Below are positions 1 to 64,000 of a DNA stretch of 64,000 bases, piece after piece; positions within the stretch are counted from its first letter, which is position 1, and the number at the start of each line of letters is the position of its first letter. The DNA is from Salegentibacter mishustinae. Its GTDB lineage: Bacteria > Bacteroidota > Bacteroidia > Flavobacteriales > Flavobacteriaceae. The position numbers were made by a program, and so were the translations under genes. Location: assembly GCF_002900095.1 (NCBI RefSeq), contig NZ_LLKN01000002.1, positions 1,488,001 to 1,552,000 on the forward strand, read 5' to 3'. The notes beneath the pieces were generated by a model that did not search any database, was not told the DNA's origin, and saw only the letters and a program-made list of their open reading frames with translations.

Positions 1-222
1 AAAGAATTTAATGTAGATCTTTTAGACAAAATGAATGTCTCTTATAAACAGGGAGAATTCATAGCCTACAAGAGTTTGACAGATTTTAGGAAAATGGCCA
101 AGCAAAAAGCGGTTTCCCCTAAAACTATTGTTTTTAATAACCTGGTAAACAATAAAGCTGAATTTCTTTCAGATTGGGAAGTTCCTGCTTCTGAAAGTTG
201 GCACAAGCGTTTCCTTAATTGA
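1..222 (+). CDS. C-terminal end of an unidentified protein (cut by window start)
   Basis: The reading frame is open from base 1 and ends at the TGA at 220-222, so this is the tail of a gene that begins outside the window; the internal ATG at 31 need not be a start. About 73 residues are visible, soluble and mixed-charge, ending with a tryptophan-rich stretch (SDWEVPASESWHKRFLN). I do not recognise the family. The stop overlaps the ATG of the next gene (TGATG), so the two are probably translationally coupled and in one operon. The overlap supports a real coding end; the function is unknown. Confidence 0.7.
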   Translation, partial: KEFNVDLLDKMNVSYKQGEFIAYKSLTDFRKMAKQKAVSPKTIVFNNLVNNKAEFLSDWEVPASESWHKRFLN

Positions 223-3149
223 TGAAACTTATTCTTAATCCGAAAATCTTACTTTTAACCTGCTTTCTTTTCGTCTTTCCTAATCTTGCTGCGCAAAATA
301 ATCCTTTACTCACAATTGATGTGGAAGAACAAAATAGATGGGTAGATAGCGTATACAATTCAATGAGCCTAAAAGAAAAAGTTGGGCAGTTGTTTATGAT
401 TAGCGTTTCTTCTGAAAGCGGAAAAACCTATATCGAGCAGGCTAAAAAGCAAATTGCTGAAGAATATATTGGTGGGATTATTTTTTCTAAAGGTGGGCCT
501 TTAAGACAGGCCAAGTTAACAAACGAGTTCCAGGAAATTTCAAAAACACCACTTCTCATAGGAATGGATGCTGAATGGGGACTGGCTATGCGCCTGGATT
601 CTACTTTTGCGCTTCCCTGGAATATGAGCCTTGGTGCCATTCAGGATAATAAATTAATAGCAGATGCCGGCGCCGCGATTTCACGGAATACTAAACGATT
701 GGGTGTTCATATTAATTTTGCACCGGTGGTAGATATTAACACCAATCCCGATAACCCGATTATTGGAAATAGAAGTTTTGGAGAAAATAAAATAAATGTA
801 GCTGAAAAGTCCGTCGCTTTTATGCGTGGTATGCATAGGGAAGGAGTTTTATCTAGCGCTAAACATTTTCCCGGTCACGGAGATACAGATGCAGATTCGC
901 ACAAAACCTTACCTACTATTCCTTTTTCAAAAGAAAGACTGGAAGATTTAGAATTGTACCCTTATTATCCATTAATTACCCACGGACTCTCCAGTGTGAT
1001 GGTGGCGCATTTAAATGTACCGGCACTTCAGGAAAATCGTAATACACCAACTTCGCTTTCAAAAGCGGTGATAACAGATCTTTTAAAGGATAAAATGAAT
1101 TTTGAAGGTCTCGTTTTTACTGACGCACTTAATATGAAGGACCTTACAAACAACACCGAACCCGGTGATGCTGAATTAAGAGCTTTTTTGGCGGGAAATG
1201 ATATGCTTTTAATGCCGGAAGAGGTTGAAGTAGCTTCGGAAGTTTTGGTCAATGCCTTTAAAAACGAAATTATAAGTCCGGCGCGATTAGCGCATTCAGT
1301 TAAAAAAATTCTTCAGGCTAAATATAAAGCCGGATTGCATCGACAGAAAGCAGTTCAGGAAAATTTTCTTTCCGAAGAACTCAATACGGTACGCGACCAG
1401 GTTTTATTAGAAGAGCTTTTTGAAAACGCATTGACCCTCATTAAAAATAATAAAGGTGTTTTACCTATTAAAGATCTCGATGATAAAAGGATCGCGTATG
1501 TAAATTTTGGAGACGCAGATGGAGGTCCGTTTTTAAGAGAGTTAAGAAAATATGCAGCAGTAGATTGGATTACTGCAGCCCGTTTAACCGATCTACAAGA
1601 TAAACTTTCTGATTACGATTTAGTGATTCTAGGATATCATAAATCTAACAATAGCCCCTGGGCTTCCTATAAATTTTCCCCGGCAGAACTACATTGGATT
1701 CATCAAATTGCACAGGAAAATAAATCAACCTTAAGCTTGTTCTCAAGTCCGTATGCTTTAAATGACTTGCGAGGCCTCAATGAACTGGATGGAATTTTAG
1801 TTAACTATCAGAATCATGAAGTAGCCCAGGAAAAAGCTGCTCAATTAATTTTTGGTGCAATCGAAGCTAAAGGAAAACTTCCGGTAAGTATTGGCACTAA
1901 TTTTCCTGAAGGTACCGGTTATCAAACAAACAATTTAGAAAGATTGTCTTATGGACTACCTGAAAGTGTTGGGTTAAATTCCTATAAATTAAATAGAATA
2001 GACAGTATTATTAGCGAAGCTATTGATGAAAAAATGACTCCCGGGGCTCAGATTCTTGTAGCCAGAAAAGGGAAAATCGTTTACAATAAAAACTTTGGAT
2101 ACCATACTTACGATAAGCAAATTCCGGTTTCAGACACCTCTGTTTACGATTTAGCATCCTTAACCAAAATTCTCGCGACTTTACCATTAATAATGGAACA
2201 GGAAGAAGAAGGAATTGTAAGTTTTGACACGAAACTTGGAGAAGTGATGCCTGTTTTTCAAAATTCTAACAAGGCCAATATTAGGTTGCAGGATATGCTA
2301 ATGCACTATGCAAGATTAAAATCCTGGATTCCTTTTCATATAAATACCATAGATAGAAAAACAAGGTTGCCTTCTAAGGAATATTTCCATAAAACACCTT
2401 CAGCTGAATTTAATACGAAAGTTGCTAACGAAATGTATCTTAGAAATGATATGCAGGATACTATTCTTAATATTATAAAGGATAGCGAGTTAGAACGGAA
2501 ATTAGATTATAAATATAGTGACCTTCCTTTTTATATTCTCAAATATTACCTGGAAGGCTATTACAATCAAACTCTGCATAATCTTACCCAAAAGAAGATA
2601 TACAAACCTCTTGGTGCCACACATACGGGTTATTTACCAACTTCAAGATTTCCTTTAAAACAAATTGTTCCTACCGAAATTGATAAATTATGGCGTAGAC
2701 AACTTATTCACGGTGTGGTTCACGATCAGGGCGCGGCTTTACAGGGTGGTATTGGAGGTCATGCAGGGCTTTTTAGCAATGCCAATGATGTGGCTAAAAT
2801 AATGCACATCTTTCTTAATAAAGGTGTCTATGGAGGCAAAAGATATTTAAAAGGTGAAACCATTTCTAAATTCAACACTTGTTATTATTGTGAGCAAGAT
2901 GTAAGGCGTGGCGTTGGTTTCGACAAACCCCAGCTGGGAACTTCGGGTCCAACCTGTAATTGTCTCTCTATGGAGAGTTTTGGGCATAGTGGCTTTACAG
3001 GCACCTTTGCCTGGGCAGACCCGGAAGAAGAAATTGTTTATGTATTTTTGTCTAATCGAACTTTCCCCGATTCAACCAATAGAAAATTGATTAGGGAAGA
3101 TGTTAGATCTAGAATACAGGAAGTTATTTATGAAGCTATAGATTTTTAG
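222..3149 (+). CDS. Secreted glycoside hydrolase family 3 / beta-lactamase-family fusion protein
   Basis: A 975-residue two-domain enzyme. An N-terminal signal peptide (MKLILNPKILLLTCFLF, cleavage near NLAAQ) is followed by a GH3 catalytic domain of the NagZ type, carrying the family signature KHFPGHGDTDADSH near residues 213-226, which points to beta-N-acetylglucosaminidase activity on peptidoglycan or muropeptides. A GH3 C-terminal sandwich follows. From about residue 590 comes a class C beta-lactamase/penicillin-binding-like serine hydrolase domain with the SxxK motif SLTK near residue 645. The combination is known in Bacteroidetes and fits periplasmic cell-wall recycling. A TTG lies directly before the ATG at 222; the ATG overlapping the upstream stop is the better start. 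Domain calls are confident; substrate is inferred. Confidence 0.93.
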   Translation: MKLILNPKILLLTCFLFVFPNLAAQNNPLLTIDVEEQNRWVDSVYNSMSLKEKVGQLFMISVSSESGKTYIEQAKKQIAEEYIGGIIFSKGGPLRQAKLTNEFQEISKTPLLIGMDAEWGLAMRLDSTFALPWNMSLGAIQDNKLIADAGAAISRNTKRLGVHINFAPVVDINTNPDNPIIGNRSFGENKINVAEKSVAFMRGMHREGVLSSAKHFPGHGDTDADSHKTLPTIPFSKERLEDLELYPYYPLITHGLSSVMVAHLNVPALQENRNTPTSLSKAVITDLLKDKMNFEGLVFTDALNMKDLTNNTEPGDAELRAFLAGNDMLLMPEEVEVASEVLVNAFKNEIISPARLAHSVKKILQAKYKAGLHRQKAVQENFLSEELNTVRDQVLLEELFENALTLIKNNKGVLPIKDLDDKRIAYVNFGDADGGPFLRELRKYAAVDWITAARLTDLQDKLSDYDLVILGYHKSNNSPWASYKFSPAELHWIHQIAQENKSTLSLFSSPYALNDLRGLNELDGILVNYQNHEVAQEKAAQLIFGAIEAKGKLPVSIGTNFPEGTGYQTNNLERLSYGLPESVGLNSYKLNRIDSIISEAIDEKMTPGAQILVARKGKIVYNKNFGYHTYDKQIPVSDTSVYDLASLTKILATLPLIMEQEEEGIVSFDTKLGEVMPVFQNSNKANIRLQDMLMHYARLKSWIPFHINTIDRKTRLPSKEYFHKTPSAEFNTKVANEMYLRNDMQDTILNIIKDSELERKLDYKYSDLPFYILKYYLEGYYNQTLHNLTQKKIYKPLGATHTGYLPTSRFPLKQIVPTEIDKLWRRQLIHGVVHDQGAALQGGIGGHAGLFSNANDVAKIMHIFLNKGVYGGKRYLKGETISKFNTCYYCEQDVRRGVGFDKPQLGTSGPTCNCLSMESFGHSGFTGTFAWADPEEEIVYVFLSNRTFPDSTNRKLIREDVRSRIQEVIYEAIDF

Positions 3150-3221
3150 CACATAAATTTCAGAAGAATGTCTGCAAAGCTTAATTAATAGAAATAAGAT
3201 TTGGCTTTAATGTCGTAATAC

Positions 3222-3329
3222 CTCACTTAGTGAGTAAAATATTTTCGTAGAAAGTTCACGAAGCATTTTAATTGTAAAATATAATTTTATTTCGAGCATG
3301 TCTCGGAGCATTTAATCTCGATTATCGAG
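3222..3329. repeat. Cluster of short perfect palindromes upstream of bshA
   Basis: The 193-base gap before bshA is filled with small hairpins: CTCACT-T-AGTGAG at 3222-3234, TTCGT/ACGAA around 3244-3263, CGAG/CTCG near 3291-3306, and CTCGAT-T-ATCGAG at 3317-3329. The first and last share the plan CTCnnnTnnnGAGTAAA with compensating arm changes. The last 13 bases recur exactly at 29610-29622. It looks like a dispersed palindromic repeat, or a structured leader; no gene is visible here. Confidence 0.6.
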
Positions 3330-3342
3330 TAAATCAAACTTA

Positions 3343-4476
3343 ATGAAAATAGCCATTGTTTGTTACCCTACCTTTGGTGGTAGTGGAGTGGTAGCGACAG
3401 AGCTGGGCTTAGCTCTTGCTAAACGCGGTCACGAGATACATTTTGTTACATATAGTCATCCTGTTCGCTTAGATCAGCTTACTGGTAATGTTCGCTTTCA
3501 CGAAGTACACGTACCAGAATATCCACTTTTCCATTATCAGCCTTATGAGCTTGCTTTAAGTAGCAAATTGGTGAATGTGGTAAAACAATTCAATATAGAA
3601 CTTTTACACGTTCACTACGCTATTCCGCATGCTTATGCCGGTTATATGGCTAAAAAGATGCTTGCTGAAGAAGGCATAAACCTGCCAATGGTTACTACGC
3701 TTCACGGGACCGATATTACTTTAGTGGGGAATCATCCTTTTTATAAACCTGCGGTAACTTTTAGTATTAATAATAGTGATGTAGTGACATCGGTTTCCCA
3801 GAGTTTAAAGGAAGACACTTTAAAATTCTTTCAAATAAGAAAGGAAATTGAAGTTGTACCCAATTTTATAGACTGCAGCAAATACGATAAAAAAGAGTTT
3901 ACCGATTGCCAGCGGGAAATGATGGCCGATAAAAAGGAAAAAATTATCACGCATATCAGTAATTTCAGGAAAGTGAAGCGTATAGATGATGTGATTAAGA
4001 TCTTTTATGAAATTCAGAAGAAGATAGACGCTAAATTAATGATGGTGGGCGAGGGGCCCGAAAAAGAAATGGCAGAAGATTTAGCTGAAGAACTACACAT
4101 AGAAGATAAAGTAATGTTCCTGGGGCAAAGCCATGAAATAGATAAAATTCTGTGTTTTTCTGACCTGTTCTTGCTGCCTTCAGAGAAAGAAAGTTTTGGA
4201 CTTTCTGCTCTTGAAGCGATGGTAAACGGGGTGGCTGTAATTTCTACGAATACCGGCGGTTTACCGGAAGTAAATCAACACGGAATTTCTGGTTATTTAA
4301 GCAATGTTGGTGATATTGAAGAAATGGCTTCTAACGCGCTAAAAATTCTTCAGAATGAAAAAATCCTGGAGAAATTTAAGCAGGGTGCTCGAGATGTTGC
4401 CGAAAAATTTGATATAAAAAATGTAGTGCCTTTATATGAAGATATCTATACAAAGGCGCTGCAAGTTAAAGCATAA
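3343..4476 (+). CDS. bshA: N-acetyl-alpha-D-glucosaminyl L-malate synthase BshA
   Basis: A 377-residue GT4-family glycosyltransferase that joins GlcNAc from UDP-GlcNAc to L-malate, the first step of bacillithiol synthesis in the cytoplasm. The N-terminal glycine-rich loop (CYPTFGGSGVVATELG, residues 7-22) and the KRGHEIHFVTY strand are typical of BshA. The C-terminal half has the nucleotide-sugar motif with PSEKESFGLSALEAMVNGV and the conserved NTGGLPEV. Length is normal for the family. It stands alone between a palindrome-rich leader and a terminator. Bacillithiol genes bshB and bshC are not in the window. Confidence 0.95.
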   Translation: MKIAIVCYPTFGGSGVVATELGLALAKRGHEIHFVTYSHPVRLDQLTGNVRFHEVHVPEYPLFHYQPYELALSSKLVNVVKQFNIELLHVHYAIPHAYAGYMAKKMLAEEGINLPMVTTLHGTDITLVGNHPFYKPAVTFSINNSDVVTSVSQSLKEDTLKFFQIRKEIEVVPNFIDCSKYDKKEFTDCQREMMADKKEKIITHISNFRKVKRIDDVIKIFYEIQKKIDAKLMMVGEGPEKEMAEDLAEELHIEDKVMFLGQSHEIDKILCFSDLFLLPSEKESFGLSALEAMVNGVAVISTNTGGLPEVNQHGISGYLSNVGDIEEMASNALKILQNEKILEKFKQGARDVAEKFDIKNVVPLYEDIYTKALQVKA

Positions 4477-4509
4477 AAAAAGAGGCTGATTTGATTCAGC
4501 CTCTTTTTA
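4475..4509. terminator. Bidirectional intrinsic terminator
   Basis: AAAAAGAGGCTGA, loop TTTGAT, then TCAGCCTCTTTTT. The perfect stem is flanked by A and T runs, so it can serve both bshA (+) and the convergent outer-membrane gene (-). Confidence 0.92.
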
Positions 4510-4529
4510 ATTTTATCCTCCGTTAATTA

Positions 4530-5033
4530 CTAGAATTGGTATCTAACTCCTAAAGCAATATCTGGTGAGAATTCGTTTAAAACATCATTATCACTAAAGA
4601 ATCCAAATTCCGGTCTAACATCCAATGATATTAATAGCGGGATATCAAAGTCGTACTCTATCCCAACATTACCGGCAAGAAAAAGGTAAGTTCCATCGTC
4701 ACCATCTCTGTCGTTAAAACGAGTATCGTCAACTCCAAGAAGACCAGCACCAGCACCGGCGTACCAGTTAAAACCTCCTTCTATGTTCCAAACCCATTGA
4801 TAAATCCCGGTTAGTTTAAAAGCGTCATAATCGCTGTTATCTCTCCATCCAAGGTCTAATTCCAAACGGTTGTTGTTTGTACCAACAGCTCTTTGATAAG
4901 AAATTTCGGCTCCAACACCATCTCCGCCTCCAAATCTAAGTCCAAGAGCGTTATCTGAAATGGTTTGGGCTTCAGCCTGATTGTAAAATGTTGCGCCGAT
5001 TACAAATGCGGCAAGTAAAAATAATTTTTTCAT
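4530..5033 (-). CDS. Small outer-membrane beta-barrel-like protein
   Basis: 167 residues starting MKKLFLLAAFVIGATF with a cleavable signal peptide ending at QAEAQ. The mature part is rich in alternating aromatic/glycine strands and ends ALGVRYQF, a C-terminal aromatic typical of outer-membrane barrels. The precise family is not recognised; it resembles the many OmpW/OprF-like small barrels of flavobacteria. An upstream in-frame start at 5060 is rejected because it would fall in the promoter TAAATTTG at 5058-5065; the ATG at 5033 directly precedes the signal peptide. It is monocistronic and convergent with bshA. Confidence 0.8.
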   Translation of the reverse strand: MKKLFLLAAFVIGATFYNQAEAQTISDNALGLRFGGGDGVGAEISYQRAVGTNNNRLELDLGWRDNSDYDAFKLTGIYQWVWNIEGGFNWYAGAGAGLLGVDDTRFNDRDGDDGTYLFLAGNVGIEYDFDIPLLISLDVRPEFGFFSDNDVLNEFSPDIALGVRYQF

Positions 5034-5057
5034 AGTTAGCGTTTTTAGAATTCTTGC

Positions 5058-5065
5058 CAAATTTA
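5058..5065 (-). promoter_or_regulatory. Bacteroidetes -7 promoter element for the outer-membrane gene
   Basis: The minus strand reads TAAATTTG, an exact match to TAnnTTTG, about 25 bases upstream of the ATG at 5033. Its position excludes the longer start at 5060. No clear -33 element was confirmed. Confidence 0.6.
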
Positions 5066-5172
5066 AATGTTAAAACATCATCTAAAACGTATGGGACGCC
5101 AATCTATTGTTAATATTGTATAAAAATCTGTTAAGCGTTTCAGGCAAAATTCTCTATTTTTATCGCGTAATT

Positions 5173-8091
5173 ATGAAAGAAAAACTCTACCACTTAGCCC
5201 AGGAAATTGAAGGCCAGTTATATGACGATAAGTTATGGCGTTCTATTTACGCAACAGATGCATCGGTTTACCGCGAAATGCCATTGGCAGTCTGTTATCC
5301 AAAAAGCGAAAATGATTTAAAGAAACTTATAAAATTTGCAAAAGCGCAAAAAACTTCTTTAATCCCACGAACCGCCGGAACTTCGCTGGCAGGCCAGTGT
5401 GTGGGAGATGGGATTGTAGTAGATGTGTCTAAACATTTTACAAAAATCTTAAATATAGACCAGGACGCTAAAACCGTAAGCTTGCAACCTGGAGTAATTC
5501 GCGACGATCTAAACCGGGTTTTAAAAGAATACGGATTGTTTTTTGGACCCAATACTTCAACTTCTAACCGCTGTATGATTGGGGGAATGGTGGGAAATAA
5601 TTCGAGCGGAACCACTTCAATTAAATATGGCACAACTCGAGAAAAGCTCGTTTCTCTAAAAACCATTTTAAGCGACGGGAGTGAGGCTGAATTTAAAGAT
5701 ATTTCTGCCGAAGAATTTCAGGAAAAATTGAAATTAGAAAGCCTGGAAGGAGAAATTTACCGTAAAATTAATGAGCAACTCTCTTCCGAAGAAAATAAAA
5801 AGGAACTTATAGAAAAGTTTCCGCCTAAAAGTTTACATAGAAGAAATACGGGATATGCGATAGATGAATTGTTGTATGCAGAAGTTTTTTCTAAAGATTC
5901 TACCGAGCCTTTAAATTTATGCAAATTACTATGTGGAAGCGAAGGCACCTTGGCCTTTACTACTGAAATTACGCTGAAACTGGATGATCTTCAACCTCCG
6001 AAAGCAGCGATGATCGCAGCACATTTTGATAGTATTGAAAGTTGTATGCAAGCTGTGGTTCCCGTAATGCAGCATTCGCTCTATACCTGCGAAATGATGG
6101 ACAAAACCATCTTAGATTGTACCAAGCAAAACCTTAAATACAAAGAAAATCGATTTTTTATTGAAGGTGATCCCAAAGCGATCTTGATGCTGGAGATAAG
6201 GGCCAATACGGCACAAGAAGTCCAGGAACAAAGTCAAAAAGTACTGGACACCTTAAAAGATTCTAATTTAAGTTATGCTTACCCGGTTTTAATGGGCGAC
6301 CAAATAGAACTGGCTATGGAGCTTCGGAAAGCCGGCCTTGGACTTTTAGGGAATATTGTAGGAGATAAAAAAGCTGTAGCCTGTATTGAAGATACCGCCG
6401 TGGCTATTCCATTCCTGGCCGATTATATATCGGAATTTGCGGAAATAATGAAAAATTATGGACAGGATGCCGTCTACTATGCACACGCCGGTGCCGGGGA
6501 AATTCATTTACGTCCAATTCTGAATTTAAAAAAATCTGAAGATGTAAAACTCTTTAGAAGCATTACTACCGATGTTGCTAAATTGGTCAAAAAATACAAT
6601 GGTTCTTTAAGTGGCGAGCACGGAGACGGTAGGGTAAGAGCCGAATTTATTGAGATGATGATTGGCCCAAAGAACTACCAGCTTCTTAGGGATATTAAAT
6701 TCACGTTTGATCCCGATAATATTTTTAATCCCGGAAAGATTACCGATACCGCTCCCATGGATACTTCGCTTCGCTATGAAGTAGACCGAAAGGAACCGGA
6801 AATTTCAACTTTAATGGATTTTTCGGAATCTGAAGGAATTTTAAAACTATCTGAAAAATGTAACGGGAGCGGAGACTGCCGAAAATCGGCTGAAGCCGGC
6901 GGAACAATGTGCCCAAGTTACCGCGCTACTAAAGATGAAAAAGATACAACCCGCGCCCGGGCAAATACTTTACGCGAATTCCTGACAAATTCAGATAAAA
7001 GTAACAGGTTTAATCACGAAGAAATAAAAGAAGCTTTTGATCTCTGTATTAGTTGTAAAGGTTGTAAAAGTGAATGCCCTTCTAGCGTAGATGTTGCTGC
7101 TTTAAAAGCTGAATTTCAGTACCAGTATCAAAAAGAAAACGGTAAAAGTTTAAGAAGTAAGATCTTTGCCAATAATGGTAAAATGAATGGTCTAGCGTCC
7201 AAAACTCCGGGTATTGCTAATTTTTTCTTTAAAAATTCCGTGGCTTCCGGCATTGCCAAAAAGATAATGGGCGTAGCTCCAGAAAGGACTTTACCAATTT
7301 TAGCCAAACAAACATTAGCAAACTATTATCAAAAGAATAAGAGTCGTTTTCAGATAGAAAATCCTATCAAAACAGTCTATTTCTTTAATGATGAATTTAC
7401 CAATTTCCTGGATTCAGAAATTGGAGTTGACGCTTTAGAATTACTGTATAAACTCAATTACCGCGTAGAATTTGTGAAACACGAGGAAAGCGGAAGAAGC
7501 CATATTTCTAAAGGCTTTCTGGAAGAGGCCAAGGTTTTTGTTGATAAAAACGTGAGTCTATTCAAGGATATAATTTCGGAAGAATCACCATTAATTGGCT
7601 TAGAACCTTCGGCGATCTTAAGTTTTAGAGATGAATATTTAAGATTAGCCGATGATAAAGCGGAAGCAGAAAAACTGGCAAAAAATGCGTTTATCATCGA
7701 AGAATTCCTGAAAAAAGAGATCGCTCTAGGCAATGTAAACTCCGATCAATTTACTTCAGAAGAAAAAAATATTAAAATTCACGGGCATTGCCACCAGAAA
7801 GCACTTTCTAATACAGCCGTAACTTTTGATGTTCTAAATCTACCAAAGAACTTTAAAGTAAGCATTATTCCATCGGGTTGTTGCGGAATGGCAGGCTCTT
7901 TTGGTTATGAAAAAGAACATTACGAAGTGAGTATGAATATTGGTGAACAAACCTTGTTCCCGGCGGTTAGAAAAGCTTCTGAAGAGACCGTTATTTCAGC
8001 CAATGGAACCAGTTGCAGACACCAGATTTTTGATGGTACACAGCGGCAGGCCAAACACCCCGTGAGTATTCTAAGGGAAGCTTTGGTTTAA
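5173..8091 (+). CDS. FAD-linked oxidase / iron-sulfur oxidoreductase fusion (D-lactate dehydrogenase-like)
   Basis: 972 residues. The N-terminal half is an FAD-binding type 4 (VAO/PCMH) domain with PRTAGTSLAGQCVGDG and GGMVGNNSSGTTSIKYG, followed by an FAD-oxidase C-terminal domain including LSGEHGDGRVRAEF. Two 4Fe-4S ferredoxin motifs follow (CNGSGDCRKSAEAGGTMCP and CISCKGCKSECP), then a heterodisulfide-reductase-like cysteine-rich region with HGHCHQKAL and PSGCCGMAGSFG near the C-terminus. This is the architecture of Dld/GlcD-GlcF fusions that oxidise D-lactate or another 2-hydroxy acid and pass electrons to the quinone pool at the membrane. The TTG at 5107 is a poorer start than ATG 5173. 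The exact substrate is inferred. Confidence 0.9.
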   Translation: MKEKLYHLAQEIEGQLYDDKLWRSIYATDASVYREMPLAVCYPKSENDLKKLIKFAKAQKTSLIPRTAGTSLAGQCVGDGIVVDVSKHFTKILNIDQDAKTVSLQPGVIRDDLNRVLKEYGLFFGPNTSTSNRCMIGGMVGNNSSGTTSIKYGTTREKLVSLKTILSDGSEAEFKDISAEEFQEKLKLESLEGEIYRKINEQLSSEENKKELIEKFPPKSLHRRNTGYAIDELLYAEVFSKDSTEPLNLCKLLCGSEGTLAFTTEITLKLDDLQPPKAAMIAAHFDSIESCMQAVVPVMQHSLYTCEMMDKTILDCTKQNLKYKENRFFIEGDPKAILMLEIRANTAQEVQEQSQKVLDTLKDSNLSYAYPVLMGDQIELAMELRKAGLGLLGNIVGDKKAVACIEDTAVAIPFLADYISEFAEIMKNYGQDAVYYAHAGAGEIHLRPILNLKKSEDVKLFRSITTDVAKLVKKYNGSLSGEHGDGRVRAEFIEMMIGPKNYQLLRDIKFTFDPDNIFNPGKITDTAPMDTSLRYEVDRKEPEISTLMDFSESEGILKLSEKCNGSGDCRKSAEAGGTMCPSYRATKDEKDTTRARANTLREFLTNSDKSNRFNHEEIKEAFDLCISCKGCKSECPSSVDVAALKAEFQYQYQKENGKSLRSKIFANNGKMNGLASKTPGIANFFFKNSVASGIAKKIMGVAPERTLPILAKQTLANYYQKNKSRFQIENPIKTVYFFNDEFTNFLDSEIGVDALELLYKLNYRVEFVKHEESGRSHISKGFLEEAKVFVDKNVSLFKDIISEESPLIGLEPSAILSFRDEYLRLADDKAEAEKLAKNAFIIEEFLKKEIALGNVNSDQFTSEEKNIKIHGHCHQKALSNTAVTFDVLNLPKNFKVSIIPSGCCGMAGSFGYEKEHYEVSMNIGEQTLFPAVRKASEETVISANGTSCRHQIFDGTQRQAKHPVSILREALV

Positions 8092-8906
8092 TCCTTTTTT
8101 AAAACGGTAACTGCGGCTACCAAAGGTTTTTGCTTTTTTAGTTCACTAAAATAAGTTAAGTTCCATTTTTTATTTTCGTATTCCAGGACGCTTAAGTTTT
8201 CTATCCAATCGCCGGAATTTAAATATAAGCAGGTGCCTCTCCTATTGGTTTTTCTAATTATTTTAGGCTGGTGGATATGGCCGCAGATCACATATTTATA
8301 GCCGTTTTCAATGGCCAGATCTGAAACTGTTTTTTCAAAACTTGCTATAAATTTCCCGGCATTTTTCACGCTGTTCTTAATTTTTTTGGAAAGCGAATAT
8401 TTCTTTTTCCCCATTTTCACCAAAACCTGATTCAATAATCGGTTAATCAAAATCAATAGATCGTAGCCCCAGCCGCCCAGTTTAGCGATCCACTTCGCTT
8501 TGTGGATTCCAACATCAAATACATCTCCGTGAAAAAACCAGGCTTTTTTGCCGTCCAGTTCCAAAACTAGTTTATCGGTGATACGCAGTTCTCCAATTTG
8601 AGTATCACTAAATTTTCTTAGAAATTCGTCATGATTTCCAGTGATATAGATCACTTCGGTACCCTTACTGCTAAGATCAATGATCTTTTTAATTACTTCT
8701 AAATGAGCTTTAGGAAAATAACTTTTCCTAAATTGCCAGATATCTATAAAGTCTCCGTTAAGTACCAACTTTTTAGGCTGTACACTTTCCAGATATTCAC
8801 TCAGCTCTGCGGCGTGAGCGCCAAACGTACCAAGATGTACATCTGAAATTACTACTATTTCGGGTTTTCTCTTAATAAACAATGATGTGCATTTCTTTGT
8901 ATACAA
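8088..8906 (-). CDS. Calcineurin-like metallophosphoesterase, LpxH-like
   Basis: 272 residues with the whole dimetal phosphoesterase signature: DVHLG (residues 21-25), NGDFIDIW, GNHDE, HGD and CGHIHQP. The order and spacing match UDP-2,3-diacylglucosamine pyrophosphatase-like proteins, so a role in lipid A synthesis is possible, but Bacteroidetes carry several paralogues and the assignment to LpxH is tentative. It has no signal peptide and is probably cytoplasmic or membrane-peripheral. The gene is convergent with the flavo-iron-sulfur gene and the two stop codons overlap by four bases. Confidence 0.85.
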   Translation of the reverse strand: MYTKKCTSLFIKRKPEIVVISDVHLGTFGAHAAELSEYLESVQPKKLVLNGDFIDIWQFRKSYFPKAHLEVIKKIIDLSSKGTEVIYITGNHDEFLRKFSDTQIGELRITDKLVLELDGKKAWFFHGDVFDVGIHKAKWIAKLGGWGYDLLILINRLLNQVLVKMGKKKYSLSKKIKNSVKNAGKFIASFEKTVSDLAIENGYKYVICGHIHQPKIIRKTNRRGTCLYLNSGDWIENLSVLEYENKKWNLTYFSELKKQKPLVAAVTVLKKD

Positions 8907-9035
8907 ATAAAATCAAAGGAAAGGTTTAAGACCTTCAATTAATTTTATTGAATATTTATTAAATCATTAATAAGTAAGCGGTTTGTTAGGTTAATATTAA
9001 ATGGAGATACATTTTTAAATATTGCCTGAAAAAAT

Positions 9036-9043
9036 TACATTTG
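9036..9043 (+). promoter_or_regulatory. -7 promoter element for aroC
   Basis: TACATTTG is a perfect TAnnTTTG match 15 bases before the ATG at 9059, with a TTG at 9022-9024 in the approximate -33 area. Transcription would start near 9050, giving a very short leader and ruling out the upstream in-frame TTG at 9041 as translation start. Confidence 0.7.
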
Positions 9044-9058
9044 TTCAAAATCAATAAA

Positions 9059-10123
9059 ATGGCAGGAAATTCCTTCGGAAAATTATTTAAACTCACCACT
9101 TTTGGAGAATCCCACGGGCAGGCCATTGGAGGAATTATTGACGGATGTCCGGCAGGAATTCAGCTGGATTTGGAAAAAATACAGTTAGAACTCAATCGTA
9201 GAAAACCAGGTCAATCGGCTATTGTAACGCAAAGAAAAGAACCTGATACTGTAGAGTTTTATTCGGGAATTTTTGAAGAAAAAACTACCGGAACTCCTAT
9301 TGGGTTTGTAATTAAAAATGCCAACCAGAAATCTAAAGATTATTCACATATAAAAGACACCTACCGTCCAAGCCACGCCGATTATACTTACGATGAAAAG
9401 TATGGTGTAAGGGATTATAGAGGTGGCGGAAGATCTTCTGCACGCGAAACTGCCTGTAGGGTAGTGGCAGGCGCTGTGGCGAAACAATTTTTAAAAGATA
9501 TCCAGTTTAATGCCTATACGGCTTCAGTTGGGAAAATTGAACTCGATAAAAATATTAAAGAATTAGATTTTTCTCTTATAGAAACTAACGCCGTTCGTTG
9601 TCCTGATCCTGCTTCCGCAGAAAAAATGGAAGATTATATTAAACAGATTAGAAAAGAAGGCGATACCGTAGGCGGTACCGTACAGTGTGTGATAAAAAAT
9701 ATGCCAAAAGGCCTGGGTGAACCGGTCTTTGATAAACTTCATGCCGAATTAGGGAAGGCCATGCTTTCCATAAATGCCGTAAAAGGTTTTGAATATGGTA
9801 GCGGATTTGAAGGTACTAAAATGAAAGGTAGCGAGCACAACGACCTGTTTAATGAAGACGGCACCACCAGAACCAATTTAAGCGGTGGAATACAAGGCGG
9901 CATTTCAAACGGAATGGATATTTATTTCAATGTAGCCTTTAAACCTGTGGCTACTATTATGCAAAAACAGGAAACTATAAATAAACAAGGCGAAAATGTT
10001 GAAATGCAGGGGAAAGGTAGACACGATCCCTGCGTTGTACCAAGAGCTGTACCCATTGTTGAAGCGATGGCTGCATTGGTAATCGCCGATTATTTACTTC
10101 AGAATAAAAGTTCAAAAATTTAA
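9059..10123 (+). CDS. aroC: Chorismate synthase
   Basis: 354 residues beginning [20 protein letters not shown], the classic AroC N-terminus. It converts 5-enolpyruvylshikimate 3-phosphate to chorismate using reduced FMN, the last step of the shikimate pathway. Further family motifs are present: [29 protein letters not shown] (residues about 103-131), [11 protein letters not shown], and [18 protein letters not shown] at the C-terminus. Length is normal. It has its own promoter and lies 28 bases ahead of the symporter gene, with which it may be cotranscribed. Confidence 0.98.
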
Positions 10124-10151
10124 TTGATTTAAATCCTGAAATTTATTTAGC

Positions 10152-11504
10152 ATGAAAAAACTTGCACTGCACTGGCAGATTTTACTTGGAATGGCTGCCG
10201 GGGTTATATTTGCCCTTATTCTTACTAATTTTAGCTGGGGAGCAGAATTTATTGGAGACTGGGTAAAACCCTTCGGTAATATTTTTATCAATGCTTTAAA
10301 GCTTATTGCAGTGCCACTTATTTTGGCTTCTTTAATAAAAGGAATTTCAGATCTTAAAGATATTTCAAAGCTCTCTAAAATGGGAGCTCGTACTATCGGG
10401 ATTTATATTTTCACCACTGTAATCGCCGTTTCCATTGGTCTTGGGATGGTTAACCTTATTAAACCGGGTAACGCAATTACTGCAGAAACGCAACAGGATT
10501 TAATAGCGAGCTACGAGGGAGATGCGTCTGGCGTGAAAGCCAATGCCGATAAACAAAGAGAATCAGGGCCGTTGCAGGCTTTAGAAGATATTGTTCCCGA
10601 TAATATTTTTGCTGCTGCCAGTGATAATGCCAATATGCTGCAAGTTATTTTCTTCGCAATTTTCTTCGGAATTGGCCTTATTCTTATTCCTGAAAAAGAA
10701 GCCAAGCCGGTTAAAGATTTCTTTGATGGTTTCAATGAAGTGATCCTGAAAATGATTGATTTGATCATGCTAACCGCACCTTATGGTGTATTTGCCTTAT
10801 TAGCTGCTCTAGTAGTCGAATCACCAAGTACCGATCTCTTTGCCGCCCTGGCAATGTATGGTGTGACTGTGCTTATAGGTCTAGCTTTAATGATTGGGTT
10901 TTACATTCTTTTAGTTTGGGTTGTTACTAAAAATAAACCATCATTCTTTATTAACGGAATTGCACCAGCACAGTTATTGGCTTTTTCTACCAGTTCCAGT
11001 GCCGCTACTTTACCGGTAACTATGGAAAGAGTAGAAGAGCATATGGGCGTAAGCCGTGAAGTCTCCAGTTTTGTTTTGCCAATTGGCGCTACAATTAATA
11101 TGGATGGAACCAGTCTTTACCAGGCGGTTGCCGCTGTTTTTATTGCGCAGGCCTTTGGTATGGATCTAAGTATTGGTGCGCAACTGGGAATTATCGCTAC
11201 AGCCACTTTAGCCTCTATTGGCTCTGCAGCTGTTCCAGGAGCGGGAATGGTAATGCTGGTAATTGTTCTTGCACAAGCCGGAATTCCAGAAGCAGGATTG
11301 GCGCTTATTTTTGCGGTAGATAGGCCTTTAGATATGTGCCGAACTACTGTAAATGTAACTGGTGATGCCGCAGTATCTCTTATGGTTGCTAAATCTGTAA
11401 ACAAAATGGGCCCACCAAACGTAAAAGAGTGGGACGACGATTATCATCCTGATAGTAATACAGGGGAAAATAAAACTGAATTAGAGAAAAAAGAAAAAGC
11501 TTAA
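10152..11504 (+). CDS. Dicarboxylate/amino acid:cation symporter (DAACS family)
   Basis: A 450-residue inner-membrane carrier of the GltP/GltT/DctA family, taking up glutamate, aspartate or C4-dicarboxylates with Na+ or H+. Visible family elements are about eight hydrophobic spans, the serine-rich loop AFSTSSSAATLPVTM, the NMDGTSLYQ motif, and DRPLDMCRTTVNVTGD close to the C-terminus, which carries the substrate-binding Asp, Arg and Asn. The C-terminal tail is charged and variable. The end overlaps the convergent DCC-family gene by four bases. Substrate preference cannot be read from the sequence. Confidence 0.93.
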   Translation: MKKLALHWQILLGMAAGVIFALILTNFSWGAEFIGDWVKPFGNIFINALKLIAVPLILASLIKGISDLKDISKLSKMGARTIGIYIFTTVIAVSIGLGMVNLIKPGNAITAETQQDLIASYEGDASGVKANADKQRESGPLQALEDIVPDNIFAAASDNANMLQVIFFAIFFGIGLILIPEKEAKPVKDFFDGFNEVILKMIDLIMLTAPYGVFALLAALVVESPSTDLFAALAMYGVTVLIGLALMIGFYILLVWVVTKNKPSFFINGIAPAQLLAFSTSSSAATLPVTMERVEEHMGVSREVSSFVLPIGATINMDGTSLYQAVAAVFIAQAFGMDLSIGAQLGIIATATLASIGSAAVPGAGMVMLVIVLAQAGIPEAGLALIFAVDRPLDMCRTTVNVTGDAAVSLMVAKSVNKMGPPNVKEWDDDYHPDSNTGENKTELEKKEKA

Positions 11505-11914
11505 TCCAGGAATTTAGATTTTAACTCCGGGGTGGGGATCATACAGGATTCTTTTTTTCCATACCAATTATAGCGGTTCCTGGCTACTAAATTGTAGATA
11601 CCATCTCGTAAGCCTTCAGGAATAAACAGGAAGTTTTTAAGAAGAGAATATCCGCCGGAAAGTTCCCTGGAAATCTCCAGGGCAGCGGTAGATTTTTGGT
11701 AATAAGCTACTCCGGGATCGATTAAGATTATTGAATCAAGTTCCTCGGGATCCATACCTCTTTCTGAAACCAGCTTTTTACCAATTTCACTTTGCAAAGA
11801 AGCAAAACGGAAAGAATCTTTTTTGTCGTGTTTAATAATAAAGGTAACTGCGCCGTTACAAAGATTACACACGCCATCAAAAAGAATAATTTTTTTATCT
11901 TTTGGTAATTCCAT
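11501..11914 (-). CDS. Thiol-disulfide oxidoreductase DCC family protein (DUF393)
   Basis: 137 residues. The family-defining DxxCxxC motif is clear near the N-terminus (LFDGVCNLCNGAVTFI, with cysteines at about residues 16 and 19). DCC proteins have a thioredoxin-like fold and are presumed redox-active, but no member is well characterised. The gene sits directly after mutS2 on the same strand with one base between stop and start, so the two are likely an operon; a functional link is not known. Confidence 0.9.
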   Translation of the reverse strand: MELPKDKKIILFDGVCNLCNGAVTFIIKHDKKDSFRFASLQSEIGKKLVSERGMDPEELDSIILIDPGVAYYQKSTAALEISRELSGGYSLLKNFLFIPEGLRDGIYNLVARNRYNWYGKKESCMIPTPELKSKFLD

Positions 11915-11915
11915 C

Positions 11916-14102
11916 TTATTTCTTTTTCATTGCCTGCACCAGTTCCAGTTTCTCTACATCTACCTGCGTGGTAAACATCCCGTAGTTTACCGTGGCTTTT
12001 CCTTTTTCTATTTTATCTAAAGTCCCTACAGAACGGCTGTCTTCTAATCTAACTCTATCACCTATTTTTGGATTAATCTTTGGTTTATTCGCTTCCTGGC
12101 GTTCTTTTTCAGAGATTTTAGCTTTTTCTTCTTTTTTCTTTTTCCGTATTACCGAAACCTCTTTCTTAACTTCTTGCTGAACCTTTTTCTCTTTTTCTTT
12201 TTGGATCCTACGTTGCTTAGCTGATTCTTTTTTACGCTTAGAATTTTCTATTTCTACAAACTTTAGAAACTCGCCAATGAGTTCTTTTTTCTTTTTATTC
12301 TGAAAATATTTCTCACTCAGTTCATTCACCTTTTGGCCCATATTAATGAGTCGCTGGTTGCTATCATATAATTCCTGGTAGCTTTCCAGCTTCTGCTGAA
12401 TCCTGCTATTGGTTTCTTCAAGTTTATCCTTTTCCTGCGCTGCCTTTAATTCCTTAGTCTTTAAAGAATCTGTTGTTTTCTGAAGTTTGGAACGTTCTTT
12501 CTGAAGCTTCGCAATACTTCTGTCAAATCGAATTTTTCCTTTTTCAACTTTTTTACGCGAGCGATTAATCAGGCTATAAGGAATACCATTTTTTTGAGCC
12601 ACTTCAAAAGTGAATGAACTACCGGCTTCCCCAACCTGAAGTTTATAAATAGGTTCCAGGCTATTGGAATCAAAAAGCATATTGGCATTGCTCATATTAG
12701 GCATCTCGTTGGCCAGCTTTTTTAAGTTTGCATAATGCGTGGTTAGGATGCCAAAAGATTCTTTTTCATAAAAAACTTCCAGGAAAGTTTCAGCTAAAGC
12801 ACCGCCGAGTTCTGGATCACTTCCGGTTCCAAATTCATCGATAAGAAAAAGCGTTCTATCATCACATTTCCGAAGAAAATAATTCATATTCTTAAGTCGG
12901 TAGCTATACGTACTCAAATGGTTTTCTATAGATTGATTGTCTCCAATATCAGTAAGTATTTTTTCAAAAAGACACATCCTACTGTATTCGTGCACCGGCA
13001 CTAAAATCCCGCTTTGCAGCATTACCTGTAATAAACCCACGGTTTTTAAAGTAATACTTTTACCACCGGCGTTAGGACCCGAGATCACAATAATCCTGTT
13101 ATCTTTTGCCAGTTCAATACTCTGCGGATAAGTTTTATCGCCTTTCTTCTTATTGCTTAAATAGAGTAGCGGGTGATAGGCATCTTTTAGCTGCATTTCC
13201 CGCTCCTTTGTGATTTTTGGCAATAGACCATTGGTCATTTCAGCATATTTTGCTTTTGCTGCAATTACATCTATTTCGCAAAGCAAATTCTGATAATCTA
13301 TTAAAAGCGGTTTAAAAGGCCGTATTCTATTAGTTAACTCCTTTAAAATCCGTTTTATTTCTTCTTTTTCTTCATACTCAAGATTATTAAGCTCTCGTAT
13401 ATACTGATAAGTGGCTTCCGGTTGAATATAAACTATGCTACCGGTTTTTGAATTGCCTAAAATTCCGCCTTTAACTTTACGGCGGTGCATGGCGCTCACG
13501 GCTAAAACCCTAACATTTTCCACTACACTTTCCCGAATTTCATCTAAATATCCGTAAGAATGATAAGTGGTAAGCGCTTTGGCAAAACTGGAGTTAATCT
13601 GTCCTTTTACAGAATTAATAGAGCGTCTAACCGATTGCAATAGGGGAGAAGCATCATCTTTTAATTCCCCAAATTTATCGATCACACGGCCAATATTATC
13701 TACAATTTCTTTGGTATATTCTACTTCTGCAGTAGTTTTATATAAACTGGGATAATACTCCTCAAATTTTCTAAAAAACTTAATGTGAGTATTTACCGTT
13801 TCTGAAAGGCTTGAAATTTTTCTAAAGCTACCAACTTCTAAAATAGAGTCTTCAATTTCTAGAGTGCGCAGCTCGTTTTTAATAGTTTCAAAACCATGAT
13901 TTGGAATTCGGCTTTCCCTGGTTTTAGAACTTAAATATTCATTGGTTTGGTGAAGTCCGAAAAGTGTTTCATTTCCTGTTTTATAAGGCTGAAGTTTTAA
14001 AGCTTTCTCCTTGCCGGGTCCTGTGATGCATAAATCTGAAATTTGTTGACAAACAACAGGAAATTCAAGGTCTATAAGGCTTTTTGGTGCAATTTTAATC
14101 AT
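11916..14102 (-). CDS. mutS2: MutS2-family DNA-binding ATPase without a Smr domain
   Basis: 728 residues. The MutS core ATPase has Walker A GPNAGGKSITLKTVG, a Walker B-like LFLIDEFGTGSDPELG, and TTHYANLKKLA. N-terminal levers and clamp helices precede it, and a long lysine/glutamate-rich coiled coil (about residues 510-670) follows. MutS2 proteins act on branched DNA or collided ribosomes rather than in mismatch repair. Many have a C-terminal Smr nuclease domain of about 80 residues; here the protein ends in a small KOW/Tudor-like segment (KIGDRVRLEDSRSVGTLDKI) and the Smr domain is absent. It is divergent from ung with overlapping promoters. Confidence 0.92.
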   Translation of the reverse strand: MIKIAPKSLIDLEFPVVCQQISDLCITGPGKEKALKLQPYKTGNETLFGLHQTNEYLSSKTRESRIPNHGFETIKNELRTLEIEDSILEVGSFRKISSLSETVNTHIKFFRKFEEYYPSLYKTTAEVEYTKEIVDNIGRVIDKFGELKDDASPLLQSVRRSINSVKGQINSSFAKALTTYHSYGYLDEIRESVVENVRVLAVSAMHRRKVKGGILGNSKTGSIVYIQPEATYQYIRELNNLEYEEKEEIKRILKELTNRIRPFKPLLIDYQNLLCEIDVIAAKAKYAEMTNGLLPKITKEREMQLKDAYHPLLYLSNKKKGDKTYPQSIELAKDNRIIVISGPNAGGKSITLKTVGLLQVMLQSGILVPVHEYSRMCLFEKILTDIGDNQSIENHLSTYSYRLKNMNYFLRKCDDRTLFLIDEFGTGSDPELGGALAETFLEVFYEKESFGILTTHYANLKKLANEMPNMSNANMLFDSNSLEPIYKLQVGEAGSSFTFEVAQKNGIPYSLINRSRKKVEKGKIRFDRSIAKLQKERSKLQKTTDSLKTKELKAAQEKDKLEETNSRIQQKLESYQELYDSNQRLINMGQKVNELSEKYFQNKKKKELIGEFLKFVEIENSKRKKESAKQRRIQKEKEKKVQQEVKKEVSVIRKKKKEEKAKISEKERQEANKPKINPKIGDRVRLEDSRSVGTLDKIEKGKATVNYGMFTTQVDVEKLELVQAMKKK

Positions 14103-14115
14103 AAATAAATTTCCC

Positions 14116-14123
14116 TACTTTTG
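14116..14123 (+). promoter_or_regulatory. -7 promoter element for ung
   Basis: TACTTTTG, exact TAnnTTTG, about 26 bases upstream of the ung ATG. Transcription would begin near 14130. Confidence 0.6.
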
Positions 14124-14131
14124 AGGTTCTG

Positions 14132-14139
14132 CAAATTTA
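14132..14139 (-). promoter_or_regulatory. -7 promoter element for mutS2
   Basis: The minus strand reads TAAATTTG, exact TAnnTTTG, 30 bases upstream of the mutS2 ATG at 14102. It overlaps the predicted start of the divergent ung transcript, so the two promoters face each other across a 46-base gap. Confidence 0.55.
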
Positions 14140-14148
14140 CTTAATAAA

Positions 14149-14814
14149 ATGAAGGTAGCGATACACCCCAGCTGGAAAAAAGAATTGGCTGATGAATTTG
14201 AAAAAGATTATTTTAAAAATCTTACAGAATTTGTAAAAGCGGAATATAGTGAAAACACCTGCTATCCTAAGGGAAGTGATATATTTTCAGCCTTTGATCA
14301 TTCTACATTTTCAAATACTAAAGTGGTAATTTTAGGTCAAGATCCTTACCACGGGGTGGGACAGGCTAACGGACTTTCCTTCTCGGTTAATGATGGTATT
14401 CAAATACCTCCTTCACTGCAAAACATTTTTAAGGAAATAGCTGAGGATCTTGGAAAGCCGGTTCCAAATTCCGGAAACCTGGAACGTTGGGCGAACCAGG
14501 GTGTTTTATTGCTAAATGCTACTTTAACTGTTAGAGCTCACCAGGCGGGATCTCACCAGAAGAAAGGCTGGGAGCAATTTACCGATAGGGTTATAGAAAT
14601 TATTTCTTCAGAGAAGGAAAACGTGGTGTTCTTGCTTTGGGGTGGCTATGCGAAAAAGAAAGGAGCCAAAATTGACTCCTCTAAGCATCTTATTTTAACC
14701 AGTGGGCATCCTTCCCCTTTAAGTGCGAACCGCGGATATTGGTTCGGTAATAAGCATTTTAGCAAAGCAAATGAATACTTAAAAGAAAACGGAAAAGAGC
14801 CTATTGATTGGTAA
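14149..14814 (+). CDS. ung: Uracil-DNA glycosylase (family 1)
   Basis: 221 residues. It removes uracil from DNA in base-excision repair. The water-activating loop GQDPYHGVGQANGLSFSV (catalytic Asp at about residue 66), the minor-groove loop HPSPLSANRGYWFG and the LLWGGYAKKKG segment are all canonical for UDG family 1. Length matches bacterial Ung. It has its own promoter and is transcribed away from mutS2, so two DNA-maintenance genes share one intergenic control region. Confidence 0.98.
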   Translation: MKVAIHPSWKKELADEFEKDYFKNLTEFVKAEYSENTCYPKGSDIFSAFDHSTFSNTKVVILGQDPYHGVGQANGLSFSVNDGIQIPPSLQNIFKEIAEDLGKPVPNSGNLERWANQGVLLLNATLTVRAHQAGSHQKKGWEQFTDRVIEIISSEKENVVFLLWGGYAKKKGAKIDSSKHLILTSGHPSPLSANRGYWFGNKHFSKANEYLKENGKEPIDW

Positions 14815-14816
14815 TC

Positions 14817-15392
14817 TTAGAATCTGAATCCAAGATTTACATTAAACTGGCCCACAATGGTAGGGGATTTTTCGGTAAACAAATTTCTACCTATTCCTGC
14901 GCCCAGATCTAAAAAGAAACCACCGGTGGAAACAAACTTGCCGCCAACTCCAAATCCAAGTGCGAAATCGGTGTAATCTTGATCTTCATACGAACCGTAA
15001 CCAGAAGTTGAATCGTAAACATAGGAATCATATTCACCGCTGGAAAGCATTCCAAAACCATGAACATAGAATCCGCGGGAATAGCGGTCTCCGAAGAAAT
15101 ATTTGTATTTTCCTGTTAGCGAAAAATCTTTATAAAAAGCATCATCTACGGCTTCCCTGTCTTTGTTTAGAGCCTGGATGAAGGCCTCGATGGCCCAACT
15201 GGAATTTTTGTCTATAATACGCTCATAAGTTAGGTCTAAAGCGCCAAAAGCAACCAGGTTAAGCGCACCGATGCTTAATTCGTTTTGAGTGATATCTCTT
15301 TTGTCGGGAGTTTGATTTTGCTCAGCTATGCTGTCTTGTGCAAAAGTTAAGGTAGAAATAAATAAAAATAATGGTAAAAATAAATTTTTCAT
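14817..15392 (-). CDS. Secreted DUF3575-like outer-membrane protein
   Basis: 191 residues with signal peptide MKNLFLPLFLFISTLTFAQ. The mature start (NELSIGALNLVAFGALDLTYER) matches the opening strands of DUF3575 proteins, which are predicted outer-membrane barrels; the C-terminus ends NVNLGFRF with a terminal Phe. The function of the family is unknown. It is convergent with ung, two bases from its stop, and has the same general character as the barrel protein at 4530-5033. Confidence 0.78.
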   Translation of the reverse strand: MKNLFLPLFLFISTLTFAQDSIAEQNQTPDKRDITQNELSIGALNLVAFGALDLTYERIIDKNSSWAIEAFIQALNKDREAVDDAFYKDFSLTGKYKYFFGDRYSRGFYVHGFGMLSSGEYDSYVYDSTSGYGSYEDQDYTDFALGFGVGGKFVSTGGFFLDLGAGIGRNLFTEKSPTIVGQFNVNLGFRF

Positions 15393-15420
15393 TTAATGGG
15401 GGATGATTGATGAATAATGG

Positions 15421-16272
15421 CTACAAATTATGAATAAATTCTGAAGTGGGCTGTTTTTTTGAAATTAAATTAAGTTCTAGTAGTTTATCCTGTACTTTTT
15501 CTAACTCTTCTTCGGATATTTGTTCCTGACTCCAGGAAGTGATTTCCAACCATTTTTTAATATCTTCTAATTGCTGATCATATCTTTCGGCTAATTTTTC
15601 TGCAATTTTAGGAAGATCCTTAAAGCGATTTGTTTCTTTATTTAAAACTTCAAGCATTCTCTTAATACGCTCTGGTTCATTTTTTAAAGTTTCGTTTCTT
15701 GCTGCGATAACAAAACAAGGCCAGGGCGTTGGGCAATCTGCCAATCTCCTAAAAACGCGTTTATCTACCAATGGTTTTGTGGTAAAGTGCTCCCACATAA
15801 AGTATTGAGCTTTATCTTCTTTTAAAGCTTTTACAGCGCCATCCAGATCCTTTACAATTTCAAATTTAAGATCATCGGTATTCCATTCGTGATTTTGCGC
15901 ATTTACATAAGACATAAGATGGGAACCACTGCCTTTTCTACTAATGGCGGCCTTTGTATTTTTAAGTTCTTCAACCGATTTATATTTTGAACCGGCAGCC
16001 ACATGAATCCCCCAGACTAATGGACTCCCAATATAAGTTTGAATAATCTTGCTTTCATTTCCCGAAATAACATCCTTTACAATTCCTTCAGTTAAAATTA
16101 CAGCAACATCAATTTCCCCCGAACGTAATGCTTTATTCATTTCACCCGTTCCACCTGGAAAATCTTTCCAAATCACATTTAGATCTTTATCCTCAAAAAG
16201 TTTTTCTTCAATACATAAATGCCACGGAAGATTAAAATGTTCGGGTACGCCACCTACTTTTATTGTTTTCAT
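15421..16272 (-). CDS. Solute-binding-protein-like protein without signal peptide
   Basis: 283 residues resembling the periplasmic-binding type 2 fold of SsuA/NMT1-type ABC substrate-binding proteins: KVGGVPEHFNLPWHLCIEEKLF at the N-terminus, FPGGTGEMNKALRSGEIDVAV, and SRKGSGSHLMSYV near residues 110-123. It starts MKTIKVGG with no signal peptide or lipobox, so it is probably cytoplasmic, and no ABC permease or ATPase is adjacent. Its ATG overlaps the ppk1 stop (ATGA), indicating tight coupling to polyphosphate kinase. Ligand and role are unknown; it could be an intracellular ligand sensor or a repurposed binding domain. Confidence 0.75.
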   Translation of the reverse strand: MKTIKVGGVPEHFNLPWHLCIEEKLFEDKDLNVIWKDFPGGTGEMNKALRSGEIDVAVILTEGIVKDVISGNESKIIQTYIGSPLVWGIHVAAGSKYKSVEELKNTKAAISRKGSGSHLMSYVNAQNHEWNTDDLKFEIVKDLDGAVKALKEDKAQYFMWEHFTTKPLVDKRVFRRLADCPTPWPCFVIAARNETLKNEPERIKRMLEVLNKETNRFKDLPKIAEKLAERYDQQLEDIKKWLEITSWSQEQISEEELEKVQDKLLELNLISKKQPTSEFIHNL

Positions 16273-18323
16273 AAGCTATGTTTTTCCTGTAAGTAATTAT
16301 AAATCTCATACTGTGACCGCACCGACTTTTCGTTTTCTCCTTTTTTCACATATTCATTCTTTTCATCGGCATCCTGAATCCTCGCTTTTACATTATCCTT
16401 AAGCTGAATATCAAGAATTTCTTTAAATTCCTGTGCAACATCTTTATCTAGAATAGGGGAGAGCACCTCTATGCGGCGCGAGAGATTACGAGACATCCAA
16501 TCTGCGCTACCGTAATATATCTTTTCGTCGCCTCCATTTTCAAAAATATAAATTCTACCGTGCTCTAAAAAACGATCAACAATACTGGTAATATAAATAT
16601 TTTCACTTAAACCTTCAATTCCTGGAACTAAACAGGTAAATCCGCGAACCAATAATCTTATTTCTACGCCGGCATTACTTGCTTTGTAAAGTAACTCGAT
16701 CATTTCGGGATCTTCAAGACTATTCATTTTGGCCGTGATCTTTGCCTTTTTGCCTTCTCTCGCGTTATCAATTTCGTTATAAATGAGTTTAATAAATTCC
16801 TGACGGGTGGAAAACGGTGAGATTAATAAGTTCTTTTCCCGTGGAATAATTAATTCTCCCTCCAATACTTTAAATAGGCGAGATAATTCTTTCGCTATTT
16901 GTTTATTAGAAGTGAAAATTGCGTGATCACAGTATATTTTGGAAGTCTCACTATTAAAATTCCCCGTACCTATGTATGAATAATTAACCAAATCTTCCCC
17001 TTCCATACGCTGTACCAGCATAATTTTGGAGTGAACCTTAATTTTTGGGTAGGAGTAAATTACATTAGCACCTTTTTCTTCAAACTTACGTCCCCAAATT
17101 ATATTATTTTCTTCGTCAAACCTCGCTTTTGCCTCTACGAATACAGTAACTTGTTTTCCATTTTCTAAGGCTTTTAGTAACAAACTGGTTAGTCTAGACT
17201 CATCTGCCACACGGTAAAGAGATATTTTAATTGCAGTTACGTCTTTATCCTTAACCGCTTGTTCCAGAAATTTTTCAACGTAGGAAAAAGACATATATGG
17301 GAAATGAACCGCCTGGTCTTTTTCTGAAATTGTCTCGAAATAATTCTTGGAATTAGTTAAAACTTTGTGTTCTATTTCGGGCATTTCCTTATAGTGCAGC
17401 TCGGGATTATTTGTAGGATCGGGGAAGGAAAAGAAATCGTTGAAATTATGATATTTTCCACCGGGCATCATATCTATTTTTCCCAACTTCAGAAGTTTTC
17501 TTATTTTCTTATGAAGAAAATCTGGCATTTTAGCATCATATAGCAAACGGGTAGGCTGGCCATCGGTTCTTTGAGCCAGGGAATCATAAATTTTTTCAGC
17601 TAAGACTCCTTCATAAATATCTTCAATATAAAGCTCGGCATCTCGTGAAAGTTTAATTTCATAAACACCTTCTATACTTTGATCTTTAAAAATATCACTT
17701 ACCTGACTTCTAATAATTTCGTCTAAATAAGTGATTGAGTTCTCTTCACCATCACCTTCAAGTTTAACGAATCTTCCGCAGGCATCTACGGGAATATTTA
17801 CAAGCCCAAGCTTTTCCTTATTCGTAAAGCTTACCACCAGGTATAATTCGGCATTTTCCAGGAACAATTCATTTTCTTCTTCAAGATCAATTATTTCTGG
17901 TTTGATATGCTCTTTTATTTTCTGCTGAAAAAAGTCAGCCGCAAATTCTTTTTGAACCTTATTAAAATGATCGGCATCTATTAAATAAATTCCATTTTTA
18001 GCAAGTTCTGGTAGAATTTGTTTCTGGTAGATTTCCCCAAATTTATGTTGCTGAAGTTTAACCTCTTCAAGAATTTCTTTGGTGGTTCTTGTGGGTTTTA
18101 AAGCGAGTTTTTTGCGAATACTTTTCTCTACACGCTTCATTTGCCGAAGCTGCGCCACTCTTACTCTAAAATATTCGTCTAAATTTGATGAAAAAATGGC
18201 CAAAAAACGAATCCGCTCGTAAAGCGGATTGATCTTATCTTCAGCCTCCTGTAAGACTCTCGCGTTAAAACTCAACCAGTTAAGGTCTCTATGCCTTAAT
18301 GGAATTTCTTGTGGTTCCTGCAT
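16269..18323 (-). CDS. ppk1: Polyphosphate kinase 1
   Basis: 684 residues. It polymerises the gamma phosphate of ATP into polyphosphate, reversibly. The N domain starts HRDLNWLSFNARVLQEAEDK, typical of PPK1. The two phospholipase-D-like catalytic domains contain the phospho-acceptor histidine in KIKVHSKIMLV and a second histidine in FLEHGRIYIFENGGDEKIYYG, followed by SADWMSRNLSRRIEVL. Length is usual for the family. The stop overlaps the start of the solute-binding-like gene, so the two form an operon. The 148 bases upstream hold no recognisable gene. Confidence 0.97.
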   Translation of the reverse strand: MQEPQEIPLRHRDLNWLSFNARVLQEAEDKINPLYERIRFLAIFSSNLDEYFRVRVAQLRQMKRVEKSIRKKLALKPTRTTKEILEEVKLQQHKFGEIYQKQILPELAKNGIYLIDADHFNKVQKEFAADFFQQKIKEHIKPEIIDLEEENELFLENAELYLVVSFTNKEKLGLVNIPVDACGRFVKLEGDGEENSITYLDEIIRSQVSDIFKDQSIEGVYEIKLSRDAELYIEDIYEGVLAEKIYDSLAQRTDGQPTRLLYDAKMPDFLHKKIRKLLKLGKIDMMPGGKYHNFNDFFSFPDPTNNPELHYKEMPEIEHKVLTNSKNYFETISEKDQAVHFPYMSFSYVEKFLEQAVKDKDVTAIKISLYRVADESRLTSLLLKALENGKQVTVFVEAKARFDEENNIIWGRKFEEKGANVIYSYPKIKVHSKIMLVQRMEGEDLVNYSYIGTGNFNSETSKIYCDHAIFTSNKQIAKELSRLFKVLEGELIIPREKNLLISPFSTRQEFIKLIYNEIDNAREGKKAKITAKMNSLEDPEMIELLYKASNAGVEIRLLVRGFTCLVPGIEGLSENIYITSIVDRFLEHGRIYIFENGGDEKIYYGSADWMSRNLSRRIEVLSPILDKDVAQEFKEILDIQLKDNVKARIQDADEKNEYVKKGENEKSVRSQYEIYNYLQEKHSL

Positions 18324-18471
18324 TATTGATTAGTGGTTTAATCAAAAATACAAATAAGGGCAGAGGTTTGCTTTTAATATTGTGTTAAATGCTCACGACG
18401 GGAGATTGTAATAAAATTAGGTAGATAGCAATTCTTTACTAATTATTTTAACCCAAGAAACCGGAAAAATT

Positions 18472-19341
18472 TTATTTTATCAATTGTTCCAAACTGTACT
18501 TAATCAAATCGTCTACCACTTTTTTAGGATCTTTTGAGAAAGTTCCCGCAGTGCGATTAGCAATAATAGCATTCATTGAAAGTGCATTATGACCAAGCAA
18601 TTTCGATAAACCGTAAATGGCTGAAGTTTCCATTTCAAGATTAGTGACCTTTTTATTATTAAAAGAAAATGAGGCCATTTTATCATTCATTTTGTCATCT
18701 TGTAACGCTAAACGTAAAATTCTACCTTGTGGACCATAAAACCCTATATTGGTACCCGTAACCCCTTTATGGACGTCGGGACCTTCCATTAGATTAATTA
18801 AATTTTCACTGCCGTCAACAACGTAAGGCGCTGCTTTTTGCTTAGACCAGTCTAAATGTTTGATGAACGCCTCAGCAAATTCCTTATTCTGCACATGCTC
18901 ACTATCATAAAAATGCAGAAGTCCGTCAAAACCAATGGCGCTTTCACTAATTAAGAAAGAATCTACCGGAATTTCCTCCTGAATAGAACCGCTGGTACCA
19001 ATTCTAATAATATCAAGGCTTGTAGTTTCCTTTTTTAATTCCCGGGTTTTAAAATCTATGTTTACCAGCGCATCTAGTTCGTTTATTACAATATCAATAT
19101 TATCAGGTCCTATTCCTGAAGAAATTACACTAATGCGTTTTCCTCTATAATAACCGGTTTGGGTATGAAATTCTCTTTTTCTTACCTTAAGTTCAACTTT
19201 ATCAAAATGTCTTGTAATTCTTTCTACACGATCTGGATCGCCTACAGTAATTACAGTATCCGCAAGATGCTCTGGTAATAAGTTTAAATGATAAACGCTA
19301 CCATCGGGATTTTGAATAAATTCTGAAGCTTTTATTGGCAT
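18472..19341 (-). CDS. Nucleoside phosphorylase (uridine phosphorylase-like)
   Basis: 289 residues of the PNP/UDP phosphorylase family. VITVGDPDRVERITRHFD is the phosphate-binding N-terminal motif, SSGIGPDNIDIVINEL the second, and NLEMETSAIYGLSKLLGH carries the ribose-binding Met-Glu and active-site residues. It should cleave a nucleoside to base and ribose 1-phosphate in pyrimidine or purine salvage; uridine is the best guess. The gene lies one base after the DUF1835 gene on the same strand. Confidence 0.9.
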   Translation of the reverse strand: MPIKASEFIQNPDGSVYHLNLLPEHLADTVITVGDPDRVERITRHFDKVELKVRKREFHTQTGYYRGKRISVISSGIGPDNIDIVINELDALVNIDFKTRELKKETTSLDIIRIGTSGSIQEEIPVDSFLISESAIGFDGLLHFYDSEHVQNKEFAEAFIKHLDWSKQKAAPYVVDGSENLINLMEGPDVHKGVTGTNIGFYGPQGRILRLALQDDKMNDKMASFSFNNKKVTNLEMETSAIYGLSKLLGHNALSMNAIIANRTAGTFSKDPKKVVDDLIKYSLEQLIK

Positions 19342-19342
19342 A

Positions 19343-20275
19343 TTATAGTTTTAAAACCTTGTGTGAATCTGAGTCGTATAAAAAATCGTAAATTTTGGCT
19401 CCTCCATAGTACTCATCATTTATAAGGTCACGGTAAAAATTCTTTTTCTTTTCTAGAACATCGATACCATCCTGGGTTAAGATGATCTTATCATTTTCCA
19501 TAGTATAGAAAATCTTTAATTTTTCCAGCACTCTTTCCATTTGAGAATCGCTGTATCCATAGTAACCCTGGTACTGTAAGGCATAACCCAATAACTGATT
19601 ATAAGAGGTTATATGATGATTTTTAACTAATTTAAGCACGTTTTTTTCCAGGGAATTAATGCCTGTTCTGCTATTAGGGAATCGCTCAATATGAGCCCTC
19701 ATGCAGCTGGAAAGGTATTCGAAATTGGAAGTTTTCTTTATTTGTTTCTTTAGTTTCAAGGGATCGTTACTACAATAAAGTTCCCAAACCAGGCTAGCGA
19801 TCTCTAGATCTTGTTCTTTCAGCTCAATTTTATGCTTAAAATGATTCAATAAATTTTTTTCTGAAAGGCTCGAAAGTGGTAAAAATTCATCTTCTCCTTT
19901 AAGACGCTTGCTACATACCAGGTAGAAGGGAACTTCCTTTTTATGTTCCAAATAAAAACTTATAGCCGCTATCATATTGATATGGCAAAAAAGATCGAAT
20001 TCAAACCAAAGTACTACGTGATCGTAATCTTTGGCTGCTTTCAATTTTTTAAGCTGAGAAACAAAGCGCTCCTGATAATTTTCGGCAGAAATATCGTAAG
20101 CTTCCTTTAAAAACTTTTCACGTTGTTTAATGAATTCTTTAGATCCAACCTCTTTAGTACAGGGGCCTTCGCATAATAATTCCCGCCAAACAATAATTTC
20201 GCCTGGGAGATTAAGTTCTTCAACCTGTGCAGTTAAACTATCTCCATTTACTATATGTAAAGCCTTTTTAGTCAT
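19343..20275 (-). CDS. DUF1835 domain-containing protein
   Basis: 310 residues with the DUF1835 N-terminal motif HIVNGDSLTAQVEELNLPGE, the WRELLCEGPC segment and the LWFEFDLFCHINM strand. The C-terminal third is a winged-helix-like region (about residues 210-290). The family has no established function. It precedes the nucleoside phosphorylase by one base and follows the SUI1 gene by 25, giving a probable SUI1-DUF1835-phosphorylase transcription unit together with the oxygenase upstream. Confidence 0.85.
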   Translation of the reverse strand: MTKKALHIVNGDSLTAQVEELNLPGEIIVWRELLCEGPCTKEVGSKEFIKQREKFLKEAYDISAENYQERFVSQLKKLKAAKDYDHVVLWFEFDLFCHINMIAAISFYLEHKKEVPFYLVCSKRLKGEDEFLPLSSLSEKNLLNHFKHKIELKEQDLEIASLVWELYCSNDPLKLKKQIKKTSNFEYLSSCMRAHIERFPNSRTGINSLEKNVLKLVKNHHITSYNQLLGYALQYQGYYGYSDSQMERVLEKLKIFYTMENDKIILTQDGIDVLEKKKNFYRDLINDEYYGGAKIYDFLYDSDSHKVLKL

Positions 20276-20300
20276 AGGGGGAAATTAATACAGGTAGCTA

Positions 20301-20651
20301 TTAACCACCTACTCGTTTTACATTATATCCATCTTTTTTGAGAAGTTCCATAATTTTTTCACGATCATCTCCCTGTATTATTATCTCACCATCTTTAGCC
20401 GAACCACCAACACCGCATTTTTTCTTGAGTTTTTTGCCCAGAACAACTAAATCATCGTTAGTTCCCTGGAAACCTTTAATAATGGTCACGGTCTTTCCTC
20501 CACGTCCCTTACTACTAAAATGAGCTTCTAAGTACTGGTCTTCGGGAGCTAAAGTTTCATCGGATTCTTCCTGCTCGTTTCCATCAAAATCATCATTTGT
20601 AGAAAAAACAAAACCACCCAAATCCTCAAGTCCGAGTTTTTTCTTGGCCAT
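20301..20651 (-). CDS. SUI1/YciH-type translation initiation factor
   Basis: 116 residues. The C-terminal 80 residues are a eukaryotic eIF1/SUI1 fold (GGKTVTIIKGFQGTNDDLV, KKKCGVGGSAKDGEIIIQGD), as in bacterial YciH. In bacteria YciH is a minor factor that discriminates against aberrant initiation complexes. The first 35 residues are an acidic, low-complexity extension (EQEESDETLAPED). It is separated from the upstream oxygenase gene by three bases. Confidence 0.93.
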   Translation of the reverse strand: MAKKKLGLEDLGGFVFSTNDDFDGNEQEESDETLAPEDQYLEAHFSSKGRGGKTVTIIKGFQGTNDDLVVLGKKLKKKCGVGGSAKDGEIIIQGDDREKIMELLKKDGYNVKRVGG

Positions 20652-20654
20652 AAT

Positions 20655-21611
20655 TTATTTTTTTAGGAGTCCGATTTCAACCAGGCGTTGATGTAGAAAA
20701 TCACCGGCGGTAATATCTTCGTATTGTTTTGGGTTTTCTTCATCTATACATTCCTCTAAACAATCTAAACGCATTTCGCTTCTAGGATGCATAAAGAAAG
20801 GAATAGAATATCTTGGTTTGTCCCATTGGTCCTTCGGTGGGTTGATCACACGGTGAATGGTAGAACGTAATTTATTATTGGTATGTCTTTCTAACATATC
20901 TCCAACATTTATTACCAACTCATCTTCCTGCGGTACAGCATCAATCCATTCTCCATCTTTTCTTAAAACCTGTAAACCTCCTGTAGAGGCTCCCATAAGT
21001 AAAGTGATAAGATTTATATCACCATGAGCACCTGCTCTAACCGCACCTTTAGGCTCCTCGGTAATTGGAGGGTAGTGGATAGGTCTTAAAATACTATTTC
21101 CGTTGCTCGCCCAATGATCAAAATAATGTTCTTCCAGTCCAATATATAAAGCTAATGCTCGTAGTACATAAATACCGGTTTTTTCCAGCATTCGGTAAGC
21201 TTCAATTCCAACTTTATTGAAATTTTTCAGTTCAGCTACCTGTACGTTTTCAGGGTATTCTTCGGTAAGATTGGCATCGGCTGCCGGTTCCTGGCCAAAA
21301 TGCCAGAATTCTTTAAGATCACCTTCTTTTTTACCTTTGGCGTGTTCTTTCCCAAAGGAGATATAGCCACGTTGCCCGGCAAGGCCTTCAATCTCATATT
21401 TTTTCTTTACCTCTAATGGAAGGTCAAAAAAGGTCTTTACTTCTTTATATAAATTTTCTTCTAGGTCATTATCTAAAAAATGGTTTTTTAAAGCTACAAA
21501 ACCAATTTCCTCATAAGCCTTCCCAATTTCATCAACGAATTTTTGTTTTCGTTTTGGATCTCCAGAAATAAAATCAGCAAGATCTACGCTGGGAATATTA
21601 TTCATCGCCAT
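20655..21611 (-). CDS. Isopenicillin N synthase-like 2-oxoglutarate/Fe(II) oxygenase
   Basis: About 318 residues. A DIOX_N segment (PSVDLADFISGD) is followed by the double-stranded beta-helix core with the iron triad: His and Asp in AGAHGDINLITLLMG and a distal His in STIHRVINPPKDQWD, then the RYSIPFFMHP co-substrate arginine region. The natural substrate is unknown; such proteins are common single genes in Bacteroidetes and are annotated by fold only. Start: an ATG at 21641 lies in the promoter (TAACTTTG on the minus strand at 21643-21650), so ATG 21611 or 21605 is preferred. Confidence 0.85.
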   Translation of the reverse strand: MAMNNIPSVDLADFISGDPKRKQKFVDEIGKAYEEIGFVALKNHFLDNDLEENLYKEVKTFFDLPLEVKKKYEIEGLAGQRGYISFGKEHAKGKKEGDLKEFWHFGQEPAADANLTEEYPENVQVAELKNFNKVGIEAYRMLEKTGIYVLRALALYIGLEEHYFDHWASNGNSILRPIHYPPITEEPKGAVRAGAHGDINLITLLMGASTGGLQVLRKDGEWIDAVPQEDELVINVGDMLERHTNNKLRSTIHRVINPPKDQWDKPRYSIPFFMHPRSEMRLDCLEECIDEENPKQYEDITAGDFLHQRLVEIGLLKK

Positions 21612-21642
21612 AATATGCTTTCTTTTTTGATAAATTAACACA

Positions 21643-21650
21643 CAAAGTTA
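21643..21650 (-). promoter_or_regulatory. -7 promoter element for the oxygenase operon
   Basis: The minus strand reads TAACTTTG, exact TAnnTTTG, about 32 bases before the chosen start. It probably drives the oxygenase-SUI1-DUF1835-phosphorylase run. Confidence 0.55.
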
Positions 21651-21708
21651 AATAAAAATACGGGAGCTGCCGAGGCTTTTTATATTTCTTAGCATTTATA
21701 TTTTTGGT

Positions 21709-21716
21709 TACATTTG
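21709..21716 (+). promoter_or_regulatory. -7 promoter element for the E1 gene
   Basis: TACATTTG, exact TAnnTTTG, 17 bases upstream of the ATG at 21733; the leader would be about ten bases. Confidence 0.6.
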
Positions 21717-21732
21717 ATAAACAAACATTCTT

Positions 21733-23739
21733 ATGCAGCCAAATTCTTCAGTACAGTCACCTATAAAATTTGAGAGAGAAAATCTTTCTTCAGCTCAGTT
21801 ATTAGATCTATATGTAGCTCTTTTAAAGCCTCGATTAATTGAGGAAAAAATGCTCATTTTACTCAGACAGGGAAAAATCTCAAAATGGTTTAGCGGAATA
21901 GGCCAGGAAGCTATTTCGGTTGGAGTGACAAAAGCATTAAATCCTGATGAATATATTCTACCAATGCACCGAAACCTGGGTGTGTTTACAACGAGAAATG
22001 TTCCTTTAAACCGACTTTTCTCGCAATGGCAGGGAAAGCAAAACGGCTTTACAAAAGGTCGTGATAGGAGTTTTCACTTTGGAACCCAGGAATATAAAAT
22101 TGTTGGGATGATCTCTCATTTGGGCCCTCAACTGGGTGTAGCCGATGGGATTGCTCTGGCACATAAACTAAAGAAAGAAAATAAACTTACCGCGGTATTT
22201 ACCGGGGAAGGAGGCACCAGTGAAGGCGATTTCCACGAGGCGCTTAATATTGCTTCGGTTTGGGATTTACCGGTTATGTTTTGCATAGAAAATAACGGAT
22301 ACGGGCTTTCAACGCCTACTAACGAGCAATACCGCTGTAAAGATCTTGCCGATAGAGCTAAAGGCTATGGAATGGAATCCTTTATTATAGACGGGAATAA
22401 TATCATTGAAGTTTATTCTAAGGTTTCTGAGATTGCGGAAAGTATAAGAGAAAATCCCCGTCCCGTTTTACTGGAGTTTAAAACCTTTAGAATGCGTGGC
22501 CACGAAGAAGCAAGTGGCACTAAGTATGTACCTGAAGAATTAATGCAATTCTGGGAGCAAAAAGATCCTGTAGAAAATTTCAGACAGTTTTTAAAAGAAG
22601 AAAATATTTTAAATGAAGATCAGGAAATTCATTCTAAAGATGAAATCAAAGCTGAAATAGACCTTAATTTAAAGGAAGCAAATGAAGAAACTCCTATAGA
22701 ATTCATTAAAACTAAAGAAATAAGTGATGTTTACCAGGAGTTTATATATCAGAAAGTTAACCCTGGTAGTAATACTGAAAATGTTCGCTTTATAGATGCT
22801 ATAGCCCAGGCTGTAAAACAATCTATGCAAAGGCATAATTCCCTGGTTTTAATGGGGCAGGACATTGCAGAATATGGCGGCGTTTTTAAAATTACTGAAG
22901 GCCTTATATCGGAATTTGGTAAAGAACGGGTAAGAAATACGCCTATATGTGAATCTGCAATTGTTGGAACGGCCATGGGACTTTCTATTAGTGGAATGAA
23001 GGCTATGGTAGAAATGCAGTTTGGGGATTTTGTGAGTTCCGGTTTTAATCCTATTGTAAATTACCTGGCCAAAAGCAATTATAGATGGAATCAAAATGCC
23101 GATGTGGTTATAAGAATGCCCTGCGGCGCTGGGGTAGGGGCAGGACCATTTCATAGCCAAACTAATGAAGCCTGGTTTACTAAAGTTCCGGGATTAAAAG
23201 TTGTTTACCCAGCTTTTCCTTACGACGCTAAAGGTCTTTTAAACACTGCTTTTAATGATCCCAATCCCATCTTGTTTTTTGAGCACAAGGCATTGTATAG
23301 AAGTATTCGCCAGGAAGTTCCGGTAGACTATTATACCTTACCATTAGGTAAAGCCTCAATTTTAAAAGAAGGGGGAAAACTTACAATTATCACTTATGGC
23401 GCCGGGGTTCACTGGGCTCTTGATACTATTGATGAAATGGAGTTGGAAAATGTAGACTTGATTGATCTACGCAGCCTTCAACCATTAGATAAAGAGGCTA
23501 TAATGAATTCGGCTAAAAAAACAGGAAAAGTATTAGTACTAACCGAAGATTCAACTTTTGGAAGTTTGGCTTCAGAAATTTCAGCAATTATTTCAGAAGA
23601 ATGCTTTGAATATCTGGATGCGCCTGTTATGCGTTTGGGCAGTGCTGAAACCCCAATTCCTTTTGCGGCAGCCCTTGAAGAAGGCTATCTTCCGAAGACA
23701 AAATTAAAAGAGAAAATACAGCAATTAATAGACTATTAA
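21733..23739 (+). CDS. Fused alpha/beta subunit of branched-chain 2-oxoacid dehydrogenase E1
   Basis: 668 residues. The N-terminal half is the E1 alpha domain with the thiamine diphosphate motif GEGGTSEGDFHEALNIASVW...ENNGYGLSTP (about residues 157-195). The C-terminal half from about residue 345 is the E1 beta domain (RFIDAIAQAVKQSM, EFGKERVRNTPICESAIVGT, LVLTEDSTFGSLASEIS). E1 decarboxylates 2-oxo acids from Val, Leu and Ile and transfers the acyl group to E2 lipoate, supplying branched acyl-CoA for fatty acids. The fusion of alpha and beta in one chain is common in Bacteroidetes. E2 and E3 are not in this window. Confidence 0.93.
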   Translation: MQPNSSVQSPIKFERENLSSAQLLDLYVALLKPRLIEEKMLILLRQGKISKWFSGIGQEAISVGVTKALNPDEYILPMHRNLGVFTTRNVPLNRLFSQWQGKQNGFTKGRDRSFHFGTQEYKIVGMISHLGPQLGVADGIALAHKLKKENKLTAVFTGEGGTSEGDFHEALNIASVWDLPVMFCIENNGYGLSTPTNEQYRCKDLADRAKGYGMESFIIDGNNIIEVYSKVSEIAESIRENPRPVLLEFKTFRMRGHEEASGTKYVPEELMQFWEQKDPVENFRQFLKEENILNEDQEIHSKDEIKAEIDLNLKEANEETPIEFIKTKEISDVYQEFIYQKVNPGSNTENVRFIDAIAQAVKQSMQRHNSLVLMGQDIAEYGGVFKITEGLISEFGKERVRNTPICESAIVGTAMGLSISGMKAMVEMQFGDFVSSGFNPIVNYLAKSNYRWNQNADVVIRMPCGAGVGAGPFHSQTNEAWFTKVPGLKVVYPAFPYDAKGLLNTAFNDPNPILFFEHKALYRSIRQEVPVDYYTLPLGKASILKEGGKLTIITYGAGVHWALDTIDEMELENVDLIDLRSLQPLDKEAIMNSAKKTGKVLVLTEDSTFGSLASEISAIISEECFEYLDAPVMRLGSAETPIPFAAALEEGYLPKTKLKEKIQQLIDY

Positions 23740-23869
23740 TAATAAAAAGCTATTAAATTAATGATTTTAAGATTTCTTAACAGTCACGTTGTTAAAGTAT
23801 TAATAATCTTTTGTCTCGGTTCCAGACCTACTGTAATTTAGATCATAACTAATCAAAAAATCTAATATT

Positions 23870-24031
23870 ATGATACGTTTAATCGTTATTTTCTTAATCA
23901 TTGCTTTGGTAGCTGCCATCTTCGGATTTGGTGGAATTGCAGAAGGTTTTGCTGATATTGCTAAAATTATATTCTACATCTTCCTTGTTTTATTGGTGAT
24001 TTCGCTAGTAAGTCGATTATTCAGAAGATAA
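23870..24031 (+). CDS. DUF1328 small membrane protein
   Basis: A 53-residue protein ([20 protein letters not shown]...) with two hydrophobic spans, the [13 protein letters not shown] turn and a basic tail SRLFRR, which is the complete DUF1328 (YtjA-like) pattern. It is an inner-membrane peptide of unknown function, often stress-associated. A possible promoter is TTTTG, about 20 bases, then TAATTTAG upstream (23810-23845). A terminator hairpin follows, so it is probably a single-gene transcript. Confidence 0.9.
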
Positions 24032-24058
24032 AAATAAATTAAATTATAAAATAAAAAT

Positions 24059-24102
24059 CCAATGTATTGCGCCAGATGATAATCGGCAAACATTGGGTTT
24101 TT
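24059..24102 (+). terminator. Intrinsic terminator after the DUF1328 gene
   Basis: CCAATGT...ACATTGG outer stem with an inner TTGcGCC/GGCAA pairing and a run of T after it. Confidence 0.75.
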
Positions 24103-24125
24103 GCGTATAACCCAAATAACTAACA

Positions 24126-24605
24126 ATGAAAAAGATATTTATACTTGGCTTTGTAGCCGTACTTTTGGCAGCTTGCGGTCCAAGCAAAACCGCAAAAGAA
24201 GCCAGAAAAACCTTTAATGGAAACTGGACACTTACAAGCGTAACTTACCCTAACAGTTCTGGTGAATTTGATGTAACCTTGTTGAACGATGCGAATGCCT
24301 CTTGCTTCGAAAATAGTACCTGGAATTTTGTTTCCAACAATAATAGAGGCGCGTACTCAGTTCAGGGTGCTAACTGCAGCCAGGGTCAGCGTTATTTTAT
24401 CTGGTCTATAGACGAGGAAAATACTCCTGAGGGAATCTATGATTTCTTATTAAAACCAACTGACGAAGATTATAACTCAACTACAGGAAACCAGGGGTTC
24501 CGTATGAATTTAAAATCACTTTCAGAAAACCAAATGGTATGGGAGCAATCTGTAATGCTAGAAGGCTCTCCGTTTGTGATTAGAATGAATTTTTCTAAAC
24601 TTTAA
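24126..24605 (+). CDS. Lipocalin-like lipoprotein
   Basis: 159 residues with lipoprotein signal MKKIFILGFVAVLLAACGPSK (lipobox LAAC, acylated Cys 17). The mature protein has the FNGNWTLTSVTYP opening and alternating strands of the lipocalin-like DUF families common in Bacteroidetes. It is probably anchored in the outer membrane. It lies 15 bases upstream of an OmpA-family lipoprotein gene and is likely cotranscribed with it. Ligand unknown. Confidence 0.82.
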   Translation: MKKIFILGFVAVLLAACGPSKTAKEARKTFNGNWTLTSVTYPNSSGEFDVTLLNDANASCFENSTWNFVSNNNRGAYSVQGANCSQGQRYFIWSIDEENTPEGIYDFLLKPTDEDYNSTTGNQGFRMNLKSLSENQMVWEQSVMLEGSPFVIRMNFSKL

Positions 24606-24620
24606 ATAAATCAATTTACT

Positions 24621-25319
24621 ATGAAGACTACTATAAATAGAATGTTTGCGATATTTTTTGCAGCTACTTTACTAATTAGCTGTGATGCTGTAAAAAATGC
24701 GAATAATAAACAAAAAGGAGCCGTAATTGGCACTACAGGAGGTGCTGCAATTGGTGGTGTAATTGGAAATAATACCGGAGATGGAAATACCGCACTTGGA
24801 GCCATAATTGGTGGAGTTGTAGGTGGTGCTGCCGGCGCTATTATTGGCGATAGAATGGATAAGCAAGCCAAGGAAATAGAGCAGGAAATTCCCGGTGCCG
24901 AAGTAGAACGAGTGGGGGAAGGGATTAATGTAACTTTTGATGAAAGTAGCGGTGTATATTTTGATACGGAGAAATACAACATCAATTCAAAATCACAGGC
25001 TACACTAAATAAATTAGCTGATATTTTTAAAGAATATCCAGATTCTAACATTCTTGTCGAAGGTCATACCGACAACACAGGAAGTGAAACTTATAACCTT
25101 ACCCTTTCTAAAAATAGAGCCCAGGCTGTAACCAATTATTTAACAAGTCAGGGATTAAGCAGTGGCAGGTTAAATACCAAATGGTATGGTGAATCTCAAC
25201 CAAAATATGATAATTCAACTGCCGAAGGTCGTGCTAAGAATAGAAGAGTTGAATTAGCAATTGTGGCTAATGAAGAAATGAAAGAAGAAGCCAGAAGAAA
25301 AGCCGAAGAACAGAATTAA
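24621..25319 (+). CDS. OmpA-family peptidoglycan-binding lipoprotein with glycine zipper
   Basis: 232 residues. The lipoprotein signal ends at the lipobox LISC (Cys 21). Residues about 35-75 are a glycine-zipper segment (GGAAIGGVIGNNTGDGNTALG, then GGVVGGAAGAIIGDRMD), as in YiaD-like proteins. The C-terminal OmpA domain has VYFDTEKYNINSKSQATL and the peptidoglycan-binding motif VEGHTDNTGSETYN...LSKNRAQAV. It anchors the outer membrane to the cell wall. The last 15 residues are highly charged. An intrinsic terminator follows. Confidence 0.95.
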   Translation: MKTTINRMFAIFFAATLLISCDAVKNANNKQKGAVIGTTGGAAIGGVIGNNTGDGNTALGAIIGGVVGGAAGAIIGDRMDKQAKEIEQEIPGAEVERVGEGINVTFDESSGVYFDTEKYNINSKSQATLNKLADIFKEYPDSNILVEGHTDNTGSETYNLTLSKNRAQAVTNYLTSQGLSSGRLNTKWYGESQPKYDNSTAEGRAKNRRVELAIVANEEMKEEARRKAEEQN

Positions 25320-25343
25320 TCCTTAAGTTCTCAAACAAGTATT

Positions 25344-25371
25344 AAATCCCGGAAATTTCCGGGATTTTTTT
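25344..25371 (+). terminator. Intrinsic terminator after the OmpA-family gene
   Basis: AAATCCCGG-AAAT-TTCCGGGATTTTTTT, strong GC stem and T run; it separates the lipoprotein operon from the polyketide cluster. Confidence 0.9.
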
Positions 25372-25394
25372 ATGCTTTTATTTATCTTCAACCA

Positions 25395-26522
25395 ATGGCA
25401 GATTTTCAAGTAATTATTGTGGGGGCAGGACTGGCGGGTTTAACTGCTGCCATTCATCTTTCTCAAAAAGGAAAAAACGTCCTGCTTATTGAAAAAAAAG
25501 CCTATCCGCGCCATAAAGTTTGCGGTGAGTACCTGTCTAACGAAGTGCTGCCTTATTTTAATTCGCTTAATATTGATCTTGAAAAAGATTTGAAGCCGGT
25601 AAAAATTAATAACCTGCTTTACAGCACCCAAAATGCTAAATCTATTGAAGCGCCATTAAATCTTGGAGGTTTGGGACTAAGCCGCCACGCTTTAGACCAT
25701 TATCTTTTCAATAAAGCTGAAGAAAGCGGTGCTAAAACTATGTTGGATTCTGTTGAAAATATCAACTTTAAAGATGATGAATTCAATCTAAGGCTATCCT
25801 CGGGGAAAGAACTTACTGCAAATATTGTATTAGGTGCTTTTGGAAAAAGATCTAATCTGGATAAAAGTCTTAAACGGGATTTTATACAGGAAAAATCGTC
25901 CTGGCTTGCCATTAAAGGTCATTATAAACTACCTGATTTTCCTGAAAACCTGGTAGCGCTCCATAACTTTAAAGGAGGTTATTGCGGATTGTCGAAGACG
26001 GAAGCGGGCGTAGTGAATGCCTGTTATATGGTATCCTACGAAAGTTTTAAAAAGTATAAAAATACCGAAGAATTCAAAGAAAAAGTACTACTTCAAAATG
26101 CATATTTAAAAGGGTTCTTTAAAAATGCTAAACCGCTTTTTAAAAAAGATCTTAGTATCGCCCAAATTTCATTTCAGGAAAAATCATCGATTAAAAATCA
26201 TATTTTAATGCTGGGTGATACTGCGGGACTAATTCATCCGCTTTGTGGGAATGGAATGGCAATGGCAATTCATAGTGGTAAAATTGCTTCGGAAGCAATT
26301 CTGAATAATTTCAAAGGAAAACATATTGACCGAAAAAATCTTGAAAATGAATATCGGGAGAACTGGAAGGCCAATTTCAGCAAAAGGTTGAAAACCGGCC
26401 GAATGCTTCAAACAATATTAATAAATCCAATTTTAGCGTCAACTTTACAAAATCTGGTAAAAAAATTTCCGTACTTGTTAGGGAAAATCATCAGTAAAAC
26501 TCACGGGAAGCCAATAATATGA
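25395..26522 (+). CDS. FAD-dependent oxidoreductase (geranylgeranyl reductase/halogenase-like) of the polyketide cluster
   Basis: 375 residues. An N-terminal Rossmann FAD site (IIVGAGLAGLTAAIHL, residues 7-22), a CGEYLS segment after it, and the second FAD motif MLGDTAGLIHPLCGNGMAMA (about residues 272-291) place it in the group 1 flavoprotein monooxygenase/GGR superfamily. It is the first gene of the cluster and overlaps the methyltransferase start (ATGA at 26519-26522). It may hydroxylate or oxidise the type III polyketide product, or reduce a chain; which of these is inference. Confidence 0.85.
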   Translation: MADFQVIIVGAGLAGLTAAIHLSQKGKNVLLIEKKAYPRHKVCGEYLSNEVLPYFNSLNIDLEKDLKPVKINNLLYSTQNAKSIEAPLNLGGLGLSRHALDHYLFNKAEESGAKTMLDSVENINFKDDEFNLRLSSGKELTANIVLGAFGKRSNLDKSLKRDFIQEKSSWLAIKGHYKLPDFPENLVALHNFKGGYCGLSKTEAGVVNACYMVSYESFKKYKNTEEFKEKVLLQNAYLKGFFKNAKPLFKKDLSIAQISFQEKSSIKNHILMLGDTAGLIHPLCGNGMAMAIHSGKIASEAILNNFKGKHIDRKNLENEYRENWKANFSKRLKTGRMLQTILINPILASTLQNLVKKFPYLLGKIISKTHGKPII

Positions 26523-27238
26523 GTATAGATACTTCAAAAAGAACCAACGCGGTTGAAATCATGGACGATTTTGACCTGAAAGGCCAGGAACTCGATAAGA
26601 CTTTACGGGATCTTGACAATATCAATAAATGGCTGGGCGGAAATAAGATCACTTTAGATGCGATTAAGGCGATCATTGAAGATCAACCAAAAACGAAAGA
26701 AATACATATTGCCGATGTTGGTTGTGGCAATGGCGCCGTACTAAGGGAAATTGCAAAATGGAGTAGAAAAAATAGTTATAATATTAAACTTACCGGTATT
26801 GATGCAAATACTCACGCCATTGAAATTGGGAGAAAATTATCTTCAAATTATGCGGAAATAGAATTTTTGGCTTTAGATATCTTTAGTGAAGAATTTAAGG
26901 CTTTTAGTTGCGACATTATCTTATGCACCTTAACTCTGCATCACTTTAAAAATAAAGAGATCATAGAATTACTAAAACTTTTTAATCAGCAATCCAGGAT
27001 AGGCGTAGTTATTAACGATTTGCATCGTTCTAAAGCAGCTTACAGGTTATTCCAGGCCTTTTGCGCGGTGTTTATCAATAATGAAATTGCTCGTAAAGAC
27101 GGACTTATTTCCATTTTACGCGGATTTAAGAAAGATGAATTGAAAAGTTTTGCAGAAAAAATTCCTCAAACCAAACATCAAATTAGCTGGAGGTGGGCAT
27201 TTCGCTACCAGTGGATTATCCAGAAAGAAAAAATATGA
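26519..27238 (+). CDS. Class I SAM-dependent methyltransferase of the polyketide cluster
   Basis: 239 residues. Motif I IADVGCGNGAVLREIAKW (about residues 62-79) binds S-adenosylmethionine, followed by GIDANTHAIEIGRKL (motif II) and DIILCTLTLHHF (motif IV). It presumably methylates oxygen or carbon of the polyketide. Both ends overlap neighbours by four bases (ATGA), so it is translationally coupled to the flavoprotein and the type III synthase. Substrate is inferred from context. Confidence 0.88.
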   Translation: MSIDTSKRTNAVEIMDDFDLKGQELDKTLRDLDNINKWLGGNKITLDAIKAIIEDQPKTKEIHIADVGCGNGAVLREIAKWSRKNSYNIKLTGIDANTHAIEIGRKLSSNYAEIEFLALDIFSEEFKAFSCDIILCTLTLHHFKNKEIIELLKLFNQQSRIGVVINDLHRSKAAYRLFQAFCAVFINNEIARKDGLISILRGFKKDELKSFAEKIPQTKHQISWRWAFRYQWIIQKEKI

Positions 27239-28287
27239 GTGTAAAAATTGTTGGCGTTGAAAAAGAATTACCAGAGTATTCCCGGGAAACCATAGATATT
27301 CTTCCGCTCGTCGAAACCTGGCTGGAAGGCCAGGAAGATCGTTATCGCAGAAAAGTACTGAAGATCTTTGAGGGCGCTGCAGTAGATAAACGTTATTCTA
27401 TTATGAAACCTGAAGAGGTTTTTACGGCCACCTCCTTTGAAGACAAGAATAATATTTATGTGAGGGAAGTAAAAAAATTAGGCAAAAATGTACTTCAGAA
27501 AGCTTTAGAGCAAAATGCCTGGGAAGCAAACTCTATAAATTTTATCATCACCGTAAGTTGTACCGGGATAATGATTCCTTCTCTGGATGCATACCTTATT
27601 AATTCTTTAGAATTAAGCCAGGATGTTACACGTCTACCCGTTACAGAAATGGGCTGTGCCGCAGGAATTTCAGGAATAATCTATGCCGCAAATTTTCTAA
27701 AAGCCAATCCCGGAAAACGTGCCGCAGTAATCGCGGTAGAAAGTCCTACGGCTACTTTTCAGTTAGACGATTATTCTATGGCAAATATGGTAAGCGCCGC
27801 TATTTTTGGCGATGGCGCAGCTTGTGTTTTATTATCTTCAGAAGAAAATGCTCCAGGCCCCAAGATTTTAGGTGAGGAAATGTATCACTTTTACGAAGCT
27901 ACGCATCTAATGGGTTTTGATCTCACCAACCACGGCCTTAAAATGATCTTAGACGAAAGCGTTCCACAAACCATAGCATCTCATTTTCCTGAAATTGTGC
28001 ATCCATTTCTAAAAAAATTCAATTCTAATATTGAAAAGGTAGATCATCTTATATTTCACCCGGGTGGAAAGAAAATTGTGCAAACAGTTGAAGATCTTTT
28101 TGGTAACTTAGGGAAGAATATAGATGAAACCCGCGAGGTGCTGCGCCAATACGGGAATATGAGCAGCGCCACAGTACTTTATGTACTGCAGGAATTTATG
28201 AAAAAACAGCCAAAACCTGGCGACCAGGGCTTAATGTTAAGTTTTGGACCCGGCTTTTCGGCACAAAGAATTTTATTGGAATGGTAA
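27235..28287 (+). CDS. Type III polyketide synthase (chalcone/stilbene synthase family)
   Basis: 350 residues from the ATG at 27235. The catalytic triad is complete: Cys141 in TEMGCAAGISG, His275 in HLIFHPGGKK and Asn308 in QYGNMSSATV. The SCTGIMIPSLDAYL and SFGPGFSAQ motifs are also canonical. Such enzymes extend an acyl starter with malonyl-CoA and cyclise it to resorcinols, pyrones or phloroglucinols. An in-frame TTG start at 27193 would overlap the methyltransferase far more; ATG 27235 gives the ATGA overlap. The stop overlaps the next start by seven bases. With fatty-acid-type genes beside it, the starter is probably an ACP-bound long acyl chain (inference). Confidence 0.95.
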   Translation: MSVKIVGVEKELPEYSRETIDILPLVETWLEGQEDRYRRKVLKIFEGAAVDKRYSIMKPEEVFTATSFEDKNNIYVREVKKLGKNVLQKALEQNAWEANSINFIITVSCTGIMIPSLDAYLINSLELSQDVTRLPVTEMGCAAGISGIIYAANFLKANPGKRAAVIAVESPTATFQLDDYSMANMVSAAIFGDGAACVLLSSEENAPGPKILGEEMYHFYEATHLMGFDLTNHGLKMILDESVPQTIASHFPEIVHPFLKKFNSNIEKVDHLIFHPGGKKIVQTVEDLFGNLGKNIDETREVLRQYGNMSSATVLYVLQEFMKKQPKPGDQGLMLSFGPGFSAQRILLEW

Positions 28288-29075
28288 CAGATTTTAAAGA
28301 TCGTAATTATTGGGCAATTATTCTGGGCGGAAGTACAGGTCTTGGTTTTGCAACTGCTCGAAAGCTAGCGCACCACGGCATGAATATTATAATTATCCAT
28401 AGAGATAGACGCGCTGATATTGCTGAAATTGAAGAAGCTTTTGAAGATATTAGAGAACAAGAAGTAAAATTTGAAAGTTTTAATGTTGATGCTACTAATG
28501 CTGAAAAACGCTTAAACCTTATTCAGGAAATTTCGAAAATACTCGGGAAAGAAGGCAAGATTCGAACTTTAGTGCATAGTATTTCTAAAGGAAACCTGAA
28601 GCCAATGACCGGTGATGAACCCACTTTAGAAAATATAGATTTCCAGATCACAATAGATGCTATGGCCATTAGTCTTTACGATTGGACAAAAGCTATTTTC
28701 AAATCAGGGCTTTTTGCAAAAGATGCCAGGATTATTTCTTTTACCAGTGAAGGCAATAAAAAAGCCTGGGCCAATTATGCTGCGGTTTCAGCGGCAAAAG
28801 TTGCGTTAGAAGCAATAACCAGAAGTATTGCCTTGGAATTCGCTTCTCATGGTATTAGGGCAAATTGTATTCAGGCGGGAGTTACGGTTACCCGTTCTTT
28901 TCAAATGATTCCCGGTAATGAAACCCTGCGTGTACACGCTTTGAAGCATAATCCATTCAAAAGGCTTACGGTTCCTAACGATATTGCGAATGCTGTCTAT
29001 TTACTAAGTAAAGACGAAGCCAGTTGGATTACCGGAACCATTATTCCCGTTAATGGCGGGGAACATTTAAAATAA
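28281..29075 (+). CDS. Enoyl-ACP reductase-like SDR protein (FabI/FabL type)
   Basis: 264 residues of the short-chain dehydrogenase fold. The N-terminal GGSTGLGFATARKLA binds NAD(P)H. The active-site stretch ANYAAVSAAKVALEA has Tyr and Lys separated by six residues (Y-x6-K), the signature of FabI/FabL enoyl reductases rather than Y-x3-K of ketoreductases. C-terminal TGTIIPVNGGEHL is usual. In the cluster it would reduce the enoyl intermediate while the acyl chain is built. The ATG lies inside the end of the type III synthase gene. Confidence 0.87.
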   Translation: MVTDFKDRNYWAIILGGSTGLGFATARKLAHHGMNIIIIHRDRRADIAEIEEAFEDIREQEVKFESFNVDATNAEKRLNLIQEISKILGKEGKIRTLVHSISKGNLKPMTGDEPTLENIDFQITIDAMAISLYDWTKAIFKSGLFAKDARIISFTSEGNKKAWANYAAVSAAKVALEAITRSIALEFASHGIRANCIQAGVTVTRSFQMIPGNETLRVHALKHNPFKRLTVPNDIANAVYLLSKDEASWITGTIIPVNGGEHLK

Positions 29076-29082
29076 ATATTGC

Positions 29083-29550
29083 GTGAATTATAAAAATATC
29101 CTCGAAAAACTGCCGTACACCAAACCATTTCTATTTGTAGATGAGTTGCTGAAAGTCAACGAAAATTCTGCCGAAGGTCGCTATACCTTTCCTGTAGATT
29201 CCTTTTTCTATAAAGGACATTTTAAAAACAATCCCGTAACACCCGGCGTAATTTTAACGGAATGCATGGCGCAAATTGGTGTGGTTTCCCTGGGAATATT
29301 TCTGCTTCAAGATCAGGTAAATGAATCAAAAGAAATTGAACTTGCATTAAGTTCTTCGGAAGTTGATTTTTACCTCCCGGTTTTTCCCGAGGAAACGGTA
29401 AAAGTAGTTTCAGAAAAGTTATTCTTTAGATTCAATAAGTTAAAATGTGAAGTAAGAATGTACGATAAAACAGAGAAATTGATATGCCGCGGAAAGATCG
29501 CCGGCATGATAAAGAGCAAATTAACTGAGGACGTTTCCAAACAAATTTAA
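29083..29550 (+). CDS. FabZ-like beta-hydroxyacyl-ACP dehydratase of the polyketide cluster
   Basis: 155 residues of the hot-dog fold. LPYTKPFLFVDELLKV and FFYKGHFKNNPVTPGVILTE carry the catalytic His (GHF) and Glu of FabA/FabZ enzymes. It dehydrates hydroxyacyl-ACP to enoyl-ACP. The start is GTG at 29083, seven bases after the reductase stop; no in-frame ATG exists near the N-terminus. The gene is followed by a 97-base gap holding palindromes before the ketosynthase. Confidence 0.88.
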   Translation: MNYKNILEKLPYTKPFLFVDELLKVNENSAEGRYTFPVDSFFYKGHFKNNPVTPGVILTECMAQIGVVSLGIFLLQDQVNESKEIELALSSSEVDFYLPVFPEETVKVVSEKLFFRFNKLKCEVRMYDKTEKLICRGKIAGMIKSKLTEDVSKQI

Positions 29551-29571
29551 ATTAGAAATTCACTTTTAGTT

Positions 29572-29622
29572 TCGGGGTATCCCGATGCTTCGGGACGAAG
29601 TAATTAAATCTCGATTATCGAG
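29572..29622. repeat. Palindromic repeat element inside the polyketide cluster
   Basis: TCGGG-GTAT-CCCGA overlaps CCCGA-TGCT-TCGGG, then comes CTCGATTATCGAG followed by TAAA. The last 13 bases plus TAAA are identical to 3317-3333 upstream of bshA, and the order (GC hairpin, spacer, CTCGATTATCGAG) is the same. It is probably a dispersed repeat; it might also attenuate transcription into the ketosynthase. Confidence 0.6.
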
Positions 29623-29647
29623 TAAAACTGTTTAGAAAGCTTTTTTA

Positions 29648-30910
29648 ATGAAAAAACGAGTAGTTATAACAGGAATGGGAGTGGTTGCACCAAATGCAAT
29701 AGGTTTGGCCAATTTTGAAGATGCGATTCGTAAAGGAAAAAGCGGGATTAGATTTGAAGAAGAACTGGAACGTTTAAAATTCAGTTGCCAAATTGCGGGA
29801 AAACCACAGGTTTCAGAAGAAAAAATAGCCGAATACTTCACGCCCTTACAATTACGCGGACTTAATTCCAGCGGGATTGTTTACGGGGTAATTGCAGGAA
29901 CCGATGCGTGGCGGGATGCGGGACTTAAAATTGAAGAGACCGAACAACCAGATTGGGACAGCGGAATCATATTTGGTACCGGAATTTTAGGAGTTGATAA
30001 ATTCCGCGAAGCCATTCATTTAATTGATGCTGGTAAAACTCGAAGATTAGGCAGCACCAGCGTGATGCAAACTATGGCAAGTGGGATTAGCGCTTACTTG
30101 GGCGGAATTTTAGGTTGTGGCAACCAGGTGACTACAAATTCGTCTGCTTGCACAACGGGTACCGAAGCGCTACTTATGGGGTTTGAAAGAATTGCCTCTG
30201 GGAAAGCGAAACGAATGCTGGTGGGCAGTTGCAGCGACCACGGACCTTATGTTTGGGGAGGTTTTGATGCAATGCGTATTTTACCATCAAAATATAATGA
30301 AAAGCCTGCCGAAGCATCCCGGCCAATGAGCTCATCAGCTGCAGGTTTTGTACCGGGAAGTGGAGCAGGAGCACTGATGCTTGAGGATTACGAAACGGCT
30401 CAAGCTAGAGGCGCAAAAATTTATTGCGAGGTTTTAGGAGGAGCTACCAATAGTGGTGGACAACGTGGTGGTGGCAGTATGACCGCCGCTAATAGTGAAG
30501 CGGTAATTAAGTGTATTAAAGATGCTATACAATTTTCAGGGATTTCAGCAGAAGAAATTGATGTGATTAATGGGCATCTTACTGCCACGACCAGGGATGC
30601 GTTGGAAATTGAAAATTGGAAAAAAGCCTTGAAGAATGATGATTTTCCGTATATAAATTCTTTAAAAGGAATGACGGGTCATTGCCTGGCAGCTTCAGGA
30701 AGTATAGAATGTGTGGCTAGCGTGCTTCAAATAGCTAAAAAATTTATTTTCGGAAATACGAACTGCGAAGATCTTAACCCTGAAATTTCAGCATTGATTT
30801 CCGAAGAAAAAGTTCCGCGTAAAACTTTAGAAAAACCTGTAAATATCCTGGTAAAAGCCAGTTTTGGTTTTGGCGATGTAAATGCAGTGGCTATTTTTAA
30901 AAAGATATAA
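29648..30910 (+). CDS. Beta-ketoacyl-ACP synthase II-like ketosynthase of the polyketide cluster
   Basis: 420 residues. Active-site Cys168 in TTNSSACTTGTEALLMG, His in INGHLTATTRDALE and second His in KGMTGHCLAASGSIE form the KAS II Cys-His-His set; the N-terminus MKKRVVITGMGVVAPNA is typical. It condenses malonyl-ACP with an acyl chain. Together with the reductase, dehydratase, ACP and phosphopantetheinyl transferase it supplies a dedicated acyl chain-building unit next to the type III synthase. A separate FabF for primary metabolism is not in the window. Confidence 0.92.
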   Translation: MKKRVVITGMGVVAPNAIGLANFEDAIRKGKSGIRFEEELERLKFSCQIAGKPQVSEEKIAEYFTPLQLRGLNSSGIVYGVIAGTDAWRDAGLKIEETEQPDWDSGIIFGTGILGVDKFREAIHLIDAGKTRRLGSTSVMQTMASGISAYLGGILGCGNQVTTNSSACTTGTEALLMGFERIASGKAKRMLVGSCSDHGPYVWGGFDAMRILPSKYNEKPAEASRPMSSSAAGFVPGSGAGALMLEDYETAQARGAKIYCEVLGGATNSGGQRGGGSMTAANSEAVIKCIKDAIQFSGISAEEIDVINGHLTATTRDALEIENWKKALKNDDFPYINSLKGMTGHCLAASGSIECVASVLQIAKKFIFGNTNCEDLNPEISALISEEKVPRKTLEKPVNILVKASFGFGDVNAVAIFKKI

Positions 30911-31016
30911 GATTAGCTTTCAAATAAAATTATACATAAATGAACCCAGCCTGAAGCTGTACATAAATACGGCAATACACTGGCAAATTCACCCATAGAA
31001 ACATAAATTTAAATAG

Positions 31017-31271
31017 ATGAAAGAAAAAGAAATACTAGACTCCCTGAAAAAAATTGTGAGCCCTTATGTTCAAAGAAAAGAGGGACTGGAAAATTTTAAT
31101 GAAAAAACCGATTTTATTAAGGACCTGGAAGTAAATTCGGCCAACCTGGTTGATGTGATTTTAGATGTGGAAGATGAGTTTGATATTGAAATAGACAACG
31201 ATTCTATGAGCGGAATGTTGACTGTAGGCGATGCGAAAAACATTATTGAGCGTAAACTGGCTTCAGCGTGA
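31017..31271 (+). CDS. Acyl carrier protein of the polyketide cluster
   Basis: 84 residues, acidic, four-helix ACP pattern. The phosphopantetheine Ser is Ser41 in DLEVNSANLVDVILDVEDEF; the usual Asp-Ser-Leu is Asn-Ser-Ala here, a divergent version consistent with a dedicated, pathway-specific carrier. The helix-III region DIEIDNDSMSGMLTVGDAKN is normal. Its stop overlaps the start of the transferase gene by four bases, suggesting the two act together. Confidence 0.93.
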   Translation: MKEKEILDSLKKIVSPYVQRKEGLENFNEKTDFIKDLEVNSANLVDVILDVEDEFDIEIDNDSMSGMLTVGDAKNIIERKLASA

Positions 31272-31831
31272 TAGGTAACGACATCGTAGATTTAAATTTA
31301 ACCCGTCTTCAAAGTAACTGGGAAAGGCATGGTTATCTTCAGAAATTATTCACGGAAGATGAGCAAAAGTTTATCGTCAACAGCAATAATCAGGAATTAA
31401 ATGTTTGGTTACTCTGGAGTATGAAAGAAGCGGTCTATAAAGCTGTACAGCGAAAATATAAACTAAAGCGGTTTTATGATCCGAAGCAATTTGTTTGTTC
31501 TCAGGTTCAATTAACTCCGGAAAAGGCAAGGGGCGAGGTTTACTTTAAAAATGAAACCTTTAAAACAACTTCAGAATTATTTCCGGATAAAATTCTTAGT
31601 TATACCGCTAATACCGAGTTTTCATACTTTTCAGAAGAAAAAAATACGCGGTCCCTGCTATTACAGAAGGTTTCTGAACATTTCCTTATTCCCTTAGATT
31701 CTCTTAACATTACTAAAACCGGCCAGGGTATCCCTTTAATAACTTATCATGGTGATAATCTGCAAATTCCATTTAGTCTTTCTCATCACGGGAATTATTC
31801 AGCCTATGCGCTCTCGTTAAATATGTCCTAA
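31268..31831 (+). CDS. 4'-phosphopantetheinyl transferase superfamily protein
   Basis: 187 residues. MIGNDIVDLNLTR carries the Mg-binding Asp of AcpS/Sfp enzymes and LLWSMKEAVYKAVQRKY the conserved W/S-x-K-E-A/S-x-x-K motif. It transfers phosphopantetheine from CoA to Ser of the carrier protein, most likely the ACP encoded immediately upstream. Its length lies between AcpS (about 120) and Sfp (about 230). It is the last gene of the cluster. Confidence 0.93.
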   Translation: MIGNDIVDLNLTRLQSNWERHGYLQKLFTEDEQKFIVNSNNQELNVWLLWSMKEAVYKAVQRKYKLKRFYDPKQFVCSQVQLTPEKARGEVYFKNETFKTTSELFPDKILSYTANTEFSYFSEEKNTRSLLLQKVSEHFLIPLDSLNITKTGQGIPLITYHGDNLQIPFSLSHHGNYSAYALSLNMS

Positions 31832-31905
31832 AACCTGATTTGGACATTGTGAAAGCCTCACCTTATTTGTATCTTGAAACAACTAATTATAAAACGATTT
31901 TGATT

Positions 31906-32622
31906 ATGAAGACTGTTGATAAAATGGAAGTGCTGCACAGCCAAAGTGCCGAATTTGTTCAAAAAGGTGAAACCGGGAAATTTTTAAAATTAATACCGGA
32001 TACTTTTATTATAAAAGGTGAAGAAAAAGATGGCGTTTTTAACCAGGGTTATGCCATTAGACATATAAATAGACAGGATATTTTACTTATTGATGTAGTT
32101 GAAGAAACTACCAAAGATGCGGTAAAAAAACTGGTAAATGATGGTTATAAAATTAAAGGTATTTTAATTACCTGCGATCATATTTTAAAAGATGCCTACG
32201 TCGATTTAAAAACAATTTCTGAAGATGCCGGGGACGCACCAATCTTTGCACATCCACGCAATAATTTTAAAGACAGTTTTAAAACAAAAGATATCACCGA
32301 AAGAAAAGGTGTGCTAAAAGATTTTGGCCTAAAAGTATTTGATCTGCCTGGAAACGGTGGAGCTTCGGTTATTATTTATTCTGAAGTTAACGATGGCATG
32401 TTATTCCCGGGCGAAGATGCTGAGGGTTCTCCATACGATTCTGATCTTAATACCTTTAAAAGACCAAAAATGGATAAATCTAACGACGATTTTGGTTTAG
32501 CCGGTAGCTGGAGCGCTTTTGATGAAGAATTTGCTTATTTATTCCCTAGAAAAGGAAAACCGGGCTTTAATATAGAAGAAGGCCAACAAACCGATATTTT
32601 AAATTCACTAAGTAAGAAATAA
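31906..32622 (+). CDS. Metallo-beta-lactamase-fold protein with degenerate metal site
   Basis: 238 residues from ATG 31906 (a TTG at 31840 is an unlikely start). The order of strands follows the metallo-beta-lactamase fold: KGILITCDHILKDAYVDL where HxHxDH is expected, PIFAHPRNNF, DLPGNGGASVIIY in place of PGHTPGS, and MLFPGEDAEGS at the metal-bridging Asp. Most histidine ligands are missing, so hydrolase activity is doubtful. It may be a binding protein. It follows the polyketide cluster in the same direction with a 74-base gap and may or may not belong to it. Confidence 0.6.
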   Translation: MKTVDKMEVLHSQSAEFVQKGETGKFLKLIPDTFIIKGEEKDGVFNQGYAIRHINRQDILLIDVVEETTKDAVKKLVNDGYKIKGILITCDHILKDAYVDLKTISEDAGDAPIFAHPRNNFKDSFKTKDITERKGVLKDFGLKVFDLPGNGGASVIIYSEVNDGMLFPGEDAEGSPYDSDLNTFKRPKMDKSNDDFGLAGSWSAFDEEFAYLFPRKGKPGFNIEEGQQTDILNSLSKK

Positions 32623-32632
32623 ACATATAATA

Positions 32633-32714
32633 AGCTGTTTCGAAAATAACCGGTAGAATATTTCACAACCAAGAGTTCAGAATATTTCAATGGTTATTTT
32701 TCAAACGGCTTTTT
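32633..32714 (+). other. Long imperfect inverted repeat with internal direct repeats
   Basis: Arms AGCTGTTTCGAAAATAACC (32633-32651) and GGTTATTTTTCAAACGGCT (32692-32710) pair with few mismatches around a 40-base loop that contains AGAATATTTCA twice; five T follow. It may be a large terminator, an attenuator or a small mobile remnant. Confidence 0.55.
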
Positions 32715-32721
32715 AGAAACT

Positions 32722-32766
32722 GCCATAAATAGGGAAGGAGTGCCTTCTATATTTATGGCTTTTTTT
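32722..32766 (+). terminator. Intrinsic terminator upstream of the aconitase gene
   Basis: GCCATAAATA...TATTTATGGC with an inner GGAAGG/CCTTC stem and seven T. It follows the long inverted repeat directly, so two hairpins stand in tandem. The remaining bases to 32893 hold no gene. Confidence 0.85.
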
Positions 32767-32893
32767 ATTAGCGGTTTCAGCGTATCGAAGAGGTGGCAAG
32801 CTCTTCAGTTTAGCATTTAAGATATAAGATATTGTTAAACGCACCGCCATTCTATAGAAATTGTAATAATTTAAAGCTTAAAATTAACCAACT

Positions 32894-34915
32894 ATGTCTA
32901 AATTAAACGTAACACAAAAATTAATTAAGGAGCATTTACTCAAAGGAGAAATGATTCCGGGAAAAGAAATTGGAATAAAAATAGATCAGGCTTTGCTTCA
33001 GGATGCTACAGGAACCCTGGTGCAACTGGAGTTAGAAGCTATGGGATTAGATAAAGCACAAACAGAAGTCGCTGTTCAATACGTTGACCACAACCTACTG
33101 CAAACCGATTTTAAAAATGCCGATGACCATTTGTTCTTACTTTCGGCGGCCCAAAAATTCGGGCTTTGGTATAGTAGACCGGGAAATGGTGTTAGTCACC
33201 CTGTACATATGGAACGCTTCGGTAAGCCGGGAAAAACCATGGTTGGTTCAGATAGTCATACCCCGGCGGCAGGATCTTTAGGAATGCTTGCTATTGGGAC
33301 CGGCGGACTTGATGTTGCGGCCGCAATTGCGGGTCAGCCTTATTTTGTGAAAATGCCCAAAGTATGGGGCGTGAAACTTACCGGAAATTTACCAGATTGG
33401 GTTAGTGCTAAAGATGTGATACTTGAAATGTTGCGCCGCCACGATGTTAAAGGCGGAGTTGGAAAAGTAGTAGAATATTATGGTGATGGTCTTAAAAACT
33501 TAAGCGCTATGGATCGCCACGTTATTGCCAATATGGGTGCAGAACTTGGTGCTACCACCACCGTTTTCCCTAGTGATGAAGAAACAAAAAGATTTTTAAA
33601 GTCTCAAAAGAGAGAAGATGATTGGAGAGAATTACTGGCCGATGAAGGCTGTGAATACGATCTTCACGAAGAAATTGTATTAGATGATCTTGTGCCCCTT
33701 ATCGCATTGCCAACCAGTCCCGGAAATGTGGTGCCGGTAAGCGAAGTTGCAGGGAAACCAATTAGCCAGGTGGTTATTGGTTCTTCAGCAAATCCGGGAT
33801 TAAGAGATTTCTGGATCGCGGGAGCTATTGTTGAAGATAAAGCGGTAAGCAGTGATGTATCTTTTGATATTAATCCAACCTCAAGACAAATAATTCAAAA
33901 TATGATAGATAACCGGGCTTTTGCTAACTTGATAAAGGCAGGAGCACGTTTCCACCAATCTGGTTGTATGGGTTGTATAGGTATGGGACAGGCACCGGCA
34001 TCTGGCACTATTAGTTTACGTACCATGCCAAGAAACTTCCCGGACCGTTCGGGGACCAAGGACGACCAGGTTCATTTATGTAGCCCGGAAACTGCCGCAG
34101 CTTCAGCATTAACAGGAAAAATAACTGATCCACGAGATCTGGAGAAGCTTTATGATATGAAATATCCGAAGTTTGAATATCCTGAATTTCATATTATTAA
34201 AGACGATATGTTAGTTGCACCGCCAGAAGACGGTTCTAAAATTGAACTTCAAAAAGGCCCTAACATTAAATCGCTTCCATATATTGAACCTATGCAAGAT
34301 CATTATAGCGTTCCTGTAATGCTAAAAATGGGAGATAATATTTCTACTGATGAGATTTTGAAAGCAGGAGCAGAGGTATTGCCTTTTAGAAGTAACCTGC
34401 CAGAAATTAGTAAATTCTCTTACACGGTAATTGACGAAACCTTCTATGACCAGGCAATGAAAGCTAAAGGAGAACACGGTGGGCATATAGTTGTAGCAAA
34501 AGATAATTATGCACAAGGTTCCAGTAGAGAACACGCGGCTATAGCCCCAAAATACTTAGGCCAGGTAGCGGTAATTGCCAACAGTTATGCAAGGATTGCA
34601 TGGCAGAACCTGGTAAACTTTGGAATTCTTCCGTTAGAGTTTATCGATATTAAAGATTTTGAAAAAATTGAGCAGGACGATCAGGTGATCTTCAAGAATC
34701 TTAGAGAGGATATTAAAAACCGAAATAACATTAAGGTTATTGTGAAGAAAGCCAATGGTGACAAATTAGAGTTTGAAACCAAGCATAGTATGAGCGATAG
34801 GCAAATTAAGATCTTAATGAAAGGTGGAATAATTAACGAATTTAAGGAGCGTATTGAAGCTAACGAACTTGGCGAAGGCCAGGCTAAGGATGCCGACGAA
34901 AGCGAAACAAAATAA
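32894..34915 (+). CDS. Aconitate hydratase, Aquifex type
   Basis: 673 residues, shorter than the usual AcnA (about 890) or AcnB (about 860). It matches the short aconitase family also found in Aquifex: VGSDSHTPAAGSLGMLAIGTGG near residues 117-138, SGCMGCIGMGQAPASG with two cluster cysteines, a swivel domain with DNISTDEILKAG, and DNYAQGSSREHAA. The position that is GSCTN in classical aconitases reads GSSANP, so the third Fe-S ligand may come from the Cys in HLCSPETA (inference). It interconverts citrate and isocitrate in the TCA cycle. Confidence 0.92.
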   Translation: MSKLNVTQKLIKEHLLKGEMIPGKEIGIKIDQALLQDATGTLVQLELEAMGLDKAQTEVAVQYVDHNLLQTDFKNADDHLFLLSAAQKFGLWYSRPGNGVSHPVHMERFGKPGKTMVGSDSHTPAAGSLGMLAIGTGGLDVAAAIAGQPYFVKMPKVWGVKLTGNLPDWVSAKDVILEMLRRHDVKGGVGKVVEYYGDGLKNLSAMDRHVIANMGAELGATTTVFPSDEETKRFLKSQKREDDWRELLADEGCEYDLHEEIVLDDLVPLIALPTSPGNVVPVSEVAGKPISQVVIGSSANPGLRDFWIAGAIVEDKAVSSDVSFDINPTSRQIIQNMIDNRAFANLIKAGARFHQSGCMGCIGMGQAPASGTISLRTMPRNFPDRSGTKDDQVHLCSPETAAASALTGKITDPRDLEKLYDMKYPKFEYPEFHIIKDDMLVAPPEDGSKIELQKGPNIKSLPYIEPMQDHYSVPVMLKMGDNISTDEILKAGAEVLPFRSNLPEISKFSYTVIDETFYDQAMKAKGEHGGHIVVAKDNYAQGSSREHAAIAPKYLGQVAVIANSYARIAWQNLVNFGILPLEFIDIKDFEKIEQDDQVIFKNLREDIKNRNNIKVIVKKANGDKLEFETKHSMSDRQIKILMKGGIINEFKERIEANELGEGQAKDADESETK

Positions 34916-34936
34916 ACTTCGAAATATTGTTATAAA

Positions 34937-34970
34937 CAAAAACCCTGATGCATTAACATCAGGGTTTTTT
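34937..34970. terminator. Intrinsic terminator after the aconitase gene
   Basis: AAAACCCTGATG-CATTAA-CATCAGGGTTTTTT; perfect 12-base stem with A and T flanks, able to act in both directions between the aconitase and the convergent hibernation factor. Confidence 0.92.
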
Positions 34971-34993
34971 ATGCGTTAAAAAGAAAATACTTC

Positions 34994-35299
34994 TTAATTA
35001 GAATGTGTTCTCATCTGGCTTTTCTTTTTGGCCAATTGCTTATCAAGATCTTTAACTGTTTCTGCCGTAGCTGATTCAAAAGAATCTTTATTAGATTCAG
35101 CAAAAATTTGAGGGCCAGGAACACTTAATTTAATATTACAAATAAATCCGTTTGGATCCTGTGCTTCTTCCTTTTTAAAATAAACCTGTGCTTTAACGAT
35201 AAAATCGTATTTCACTTCCAGTTTATCTAATTTTTTCTGTGCGAATTCCTGTAAGGCCTCGCTTTTTTCGAGTTTTACAAATTGATATATTGCTTCCAT
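34994..35299 (-). CDS. Ribosome hibernation-promoting factor family (HPF/RaiA)
   Basis: 101 residues of the short HPF/YfiA domain: KLEKSEALQEFAQKKLDKLEVKYD, the KAQVYFKKEE strand, and DSFESATAETVKDLDKQLAKKKSQ helix typical of this family. It binds the small ribosomal subunit and shuts down translation in stationary phase. No long-form C-terminal extension is present. The 245 bases upstream hold no gene. Confidence 0.9.
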   Translation of the reverse strand: MEAIYQFVKLEKSEALQEFAQKKLDKLEVKYDFIVKAQVYFKKEEAQDPNGFICNIKLSVPGPQIFAESNKDSFESATAETVKDLDKQLAKKKSQMRTHSN

Positions 35300-35544
35300 A
35301 AATAATTTTATTTTGTACCTCCAAGAAACCTATTATTAAATGATTATACAAACAATTAAGTGATTCTTAGCAAAGGTTTAAGATTAATTTTTAGTAACAG
35401 GTTCGTGAAAAATTAAACTGGGCAGCACTAATTATTTATCAAAGCTTTGAACTCCAAAGCTTCGAAATTAGAATTTAAACTTCTTTTAAGAATATACTCA
35501 ATTTAAAGATTGTAACTTTATTTAAGACACTGATAATAAAACTA

Positions 35545-36039
35545 ATGAAAGGCTTCATATTTAATTTACTTCTTATAATATCATTATTTGTATTTCAGGG
35601 CTGCGGTAGCAGTATGAATTCAGCTAAGGTTACTAAAACCAAACAATTAGTTGATAGTCGAAAATTTGAAATACAACATGAATGGGTAAATCCGATGTCT
35701 GGGAATCGAATTAACCTGATTGGAAATCCTAATTTTATAAGATTAAAAAAAGATTCGGTGAATTTGTTTCTGCCATTTTTTGGAGAACGTTTTGCCGGTG
35801 GCGGGTACAATGATGAAGGAGGTATAATTTATAATGGTCCATTAAAAGATCTCGAAGTAAATAGTGATAAGAAAGATACACAGATAATTAAATTTTCTAC
35901 CAAACAAGATACTGAAGATCTCGATTTCACTATTACGGTTTATCCTGAAGGAGATGTTAATACCCGGGTCAATAGTAGCCATAGATCATTTATTTCTTAC
36001 CAGGGCAAAATAGGTGAGCTTAAAGAAAGGGATGATTAG
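35545..36039 (+). CDS. DUF4251 lipoprotein
   Basis: 164 residues. The signal MKGFIFNLLLIISLFVFQGC ends in a lipobox (FQGC). The mature part has the DUF4251 pattern: LVDSRKFEIQHEWVNPMSG, FLPFFGERFAGGGYNDEGGI and TITVYPEGDVNTRVNSSHRS. The family is common in Bacteroidetes and of unknown function, predicted to sit on the outer membrane. It is a single gene with a weak hairpin after it. Confidence 0.88.
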   Translation: MKGFIFNLLLIISLFVFQGCGSSMNSAKVTKTKQLVDSRKFEIQHEWVNPMSGNRINLIGNPNFIRLKKDSVNLFLPFFGERFAGGGYNDEGGIIYNGPLKDLEVNSDKKDTQIIKFSTKQDTEDLDFTITVYPEGDVNTRVNSSHRSFISYQGKIGELKERDD

Positions 36040-36058
36040 TAAAGCATAGATAAAAAAA

Positions 36059-36088
36059 AGAATTCTTCAGTATGAATTATTCTATTTT
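36059..36088 (+). terminator. Weak hairpin terminator after the DUF4251 gene
   Basis: AGAAT and TTCA arms pair with TGAA and ATTCT across a short internal loop, followed by a T-rich stretch. Weaker than the other terminators here. Confidence 0.4.
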
Positions 36089-36195
36089 ACAAGTATCCAA
36101 TGTAGAATGTTCATAAATACTATTTATATCTTAATTGACAAGTGTTGAGAGAATATTCCAAAAAGTATGTTCATAACCCATGTTCATGAATGAGA

Positions 36196-37089
36196 CTAAT
36201 TCAAATTCCTGTACTCATTTGGAGTATGACCAGTATTTTTCTTAAACATCCTGTTGAAGTGCTGAGGGTATTTAAATCCTAATTCATAAGCGATCTGGCT
36301 AATGGAGCTATCGGTATCGAAAATCCGGTCTTTAGCAACATCAATTAATTTCAAATGAATATGATCCATAGCCGATTTACCGGTTTCCTTTTTCACCAGG
36401 TCTCCGAAGTAATTTGCAGAAAGATTTAGATGATTAGCAAAATAACCAACAGAAGGCAGGCCGTATTTCTGAGGGTTTTCAGACTGAAAATAATCATTCA
36501 GTAAACCTTCAAATTTGGACACTATACCCTGATTCAAATTTTCTCGGGTTATAAATTGCCGGTCATAGAATCGTTCACAATAATTAAGCAATAATTCAAT
36601 ATTACTGGTAATGATAGTTTTACTGTGTTTATCAATATTTTGATCGAGTTCGTAATCTATCTTCAGGAATAATTCGGTAATGATCTGCTGCTCTTTTTCA
36701 GATAAATGCAGGGCCTCATTAAGGTCGTAGGAAAAGAAGGAATACGTATGAATCTTGCTTGCAAGCGGTGTGCCTTTGATAAAATCAGGATGAAATAATA
36801 GGGCGAAACCTTTTGGGTTATAATCCTTGGCACTTTTAATACCTACAACCTGGCCTGGTCCCATAAAAACCATGGTTCCTTCTTCGTAATCATAAGTATT
36901 TCTACCGTATTTCAATTCACCACAGTTCACTCCCTTCAAAAAGATCGCATAAAACTCAAAGCTAAACTTCCCACTTGACAAGGGTTTTGCTGTTCCGCTA
37001 TCAAAAGATGTGATTAAAGGATGCCTGGTTTTAATCTCTTTAAGAGCATTGTATTGGGCAATACTTTCAACTTTCAATATATCTTCCAT
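36196..37089 (-). CDS. AraC-family transcriptional regulator
   Basis: 297 residues. An N-terminal cupin-like sensing domain (about 1-150) is followed by the AraC double helix-turn-helix at the C-terminus: SANYFGDLVKKETGKSAMDH and ISQIAYELGFKYPQHFNRMF, KKNTGHTPNEYR. It probably activates the divergent five-gene set starting with the aldo/keto reductase, from direct repeats in the shared 182-base control region. The inducer is unknown. Confidence 0.93.
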   Translation of the reverse strand: MEDILKVESIAQYNALKEIKTRHPLITSFDSGTAKPLSSGKFSFEFYAIFLKGVNCGELKYGRNTYDYEEGTMVFMGPGQVVGIKSAKDYNPKGFALLFHPDFIKGTPLASKIHTYSFFSYDLNEALHLSEKEQQIITELFLKIDYELDQNIDKHSKTIITSNIELLLNYCERFYDRQFITRENLNQGIVSKFEGLLNDYFQSENPQKYGLPSVGYFANHLNLSANYFGDLVKKETGKSAMDHIHLKLIDVAKDRIFDTDSSISQIAYELGFKYPQHFNRMFKKNTGHTPNEYRNLN

Positions 37090-37113
37090 AGTTCTTGCTT
37101 TTTTACTTCAATA

Positions 37114-37121
37114 CAAATATA
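37114..37121 (-). promoter_or_regulatory. -7 promoter element for the araC-family gene
   Basis: The minus strand reads TATATTTG, exact TAnnTTTG, 25 bases before the ATG at 37089. Confidence 0.55.
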
Positions 37122-37155
37122 TCAATCTGTGTTTTAAGAAATTGATCTCGTGACT

Positions 37156-37188
37156 AATATCAGTAATTATGGTTAGAATATCAGTAAT
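37156..37188 (+). promoter_or_regulatory. Two direct repeats AATATCAGTAAT, probable AraC-type operator
   Basis: AATATCAGTAAT at 37156-37167 recurs exactly at 37177-37188, 21 bases apart, i.e. two helical turns on the same DNA face. They lie about 30 bases upstream of the candidate -7 element of the aldo/keto reductase promoter. This layout fits activation by the divergently encoded AraC-family protein. Confidence 0.65.
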
Positions 37189-37218
37189 CTGTATACCAGA
37201 TATACCTCTAGATTGGGG

Positions 37219-37226
37219 GATATTTG
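37219..37226 (+). promoter_or_regulatory. Candidate -7 element for the aldo/keto reductase operon
   Basis: GATATTTG matches TAnnTTTG except at the first base; it would put the transcript start near 37233. A weaker promoter is consistent with activator dependence. Confidence 0.4.
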
Positions 37227-37271
37227 TATTAAGATTTTTAGTAAAGCAGTAATAACATATAATATATAATT

Positions 37272-38462
37272 ATGGAAAATAGAGATTCTAATAGTTTTCA
37301 GAATGGGAAAAGCTTTAGCCGAAGGAAATTTTTAAGTAGTTCTACTATAGCTGGTGTTGGGCTTAGTTTGAATCCGTTTTCAATGTGGGCAAATACAAAA
37401 GGTAATGACACAAGCCAGGGAAAGATTAATAAATCTCAACAACAGAATATAAATCCGGATAAAAGAAGACTTGGAAATCTGGAGGTTTCTCCACTTGGTC
37501 TAGGAGCCCTTTCTGTGGTTGGGTTTTATACTGGCAGGGTTCGCGATCAATACAAGGTAAATAAGCTTTATCGGGAAGCTTATGACAATGGAGTTACATT
37601 TTTTGATACCGCAGAGGTCTACGGACCATTGATCAGTGAAAGACAGATAGGTGAAGCGGTTGAGCCGTTTAGGAAAGATGTGAAGATCGCTACAAAGTTC
37701 GGTTTCGATATTAATCCTGAGACCGGCGAACGAGGAGGATTAGATAGTAATCCAAAAACCATTCGCAGAGCCGTGGAAGGTATGCTGAAAAGGCTAAGAA
37801 CCGATTATATAGACCTGCTATATCAACACCGGGTAGATCCTAATGTTCCAATTGAAGATGTTGCTGGTACTGTTCAGGATTTGATGAAAGAAGGAAAGGT
37901 GCTTCATTGGGGATTATCTGAACCAGGATTAAATACGATTCGTCGTGCTCACGCCGTGGAACCACTTACCGCGATCCAGAATGAATATTCTCCCTGGACG
38001 CGCAATCCAGAATCTGATGTGTTGCCCCTTTGTGAAGAATTGGGAATAGGTTTCGTACCATGGTGTCCCCTGGGTTATGGTTTTTTTGCCGATGCTATTA
38101 ACGAAAATACCAGGTTTTCTGAAGGTGATTTTCGCACCATTCTACCACGAACAACTCCTGAAAACATACCACAAAACCTCCAAATTCTTTACTATATTGA
38201 GGAATGGGGTCTTCGAAAAAATGCAACACCAGCGCAAATAACCTTAGCCTGGTTACTGGCTCAAAAGCCCTGGATAGTTCCAATTCCCGGAACCTCTAAT
38301 TCTGTGCACCTCAGGGAAAATTTAAGAGCTAATGAAATTTCATTCAGTAAGGAAGAATTAAAGGAATTTGATCTGGGTCTGTCTAAAATTGAAATTGTAG
38401 GAGCACAAAATGCAGAGCCTGTTATGGCTGCTATGGGGGTTGAAGCACCAATAAAGAAATAG
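37272..38462 (+). CDS. Tat-exported aldo/keto reductase
   Basis: 396 residues. The N-terminus has the twin-arginine signal FSRRKFLSSSTIAGVGLSL (residues 15-33). The mature part is an AKR TIM barrel with the catalytic tetrad: Asp and Tyr in FFDTAEVYGP, Lys in IATKFGF and His in LLYQHRVDP. The NADPH-binding end PIPGTSNSVHLRENL is present. It would reduce an aldehyde or ketone outside the cytoplasm; Tat export suggests it folds with bound cofactor first. It is the first gene of the AraC-linked set. Confidence 0.92.
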   Translation: MENRDSNSFQNGKSFSRRKFLSSSTIAGVGLSLNPFSMWANTKGNDTSQGKINKSQQQNINPDKRRLGNLEVSPLGLGALSVVGFYTGRVRDQYKVNKLYREAYDNGVTFFDTAEVYGPLISERQIGEAVEPFRKDVKIATKFGFDINPETGERGGLDSNPKTIRRAVEGMLKRLRTDYIDLLYQHRVDPNVPIEDVAGTVQDLMKEGKVLHWGLSEPGLNTIRRAHAVEPLTAIQNEYSPWTRNPESDVLPLCEELGIGFVPWCPLGYGFFADAINENTRFSEGDFRTILPRTTPENIPQNLQILYYIEEWGLRKNATPAQITLAWLLAQKPWIVPIPGTSNSVHLRENLRANEISFSKEELKEFDLGLSKIEIVGAQNAEPVMAAMGVEAPIKK

Positions 38463-38541
38463 ATTCTTTTAGGAAGAATAATTATAAAATCTAACCTTTC
38501 CTGATACTTTTACTAAATTGTAGAAAACTGAACAATATAAA

Positions 38542-39654
38542 ATGAAACTGCTGTACCAAAAAATAAGAATAAGCTTTATACTAGGAATATCTCTATTTCT
38601 TTGTTCTTGCTTAGGATCTAAATCTATTTCCACCGATGCAATTGTTTTAAAAAAACAAGGAGGTTTTGCCGTGGGAGGAACAGTAAAGGAGAGTCCGGGA
38701 ACATTTGATCCTATAGAACATGGAGCTTTCAATCCCAGCAATCAAAGTACTGAAGGCCAAACCCTGCATGGAGATCATGCTACCGTATATTACCAAATTC
38801 CGGTAAATGCTAATGAATTTCCTTTAGTATTCTGGCACGGCTATGGGCAGTCTATGAGGACCTGGCAAACCACCCCTGATGGCAGAGAAGGTTTTCAAAG
38901 TATTTTTCTGCGGAAAGATTTCCCGGTTTATTTACTGGATCAACCTCGTCGAGGTCTTTCCGGGCGAAGCACAGAACCTACTCGTATAAGTCCAGCTACA
39001 GATGATCAACTTTGGTTTGGCATTTTCAGGCTTGGCTTAGGAAATAATTTTTACCCAGGAGTTCAATTTTCTAAAGATCCTGAAGCTTTAGATCAGTTTT
39101 ACCGCCAAATGACCCCGGATACTGGGCCCTTGGAAATTGATGTAAATATCGATGCCGTTTCAGCATTGTTTGATAAAATAGGTCCTTCAGTACTTGTTAC
39201 ACATTCTCATAGCGGAGGACAGGGATGGCTCACGGCCCTTAAAAACGATAATATTAAGGCAATAGTTTCCTATGAACCAGGAAGTAATTTCGTATTTCCT
39301 GAAGGAGAAGTGCCGGAACCAATGCCTTATCTCGGTGGAGAGTTGAGTGCCAGGGGTGTTCCTATGGATGAATTCAATCGCCAGACAGAAATTCCAATTA
39401 TCATCTATTATGGGGATTATATTCCTGAGGAACCTGTGCAGAATCCTGGAAAAGAACAATGGAGGGTTGCACTGGCTATGGCCAGGAAATGGCGTGATAC
39501 GGTAAATAAATACGGGGGAGATGTGACTTTAGTACCACTTCCTGAAGCAGGATTAAAGGGTAATACCCATTTCCCCATGTCAGACCTTAACAATAAGAAA
39601 GTAGCGGAATTAATGTATAGCTGGCTAAAAGAAAAAGGATTAACTAAAAAATAG
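38542..39654 (+). CDS. Alpha/beta hydrolase lipoprotein
   Basis: 370 residues. The signal peptide ends in a lipobox (LFLCSC, then LGSKS), so the protein is probably membrane-anchored on the outside. The alpha/beta hydrolase fold is shown by LVFWHGYGQSMRTWQ (oxyanion region), VYLLDQPRRGLSGRS, a nucleophile elbow VTHSHSGGQGW and a late catalytic His in GNTHFPMSDL. Substrate unknown. It lies 79 bases after the aldo/keto reductase and six before the cupin gene. Confidence 0.85.
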   Translation: MKLLYQKIRISFILGISLFLCSCLGSKSISTDAIVLKKQGGFAVGGTVKESPGTFDPIEHGAFNPSNQSTEGQTLHGDHATVYYQIPVNANEFPLVFWHGYGQSMRTWQTTPDGREGFQSIFLRKDFPVYLLDQPRRGLSGRSTEPTRISPATDDQLWFGIFRLGLGNNFYPGVQFSKDPEALDQFYRQMTPDTGPLEIDVNIDAVSALFDKIGPSVLVTHSHSGGQGWLTALKNDNIKAIVSYEPGSNFVFPEGEVPEPMPYLGGELSARGVPMDEFNRQTEIPIIIYYGDYIPEEPVQNPGKEQWRVALAMARKWRDTVNKYGGDVTLVPLPEAGLKGNTHFPMSDLNNKKVAELMYSWLKEKGLTKK

Positions 39655-39660
39655 AATAAA

Positions 39661-40134
39661 ATGAAAAATCTAATCACAGTATTATTATTTATTGTTCCAA
39701 TATGTGTTTTTGCTCAGGAGGAATCTTATTCAGTCTCATCATATCTGGAGGAAGGCACCAAAGCTCCTAATACCCATTATTTAGGAGAGGCCTGGTTAAA
39801 TGGATTGCTGGAGGTTGAGGGAGATTTAAATTTTCATATCACCAAGGCCACTTTCAAAGCAAATTCTACTCTGGACTGGCATAAACATGCCTCTACCCAG
39901 GTGTTGATTTATGTTGAAGGCGAAGGCTACTATCAGGAAAGAGGAAAAGCCCCTGTTATCCTAAAAGCTGGTAACGTGATAAAATGTGAAAAGGAAACAG
40001 AGCATTGGCATTCATCCACCAAAGACAGTGATGTAACTTATCTGGCTGTGTATGGAGGAGAACAACCCACTACCTGGACCGAGGTACTCACCCAGGAGTA
40101 TTATGATAAGGTAGCGGAAAAGCTGAAAAAATAA
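39661..40134 (+). CDS. Exported cupin-domain protein
   Basis: 157 residues with signal peptide MKNLITVLLFIVPICVFAQ. One cupin barrel carries metal-ligand histidines in LDWHKHASTQVLIYVEG and a later HWH (residues about 118-120), with GYYQERG between. It is closely similar to the C-terminal cupin of the gene at 40765-41895 (GYYQE-G, DVIKC/NVIKC, HWH), so the two share a recent origin. The reaction is unknown; similar cupins accompany carboxymuconolactone decarboxylase-like proteins. Confidence 0.86.
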   Translation: MKNLITVLLFIVPICVFAQEESYSVSSYLEEGTKAPNTHYLGEAWLNGLLEVEGDLNFHITKATFKANSTLDWHKHASTQVLIYVEGEGYYQERGKAPVILKAGNVIKCEKETEHWHSSTKDSDVTYLAVYGGEQPTTWTEVLTQEYYDKVAEKLKK

Positions 40135-40154
40135 GTCTTTAAATAATAATTGAA

Positions 40155-40760
40155 ATGAAAATTGTTCAATCAAATAAACTCTTTGGTCTATTTGTAATCG
40201 TCTTTATGATTATTGGTATTCAATCTAATGCCCAGGAAAAAATCGCCGTTGTTTATTTATCGAGAACAGAAAATACAGAAGCTGTAGCTAAGCTTATTCA
40301 GGAAAAAGTTGGGGGTAATTTAATTGCCTTGGAAAAGCAAGATCCATACCCGGAGAATTATCAGGAAATAGTTGCTCAGGTAGACAGGGAAAATGAAGAA
40401 GGATACCTACCTCCTTTGAAAACTAAAATTGAAAACCTTAAAGACTATGATATTTTATTTGTTGGTTTCCCTACCTGGGATATGCAAATGCCGCCTCCCA
40501 TGAAGAGCTTTTTAACTGAAAATGATCTGAGCGGTAAAACTGTAATCCCCTTCAATACCAATGCAGGTTTTGGGGTAGGTCAGGGATTTGACCAGTTAAG
40601 AGAATTATGTCCAGATAGTAAGATCCTGAAAGGCTTTTCGGTAGAAGGAGGATATGAAAAGAAAGGGGTTTTACTGGCGATCAAAGGAGAACGCAAGGAG
40701 AAGGTCGAAGATCAGGTTATAACCTGGTTAACCAGCATCGGGTTATTAGAAAAATCATAG
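40155..40760 (+). CDS. Exported flavodoxin-like protein
   Basis: 201 residues. A signal peptide (GLFVIVFMIIGIQSNAQ) precedes a flavodoxin domain: FMN phosphate loop VVYLSRTENTEAVAKLI, FVGFPTWDMQMPPPMKSFL and PFNTNAGFGVGQGFDQL. Flavodoxins are normally cytoplasmic, so export is unusual; the homologous class in Bacteroidetes often has such a signal. It may carry electrons to the aldo/keto reductase or cupin proteins outside the cytoplasm (inference). It lies 20 bases after the cupin gene. Confidence 0.9.
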   Translation: MKIVQSNKLFGLFVIVFMIIGIQSNAQEKIAVVYLSRTENTEAVAKLIQEKVGGNLIALEKQDPYPENYQEIVAQVDRENEEGYLPPLKTKIENLKDYDILFVGFPTWDMQMPPPMKSFLTENDLSGKTVIPFNTNAGFGVGQGFDQLRELCPDSKILKGFSVEGGYEKKGVLLAIKGERKEKVEDQVITWLTSIGLLEKS

Positions 40761-40764
40761 AATT

Positions 40765-41895
40765 ATGAAATTGAAAACTATAAGATTAATTATTACTTTA
40801 TTCATCGCAGCAAATCTGTCTGTTTTCGCACAAACAGAATCTGAGGAATTAAGTCCGGAAGAGTATAGCATAGCCAGAATTTCTGCGGCTACCGCGAAGG
40901 GTGATCTCGAAACCTTAGAGGATGCGTTACATGAAGGCCTGGATAACGGGCTTAGCATAAATAAGATTAAGGAGGAACTTGTTCATCTATATGCCTATTG
41001 TGGATTTCCGCGAAGCCTTATGGCGATAAATACCCTGACGGAAGTTTTAGAAAATAGAAAAGACAGGGGGATTAAAGATGAAACAGGAGAAAAACCGACT
41101 GATTTAAAGAATGGTGATAAATATGAAATTGGAAAGGAGGTTCTTGCTGAGCTATCCGGAGTTGAAAACAGGCCAAAGGCGGCCTATGCTAAAACCGTAC
41201 CGATCATTGAGGTATTCCTGAAAGAGCATTTGTTCGCAGATATTTTTAAAAGAGGCGTATTGTCTTTTAAGGAAAGGGAGATAGCCACCGTAGCGGCATT
41301 ATTAACTATGGGAGATCTTGCTCCAATGGCTAAAGGTCATATGAATATAAGTATGAGGCTGGGAGTTTCCCAATCCCAAATTTTGCAGATCCTGAAAATT
41401 ATTGAAACCGATGTCGATAAAAAAACAGCCCAGGTAGGCAGGGAACTTTTAGCTGAAATAACTCCTGATTATAGTTTTGATAAAGCCGATTACTCTGAAT
41501 ATCTGGATTCAGAAAAAATATACCCTAGGGGAGAAAAGATCACAAATCCTGTTTTCACCGGTACGGCCTGGTTAGAAATGTTGGTAACCGCAGATGAAGT
41601 TAACAGGAATTCAGTAGGAGTGGTCACCTTTGAATCAAAAGCTAGAACCTTCTGGCATCAGCATCCTAACGGACAGATCATTTTAGCACTATCCGGAAAG
41701 GGATATTACCAGGAGAAAGGTAGTGCGAAGAAAATTCTGAAAAAGGGAGATGTTATAAAATGTCCAGCAAATACTCCGCACTGGCATGGAGCAAGTCCAG
41801 ATGAGGAATTTGTCCAGATTGCCATTACCAGTAGAGTTGACGGTCCGACTGAATGGTTTGAGTCGGTTTCAGAGAAAGAGTATAATGTGGATTGA
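40765..41895 (+). CDS. Exported carboxymuconolactone decarboxylase-like / cupin fusion
   Basis: 376 residues with signal peptide MKLKTIRLIITLFIAANLSVFAQ given here by its first and last parts MKLKTIRL and NLSVFAQ. Two AhpD/CMD-like helical segments follow: GLSINKIKEELVHLYAYCGF (about 70-90) and LSFKEREIATVAALLTMGDL (about 165-185). A C-terminal cupin (WHQHPNGQIILALSGKGYYQ, CPANTPHWHG) closes the protein. Neither CMD half shows the CxxC of AhpD peroxidases, so a decarboxylase or isomerase role is more likely. It starts four bases after the flavodoxin stop and ends the operon. Confidence 0.88.
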   Translation: MKLKTIRLIITLFIAANLSVFAQTESEELSPEEYSIARISAATAKGDLETLEDALHEGLDNGLSINKIKEELVHLYAYCGFPRSLMAINTLTEVLENRKDRGIKDETGEKPTDLKNGDKYEIGKEVLAELSGVENRPKAAYAKTVPIIEVFLKEHLFADIFKRGVLSFKEREIATVAALLTMGDLAPMAKGHMNISMRLGVSQSQILQILKIIETDVDKKTAQVGRELLAEITPDYSFDKADYSEYLDSEKIYPRGEKITNPVFTGTAWLEMLVTADEVNRNSVGVVTFESKARTFWHQHPNGQIILALSGKGYYQEKGSAKKILKKGDVIKCPANTPHWHGASPDEEFVQIAITSRVDGPTEWFESVSEKEYNVD

Positions 41896-41900
41896 AAGGA

Positions 41901-42473
41901 TTATTTGAGATAATTAATAATGTTAGGATCATAATTAAAGGTTTTAATCCTCCAAGAGTCGTCTCTTTCTATCCAGATAAGATTCTTCTTTTGGAGTGTA
42001 TTTATAATAGCCCAGGTATCATAATCATTCAAATTATTATTGAATATGTGGCGATAAATTTTAAATTTGGTTTTTAGCTTAACTATTCCGCTAAGAACCC
42101 TTAACTCTTCCATATTCAATTTATTTATCCTGGTTTCCGTAGAATCGGGTAGGGCTAGTCCTCTTTCTAAATAAGGTGAAAAGTCATTACAATTTTCACA
42201 AATAAGTTTAGAGGTTAATACAGCCTCTCTAAATTCTTTCCTACTATTAACTTCCTTTTTAATTGTCATTTGGCATAAGGCGCAGGGCGTTAAGTGTAAA
42301 ACACAATGGGAATTTGTTAGTATATCTTTAATTTCCACTCTATTTGAATTCCGTTTATCTGAAAATTCAGAAGGTAAGGGTGAAAAACAGCCATTTTTGT
42401 ATGACCAATATTGAGATATTGGTACCAGTAGTTCTTCTGGTGTAGAACTCCCTATTATAATTTGATAGTTCAT
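41901..42473 (-). CDS. Uncharacterised protein with two CxxC motifs
   Basis: 190 residues, not recognised. Cysteine pairs CALCQM (about residue 65) and CENCND (about residue 92) could bind one zinc ion. The C-terminal third (YDTWAIINTLQKKNLIWIERDD) resembles a short winged-helix. No signal peptide. It is divergent from an XRE regulator, 67 bases away, with a palindromic operator between them, so it is probably the regulated partner of that repressor. It is probably part of a small acquired segment. Confidence 0.6.
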   Translation of the reverse strand: MNYQIIIGSSTPEELLVPISQYWSYKNGCFSPLPSEFSDKRNSNRVEIKDILTNSHCVLHLTPCALCQMTIKKEVNSRKEFREAVLTSKLICENCNDFSPYLERGLALPDSTETRINKLNMEELRVLSGIVKLKTKFKIYRHIFNNNLNDYDTWAIINTLQKKNLIWIERDDSWRIKTFNYDPNIINYLK

Positions 42474-42484
42474 ACCTGTACAAA

Positions 42485-42504
42485 TAATGACATTTAAGTC
42501 ATTA
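42485..42504. promoter_or_regulatory. Palindromic operator candidate TAATGAC-N6-GTCATTA
   Basis: Perfect 7-base arms separated by ATTTAA lie between the divergent XRE gene and the CxxC protein gene. This is the expected binding-site form for a small dimeric XRE repressor. Confidence 0.6.
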
Positions 42505-42540
42505 CAAAAATGATGAATTCTTTGGACTTTTCATAATCTT

Positions 42541-42762
42541 ATGGGAAGTCGCTTAAAGAATGAAAAATTACTACAAAAAATTTCTATCCAGTTAAAACGG
42601 CATAGAGAAAAGAAGGAACTTACCCAGGAAGATGTTTATAATGATACTGGGATTCATATATCTAGGATTGAAACCGGTAAAGTAAATATTACTGTTAGTA
42701 CTCTTGCTGCCCTTTGCGATTATTTTGACCTCAATCTTTCTGAATTTTTCGACAAATTATAA
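42541..42762 (+). CDS. XRE-family (Cro/C1-type) HTH regulator
   Basis: 73 residues, almost entirely one helix-turn-helix domain: QLKRHREKKELTQEDVYNDT, GIHISRIETGKVNITVSTLA and LCDYFDLNLSEFF. The usual second-helix alanine is changed but the SRIETGK recognition turn is intact. It likely represses itself and the divergent CxxC protein from the palindrome at 42485-42504. Such small regulators are common on integrated elements. Confidence 0.92.
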   Translation: MGSRLKNEKLLQKISIQLKRHREKKELTQEDVYNDTGIHISRIETGKVNITVSTLAALCDYFDLNLSEFFDKL

Positions 42763-42783
42763 ATTTAATCAAACTAGCTTTTC

Positions 42784-43080
42784 TCAATTTTCGTAATTTT
42801 TAAATACGGTTAATTGCTGAAAAACTGAATTTCTTTCAGAATAATCATAAATAATTTTAGAATTTTTATTTATAATAATTTCTTTTTCGAATTCAATATT
42901 TATTGACTGATAGAAATCCAATAATAATTTAATAGAATTTAAATAGCTATATTGAGTTCTGTATGATTTGGACTTTAATTTCAGAATGTAGAATTTCAAT
43001 GGCAAATAACAGGGAGTAAAATCCTGTATAAGAATTGGAACCTGATTATTGCTTTTAAATTGTACTGATATAATTCTCAT
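42784..43080 (-). pseudogene. Truncated tyrosine recombinase (N-terminal part only)
   Basis: 98 residues. CYLPLKFYILKLKSKSYRTQ followed by YSYLNSIKLLLDFYQS resembles the core-binding (SAM-like) N-terminal domain of phage-type integrases, which are normally 300 residues or more. The catalytic domain with R-H-R-Y is missing, and the XRE gene ends 21 bases away, so this looks like the stub of an integrase left after a deletion. The base composition is unusually AT-rich. The family call is by pattern and moderately sure. Confidence 0.5.
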
Positions 43081-43379
43081 AATAAGGAAAATAGAGATTC
43101 TACAATTTAAGAAAAGTAAATTAAACTTTGATAATCAAAGAATAAACTAACAAGAATATAAACGTTGGTTACATTGGGTTCAATTTTACATAATATAAAT
43201 TATAGTGCAAATAGGTGTGTCTGTTTTTTTAACCCAAGTTATATAAGATGTTCATTATTATAGGATAATTCAATTATCACTTAAAGCTTTAGTTATTCCT
43301 AAACTTCTTATTTAACAGCAAATTAAAATTATCTGGGTTTGGTTTTTATAATTTAGTTAGACTAACTAAAAAAATTAAA
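43081..43379. other. AT-rich gap without gene, with a palindrome before the next gene
   Basis: About 300 very AT-rich bases with no credible gene. At 43352-43370 is a perfect inverted repeat TTTAGTTAG-A-CTAACTAAA ending ten bases before the lipoprotein start, which could be an operator or leader hairpin. Confidence 0.5.
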
Positions 43380-43898
43380 ATGAAAAGTATGAGAATTTAT
43401 GTAATGTTTTTAGCCCTTGTATCTATTGGGTTGACAAGTTGTAATGATGGATCTACTAAAGAATTGGCTCAGCAACAGGAAGAATTGAAAAAACAAAATG
43501 ACAGCATAATTGGTATGCACGAAACGCTTACTGCGAAAAATAACGAGCTTAAAACACAACACAACCAGGTTTCGCAACAATTACGTGGATTGGAAAAACT
43601 GGAAGATTCTACACAATTGGAGAAACTTACCAGCATTGAAGCCAAAATTAGAAACCATGGAGCTAAGCTGGCTTCTCACAGAGAAATGATTGAGTCCCAT
43701 AATGAGCTTGGTCAAAACTTTGGAGAATTATCTACCGATGCAAAAAAGAAGCAACTTTCTGAAATGCAGAAAACTCACGATCGTATAATGAGTGAACAGA
43801 AAGAAATGAAATCTGAACACGATATTATAGAAAAACAACACCAATCTATAAAAGATATGATTGCTAAATCTGCTTCCGGAGATGAATCAGAAGACTAA
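43380..43898 (+). CDS. Coiled-coil lipoprotein
   Basis: 172 residues. The signal ends in a lipobox (LTSC, Cys 21). The rest is almost all predicted coiled coil, rich in Gln, Glu, Lys and His with repeated SHRE/THDR/SEHD-type segments (for example KLASHREMIESHNELGQ and MQKTHDRIMSEQKEMKSEHD), ending in an acidic tail. The family is not recognised. It is probably an envelope-associated structural or stress protein. A wobble-paired hairpin terminator follows. Confidence 0.78.
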   Translation: MKSMRIYVMFLALVSIGLTSCNDGSTKELAQQQEELKKQNDSIIGMHETLTAKNNELKTQHNQVSQQLRGLEKLEDSTQLEKLTSIEAKIRNHGAKLASHREMIESHNELGQNFGELSTDAKKKQLSEMQKTHDRIMSEQKEMKSEHDIIEKQHQSIKDMIAKSASGDESED

Positions 43899-43926
43899 AT
43901 CTAAATTTGCTTAGAATTTATAAAAA

Positions 43927-43962
43927 ATGGCTATCTAACTTATTTTAGGTAGCTATTTTTTT
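43927..43962 (+). terminator. Intrinsic terminator after the coiled-coil lipoprotein
   Basis: ATGGCTATCTAA, loop CTTATT, TTAGGTAGCTAT and seven T; the two G-U wobbles favour the plus-strand RNA. It overlaps the last codons of the convergent msrA. Confidence 0.8.
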
Positions 43963-44457
43963 ATCCTCTTTCAACGAGGTATAAAATTTTTTCTTTAAAA
44001 GCTCCAGTTTAGGACTTATAAAATTTTGACAAAAAGGTTTATCGGGTCCTTTTAAATAATAATTCTGAATTTCTTCACGAGAATTTTTAAAAGAAACGAA
44101 GGGCAATACTTTGGTAATAATTTCTTTTTCAAAATCTGCTCTCAAATTATTTAAACTTGCTAAAGCTTCAATTTTATCGCTTTCATTATAGTAATAAATG
44201 GCAGATCTATATTTATTACGCATACTGTGGTTTGAAGTGCTCTGATGCGTATGCAAATGAATTTCAATTAAACTTTTCAGGGAAATTTTATTACTATCGT
44301 AATGAACAATTACGCCCTCCGAATAATCGACATTTTTAGCTTTAGATGCAACATAACCCTGTTCTACCTTTAGTACGCCTACAACTTGTTGAAAAACAGC
44401 TTCGGTACACCAATGGCAACCTCCTCCAAAAGCTATTTTCTTAAGTGTTGTATCCAT
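43945..44457 (-). CDS. msrA: Peptide-methionine (S)-S-oxide reductase
   Basis: 170 residues. The catalytic Cys lies in FGGGCHWCTEAVFQQVVGV near the N-terminus; the family usually has GCFWC, here GCHWC. EGVIVHYDSNKISLKSLIEIHLHTH and KYRSAIYYYNE follow the MsrA order. It repairs oxidised methionine with thioredoxin. The second Cys near the C-terminus (FCQNFISPKLELLKKKF) could be the resolving residue. No msrB is adjacent. It is convergent with the lipoprotein gene and 35 bases downstream of the FAD oxidoreductase gene on the same strand. Confidence 0.93.
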   Translation of the reverse strand: MDTTLKKIAFGGGCHWCTEAVFQQVVGVLKVEQGYVASKAKNVDYSEGVIVHYDSNKISLKSLIEIHLHTHQSTSNHSMRNKYRSAIYYYNESDKIEALASLNNLRADFEKEIITKVLPFVSFKNSREEIQNYYLKGPDKPFCQNFISPKLELLKKKFYTSLKEDKKIAT

Positions 44458-44492
44458 AATTAAAAGATCTTTTTAGTTCTCTGATAATTAAC

Positions 44493-45737
44493 TCAATTCT
44501 TCAAAGCCTGGATTAGCCCCAAAGCTGCACGTTCACCGGAAAGCATGGCCGCATTTTGAGAAGAATTTAAAAGTTGATCTCCAGCCAGGAATATGGTATC
44601 GGTTAATTGAGTTTCGGTGGGATCTATTTCGTAATGTAAGGGATTAATTTTTGGCAGCGCTTTTTTAATAAAATAGTGTTTTAAAAATCGTGCGTCCCCT
44701 ACTCCACAGTAATTCTTTAAATCCTGCGCAACTTTTTTCAGTAACTCAGTCTCAGATAAATCGGTTTGTTTTACTACTGTAACTGAAAGTAATTCCTTTC
44801 CACCATTAGATTCAGTCGCCACACTGGTATGATAAAAGATATTATTGATAATAGCATCTTTATCTGTAATTAAGCCAATAATGGGCTTCTCTATAGTTCG
44901 CTTTTCGGTTTCAAAATAAAAATTATGACAGGATTTCCATTGGGTTTCCTGGTTTTTCAAATTACTTACCAGCGAACTGGCTTCAGTAGCAATTATGCTA
45001 GCATTGGTTGTAATAGCTTCTTGACTCTCCAATATAATTTCGCCTTCTTTTACTTCTTTTACCGGCGTATTAAAATGGATTTTAGTATTCTTTAGTTGTC
45101 TTGCCAGGTGTTTTGAAATTTCTCCCATTCCTTTCTTTGGAATTACCGCGAGGCCTTCTCCGAACATCTTAAAAACAAATTCAAACATTCTGCTAGAAGT
45201 TTCTAAATCTGGTTCCAGGAAGATTCCGCTAAAAAAAGGTTTAAAGAATTTCTCTATAATTTCCCCGGAAAAACCTTTATCCTGAAGGCATGCTAAAGTG
45301 GTAGTTTCCTTTCTTTCAAAAATATCGGTAACCGATAGCTTTTTTAGATCGGCATAAAGACTTAATATCTTTAATTTATCTGGAAAGCTGCCAATGCCTG
45401 AGAAAACTGTAGGCAAAATTAAAGATGAAGCCCGCAATGGATCGCCAATTGTTTTAGGCTTAGCGTTTTCATAAATTACTGCGCCCGGTAATAATTCCTG
45501 TAATTCTAAAGATTCATAATCTAAATACTCCAGGGCTTTTGGATAAGCGCTAAGCAAAACCTGAAAACCGCGATCTAATTGGTAACCTTCTACCAAGTCG
45601 GTTTTTATTCGCCCTCCAACACTATCTGAAGCCTCATATATTTCTGGAGCATAACCGTGATCTTCTAGCACTTTAGCAGCGATTAGTCCGCTAAGTCCCG
45701 CACCTACAATTTTTACTTTATATTCAGATTTCTCCAT
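44493..45737 (-). CDS. FAD-dependent amine-oxidase/protoporphyrinogen-oxidase-like oxidoreductase
   Basis: 414 residues. The dinucleotide-binding motif IVGAGLSGLIAAKVLEDHG (residues 10-28) continues with EIYEASDSVGGRIKTDL, the typical amine-oxidase GG motif, and the C-terminal FAD contact IFLAGDQLLNSSQNAAMLSG. It resembles the NAD(P)-binding flavoproteins near carotenoid desaturases. The substrate is unknown. No carotenoid genes are adjacent. It precedes msrA on the same strand, so the two may be cotranscribed. Confidence 0.85.
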   Translation of the reverse strand: MEKSEYKVKIVGAGLSGLIAAKVLEDHGYAPEIYEASDSVGGRIKTDLVEGYQLDRGFQVLLSAYPKALEYLDYESLELQELLPGAVIYENAKPKTIGDPLRASSLILPTVFSGIGSFPDKLKILSLYADLKKLSVTDIFERKETTTLACLQDKGFSGEIIEKFFKPFFSGIFLEPDLETSSRMFEFVFKMFGEGLAVIPKKGMGEISKHLARQLKNTKIHFNTPVKEVKEGEIILESQEAITTNASIIATEASSLVSNLKNQETQWKSCHNFYFETEKRTIEKPIIGLITDKDAIINNIFYHTSVATESNGGKELLSVTVVKQTDLSETELLKKVAQDLKNYCGVGDARFLKHYFIKKALPKINPLHYEIDPTETQLTDTIFLAGDQLLNSSQNAAMLSGERAALGLIQALKN

Positions 45738-45833
45738 ATTTCATCTTTATTTTCTCAAAAATACAGTTTTTAAAAAAGACCTGAAGATGCACAATTGTTA
45801 AGGCAGCACTAAGATTTAGCTTCAATAAATAAA

Positions 45834-45863
45834 AAACCCACAGCATATTATTTGCTGTGGGTT
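45834..45863 (-). terminator. Intrinsic terminator of the J-domain gene
   Basis: ACCCACAGCA-TATTATT-TGCTGTGGGT; on the minus strand the stem is followed by a T run (the AAAAAA at 45831-45836). Confidence 0.9.
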
Positions 45864-45886
45864 TCATATAAACAATAAGGTTATTC

Positions 45887-46342
45887 TTAAGCAGTTTGTA
45901 GCTCAAGATCTTTTTTCGATTTTCTATATAAAAAAGAATTGTAAATATTCCTTTTAGCGAATCTTACCTGCTTATCTGAACTTATGAATTTGATAAAAAG
46001 TTTTTTGTTTACTCCAAAATACTCATAGGTAGTACGGTTTGTAAAAGATATTTCCAGAAGATTCCCTTTATGCTGATAGTCTGCAATTCCGGCTTCGTTT
46101 ATCGTTCTGTTATATTCCTCCAGGTTAGCTTCTATAGTTTGCGGGGCAATACTTACTAAAAAGTGGTAACCATCAATAATTTCTTTACTTTTTACTTCAG
46201 CTTCGGCGTGCTTTTCATCGGTTTCTCTAAATTTATCGGGATGCCATTCTTTAACCAGGTTACGGTAAGTGCTTTTAAGTTGTTTAAGATCTATCTCTTT
46301 TTCAACATTAAAGAGCTTTTTATATTGATTTACACGCTTCAT
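45887..46342 (-). CDS. J-domain protein with KTSC domain
   Basis: 151 residues. The N-terminal part is a J domain with the HPD signature in YRNLVKEWHPDKFRETDE (residues about 25-42). The C-terminal 60 residues (LLEISFTNRTTYEYFGVNKK) match the KTSC domain, whose role is unknown. It would interact with DnaK. It is a single gene between a terminator and a long AT-rich gap. Confidence 0.85.
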   Translation of the reverse strand: MKRVNQYKKLFNVEKEIDLKQLKSTYRNLVKEWHPDKFRETDEKHAEAEVKSKEIIDGYHFLVSIAPQTIEANLEEYNRTINEAGIADYQHKGNLLEISFTNRTTYEYFGVNKKLFIKFISSDKQVRFAKRNIYNSFLYRKSKKDLELQTA

Positions 46343-46427
46343 TACTATTAATTTTAAATAAGCGGCAAAACTACTTCTTTTTATTGGATAGTAAACAGAT
46401 TATTTTCAAGGTGTTTTTTTACTTTAT

Positions 46428-46622
46428 TTAAAGGTTCTGGATATAGATCCAATCGAGTAACTCGTAGGTGATTATGCCCGAAATAATAGCGACTAGCAGT
46501 TTTATCCAATTAAGCTTAATCCAAATAATAATTTTTTTCATCAAAATACCTTCCTGATTTTTCTCAAATCCAATCCTTAAAGGTATTTTGAAATCTTGAA
46601 TAAATTTTACGGGAATCCACAT
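46428..46622 (-). CDS. Small single-span membrane protein, uncertain
   Basis: 64 residues, or 37 if the internal start MKKIIIWIKLNWIKLL is used. One hydrophobic helix (IKLLVAIISGIITYELLDWI) runs to the C-terminus. The ATG at 46622 lies two bases after the stop of the broken VF530 gene, which supports coupling. The family is not recognised. Confidence 0.4.
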   Translation of the reverse strand: MWIPVKFIQDFKIPLRIGFEKNQEGILMKKIIIWIKLNWIKLLVAIISGIITYELLDWIYIQNL

Positions 46623-46624
46623 TC

Positions 46625-46840
46625 CTAAAATGAATCCAGATATAATTGTTCTACCTTAGTTCTGGCCCAGGGCGTTTTTCGTAAAAATTTTAAACTGGAT
46701 TTTATGGATGGATCCTGAGTAAAACATTTTATATTTATTCTTTTACCCATTTCTTCCCAACCCTAGCGGTTTACCAGAAATTCAAGAATATCAGCAAGCT
46801 TTACGCCGTGAAGCTGATTATTTGGTTGTTGACTTTTCAT
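46625..46840 (-). pseudogene. VF530 (DUF2132) DNA-binding protein gene interrupted by an amber codon
   Basis: The minus strand reads a complete 71-codon gene: start MKSQQPNNQLHGVKLADILE, then FLVNR, a TAG, then [38 protein letters not shown], ending LYLDSF. The pattern HGVKL...LVNRYGWEELG...[22 protein letters not shown] is the VF530 family; the TAG at 46763-46765 replaces the usual Tyr codon. The rest of the frame is intact, so the mutation is recent, a sequencing error, or read through. It lies six bases after the helicase stop. Confidence 0.85.
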
Positions 46841-46846
46841 AAACGC

Positions 46847-48148
46847 TTAAACATATCGCACTCTTACTTTTTTCTTTTTTAGCTTAGAATTATTGAGCAA
46901 GCCAATAAGTTCTTCCGCTTTTTTCTCCGGTACAGCAACAAATGCACAATCTTGCTTAAGTTCAATAAGGCCTAGTTCATCTTTTTTAAGATTTCCCTGT
47001 TTAAGAAAAAGGCCGGCGATATCTCCTTTTGAAATTTTATCTTTTCTACCTCCGGAAATAAATAGCGTAGTTTTTGCAACAGCATCGGTGTTGCTTTTTG
47101 CTTCCTGGATTTTATAATCATTGGTTTCAATAAAATCGGGCAGTTTTTTTTTTTCAGAAAGCACGTAGGCAATACCTTCCTGATGCATTCTTGCCGTGCG
47201 CCCGTTTCTATGCGTAAATTCTGAAGCTTTGAATGGTAATTGATAATGAATTATAAAATCAATTTCGGGTACATCTATACCTCTTGCAGCAAGATCTGTA
47301 GCGATAAGCAACCTATGAGTTCCATTTCTAAACTTGATAAGAGATCTTTCCCTGTCCTTCTGCTCCATTCCTCCAGAGAATATACCGTGTTCAATTCGGT
47401 TTTTATTTAGATAGTCACTCACTTCAGCAATGCTGTCTTTATAATTACAGAAAATAATCCCAGAACCTTTGGCTTTTCCAGACAGCAAATTAACCAGGCT
47501 TTCAAGTTTCTTTTTAGGGTTTATATCAATGGTCTTCACCTCCAAAGAAGGTTGTTCTCCTTTCAAATAGTCAATGTTCTTAGGCTTTCTTAGACCAACA
47601 AACGCCGGAACCTCGATATTTTGCGTAGCAGATGTAAGAATACGTTTTTCTAAACCTGAAAGTGCTGATATAATTTCTTTCATTTCATTCTCAAAACCGA
47701 CTTCCAAAGATTTATCAAATTCATCTAAAACAAGAGTTTTGATGTATTTTGTAGCAAAGGTTTCTCTCCTAAAATGGTCGGCAATTCTTCCCGGGGTACC
47801 AATTAATATTGCAGGGGCGTGTTGTAGTTCTAATTTATCTTTAGAAAAAGCTCTGCCGCCATACACGGCATTCGCTTTAAAGCCGGCTCCCATTTCCCTG
47901 GTAACTTGCTCTATTTGAATAGCCAGTTCTCTTGAAGGCACTAAAATTACAGCCTGCACCTCTGCCAAATCTGGATCTAAATCTTCCAACAAGGGTAATA
48001 AGAATGCTAATGTTTTTCCTGATCCGGTGGGTGATAGTAAAACAGTATTTTGATTTTCTACAATTGTTTTATAAGCTTCCTGCTGCATAGCATTAAGCTT
48101 AGAAATCTCCAATTTTTTCAGGATTTCCTGTAAATTCTTAGTTTGCAT
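46847..48148 (-). CDS. DEAD-box ATP-dependent RNA helicase, DbpA-like
   Basis: 433 residues. Helicase motifs: Walker A LLSPTGSGKTLAFLLPL, motif Ia PSRELAIQ, motif II VLDEFDKSLEVGF (DEFD instead of DEAD), SAT in ILTSATQNIEV, and motifs V-VI ATDLAARGIDVPEID and THRNGRTARM. The C-terminal 70 residues (GRKDKISKGDIAGLFLKQ, FVAVPEKKAEELIGLLNN) form a DbpA RNA-binding domain, which directs helicases to 23S rRNA. A role in ribosome assembly, perhaps at low temperature, is likely; the cold-shock gene is next upstream. Confidence 0.93.
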   Translation of the reverse strand: MQTKNLQEILKKLEISKLNAMQQEAYKTIVENQNTVLLSPTGSGKTLAFLLPLLEDLDPDLAEVQAVILVPSRELAIQIEQVTREMGAGFKANAVYGGRAFSKDKLELQHAPAILIGTPGRIADHFRRETFATKYIKTLVLDEFDKSLEVGFENEMKEIISALSGLEKRILTSATQNIEVPAFVGLRKPKNIDYLKGEQPSLEVKTIDINPKKKLESLVNLLSGKAKGSGIIFCNYKDSIAEVSDYLNKNRIEHGIFSGGMEQKDRERSLIKFRNGTHRLLIATDLAARGIDVPEIDFIIHYQLPFKASEFTHRNGRTARMHQEGIAYVLSEKKKLPDFIETNDYKIQEAKSNTDAVAKTTLFISGGRKDKISKGDIAGLFLKQGNLKKDELGLIELKQDCAFVAVPEKKAEELIGLLNNSKLKKKKVRVRYV

Positions 48149-48287
48149 GTATATGAGAATAATAAAGTCTTATATCGACTTTAAAGGGAAGCACCCGTTT
48201 AGGCGATAAAATATGAGTTTCTTAAGGGTAAGATACAAGTGCAATTAAAACTGACTTCAGAGTCTGTTTTGTTTATTGTTCACCTGT

Positions 48288-48329
48288 AAAAAAAAAGAAA
48301 GGTTCAGCAATATCATATTACCGAACCTT
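48288..48329 (-). terminator. Intrinsic terminator of the cold-shock gene
   Basis: On the minus strand AAGGTTC...GAACCTT with inner GTAATAT/ATATTGC pairing, followed by TTTCTTTTTTT. Confidence 0.8.
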
Positions 48330-48345
48330 GTATGTGGTTAACGAA

Positions 48346-48798
48346 TTATTGCTGTTTTACACGAACAGCATTCATTCCTTTCATTCCTCGTTCCAATTCA
48401 AAACTTACCTTGTCGTTTTCATCGATCTCATCGATCAACCCGGTAACGTGAACAAAATATTTTTCGTTATTTTCTGAATCAATAATAAATCCAAAACCTT
48501 TAGAATGATCAAAAAAGGAAACTTTTCCTTTTCTCACTGGATCTTCCTCTGGCATGTCTTCTTTTTTCGGAACGCCAATTTCTATACTTTCGGCTTCAAC
48601 TTCCACTTTTTGAGAAGGATCCGGTGGAGTATCAGTAAGATTCCCGTCAGCATCTACATACGCGATCATATCTTCAAAGCTACCTCCTTTGTTAGAATTC
48701 TCTTTGCGCTCTTGCTTCTTAAGCTCCTTTTCTTTTCTCTTTTTTATTTTCTTTTTTTCTTTTTCAGTCTTACTGAATGTCTGCTGCGATTTGCCCAT
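48346..48798 (-). CDS. Cold-shock domain protein with lysine-rich N-terminal extension
   Basis: 150 residues. The first 40 are a lysine/glutamate run (TEKEKKKIKKRKEKELKK), then an acidic linker, then a C-terminal cold-shock domain with KGKVSFFDHSKGFGFIIDSE (RNP1) and KYFVHVTGLID (RNP2). It binds single-stranded nucleic acid as an RNA chaperone. Its long leader (about 130 bases from the -7 element at 48936-48943) is typical of cold-shock mRNAs. The neighbouring RNA helicase suggests a shared role in cold adaptation. Confidence 0.92.
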   Translation of the reverse strand: MGKSQQTFSKTEKEKKKIKKRKEKELKKQERKENSNKGGSFEDMIAYVDADGNLTDTPPDPSQKVEVEAESIEIGVPKKEDMPEEDPVRKGKVSFFDHSKGFGFIIDSENNEKYFVHVTGLIDEIDENDKVSFELERGMKGMNAVRVKQQ

Positions 48799-48935
48799 TC
48801 GTTATGTTTAGTTAATAATTAGGTGAGTAAGCTTGGAATTACCTGAAGAGATTCCTGGTAGTGATAAGGCATCTTAAAGCCATCTTTCTTCAATGAAAGT
48901 AAAGAATCCCTATAAAGGATACCGCTTAAACTTCT

Positions 48936-48943
48936 ACAAAGAT
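48936..48943 (-). promoter_or_regulatory. -7 promoter element for the cold-shock gene
   Basis: The minus strand reads TATCTTTG, exact TAnnTTTG, about 140 bases before the ATG at 48798. It predicts an untranslated leader of roughly 130 bases. Confidence 0.5.
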
Positions 48944-49015
48944 AAGTGATAGAAATTAAATTACTTAATTTGAAGGGGATAAATAATTCTTGATTTCCAA
49001 AATTGCCTTTACCTC

Positions 49016-49720
49016 CTATTTTTTACGCTTCTTTTTATCCCACCAAACGTATAAAATAAAAATAGCCAAACTAACTAAAGATCCCCATAGAAGCCCGGTT
49101 TTTAAACCATCTGTACTCTTTCCTATAATTGCTATAAAAATGGTAAGCGGGGCAATACCTACAAGAGTGGCACCAATAAAACGCCAATAGCCCATTTTTA
49201 GTATTCCTACCACGAAGCTTATGGCATCGTTAGAAAGAAACGGATTTATCCTGGTTACAATAACTGCCCAAAAGCCGTAATCTTCAATAAAATCTTCAAT
49301 TTTAATTTTATTTGAAGGCCCAATTAATTTCTCAACGATCACCGGGCCAAAATAGCGTCCAATAAAATAACCAACGCTTGAAGCTGTGAAAATAGCTGCA
49401 AAAATAATTAAGCTTCCAAAAATAGGCCCATAAGCCAAAATGGAAACTACCATTAGTGCTACCGATGGGATTACAATTAAAAACATTTGTGCCACCATAG
49501 CCAGGATAAGCATAGTTGGCCCCATCCATCCAAAATTTGAAACCCAATTCGTAATTCTTTCTTCGTCATTACTGGTTAATACAGTCCAGGCTTCAGTTAA
49601 AAAATTCCGAACCCCGGGAATAAAAAAATAAGCTGCTACAAGGCCAATTATTATAATTCCTGAAACAATGAGAGGAGCTTTACTTTTTTTTACTGAAGTA
49701 GTTTCTACAGAATCAGCCAT
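49016..49720 (-). CDS. TVP38/TMEM64 (DedA-like) family membrane protein
   Basis: 234 residues with about six hydrophobic spans. FTASSVGYFIGRYFGPVIVE followed by FIEDYGFWAVIVTRINPFLS and NDAISFVVGILKMGYWRF are the conserved SNARE-associated/VTT core. DedA-like proteins are lipid scramblases or flippases in the inner membrane. The C-terminus is a short basic tail. It follows the SdiA-regulated-like gene by five bases and is probably cotranscribed with it. Confidence 0.9.
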   Translation of the reverse strand: MADSVETTSVKKSKAPLIVSGIIIIGLVAAYFFIPGVRNFLTEAWTVLTSNDEERITNWVSNFGWMGPTMLILAMVAQMFLIVIPSVALMVVSILAYGPIFGSLIIFAAIFTASSVGYFIGRYFGPVIVEKLIGPSNKIKIEDFIEDYGFWAVIVTRINPFLSNDAISFVVGILKMGYWRFIGATLVGIAPLTIFIAIIGKSTDGLKTGLLWGSLVSLAIFILYVWWDKKKRKK

Positions 49721-49725
49721 ATAGT

Positions 49726-50589
49726 TTAATTATTTTCTAGTTTAACTCTTAAAATATTTGCGGGTTGTCTTCGGCTTTCATTAGAGATATACAAACGATT
49801 CTCTTCATCAAAATCCAGAGCTTCAGGTTGGGGAAAAGTTTCGGTATTTAAAATATGAATTTTAACCTCATTACCTTCCTCATCTAAAATGATCAATTTA
49901 GGCTGATTTCCTTCTAAAACATATAATTCTCCGGTTTTAGGGTGAAACCTAATGGCAGAAGGCCTAATTATTCTAGAGGACCTCCCTCCTACTAAATTCC
50001 TGTATATTTCATCGTTACCATCAAGAGTGAAATGCCTTCCCTTTTCCAAGCTTTTGGTAGAAAGATCAAAGGCATAAATTCCTTTAGTATCTTTTCGGTT
50101 ATTATATTCTTTTACCGCAAATAGTAAGCGATTATTTTTTACATCTATTTCCAGGCTTTCTGCTTCATTTATATCTAATCCTGAAATTTGATAAGTATCA
50201 ATTTTAGGAGCTTTACCTCTAAAGTTTTTAATCTCATAGATTTTACCATCGCTGCGTAGTACGTAAGCCGTATCTTGTGCAACGGCTAATCCCTCGTAAT
50301 CACCAGATTCACCAAACTCTATCCTGGAAGTTATTTTTGATGTCTCTAAATTGAAAATAAAGATCACACCATCTTCATCCTGTATACAAGCCATTTCATT
50401 ATTTCCTAAATAACTTAACCCGGAAATTTCATTAAGTATAGATGGTAATTCCCATTTTTCTTCAATAGTATAGGTTTTATTGCCATCATCAAAAGATATA
50501 TAACTGTTGTTTTTAAAAGTCCAATATATAAGTCCGGCCAGAATAAAGATTGCAGCTATAATTCCAAAAATAATTCTATTCATTTTCAT
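49726..50589 (-). CDS. SdiA-regulated (YjiK-like) beta-propeller protein
   Basis: About 287 residues from ATG 50589 (or 50583). One N-terminal membrane anchor (IIFGIIAAIFILAGLIYW) is followed by a beta-propeller with repeated SdiA-regulated motifs: ILNEISGLSYLGNNEMACIQ, YEGLAVAQDTAYVLRSDGKI, EAESLEIDVKNNRLLFAVKE and IRPSAIRFHPKTGELYVLEG. Function unknown; possibly a periplasmic binding or phytase-like domain. An upstream in-frame ATG at 50643 is less likely because it would place 18 residues before the membrane anchor. Confidence 0.82.
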   Translation of the reverse strand: MKMNRIIFGIIAAIFILAGLIYWTFKNNSYISFDDGNKTYTIEEKWELPSILNEISGLSYLGNNEMACIQDEDGVIFIFNLETSKITSRIEFGESGDYEGLAVAQDTAYVLRSDGKIYEIKNFRGKAPKIDTYQISGLDINEAESLEIDVKNNRLLFAVKEYNNRKDTKGIYAFDLSTKSLEKGRHFTLDGNDEIYRNLVGGRSSRIIRPSAIRFHPKTGELYVLEGNQPKLIILDEEGNEVKIHILNTETFPQPEALDFDEENRLYISNESRRQPANILRVKLENN

Positions 50590-50740
50590 AACTATCCTAA
50601 AGTAGGTTTCTAAAATAGGTTTATTCTGAAGCTTTGCCTGCATAATTAATTATTATTAACAGAGTGCTTTAAAATTTAGCTTAAAAGATTGGCTGCAAAC
50701 GGCGCTAAAACCTACTTAATTGTTAAAAATAAGTTAATTT

Positions 50741-50763
50741 AGTACTATTTATAGCATAGTACT
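50741..50763. promoter_or_regulatory. Inverted repeat AGTACTAT-N7-ATAGTACT upstream of the small-gene array
   Basis: Perfect 8-base arms, 57 bases before the first tiny gene. A near-match -7 element TAATTTAG (50735-50742) touches it. It could be an operator of the array promoter or a 5' leader hairpin. Confidence 0.5.
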
Positions 50764-50819
50764 GTAACAAACAAGATTCAGGACAGTCTATTAGATATAA
50801 CCTTTAAAATTTATGAAAT

Positions 50820-50915
50820 ATGAAAACTTTTGAAACCATCAGCAGACCATTCTTTAATCAGGAAAAGAATAACACCAAGAAAAACTGGAGCAGTAAAAGA
50901 CGCTATTTAAAATAA
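50820..50915 (+). CDS. Tandem small peptide gene, copy 1 (31 residues)
   Basis: ATG to TAA encodes 31 residues: MKTFETISRPFFNQEK, then NNTKKNWSSKRRYLK. It is strongly basic (nine Lys/Arg against two Glu), with no signal peptide or membrane span and no cysteine. The codon set differs from copies 2-4 only at third positions. The leader (ATAACCTTTAAAATTTATGAAAT) resembles the spacers between later copies, which act as A-rich ribosome-entry regions. The family is not recognised. See copies 2-6; the conserved parts are RPF-NQ and NW-KRRY-K. Confidence 0.78.
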   Translation: MKTFETISRPFFNQEKNNTKKNWSSKRRYLK

Positions 50916-50934
50916 CCTCTAAAAATTAGAAACC

Positions 50935-51030
50935 ATGAAAACTTTCGAAACCATCAGCAGACCATTCTTTAATCAGGAAAAGAACAACACCAAGAAAAAC
51001 TGGAGCAGTAAAAGACGCTATTTAAAATAA
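50935..51030 (+). CDS. Tandem small peptide gene, copy 2 (31 residues)
   Basis: Peptide identical to copy 1; two silent changes (codon 4 TTC, codon 17 AAC). It starts 19 bases after the copy 1 stop, with spacer CCTCTAAAAATTAGAAACC. The spacer varies more than the coding part, which favours selection on the peptide. Confidence 0.78.
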   Translation: MKTFETISRPFFNQEKNNTKKNWSSKRRYLK

Positions 51031-51049
51031 TCTTTAAAAATTAGAAATC

Positions 51050-51145
51050 ATGAAAACTTTCGAAACCATCAGCAGACCATTCTTTAATCAGGAAAAGAAT
51101 AACACCAAGAAAAACTGGAGCAGTAAAAGACGCTATTTAAAATAA
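51050..51145 (+). CDS. Tandem small peptide gene, copy 3 (31 residues)
   Basis: Peptide identical to copies 1, 2 and 4; one silent difference from copy 1 (codon 4 TTC). It begins exactly 115 bases after copy 2, the unit length of the array. Confidence 0.78.
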   Translation: MKTFETISRPFFNQEKNNTKKNWSSKRRYLK

Positions 51146-51164
51146 CCTTTAAAAATTAGAAATC

Positions 51165-51260
51165 ATGAAAACTTTCGAAACCATCAGCAGACCATTCTTT
51201 AATCAGGAAAAGAACAACACTAAGAAAAACTGGAGCAGTAAAAGACGCTATTTAAAATAA
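51165..51260 (+). CDS. Tandem small peptide gene, copy 4 (31 residues)
   Basis: Peptide identical to copies 1-3; silent changes at codons 17 (AAC) and 19 (ACT). Unit spacing is again 115 bases. The spacer after it (TCTCAAAAAATTAGAAATC) leads to the diverged copy 5. Confidence 0.78.
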   Translation: MKTFETISRPFFNQEKNNTKKNWSSKRRYLK

Positions 51261-51279
51261 TCTCAAAAAATTAGAAATC

Positions 51280-51375
51280 ATGAAAACTTTACCGACCACC
51301 CGTCCATTTTTAAATCAAGTAAAAACCAATAATCGTAGCAACTGGGATATTAAACGTCGCTACTTTAAATCTTAA
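51280..51375 (+). CDS. Tandem small peptide gene, diverged copy 5 (31 residues)
   Basis: Also 31 residues: MKTLPTTRPFLNQVK, then TNNRSNWDIKRRYFKS. Same start, RPF, NQ, NW, KRRY and K positions as copies 1-4, but about half of the other residues differ, so it is an older paralogue under constraint at those positions. Net charge is about +7, as in the others. It keeps the 115-base spacing from copy 4, and copy 6 begins four bases after its stop. Confidence 0.75.
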   Translation: MKTLPTTRPFLNQVKTNNRSNWDIKRRYFKS

Positions 51376-51379
51376 GATT

Positions 51380-51517
51380 ATGAAAATTCACGAATATATA
51401 AACCGAAACTTTGCAAGCACCCGGGAAGCCCAATTATACGGCAAGAAACCAAGTAGTAAATTCCAGGAGAACTTTACCAGGAACAACTGGTGCTTAAACC
51501 ATCAGCCTATTAGTTAA
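51380..51517 (+). CDS. Small gene at the end of the array, distant copy 6 (45 residues)
   Basis: 45 residues: MKIHEYINRNFASTREAQLY, then GKKPSSKFQE and NFTRNNWCLNHQPIS. It starts four bases after copy 5, which implies coupling. The MK start, an R-F pair near residue 10 and N-N-W late in the sequence recall the shorter copies, but the KRRY tail is absent and one Cys is present. It may be a partner rather than a paralogue of the other five. Confidence 0.65.
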   Translation: MKIHEYINRNFASTREAQLYGKKPSSKFQENFTRNNWCLNHQPIS

Positions 51518-51555
51518 TCTTAAAATAGATCCACTATGAAGTGTAATAAAACTTA

Positions 51556-51589
51556 GCCGGCACAATTTAATTTGTGACCGGCATTTTTT
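51556..51589 (+). terminator. Intrinsic terminator of the small-gene array
   Basis: GCCGG-CAC, ten-base loop, GTGaCCGGC (one bulged A) and six T. It makes the array one transcript of roughly 800 bases. Confidence 0.8.
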
Positions 51590-51702
51590 ATATCTCTAAA
51601 ATTCAATTTCTCTGAAAGTCTGAACTTTAAAAACTTAAATAATCTTTAAATATATAATCCTATTTGCATGGTATTTGTTTATTTGTAGCAATTAAACCTA
51701 CT

Positions 51703-54006
51703 ATGCTAAACAAGATTAAAAGAAATCCCAAAATAAAATGGGCTTTGATAGTGCTGGCAAGCCTTTTTACCATCTTCTTATTATTTTTTGCCAGTATTTA
51801 TTTTGGAGCCTGGGGCGAACTCCCCTCCCCTACCGAATTAAAAGAACTTAAACAAAACAGGGCTACCGAAGTTTTGGCCAGCAATGGTGAACTTATTGGA
51901 AAGTTCTACGTTTTCGATAGGCAACCAATTACTTATAAAGAACTCCCTACACATTTAATTAACGCACTTGTAGCAACTGAAGATGCCCGGTTTTTTGAAC
52001 ACGATGGCATTGATAATCGAAGTCTTTTAAGGGTATTTTTTAAATCTATTTTGCTTCAGGACGAATCTGCCGGCGGTGGGAGTACCATAAGCCTTCAATT
52101 GGCCAAAAATATCTACGGGAGAAAAGATTATGGCCCATTAGGCATTGTTGTAAATAAATTCCAGGAAGCGATTATTGCTAAAAGACTGGAAGACGTATAT
52201 TCAAAAGAAGATATTATCAGGCTTTATTTCAACACCGTTCCCTTTAGTGATAATACCTTCGGGATAGAGAGCGCGGCTATGAAGTTCTTCGGAAAACATA
52301 CTTCAGAGATCAATCTTGAAGAAGCCGCCGTTTTAGTAGGAACATTAAAAGCTTCCCATTCATATAACCCCAGAATTTTTCCTGAAAGAAGCCGCTTGCG
52401 AAGAGATGTAGTCCTGGAACAAATGGGGAAATATGAATATTTAACTGAAGCTGAAGTTAAGGAAGCAAAGCAAAGAGAATTAGTGCTTAATTATAAGAAT
52501 TACAGTCATGACAAAGGTTTGGCGCCATATTTTAGAGCACAGGTAAGAAAAGATGTAAGTCAAATCCTGGATACGCTTAAAAATAAAGACGGAAAGAAAT
52601 TCAATATTTATAGAGACGGTTTAAGTGTGCACACCACCCTCAATTATAAAATGCAAACTTTAGCTGAAGAAGCTTTAAAAGAACATCTTAAAGATTTACA
52701 AAAACAGCACGAAGCGGCCTGGGGAACAGCTGCACCCTGGTTAACTAACCAGCAAATTGTAAAAGATGCCCTTAAAAAAACATCAGCCTGGAAAAGGCTC
52801 GAAAAAGAAGGGAAAAACGATAGTCAAATAATGGCGGAACTAAATAACACAAAGCCTATCGAATTATTTGATTACGACAAAGTTGAAACCAGAAATGTAA
52901 GCACTAAAGACAGTGTTGCTCATTATTTAAAATTTCTAAATGCCGGAATGTTGGCTTTAACACCTCAAACCGGTGCGGTGCAAGCCTGGGTTGGAGGGAT
53001 AGATTTTGAATATTTTCAGTACGATCATGTTTCGCAAAGTAAACGCCAGGTTGGTTCTACTTTTAAACCATTTGTTTATACAGCCGCCCTGGAAAATGGT
53101 ATAGAACCCTGTGAATATTTTTCAGCCAGGGAAGTAACCTATGCGAATGGCTGGACGCCTTCCAATTCTGGTAGCGATGAGGATGATCCTCATATGAATT
53201 ATAACTTAAAGGAAGCCTTAAGTAAATCTATGAACACCATTGCGGTAAAAGTACTCATGGAAACCGGGATTGAAAATGTGGTAAACCAGGCTAAAGCTAT
53301 GGGAATTAATTCAGAGCTACCGCAAGTACCGTCAATCGCTTTAGGAACAGCTTCTCTAAGTTTAACCGAACTAACCGAAGCCTATACTCCTTTTGTAAAC
53401 GAAGGAAAAACTAGTAGGGCTTTTTATATCACAAAAATTGAAGATGGCGAAGGCAATATTTTAGCCGAATTTAAACCTGAAATCTCAAAAGATCGTTCTA
53501 TTTCTGAAACCAACCGGAAGATCATGATAGAAATGATGAAGGCCACGGTAAACGAAGGTACCGCTACAAGATTAAGAACAACTTATGGTTTAAGAAACGA
53601 TATCGCCGGAAAAACCGGAACAACTCAAAATAATAAAGATGGTTGGTTTGTAGGCATTACTCCTAACCTGCTTGCTGTAACCTGGGTTGGGTCTGACGAT
53701 CATAGAATTGGTTTTAGAAATACCTATGTTGGGCAGGGAGCAAATTCAGCCCTACCGATTTTCGCAAAACTCATGCAAAAAATGAATAGCGAATCCGGTT
53801 TTAATGAAATAACCCAGGCGAGATTTAGACCCGTTTCCTCAGAAATTAAAGAAATGATGGATTGTGATCCTGAAAAGAGAGATGGCTTCTTTAAACGTTT
53901 ATTTGGGGGCGGAGATAAAGATGAGCCGAAAAAACAGGAAAAAGAGGAAAAGAAGAAAAAGAAAGGCTTTTTCAAGCGTTTATTTGGCGGGAAAGACAAA
54001 AATTAA
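51703..54006 (+). CDS. Penicillin-binding protein 1A (class A, bifunctional)
   Basis: 767 residues. One N-terminal membrane span (IKWALIVLASLFTIFLLFFA) precedes a GT51 glycosyltransferase domain (ALVATEDARFFEHDGID, GGGSTISLQLAKNIYG) and a transpeptidase domain with SxxK in GSTFKPFVYTAALENG, SMN in LSKSMNTIAVK and KTGTT in GKTGTTQNNKDGWFVG. It polymerises and cross-links peptidoglycan. The C-terminal tail repeats GFFKRLFGG twice (about residues 726 and 754), separated by a lysine/glutamate run. An upstream TTG at 51664 is a poorer start than ATG 51703. Confidence 0.95.
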   Translation: MLNKIKRNPKIKWALIVLASLFTIFLLFFASIYFGAWGELPSPTELKELKQNRATEVLASNGELIGKFYVFDRQPITYKELPTHLINALVATEDARFFEHDGIDNRSLLRVFFKSILLQDESAGGGSTISLQLAKNIYGRKDYGPLGIVVNKFQEAIIAKRLEDVYSKEDIIRLYFNTVPFSDNTFGIESAAMKFFGKHTSEINLEEAAVLVGTLKASHSYNPRIFPERSRLRRDVVLEQMGKYEYLTEAEVKEAKQRELVLNYKNYSHDKGLAPYFRAQVRKDVSQILDTLKNKDGKKFNIYRDGLSVHTTLNYKMQTLAEEALKEHLKDLQKQHEAAWGTAAPWLTNQQIVKDALKKTSAWKRLEKEGKNDSQIMAELNNTKPIELFDYDKVETRNVSTKDSVAHYLKFLNAGMLALTPQTGAVQAWVGGIDFEYFQYDHVSQSKRQVGSTFKPFVYTAALENGIEPCEYFSAREVTYANGWTPSNSGSDEDDPHMNYNLKEALSKSMNTIAVKVLMETGIENVVNQAKAMGINSELPQVPSIALGTASLSLTELTEAYTPFVNEGKTSRAFYITKIEDGEGNILAEFKPEISKDRSISETNRKIMIEMMKATVNEGTATRLRTTYGLRNDIAGKTGTTQNNKDGWFVGITPNLLAVTWVGSDDHRIGFRNTYVGQGANSALPIFAKLMQKMNSESGFNEITQARFRPVSSEIKEMMDCDPEKRDGFFKRLFGGGDKDEPKKQEKEEKKKKKGFFKRLFGGKDKN

Positions 54007-54009
54007 AAG

Positions 54010-54060
54010 AGACTGTTCCAAAAGTCTAAATTTCGTCAAGCTGAACTTGTTTCAGCTTCT
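54010..54060. repeat. Dispersed hairpin repeat of the flavobacterial type
   Basis: AGACT-N8-AGTCT is followed by CGTCAAGCTGAACTTGTTTC and AGCTTCT, in which AAGCTGAA pairs with TTCAGCTT. I know sequences of this form as frequent intergenic repeats in Flavobacteriaceae genomes; only one copy was seen in this window. It has no gene. Confidence 0.5.
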
Positions 54061-54147
54061 AACTTGTTTTGATTAATAGAATATTAGAGAAAGGCATTTC
54101 TGTTACGAAAAGCAGTTAATCCAGGGAAAATCAACAGTGAATTCACA

Positions 54148-54182
54148 TAAAAAAACCGGTGAATTTTACAATTGCACCGGTT
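54148..54182 (-). terminator. Intrinsic terminator of the SF2 helicase gene
   Basis: AACCGGTG...CACCGGTT stem, with an A run on its left that becomes a T run on the minus strand. Confidence 0.88.
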
Positions 54183-54204
54183 AAATAATTTTAGATAGAT
54201 ATTT

Positions 54205-55719
54205 TTAGAATTCCTTATTGATAGCCATTCTTAGCTTTCGGGAATAATCTTCTTCTAACCAATCGCGATAATTCTTGGTACTTTTACTAATACAATAAGA
54301 GTACTGTTTAATTCTGGAAGAAATATCGTCTTTAAGTTCTTTAGCCAAAATTCGGGCATCAAAAACATCTTCAGAATTTTCTACGCACATTTTTACGTGT
54401 TGATCCATAGACCATTCTAAAACTGCTTTAGATCTTAATCCTTTTTTGATCACTTTATCGTAAGCCTCTTCCACATCAAAATCTACATCCTCGGTATTTG
54501 AAAACTGCTCTCTTATTTCCGGAGGCATCACGTATTTAAATTCTCGCTCTATTTCTTCATCACTCAATAGATTTTCAAAATAGAAATCTGGAGCTCTAAA
54601 AATTTGTTTCCAGTCTACCGGCGCACTCCATTCCCCAAATCGAGCCAGGTTATTACCCAGATCTATAACGTTGAATTCAGATTTTCCTGGCAGCACCCTG
54701 GAGCCACGTCCAATCATTTGAAAATAAAGGGTTAGTGATTTTGTGGCCCTGTTTAATACAATGGTTTCTACCGTAGGTTCATCAAAACCGGTAGTAAGAA
54801 TACTTACCGAAGTTACAATGGCATCTGGGGTATGCTTGAACCATTTAAGAATATCTTTTCTATCTTGTTTACTGGTGGTATTGTCCAAATGCCGAATAGG
54901 TAAACCGGCATTTCTAAAGGTTTCATAAACTTCTATTGAAGTATTGATACCGTTATTAAATATTAGTGTTTTCTTTCCCCGGGAGCGCTCGTAATAAGCA
55001 TTTAGCAGTTTTTCCTGCATGGAAATATTGGAATAAAGTTCCTCAGAAGATTTTACGGTATAATCTCCATTCATTCCAACCTTTAAACTGGTAAGGCCTA
55101 CGTTATAACTATATGTATTTGCCCGGGCTAAAAAGCCTTTTTCAATAAGCGAGCCTATGGAATCACCAACGATTAATTCGCGGTAATTATCTTTCATAGG
55201 TAACTTGATATTAGAACTAAGTGGCGTAGCGGTTACTCCAAGAATAAAGCACTTTTCAAAAAATTTAAATAATTTTCTGAATGAATTATAATGGGCCTCA
55301 TCTATAATAACCAGGCCAATATCCTTAATTTCTAATTTTTCGTCGTGCAAACGATTATTAAGGGTTTCTACCATAGCCACAAAGCACATATAGTCTTCCT
55401 GGTCTGGTAATTCTTTAACCTTAGAGTTTATAATCTTATTGCGCACGCCAAAACCATCCAGCATATTAGAGGTTTGCTTACACAACTCTATTCTGTGGGT
55501 TAGGATAAGCACTTTCTTTTGAGTTCGCTGAATATACTCCCTCACCATCTGCGAAAATATAACCGTTTTACCTCCACCCGTAGGCAATTGGTAAAGCAGG
55601 TTATAATGCTCAGGATGCTCATCTATCACATTAAAGATTTTGTCTATATCTTTTTGCTGATAGTCATAAAGTTCCTTATCAACTTTTTTGTCTTCTATTC
55701 CAAAGGTTTCCACCGCCAT
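54205..55719 (-). CDS. Superfamily 2 DEAH-type helicase
   Basis: 504 residues. Walker A QLPTGGGKTVIFSQMV (about residues 45-60), motif II VIIDEAHYNSF, motif III GVTATPLSS and the helicase C domain with SILTTGFDEPTVETIVLNRA and YFQMIGRGSRV. The C-terminal 150 residues are helical and unassigned. Related proteins act on DNA or RNA in repair or restriction, but no methylase or nuclease gene is near. It has its own promoter and is divergent from the Crp/Fnr gene. Confidence 0.88.
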   Translation of the reverse strand: MAVETFGIEDKKVDKELYDYQQKDIDKIFNVIDEHPEHYNLLYQLPTGGGKTVIFSQMVREYIQRTQKKVLILTHRIELCKQTSNMLDGFGVRNKIINSKVKELPDQEDYMCFVAMVETLNNRLHDEKLEIKDIGLVIIDEAHYNSFRKLFKFFEKCFILGVTATPLSSNIKLPMKDNYRELIVGDSIGSLIEKGFLARANTYSYNVGLTSLKVGMNGDYTVKSSEELYSNISMQEKLLNAYYERSRGKKTLIFNNGINTSIEVYETFRNAGLPIRHLDNTTSKQDRKDILKWFKHTPDAIVTSVSILTTGFDEPTVETIVLNRATKSLTLYFQMIGRGSRVLPGKSEFNVIDLGNNLARFGEWSAPVDWKQIFRAPDFYFENLLSDEEIEREFKYVMPPEIREQFSNTEDVDFDVEEAYDKVIKKGLRSKAVLEWSMDQHVKMCVENSEDVFDARILAKELKDDISSRIKQYSYCISKSTKNYRDWLEEDYSRKLRMAINKEF

Positions 55720-55745
55720 AATTTTTGTTCAAAACTGCAAGTTTG

Positions 55746-55753
55746 CAAAAATA
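55746..55753 (-). promoter_or_regulatory. -7 promoter element for the SF2 helicase
   Basis: The minus strand reads TATTTTTG, exact TAnnTTTG, 27 bases before the ATG at 55719. Confidence 0.5.
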
Positions 55754-55876
55754 GCTGATTTCTTAGGTTTAAAGAAATATTTAGGACAGAAATACGAATA
55801 AGCACCTTAAAAATGATTAAATTTAAGTGTCATTTTCCCTCCCTCCGGTAGGTTCATTTTTTCAAATTATGTGATT

Positions 55877-56575
55877 ATGAAGCTGAAAGGAGGAGCAAAC
55901 GGAATTGGTTATAATACCATAAGCAATAATATTCTTTTTAAGGATTTTGATCAAAACATCCTGTTAGATATTGCTTCAAATTTCGTTGAAGAAACCTGGC
56001 CGGCACACACTTGCAGTAATTGTTCCAACTTAAGGCACAAATTTCATATTATAATTTCTGGACGTTTAAAAGTATTCCAAACCGACAAAGAGACCGGCCG
56101 GGAGTTTACGTTATTTCTATTAATTCAGAATCAATTTTTTGATGTGATTTCTTTAGTTGATAACTGCAATCATAAGATTTATTACGAATCTTTGGAGGAA
56201 GTAAAAATGCTTTCCACTCCTACTATTACCATGCGTAAATGGTTAAAAATGTATCCCAGGCTTAATGAAAGATTACTTACCTATGTAAGTCAGCAACTCT
56301 TAAGCGTGGAAGATTACGCGGTTAATCATACTTTTTTTGATATTCCTGCCCGTCTTGCGAGGCTTATTTTAAAAAACCTTAATCATAAATCACAAAAATT
56401 AGAGTATATAAATGATCTCTCGAATGAAGAGATTGCCAATTTAATAGGCTCTACGCGGGCAGTGGTAAACAGGCATTTTCAGGATTTCAAAAAGGAAGGA
56501 ATTCTAAAAATAGGTAGAAAAGAAGTAGAAGTTATTAACCTTCCTCTATTGCTAAAAAAAGCAACCAATCAATAA
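55877..56575 (+). CDS. Crp/Fnr-family transcriptional regulator
   Basis: 232 residues from ATG 55877 (a GTG six bases earlier is also possible). An N-terminal cyclic-nucleotide-binding-like barrel (HKFHIIISGRLKVFQTDKET) leads to a C-terminal HTH_CRP domain: LSNEEIANLIGSTRAVVNRH, then FQDFKKEGILKIGRK. A CxxC pair (HTCSNCSNL, about residues 40-48) sits before the barrel, as in FNR-type proteins that bind Fe-S or respond to redox, but only these two cysteines are close together. The effector is unknown. Confidence 0.92.
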   Translation: MKLKGGANGIGYNTISNNILFKDFDQNILLDIASNFVEETWPAHTCSNCSNLRHKFHIIISGRLKVFQTDKETGREFTLFLLIQNQFFDVISLVDNCNHKIYYESLEEVKMLSTPTITMRKWLKMYPRLNERLLTYVSQQLLSVEDYAVNHTFFDIPARLARLILKNLNHKSQKLEYINDLSNEEIANLIGSTRAVVNRHFQDFKKEGILKIGRKEVEVINLPLLLKKATNQ

Positions 56576-56651
56576 TTAAATAAATAAGTTAAATATCGTT
56601 AAACTCTGGTTTAATGCTACTTAAGTAGTTTTACCTCGAGTAATGCTAGAT

Positions 56652-56659
56652 TATCTTTG
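56652..56659 (+). promoter_or_regulatory. -7 promoter element for the secreted protein at 56697
   Basis: TATCTTTG, exact TAnnTTTG, 45 bases before the ATG; leader about 30 bases. Confidence 0.6.
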
Positions 56660-56696
56660 GTGTTCAATTATTTATTAATCTCTAAATGAAACTATT

Positions 56697-57260
56697 ATGA
56701 AAAAGCTAATCTTAAGCTTATTGTGTTTTGCCATTGCGGGGATGGTTTATGCACAAGGTATTATTAAGCTAGACGAATTAAAGATGGAATTTAATCCTAC
56801 ATCTTTAGAAATCGATGAGTCTTCAAATTCCCTAACATTTAAGGTTAGCGAAGACTATATAGGGCAATTTCATGCGAACCCTTTGAAATACGCTAAACAA
56901 AACTTCAGTATTGAAGATTTTATTGAGGCCAACCAGGGTAAAGATTTTAATAAATACACCGTGACCTTTGTTACTAGCAAGGGTACTTTAAGGGTGCATT
57001 ATAATGAAGATGGAGAAATCACTTCCAGCAGTCAGCGCTTTATAGATGTTAATCTTCCTTATAAATCTATTGTAGAAATTTTAAAAGCTAACGAAGGATA
57101 TAAGATTATAAGTACTAAGCATTTAGCCTATTCAAAATCCAGCTGGACTCCTGATAAGGAATTTTACAAAGTAAAACTTGAAAATGGAAAAAACAGGAAA
57201 AATGTGAAAATGAATGTTAGCAGAGATGCCTCAGGCGTTGCGGTTGCTACTTTAGAATAA
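56697..57260 (+). CDS. Secreted protein of unknown function
   Basis: 187 residues. Signal peptide MKKLILSLLCFAIAGMVYAQ is clear. The mature part alternates short strands and helices (ITSSSQRFIDVNLPYKSIVE, KANEGYKIISTKHLAYSK) resembling BLIP/PepSY-like secreted domains of Bacteroidetes, but I cannot name the family. It is a single gene between its own promoter and a strong terminator, next to the Crp/Fnr gene. Confidence 0.75.
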   Translation: MKKLILSLLCFAIAGMVYAQGIIKLDELKMEFNPTSLEIDESSNSLTFKVSEDYIGQFHANPLKYAKQNFSIEDFIEANQGKDFNKYTVTFVTSKGTLRVHYNEDGEITSSSQRFIDVNLPYKSIVEILKANEGYKIISTKHLAYSKSSWTPDKEFYKVKLENGKNRKNVKMNVSRDASGVAVATLE

Positions 57261-57278
57261 AACAGGGTTTTTATTTTT

Positions 57279-57318
57279 ACTCCGGAAGTTGTGTTTATCA
57301 ACTTCCGGAGTATTTTTT
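57279..57318. terminator. Strong bidirectional intrinsic terminator
   Basis: ACTCCGGAAGTTG-TGTTTAT-CAACTTCCGGAGT plus T run; serves the secreted-protein gene (+) and the convergent cysM (-). Confidence 0.93.
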
Positions 57319-58201
57319 AGTCAAAAATATTAGAAGATAGATAACGGTCTCCACGATCGCAAACTATACTTACCACAATACCTTCCTCCAACTCGTTACA
57401 TAATCTAACAGCGGCAGCAGTTGCTCCTCCACTGCTCATTCCAGCGAAAATGCCTTCTTCTGTAGCGAGCTTTTTGGTCATTGCCACAGCATCATCTTCG
57501 CTTACTTCCATAATACGATCTACCTTTTTTGGCGTAAATATTTTAGGTAAATAAGCTTCCGGCCATTTTCTAATTCCCGGAATTCGAGAATTATCGGTTG
57601 GTTGCACTCCTACAATTTGAATTTCTTTATTTTTTTCCTTCAAAAAGGTAGAAGTACCCATAATAGTTCCCGTTGTTCCCATAGAAGAAACAAAGTGGGT
57701 TACTTTATGCTTGGTATCGTTCCAAATCTCTGGGCCCGTAGTATTATAATGCGCCTGCCAGTTATCGTTATTACTAAACTGATTGATCATAAAATAATCG
57801 CCACCCGCCATTTTCTCTTCCGCATAATCACGGGCGCCTTCAATACCTCCATCGGCATCGGTAAGTGTAACTTTAGCACCATAGGCACGCATAGTTTGTA
57901 CGCGCTCTATTGTGGAATTTTCAGGCATCACCAATTCAATATCTAGCTTAAAAATTCTGGCTACCATTGCAAGGGCTATTCCTGTATTTCCGCTAGTGGC
58001 TTCAATAAGCTTGGTTTCCCTGGTGATATCACCTCTATCTAAAGCGCTTTTAATCATATTATAAGCGGCGCGGTCTTTCACACTTCCGCCCGGATTTTGG
58101 CCTTCCAGCTTAAAATAAAGCTGAACCTTTGGATTATCAACTAAAGTTTGCGCTTTTACTAAAGGTGTATTTCCTATGAGATCTAATATGGAATCGTTCA
58201 T
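57317..58201 (-). CDS. cysM: Cysteine synthase B (O-acetylserine sulfhydrylase)
   Basis: 294 residues of the PLP-dependent cysteine synthase fold. The PLP lysine lies in LEGQNPGGSVKDRAAYNMI, followed by EATSGNTGIALAMVA and a phosphate-binding SSMGTTGTIMGT loop, then GMSSGGATAAAV. It makes cysteine from O-acetylserine and sulfide. Its ATG overlaps the stop of the serine acetyltransferase gene (TAATG), so the two successive enzymes are coupled in one operon. Confidence 0.96.
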   Translation of the reverse strand: MNDSILDLIGNTPLVKAQTLVDNPKVQLYFKLEGQNPGGSVKDRAAYNMIKSALDRGDITRETKLIEATSGNTGIALAMVARIFKLDIELVMPENSTIERVQTMRAYGAKVTLTDADGGIEGARDYAEEKMAGGDYFMINQFSNNDNWQAHYNTTGPEIWNDTKHKVTHFVSSMGTTGTIMGTSTFLKEKNKEIQIVGVQPTDNSRIPGIRKWPEAYLPKIFTPKKVDRIMEVSEDDAVAMTKKLATEEGIFAGMSSGGATAAAVRLCNELEEGIVVSIVCDRGDRYLSSNIFD

Positions 58202-58989
58202 TACTTACTCGTATTTTTTATATTGATTTGAGGAGTGTGGGAAACCATGGAATTTTTCGGCACAGAAGCGGTTAGCCACACATTTCCTCCAATGATACTA
58301 TTGGCTCCAATAGTTGTTTCCCCGCCTAGAATAGTGGCGTTGGCATAAATAGTCACATTTTTTTCTATGGTAGGATGCCTTTTAATATTTTTTAAGTTAC
58401 GATCTACATACAGTGCTCCAAGCGTAACTCCCTGGTAGATCTTTACATTATCTTCTATAACTGCAGTTTCTCCAATAACTACTCCTGTTGCATGATCTAT
58501 AAAAAATGGAGTACCAATTTGAGCACCGGGATTAATATCGGTCCCTGTGAGTCCGTGGGCACACTCGGTCATTAAACGTGGTACAAGCGGAAGTCCGAAT
58601 TTATAAAACTCATGACTAAAGCGGTAAATAGCAATGGCAAAAAATCCTGGGTAAGAAAGAATAACCTCTTCTATAGAATTTGCCGCAGGATCGTTTTTTG
58701 AGATCGCTTCGGCGTCTTTATTGAGTTTTTTTAAGATTCCGGGTAACATATCCAAATAATCCTGCCAAATGTCTCTACAGGGCGTATCTGGCTTCCAGCA
58801 AACCAGGTCTGCCAGTTCTTCAAAATCTTTTCCTAATTTCTTGATGTTCTCCTCTACCGGCGTCTCTTCATCAAACAACGTGTAAAAAAGATTTTTGGTA
58901 AAAGCTTCGGTTTTTTCTTTTATACTGAATTTTAAATTCGGTAGTTTTTTCTGTGCTTTTATCTTCTCTATAACTTCACTCTGACTCAT
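58201..58989 (-). CDS. cysE: Serine O-acetyltransferase
   Basis: 262 residues. An N-terminal helical region is followed by a left-handed beta-helix of hexapeptide repeats: [40 protein letters not shown] and [20 protein letters not shown]. This form, with a long N-terminus, is the plant/EpsC-like SAT. It acetylates serine for cysteine synthesis. It is the first gene of the cysE-cysM operon with a TACATTTG promoter upstream (minus strand). Confidence 0.94.
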
Positions 58990-59029
58990 TTAAAACTGCA
59001 ATTTTAGAATGATATTCTTTGTTTTATTT

Positions 59030-59037
59030 CAAATGTA
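59030..59037 (-). promoter_or_regulatory. -7 promoter element for cysE-cysM
   Basis: The minus strand reads TACATTTG, exact TAnnTTTG, 41 bases before the ATG at 58989. Confidence 0.6.
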
Positions 59038-59215
59038 AACAATAGCAAATCAAATTGCATTTAAATTATTATAAATGCTTTCAATAAGCTTATATGATTT
59101 CTATTAGGTTTTTATTTTTTAGAAATTCAAAGACAAGTTAACAATTTCACAATTAACTAAAAACCAGATCCTTATATTCATATCTTTATTATGTTAATCA
59201 ATTAAATTTAATAAA

Positions 59216-59320
59216 ATGGCACAGCCAGGAAAACACAAAATGGAAGATGCAAAGAAGGAGCCCAAAAAACAGGCAGCACCTAAAAAGCAACCAGCCAAAC
59301 ACGAAAAATCCAAAAAATAA
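59216..59320 (+). CDS. Very small lysine-rich protein (34 residues)
   Basis: A complete 34-residue frame: MAQPGKHKMEDAKKEPKKQA, then APKKQPAKHEKSKK. About one third of residues are Lys, with Pro, Ala and Gln; no membrane segment. A terminator hairpin begins 33 bases after the stop and the upstream TATCTTTA (about 59181) is one base from a -7 element, so it may be an independent transcript. The composition resembles basic nucleic-acid-binding tails. Family not recognised. Confidence 0.65.
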   Translation: MAQPGKHKMEDAKKEPKKQAAPKKQPAKHEKSKK

Positions 59321-59352
59321 ATTGGATTAAGTTTTAAATGAAAAAAACGTCA

Positions 59353-59375
59353 GGCCACCTCAAAAGGGTGGCTTT
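59353..59375 (+). terminator. Intrinsic terminator after the lysine-rich small gene
   Basis: GCCACC-TCAAAAG-GGTGGC followed by TTTTATATTTT. Confidence 0.78.
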
Positions 59376-59429
59376 TATATTTTATAGGAATTTAAAGCTA
59401 TTGGCTATTAAATTTTTTCTCTGTAAGCT

Positions 59430-59437
59430 TACCTTTG
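59430..59437 (+). promoter_or_regulatory. -7 promoter element for the MFS transporter
   Basis: TACCTTTG, exact TAnnTTTG, 29 bases before the TTG start at 59466; this supports the non-ATG start. Confidence 0.55.
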
Positions 59438-59465
59438 CCACTTTGAAAATTTTGAAAAACATACT

Positions 59466-60677
59466 TTGAAGGAATATTTTAATTTTTTAAGCGGAAATTT
59501 TAAGAAAGTTAGTTTTGGATGGTTGCTTACCTTTTTATCAAGTTTTGGCCAAACCTTTCTTGTTTCCCTATATGTTCCCGAAATTGTTAAAGCCTTTGCC
59601 ATTACCGAAGGAACTTTTGGTGCCATATATGCCGGTTGTACCGTAGCGGCTTCAATAATTATGTTAAGCGTTGGCCATACCGTAGATCATAGACCGGTAA
59701 AAAAAGTTACGGCCTTTACCGTCTTGAGCCTGGGACTATCCAGTATTTTATTGGGACTTTCCTATCATATTGCGTTACTTTTCGTGGCTTTAATCGGACT
59801 TAGGCTATGCGGCCAGGGGCTAATGAGTCATATAAGCATGACCATTATCTCTAAGTATTTTGATAAAAACCGCGGAAAAGCACTTAGTATTTCCTCATTA
59901 GGATATTCAATGGGAGAAGCTGTGTTCCCAATAATTATCACGTCAATAATAGCCTTTTTTGATTGGCGCATTGCCGCAATTGTTAGTGGTGTGGCTTTAT
60001 TATTATATTTAATAAGGTTGAAGTTTACTAATCTCCTGGATTTTGACAAACAACTTTCTACCGAAGGAAAACCATCTACCTGGTCGCTTCTAAAAGGTTA
60101 CAAAGGTGTAGTTTTCGATAAGCGCTTTGGCATTATGATGCCTGCCAGTTTTATTTTAAGTTTCACAAACACGGCTATCTTCTTTTATCAATATGTTTTT
60201 GTGGAAGATAAAGGTTGGTCACCACAACTCTACGCTACTTTTTTCACGGTTTATGCGATTTCGAGATTTTTATTCTCCCTACTGGGTGGAACCTGGGTTG
60301 ATAAATTTAGTGCTAAAAAAATGTTCAGGATTTATCTTATCCCAATGACCTTAGGTTTAATCCCTTTTGCATTAATGGATAGCATTATTGGAGCACTTCT
60401 ATTTTTAATTACTGCAGGAATTACCGGCGGAATGGCAGGCACAGTTAAAACTTCTCTTATTGCCGAAATTTACGGAACCGAAAAAATGGGCGCCATAAGA
60501 AGTGTGTTTACGATGTTTATGGTAATTAGTACTGCTTTAGGTCCTTTGCTGGTTGGATTTATGATTGATGGTAATTTCGATTTTAGTACTATTATCCTTC
60601 TATTATTTGCTGCGATGCTATTAATTAGCCTAAACTCACAACGAATAAAGAATATCACAAAAGTCTCAACGCTTTAA
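59466..60677 (+). CDS. Major facilitator superfamily transporter
   Basis: 403 residues with about 12 hydrophobic spans in two halves. FGAIYAGCTVAASIIMLSVG and GHTVDHRPVKKVTAFT form the loop 2-3 MFS signature (the D and R are kept); the second half repeats it at LLGGTWVDKFSAKKMFRIYL. Long helices such as GITGGMAGTVKTSLIAEIYG are typical of efflux or uptake carriers of the monocarboxylate/cyanate type. The start is TTG; no in-frame ATG is available. Substrate unknown. It overlaps the convergent next gene by 12 bases. Confidence 0.88.
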   Translation: MKEYFNFLSGNFKKVSFGWLLTFLSSFGQTFLVSLYVPEIVKAFAITEGTFGAIYAGCTVAASIIMLSVGHTVDHRPVKKVTAFTVLSLGLSSILLGLSYHIALLFVALIGLRLCGQGLMSHISMTIISKYFDKNRGKALSISSLGYSMGEAVFPIIITSIIAFFDWRIAAIVSGVALLLYLIRLKFTNLLDFDKQLSTEGKPSTWSLLKGYKGVVFDKRFGIMMPASFILSFTNTAIFFYQYVFVEDKGWSPQLYATFFTVYAISRFLFSLLGGTWVDKFSAKKMFRIYLIPMTLGLIPFALMDSIIGALLFLITAGITGGMAGTVKTSLIAEIYGTEKMGAIRSVFTMFMVISTALGPLLVGFMIDGNFDFSTIILLLFAAMLLISLNSQRIKNITKVSTL

Positions 60678-62519
60678 ACTAAAGGATCCTATAAGGGTTT
60701 TAAAACCCTCAATTATAATGTGATACCAATAATCGTTAGATGGAAGAGCGCGGCTTTCTAAGGTACCATTCCAATTAAAAGTTTCCCCTGTTCCCGCTTT
60801 TAATAATTTTCCATAACGATCAAAAATTCTTATTTCTGAAGAAGGAAAATATTCGAGCCCGTGTATGCTGAAGGTATCATTATAACCATCCCCATTAGGT
60901 GTTATAAATTTTGGAATCACAATATGAGGAAATTCCCTGGTTACCGTATTACAGGCAGAAAGATCACGCATATAAATCGTATAAATTCCACCGGGAACAG
61001 CAGTGAATATATTTGAAGTTTGATAAGAATTACCGTCTAAAGAATATTCAAAATCCCCTTCATTCGCAGGAGTTACAATAATATTCCGCAAATCGGAATT
61101 CACGCTTTCAATCGCCGCAATATCTACCTGGTTAACTTCAAAATTCTTCGCGGTAGAACAACCTTCGGCAGTGGTAAGAATCACACTATAATTCCCGGGT
61201 GTATCTATTTCAATTTCTTCTGTAGTCTCGCCGGTAGACCATTCGTAAGTAAGTCCCGCCAAACCAGCCTTCAGAATAAGATTTCCACCATTACAAAGCT
61301 GTAAAACTTCATCATCTACCTGCGGACTTTCGTTTATAGTAAAATTAATAGCTATTCTTGAACTGGGTTCACACTCAAAGCCTTCATTAATAGCTTCAAC
61401 ATAATAAACCCCTTCTGATTCTGGTAAATAGGAATCGGTATTTTCGGCGATAAGGTTATTATTTTCATCATACCAATTTGCGGTTTCATTTTCTTCAACT
61501 TCTACACTCAATTCAGGAATTTCCTCGTCGCTACAAATACTAACATTGCCATCACCTTCCGGTGGATTAGGAGTCTCTAGAATATTTACAGTAAAGATCT
61601 CCGAGACAGAACTGCATAAATTAGTGTTTAAATTCACTGGATCTTCAGCCACTTTTACCCTAAAATATCGAGTTGTATTTAAAGCTGAAGTATTGTAAAC
61701 TTCATCATTTTCACCCGGTATATCGCTCCAATTTTCATTATCATTACTTTCCTGCCATTGGTATGCGTGTGAGTTGTATACCGAAAAATCTGGCGTAGCT
61801 TCAAGGCTAAGACTTACCGGAGCATCTTCAGCACAAACGTCTAATCTGTTAATTCCATTTTCTGAAGTTACTGTAGTAAGATCGCCGCAAGACCTAAAGA
61901 TTATATCATCTATAGCCAGGTCATTTCCGCAGCCGCCTTCTCCATTATTAAACATTTTAAGAATAACTTCCTCCTGCCCTGGTTCAGTTTGAAAAGTAAG
62001 CGCATATTGCTCCCATTCGGGGGAATTTAGCGAGGGAATATTCTCGGTGTTTCCTTCTTTTAATAAATTGGAATCGGTTTCGTCCCAAATCTCAAACCGA
62101 ACATTTATAGGAATTCCTCCATTTTCACAAACCATACTGGACCTATCGTAAACATTCATTAAAAAAGCTGAAAACTCATAAGTGGTATTTTCGCAAAGTC
62201 CGGAAATCTCTGTTCGGTAAAAACGGCCGGAATTGAATGAAGCATTTACAATTAAAGCATTACGGTTAGAAATCGTATTAAGTGGTAAACTCGAATGCCA
62301 GGAAGTAATAAAATTCCCGATCTGGTTGGATACCGTATACTCCCCATCTTGAGGATCCTGGTTTACATAGCTATAATTGGTAGTGCCTAACGGAAGTTCT
62401 GTAGCGGCTTCAAAATCTTCGTGAAAAATGGGATCGCCCTTACTGCCTTCACAAAAACCTAGCTGGGCATAACTGTAATTGCAAAGAAGAAGTAAAAAGA
62501 AAAGAAGTGAAAATCTCAT
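60666..62519 (-). CDS. Type IX-secreted protein with gliding-motility-associated C-terminal domain
   Basis: 617 residues. Signal peptide MRFSLLFFLLLLCNYSYAQ is followed by a carbohydrate-binding/jelly-roll-like domain (about 25-215), Ig/PKD-like segments (GLTYEWSTGETTEEIEIDTP) and the type B type IX sorting domain at the C-terminus: ITPNGDGYNDTFSIHGLEYF, SSEIRIFDRYGKLLKAGTGE, then NWNGTLESRALPSNDYWYHI. It is exported by the gliding/T9SS machinery and attached to or released from the cell surface. Possible polysaccharide binding is inferred. Confidence 0.92.
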   Translation of the reverse strand: MRFSLLFFLLLLCNYSYAQLGFCEGSKGDPIFHEDFEAATELPLGTTNYSYVNQDPQDGEYTVSNQIGNFITSWHSSLPLNTISNRNALIVNASFNSGRFYRTEISGLCENTTYEFSAFLMNVYDRSSMVCENGGIPINVRFEIWDETDSNLLKEGNTENIPSLNSPEWEQYALTFQTEPGQEEVILKMFNNGEGGCGNDLAIDDIIFRSCGDLTTVTSENGINRLDVCAEDAPVSLSLEATPDFSVYNSHAYQWQESNDNENWSDIPGENDEVYNTSALNTTRYFRVKVAEDPVNLNTNLCSSVSEIFTVNILETPNPPEGDGNVSICSDEEIPELSVEVEENETANWYDENNNLIAENTDSYLPESEGVYYVEAINEGFECEPSSRIAINFTINESPQVDDEVLQLCNGGNLILKAGLAGLTYEWSTGETTEEIEIDTPGNYSVILTTAEGCSTAKNFEVNQVDIAAIESVNSDLRNIIVTPANEGDFEYSLDGNSYQTSNIFTAVPGGIYTIYMRDLSACNTVTREFPHIVIPKFITPNGDGYNDTFSIHGLEYFPSSEIRIFDRYGKLLKAGTGETFNWNGTLESRALPSNDYWYHIIIEGFKTLIGSFSLKR

Positions 62520-62537
62520 TTTCTCAAAAGTACGTAA

Positions 62538-63059
62538 TTACGGTGCATCCTGAAATTGCATTTCAATTTTTTCAAACCTGTAAGCATTAGGCCAGTTCTG
62601 GCTTTCGGCTTCGGCAGCAATTTTTAGAATTCTAAGTTTGAATTCTGCTAAAATTCCTTCCTTCAGAATAAACTTCACGGCTTCTTCAAAAGATTTGAAT
62701 ATACTTTTACAGAAAGCCTCTTTTAAATTGCTTTTTTCCTCAGCAAAGGTTTGGGCAATTTCAATATTGAAAAGCATTAGATCTGCGGTTAAATGCGGTT
62801 CTACACCAAGTTGCTTAAAATGTTTGATTTCTTTTTGCGCAACAGATCTTCGGGCTTTTGGTTTACGCCTGGTTTCCGGAAAATATTCTTTAGAAATCTT
62901 TAGTTTAGACTTTCGCATTAATTCTTCTTCCCTTGGATTAAACACAAAATCGTAAAAAACTTTTACAGGCTTAAAACGCTCATAGAGATCTACGATTTGC
63001 TCCTCCAATTGTTCTTTGTCTAAATCCTGGAGGTATTTTTTTAACTGGCGTTTACTCAT
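62538..63059 (-). CDS. DUF6155 family protein
   Basis: 173 residues, basic, without signal peptide: MSKRQLKKYLQDLDKEQLEE, YERFKPVKVFYDFVFNPREE and KSKLKISKEYFPETRRKPKA are the DUF6155 pattern. Mostly helical. Function unknown. It ends 18 bases before the T9SS gene start and begins one base after the FUSC gene stop on the same strand, so it probably belongs to an operon with the FUSC gene. Confidence 0.8.
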   Translation of the reverse strand: MSKRQLKKYLQDLDKEQLEEQIVDLYERFKPVKVFYDFVFNPREEELMRKSKLKISKEYFPETRRKPKARRSVAQKEIKHFKQLGVEPHLTADLMLFNIEIAQTFAEEKSNLKEAFCKSIFKSFEEAVKFILKEGILAEFKLRILKIAAEAESQNWPNAYRFEKIEMQFQDAP

Positions 63060-64000
63060 TTAGCTGAATTTTGTTTTCGCTATGGTTTTTTGAAGATTTT
63101 CTGAAATTTCTAATAACCATTGTACCTGGCTGCTCACCAGTTGCGCTTCCTGCAATCTCAGTTGTACATCTCTTTGATCATTTTCGGGCTCTTCTTTTAA
63201 TTGATTTTCCCTTTCTGCAAGTAGCTTTTTATAGGTTTTAAGTAAAGCTGAAGCCGCCTTTTCGGTTCGGGCAGGATCAAGGTCTTTTAACTCCTGAGTG
63301 TCTTCGAGACCTTTTTTAGCATTTTCCAGGTTTGTACAAATATGAGAAACAAAAATCTCGAAATTTTTGGAAGCAGCTGTAGTTTTATGGTTTTGAATAA
63401 AGGTTCCCAAAGAAGCCAAAGCCGAAAGGAAAGTTTGATTTAAGCCCACAATTTTATAAAGTTGGCCCAATTCTTTTTGTTTGAATTTTGGCTCCTGTGT
63501 CATTCTTTGAAAAGACGCGCTTAAATTCCCCATTTCCAGAAATGCTTTTTTCCTTGAAAGTTTATAAGACGTTGGTAAAGTTCCTTTCTCGTGGTAAAAA
63601 TTATCAATTTCTTCCAGGTATTTTTTATTTGCGCTAATACTTTCTTTAATCACACTCTTAATGTGTTGTGACTCCCAGGCCGGCCACAGCAGAAGATTTC
63701 CCAGGGCAGCCAGGCCGGCTCCCAAAATAGTATCTATAACCCGAAACTGAATTACATTGAAAACATCTGATTTTAAAAGCGAGTAAATAAAAATAATACT
63801 TAGCGTAATAAACACCGCCGCGGTACGATAATTTCGTTGTAATAATGAAAAAGCCAGCGTAAGGGAAAACAACCCAAGAATACCATAAACAACCTGGTTT
63901 TTAATTACAAAAACAATTCCCAGGGCAATTACAGCGCCTATTAGTGTTCCTACAATTCGCTGTTTAGATCTATCTTTGGTAAGTCCGTAATTAGGACGCA
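63060..64000 (-). CDS. FUSC-family (YccS-like) membrane protein, N-terminus beyond the window
   Basis: At least 313 residues; the frame is open to base 64000 and the N-terminal part is cut. The visible part contains RPNYGLTKDRSKQRIVGTLI and GAVIALGIVFVIKNQVVYGI, the fusaric-acid-resistance/YccS signature, then further hydrophobic spans and a long helical cytoplasmic domain (EERENQLKEEP region near the end). FUSC proteins are efflux or channel-type membrane proteins. The TTG-like codon at 63872 is internal. Confidence 0.87.
   Translation of the reverse strand, partial: RPNYGLTKDRSKQRIVGTLIGAVIALGIVFVIKNQVVYGILGLFSLTLAFSLLQRNYRTAAVFITLSIIFIYSLLKSDVFNVIQFRVIDTILGAGLAALGNLLLWPAWESQHIKSVIKESISANKKYLEEIDNFYHEKGTLPTSYKLSRKKAFLEMGNLSASFQRMTQEPKFKQKELGQLYKIVGLNQTFLSALASLGTFIQNHKTTAASKNFEIFVSHICTNLENAKKGLEDTQELKDLDPARTEKAASALLKTYKKLLAERENQLKEEPENDQRDVQLRLQEAQLVSSQVQWLLEISENLQKTIAKTKFS

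Follow-up and report, generated by a model that had tools for sequence, protein, structure and literature searches.

The window, by which we mean the whole 64,000-nucleotide stretch of the Salegentibacter mishustinae genome that was analysed, carries a tandem array of tiny genes on its forward strand. Four ORFs of 31 codons (50820..50915, 50935..51030, 51050..51145 and 51165..51260) begin at an exact 115-base step and encode identical basic proteins, and the 19-base spacers between them have four variable sites. These copies are followed by a second-type gene of 31 codons (51280..51375), whose product is 60% identical to the first type, and by a last gene of 45 codons (51380..51517), whose product has R, F and NW in common with the short peptides. 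Both 31-residue types carry a net charge of +7 as counted from the sequence, and the 45-residue product contains one Cys. The layout, the identity of the four products and the charge agree with the original prediction, as does the closure of the array as a single unit by an intrinsic terminator at 51556..51589, composed of a hairpin (51556–51582) and a T-run (51584–51589). The hairpin has a value of −18.4 kcal/mol (z −4.87), none of 200 shuffles was equally good, and similar hairpins occur at the same place in the Salegentibacter loci of genomes G014, G013, G010 and G003. No further copy of the 31-residue gene was found in the own genome, where all five matches at E ≤ 10 lie within the window array.

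The coding sequences show the pattern expected of selection on a peptide, as had been claimed from the letters of the window. Each of the six pairs among the four identical copies differs by one to three synonymous changes and by no nonsynonymous change, and pN/pS was low both within Salegentibacter (0.157 for 16 sequences, and 0.166 for nine sequences of the 45-residue gene) and in the two main peptide types found elsewhere in the family (0.296 for 87 sequences of the 28-residue type and 0.194 for 36 sequences of the 37-residue type). The start regions, taken as a set (n = 331), are rich in A and poor in G, A occupying positions −3 and −11 to −13. A broken reading frame in a homologous locus, named beforehand as the observation that would count against translation, was seen once: in G008 (L010:1590-1815) an insertion of ~95 nt splits the second peptide gene, in which the conserved Trp is also altered, but the first and the 45-residue genes at that locus are intact. 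The peptides are thus almost certainly selected proteins.

Arrays were found in 13 of 15 Salegentibacter genomes, the own genome included (31-residue query, E ≤ 0.1). With the 45-residue query, 12 of the 15 genomes gave matches, of which those in G002 and G012 (E 0.09 and 0.08) seem to be background; a last gene of 47 residues takes the place of the 45-residue one in G003, G013 and G010. Where the contig permits a count, the loci of the genus hold one to four first-type genes, and a second type of 28–31 residues is confined to one clade of the loci examined. The array of G010 is split across two contigs. G002 and G012 have no array at the corresponding place and no strong match to the upstream element described below, although G012 retains a terminator-like hairpin at the empty site. 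Promoter and peptide therefore co-occur in the genus, with both in 13 genomes and neither in these two. Since two congeners do without it, the system is not essential; it can be lost, yet is under selection where present. In G014, the element lies at the end of one contig (C24: L362, L372) and the array at the start of another (C166: L008, L371), with unrelated sequence beside both breaks, which probably reflects a rearrangement or an insertion event at the start codon of the first gene.

Judged by sequence conservation, the best-conserved part of the system is the region upstream of the genes, which the first reading of the window had overlooked. Here, a family-wide element of the form CATAGTACTGTAACAAA-N13-CGTCT is conserved across Flavobacteriaceae. 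In the window, its upstream part (50721..50750, forward strand) comprises TGTTAA (50721–50726), GTTAA (50733–50737) and a TACTATTT box (50743–50750), all conserved in the family element. A CATAGTAC block (50755..50762) lies within a conserved 16-mer and directly upstream of the proposed −35 box TGTAACAAA (50763..50771), which is conserved and contains AAC. The proposed −10 box, at 50785..50789, reads AGTCT in the window and CGTCT in most of the family, with transcription expected to start ~7 nt beyond it. With a start 7 nt past the −10 box, the leader would have a median length of 31 nt. The inverted repeat AGTACT ... AGTACT that had been reported in front of the array (50741–50763) is indeed present, but it sits within this conserved promoter region. 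The dyad symmetry of the whole family element was not significant, as 47 of 500 column shuffles reached its score, and a perfect operator palindrome is thus not proven. Similarly, no consensus RNA structure was found in the leader element (0 predicted pairs over 37 sequences), ruling out an RNA hairpin there, and the window contains no Rfam family.

Exact copies of the 16-mer ATAGTACTGTAACAAA are present in 67 of 299 family genomes, compared to two for the reversed control, and stand at 79 places in these 299 genomes (76 fetched plus three Salegentibacter arrays). A named genome collection scanned with the pattern gave at least 119 matching stretches. The 80 stretches listed are all titled flavobacteria except for one 'Bacteroidetes bacterium', and their genera are ones that we take to belong to Flavobacteriaceae. 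In all 80 matches listed the gap to GTCT was 14, though 12–16 was allowed. Among array loci found by the 16-mer alone, 46 of 51 have CGTCT at this spacing; the overall figure is 116 of 125, with 74 of these loci having been found by a pattern that already required GTCT. TA is present at the TACTATTT-box positions in all 125 array loci. The upstream blocks are common even to G124, which belongs to another genus, and the only alignment rows without them are those of G014 and G278 (L044). A sequence model of the element matched 180 of 299 family genomes at E ≤ 0.001, ~131 of them below 1e-10 by a hand count. Among 247 genomes drawn from across the class, none outside the family scored better than 9.7e-6; part of the 180 matches is background, because 37 genomes outside the family also pass 0.001.

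After removal of duplicates, the 16-mer matches in family genomes and those listed from the named collection gave 134 distinct loci. At 125 of these, the element is followed by one to six tiny ORFs belonging to one similarity cluster, defined by single linkage of local alignment scores. The 333 cluster ORFs are distributed as one per locus in 27 loci, two in 21, three in 52, four in 18, five in six and six in one. Among the nine loci without cluster ORFs, four are cut by contig ends inside the first ORF, L219 carries ORFs that have diverged strongly, L128 and L150 appear to be chance matches, and L183 and L217 have other ORFs after the element. Six further 16-mer places outside the 134-locus set comprise five with arrays and one (L383) with another ORF. 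All of the 20 fetched model matches without an exact 16-mer lead to peptide ORFs, as judged by eye. The ORFs after the element at L217, L183 and L383 look secreted or membrane-bound, and the promoter may thus drive more than peptides.

Peptides of the cluster are mainly 28, 36–37 or 43–44 residues long (31 in Salegentibacter), with a median charge of +6 over the 333 ORFs and a hydrophilic composition. Trp occurs in 312 of the 333 and Cys in 31. The motif W...[RK].[YFWH] is found in 287 of the 333 ORFs versus 7.9 in shuffles, an excess that is no independent test because the ORFs are homologous. The 28-residue type has a consensus of about MRTLNxNQLT...WNxKRRYR, and the 37-residue type one of about MK...TES+...YFS.F..SKR.QWA..RN[FY].R. 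The consensus originally offered for database searches (MKT-RPF-NQ-NW-KRRY-K) describes one genus only, and the wider signature is W-x3-[RK]-x-[YF]. At E ≤ 0.01, a profile of the Salegentibacter peptide matched eight of the 299 family genomes; three belong to the genus, and among the remaining five only G124 and G278 look real. The 45-residue query matched three of 299 family genomes, one match being full of stops. Across these loci, the genes are under coding selection, they form tandem paralogues, and one element is tied to one peptide cluster.

The claim that the family is an unrecognised one was upheld, as the window peptides have no significant Pfam or NCBIfam match. Eight representatives from across the family likewise gave nothing significant (best E 0.25 in Pfam, none in NCBIfam and 0.087 in PHROGs), so that no sequence relation between the array peptides and known families was found in the libraries searched. 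Consensus-like queries against PDB sequences found nothing for the 37-residue type and a best E of 1.6 for the 28-residue type. The predicted structure of the window 31-mer has no confident fold (mean pLDDT 65.5, pTM 0.14), with one weak helix at residues 20–29. The helical moment of this 31-mer is raised (z 2.06), while the 28- and 37-residue types have mean z of −0.52 and 0.01; an amphipathic membrane helix is ruled out for the latter two types, and the window 31-mer points the other way.

The neighbours of the arrays vary. The largest downstream neighbour cluster is an ExbD gene, at 20 of 114 loci, and the largest upstream one is a divergent gene for a secreted-looking protein, at 24 of 121 loci. 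PBP1A neighbours the arrays in G124 and lies downstream of them throughout the Salegentibacter loci examined, the array-bearing genomes of the genus numbering 13. Regulation of the neighbouring penicillin-binding protein had been put forward as one function for the peptides. Arrays elsewhere have other neighbours and a terminator stands between the array and this gene in the window, and a link to PBP1A is therefore not supported. Homologues of the window's cold-shock-domain gene and helicase gene recur in 16 and 23 of 134 loci, respectively (flanks often spanning only 3 kb), which suggests a shared ancestral neighbourhood and is no proof of shared function. A rough terminator scan behind the arrays gave 29 matches among 118, several of them inside ExbD coding sequence.

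The general recognition rule for extracytoplasmic function (ECF) sigma factors is AAC in the −35 box and CGT in the −10 box (PMC4153023), and the SM6 promoters of Flavobacterium psychrophilum, which carry a CGT box, have been assigned to such factors (PMC9723704). In Corynebacterium, one ECF factor has GTAAC as its documented −35 sequence (PMC6338062). We found both triplets, at a fixed distance from each other, across the family arrays, with the exception of the window genus for the CGT part, as the Salegentibacter −10 box is AGTCT. That the element contains a putative ECF-type promoter, with TGTAACAAA as −35 box, CGTCT as −10 box and fixed spacing, is well supported by these boxes, and control of the arrays by an ECF factor would accordingly seem likely. 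An earlier candidate for the transcription start, CATAG, was replaced by the ECF reading because weak model matches before a gene for an outer-membrane-type protein carry a TGTAACA/CGTCT pair. Three further sites resembling the array ECF boxes were found in 627,243 bases of the surroundings of the arrays (80 loci listed).

TGTAAC-N15-17-CGTC occurs at nine sites in the own genome versus 11 in a reversed control, and there is thus no excess of ECF-like sites; the AGTCT site of the window is not among the nine. Placement was read for these nine: five are intergenic before co-oriented genes and four are antisense within genes. The five precede genes for an outer-membrane-type protein, two ABC ATPases, a MacB-like protein and a DUF4870 protein. 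The TGTAACA/CGTCT pair precedes the outer-membrane-type gene also in G002, G008 and G009. At four loci in as many Salegentibacter genomes (L373, L365, L366 and L367), a conserved ECF-like promoter (TGTAACA ... CGTCTTTATAGTAG) was observed, and the gene behind it encodes an outer-membrane-type protein with a CarboxypepD_reg-like domain.

An ECF factor does not account for CATAGTAC and the upstream boxes. CATAGTAC is as conserved as the −35 and −10 boxes, is missing in front of the remaining ECF-like sites of the own genome and is a candidate regulator site. The upstream TTAA boxes and a TACYTTKT-like box resemble the −7 box of sigma-A or SM5 promoters, for which TAnnTTTG / TAnnTTGY is the consensus given for flavobacteria (PMC9723704). 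A second, sigma-A-like start may perhaps lie upstream of the ECF boxes.

We infer from these analyses, with a probability of roughly 0.5, that the arrays constitute an ECF-controlled, dosage-amplified family of cytosolic small basic proteins, whose target is probably RNA, the ribosome or another polyanion. The array promoter would fire when the cell meets envelope or environmental stress, and the repeated genes with their separate start sites would yield a burst of basic, mostly hydrophilic and largely unfolded cytosolic proteins, the tandem copies serving to raise dosage. The C-terminal W-x3-[RK]-x-[YF] part would bind a polyanion such as the ribosome, mRNA or the nucleoid, while the diverged last gene would take on a specialised role. 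On the basis of charge, hydrophilicity, the conserved tail and the lack of an amphipathic pattern in the two main types, we put a polyanion as target class at a little less than even odds. A more specific version, in which an ECF-driven battery of 28–47-residue basic proteins with this C-terminal part in common would have the ribosome or RNA as its immediate target, for instance in hibernation or as cold/stress chaperones of micro-protein size, is tentative.

An alternative to polyanion binding, which we regard as rather unlikely, is an action on the envelope, in which cationic peptides produced through an envelope-stress sigma factor would attach to the membrane at its inner face or to an enzyme of the envelope. 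Responding to envelope stress is a typical task of ECF factors (PMC4153023), ECF-like sites elsewhere in the genome are followed by envelope-type genes, arrays stand before PBP1A or ExbD genes at the loci given above, and the helical moment of the window 31-mer is raised. The 28- and 37-residue types nevertheless show no amphipathic helix, and the neighbours vary from lineage to lineage. It is less probable still that the peptides are feedback regulators or adaptors that would bind RNA polymerase, the ECF sigma factor, its anti-sigma factor or their own promoter. The joint presence or absence of promoter and peptide within the genus and the specificity of the CATAGTAC block to arrays are consistent with such a loop, but conservation of the element far exceeds that of the peptides, which diverge strongly among lineages. 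The suggestion of a toxin or bacteriocin, here widened to any selfish small-peptide set, fits small basic products, variable copy number and differing neighbours, yet has become very improbable, given that no partner gene recurs in all lineages, the composition is hydrophilic, the element was not found in viral contigs, and one 28-residue query had no match in phage records and one 37-residue query none in plasmid records. A functional RNA with merely accidental ORFs, as the strong conservation of the non-coding sequence before them might suggest, is the least probable reading of all in view of the coding selection, the A-rich start regions, the 0 pairs over 37 elements and the lack of an Rfam family in the window.

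Tandem tiny genes are also found in Ldr/Ibs-type toxin loci, where the products are hydrophobic and each gene has an antisense RNA; the products of the arrays are instead basic and hydrophilic. Small stress-linked proteins in several paralogous copies are known from SASPs and from multi-copy cold-shock genes. The array peptides are much shorter and are encoded in tandem in one unit, and the family libraries searched gave no sequence relation to such proteins. ECF sigma regulons (SM6 in PMC9723704; PMC4153023) have in common with the arrays AAC at −35, CGT at −10 and fixed spacing, and some of the other such sites in the own genome may likewise serve envelope-type genes. They differ in that tandem micro-genes are not described in the available portions of these papers and that the array promoters carry extra conserved upstream blocks. 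The Rfp small RNAs of F. psychrophilum, for example Rfp18, are likewise short flavobacterial transcripts conserved beyond one species (PMC9723704). The same source describes Rfp18 as strongly structured and its class as mostly lacking coding potential, whereas selection in the arrays acts on coding sequence and their leader element has no conserved structure.

A literature search did not find the system described, and the Salegentibacter array is best explained as a branch of an undescribed small-protein family of Flavobacteriaceae. What appears to be new is the arrangement of tandem micro-genes behind a family-wide, near-invariant ECF-type promoter, which a known target could bring nearer to a known kind. 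The peptides would represent a conserved protein family below the size usually kept by annotation and distributed among many genera of a major family of marine bacteria, and the single diagnostic promoter makes this protein family easy to find, delete and assay. The arrays indicate that micro-genes can build a multi-gene system under one promoter type, and they offer an entry point to little-known flavobacterial stress responses.

Several diverged loci were also observed. In G278, L382 (C2:362500-363900) has a model match to the element with one mismatch to the 17-mer, followed by four ORFs of 29 codons, of which three encode the same product and the fourth differs by one change, and by a 44-codon ORF; this is a window-like tandem layout in a diverged lineage, written in other letters and without Trp. 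The same genome holds a 45-residue relative of the family without an element in front (L044, G278:C86). The short ORFs after the element in a Christiangramia MAG (L219:7634-8000) are diverged, and this locus adjoins a gene homologous (38% identity) to the SdiA-regulated-type gene of the window. At L088 and L125, the peptide genes are followed by a signal-peptide-like ORF of 113 residues.
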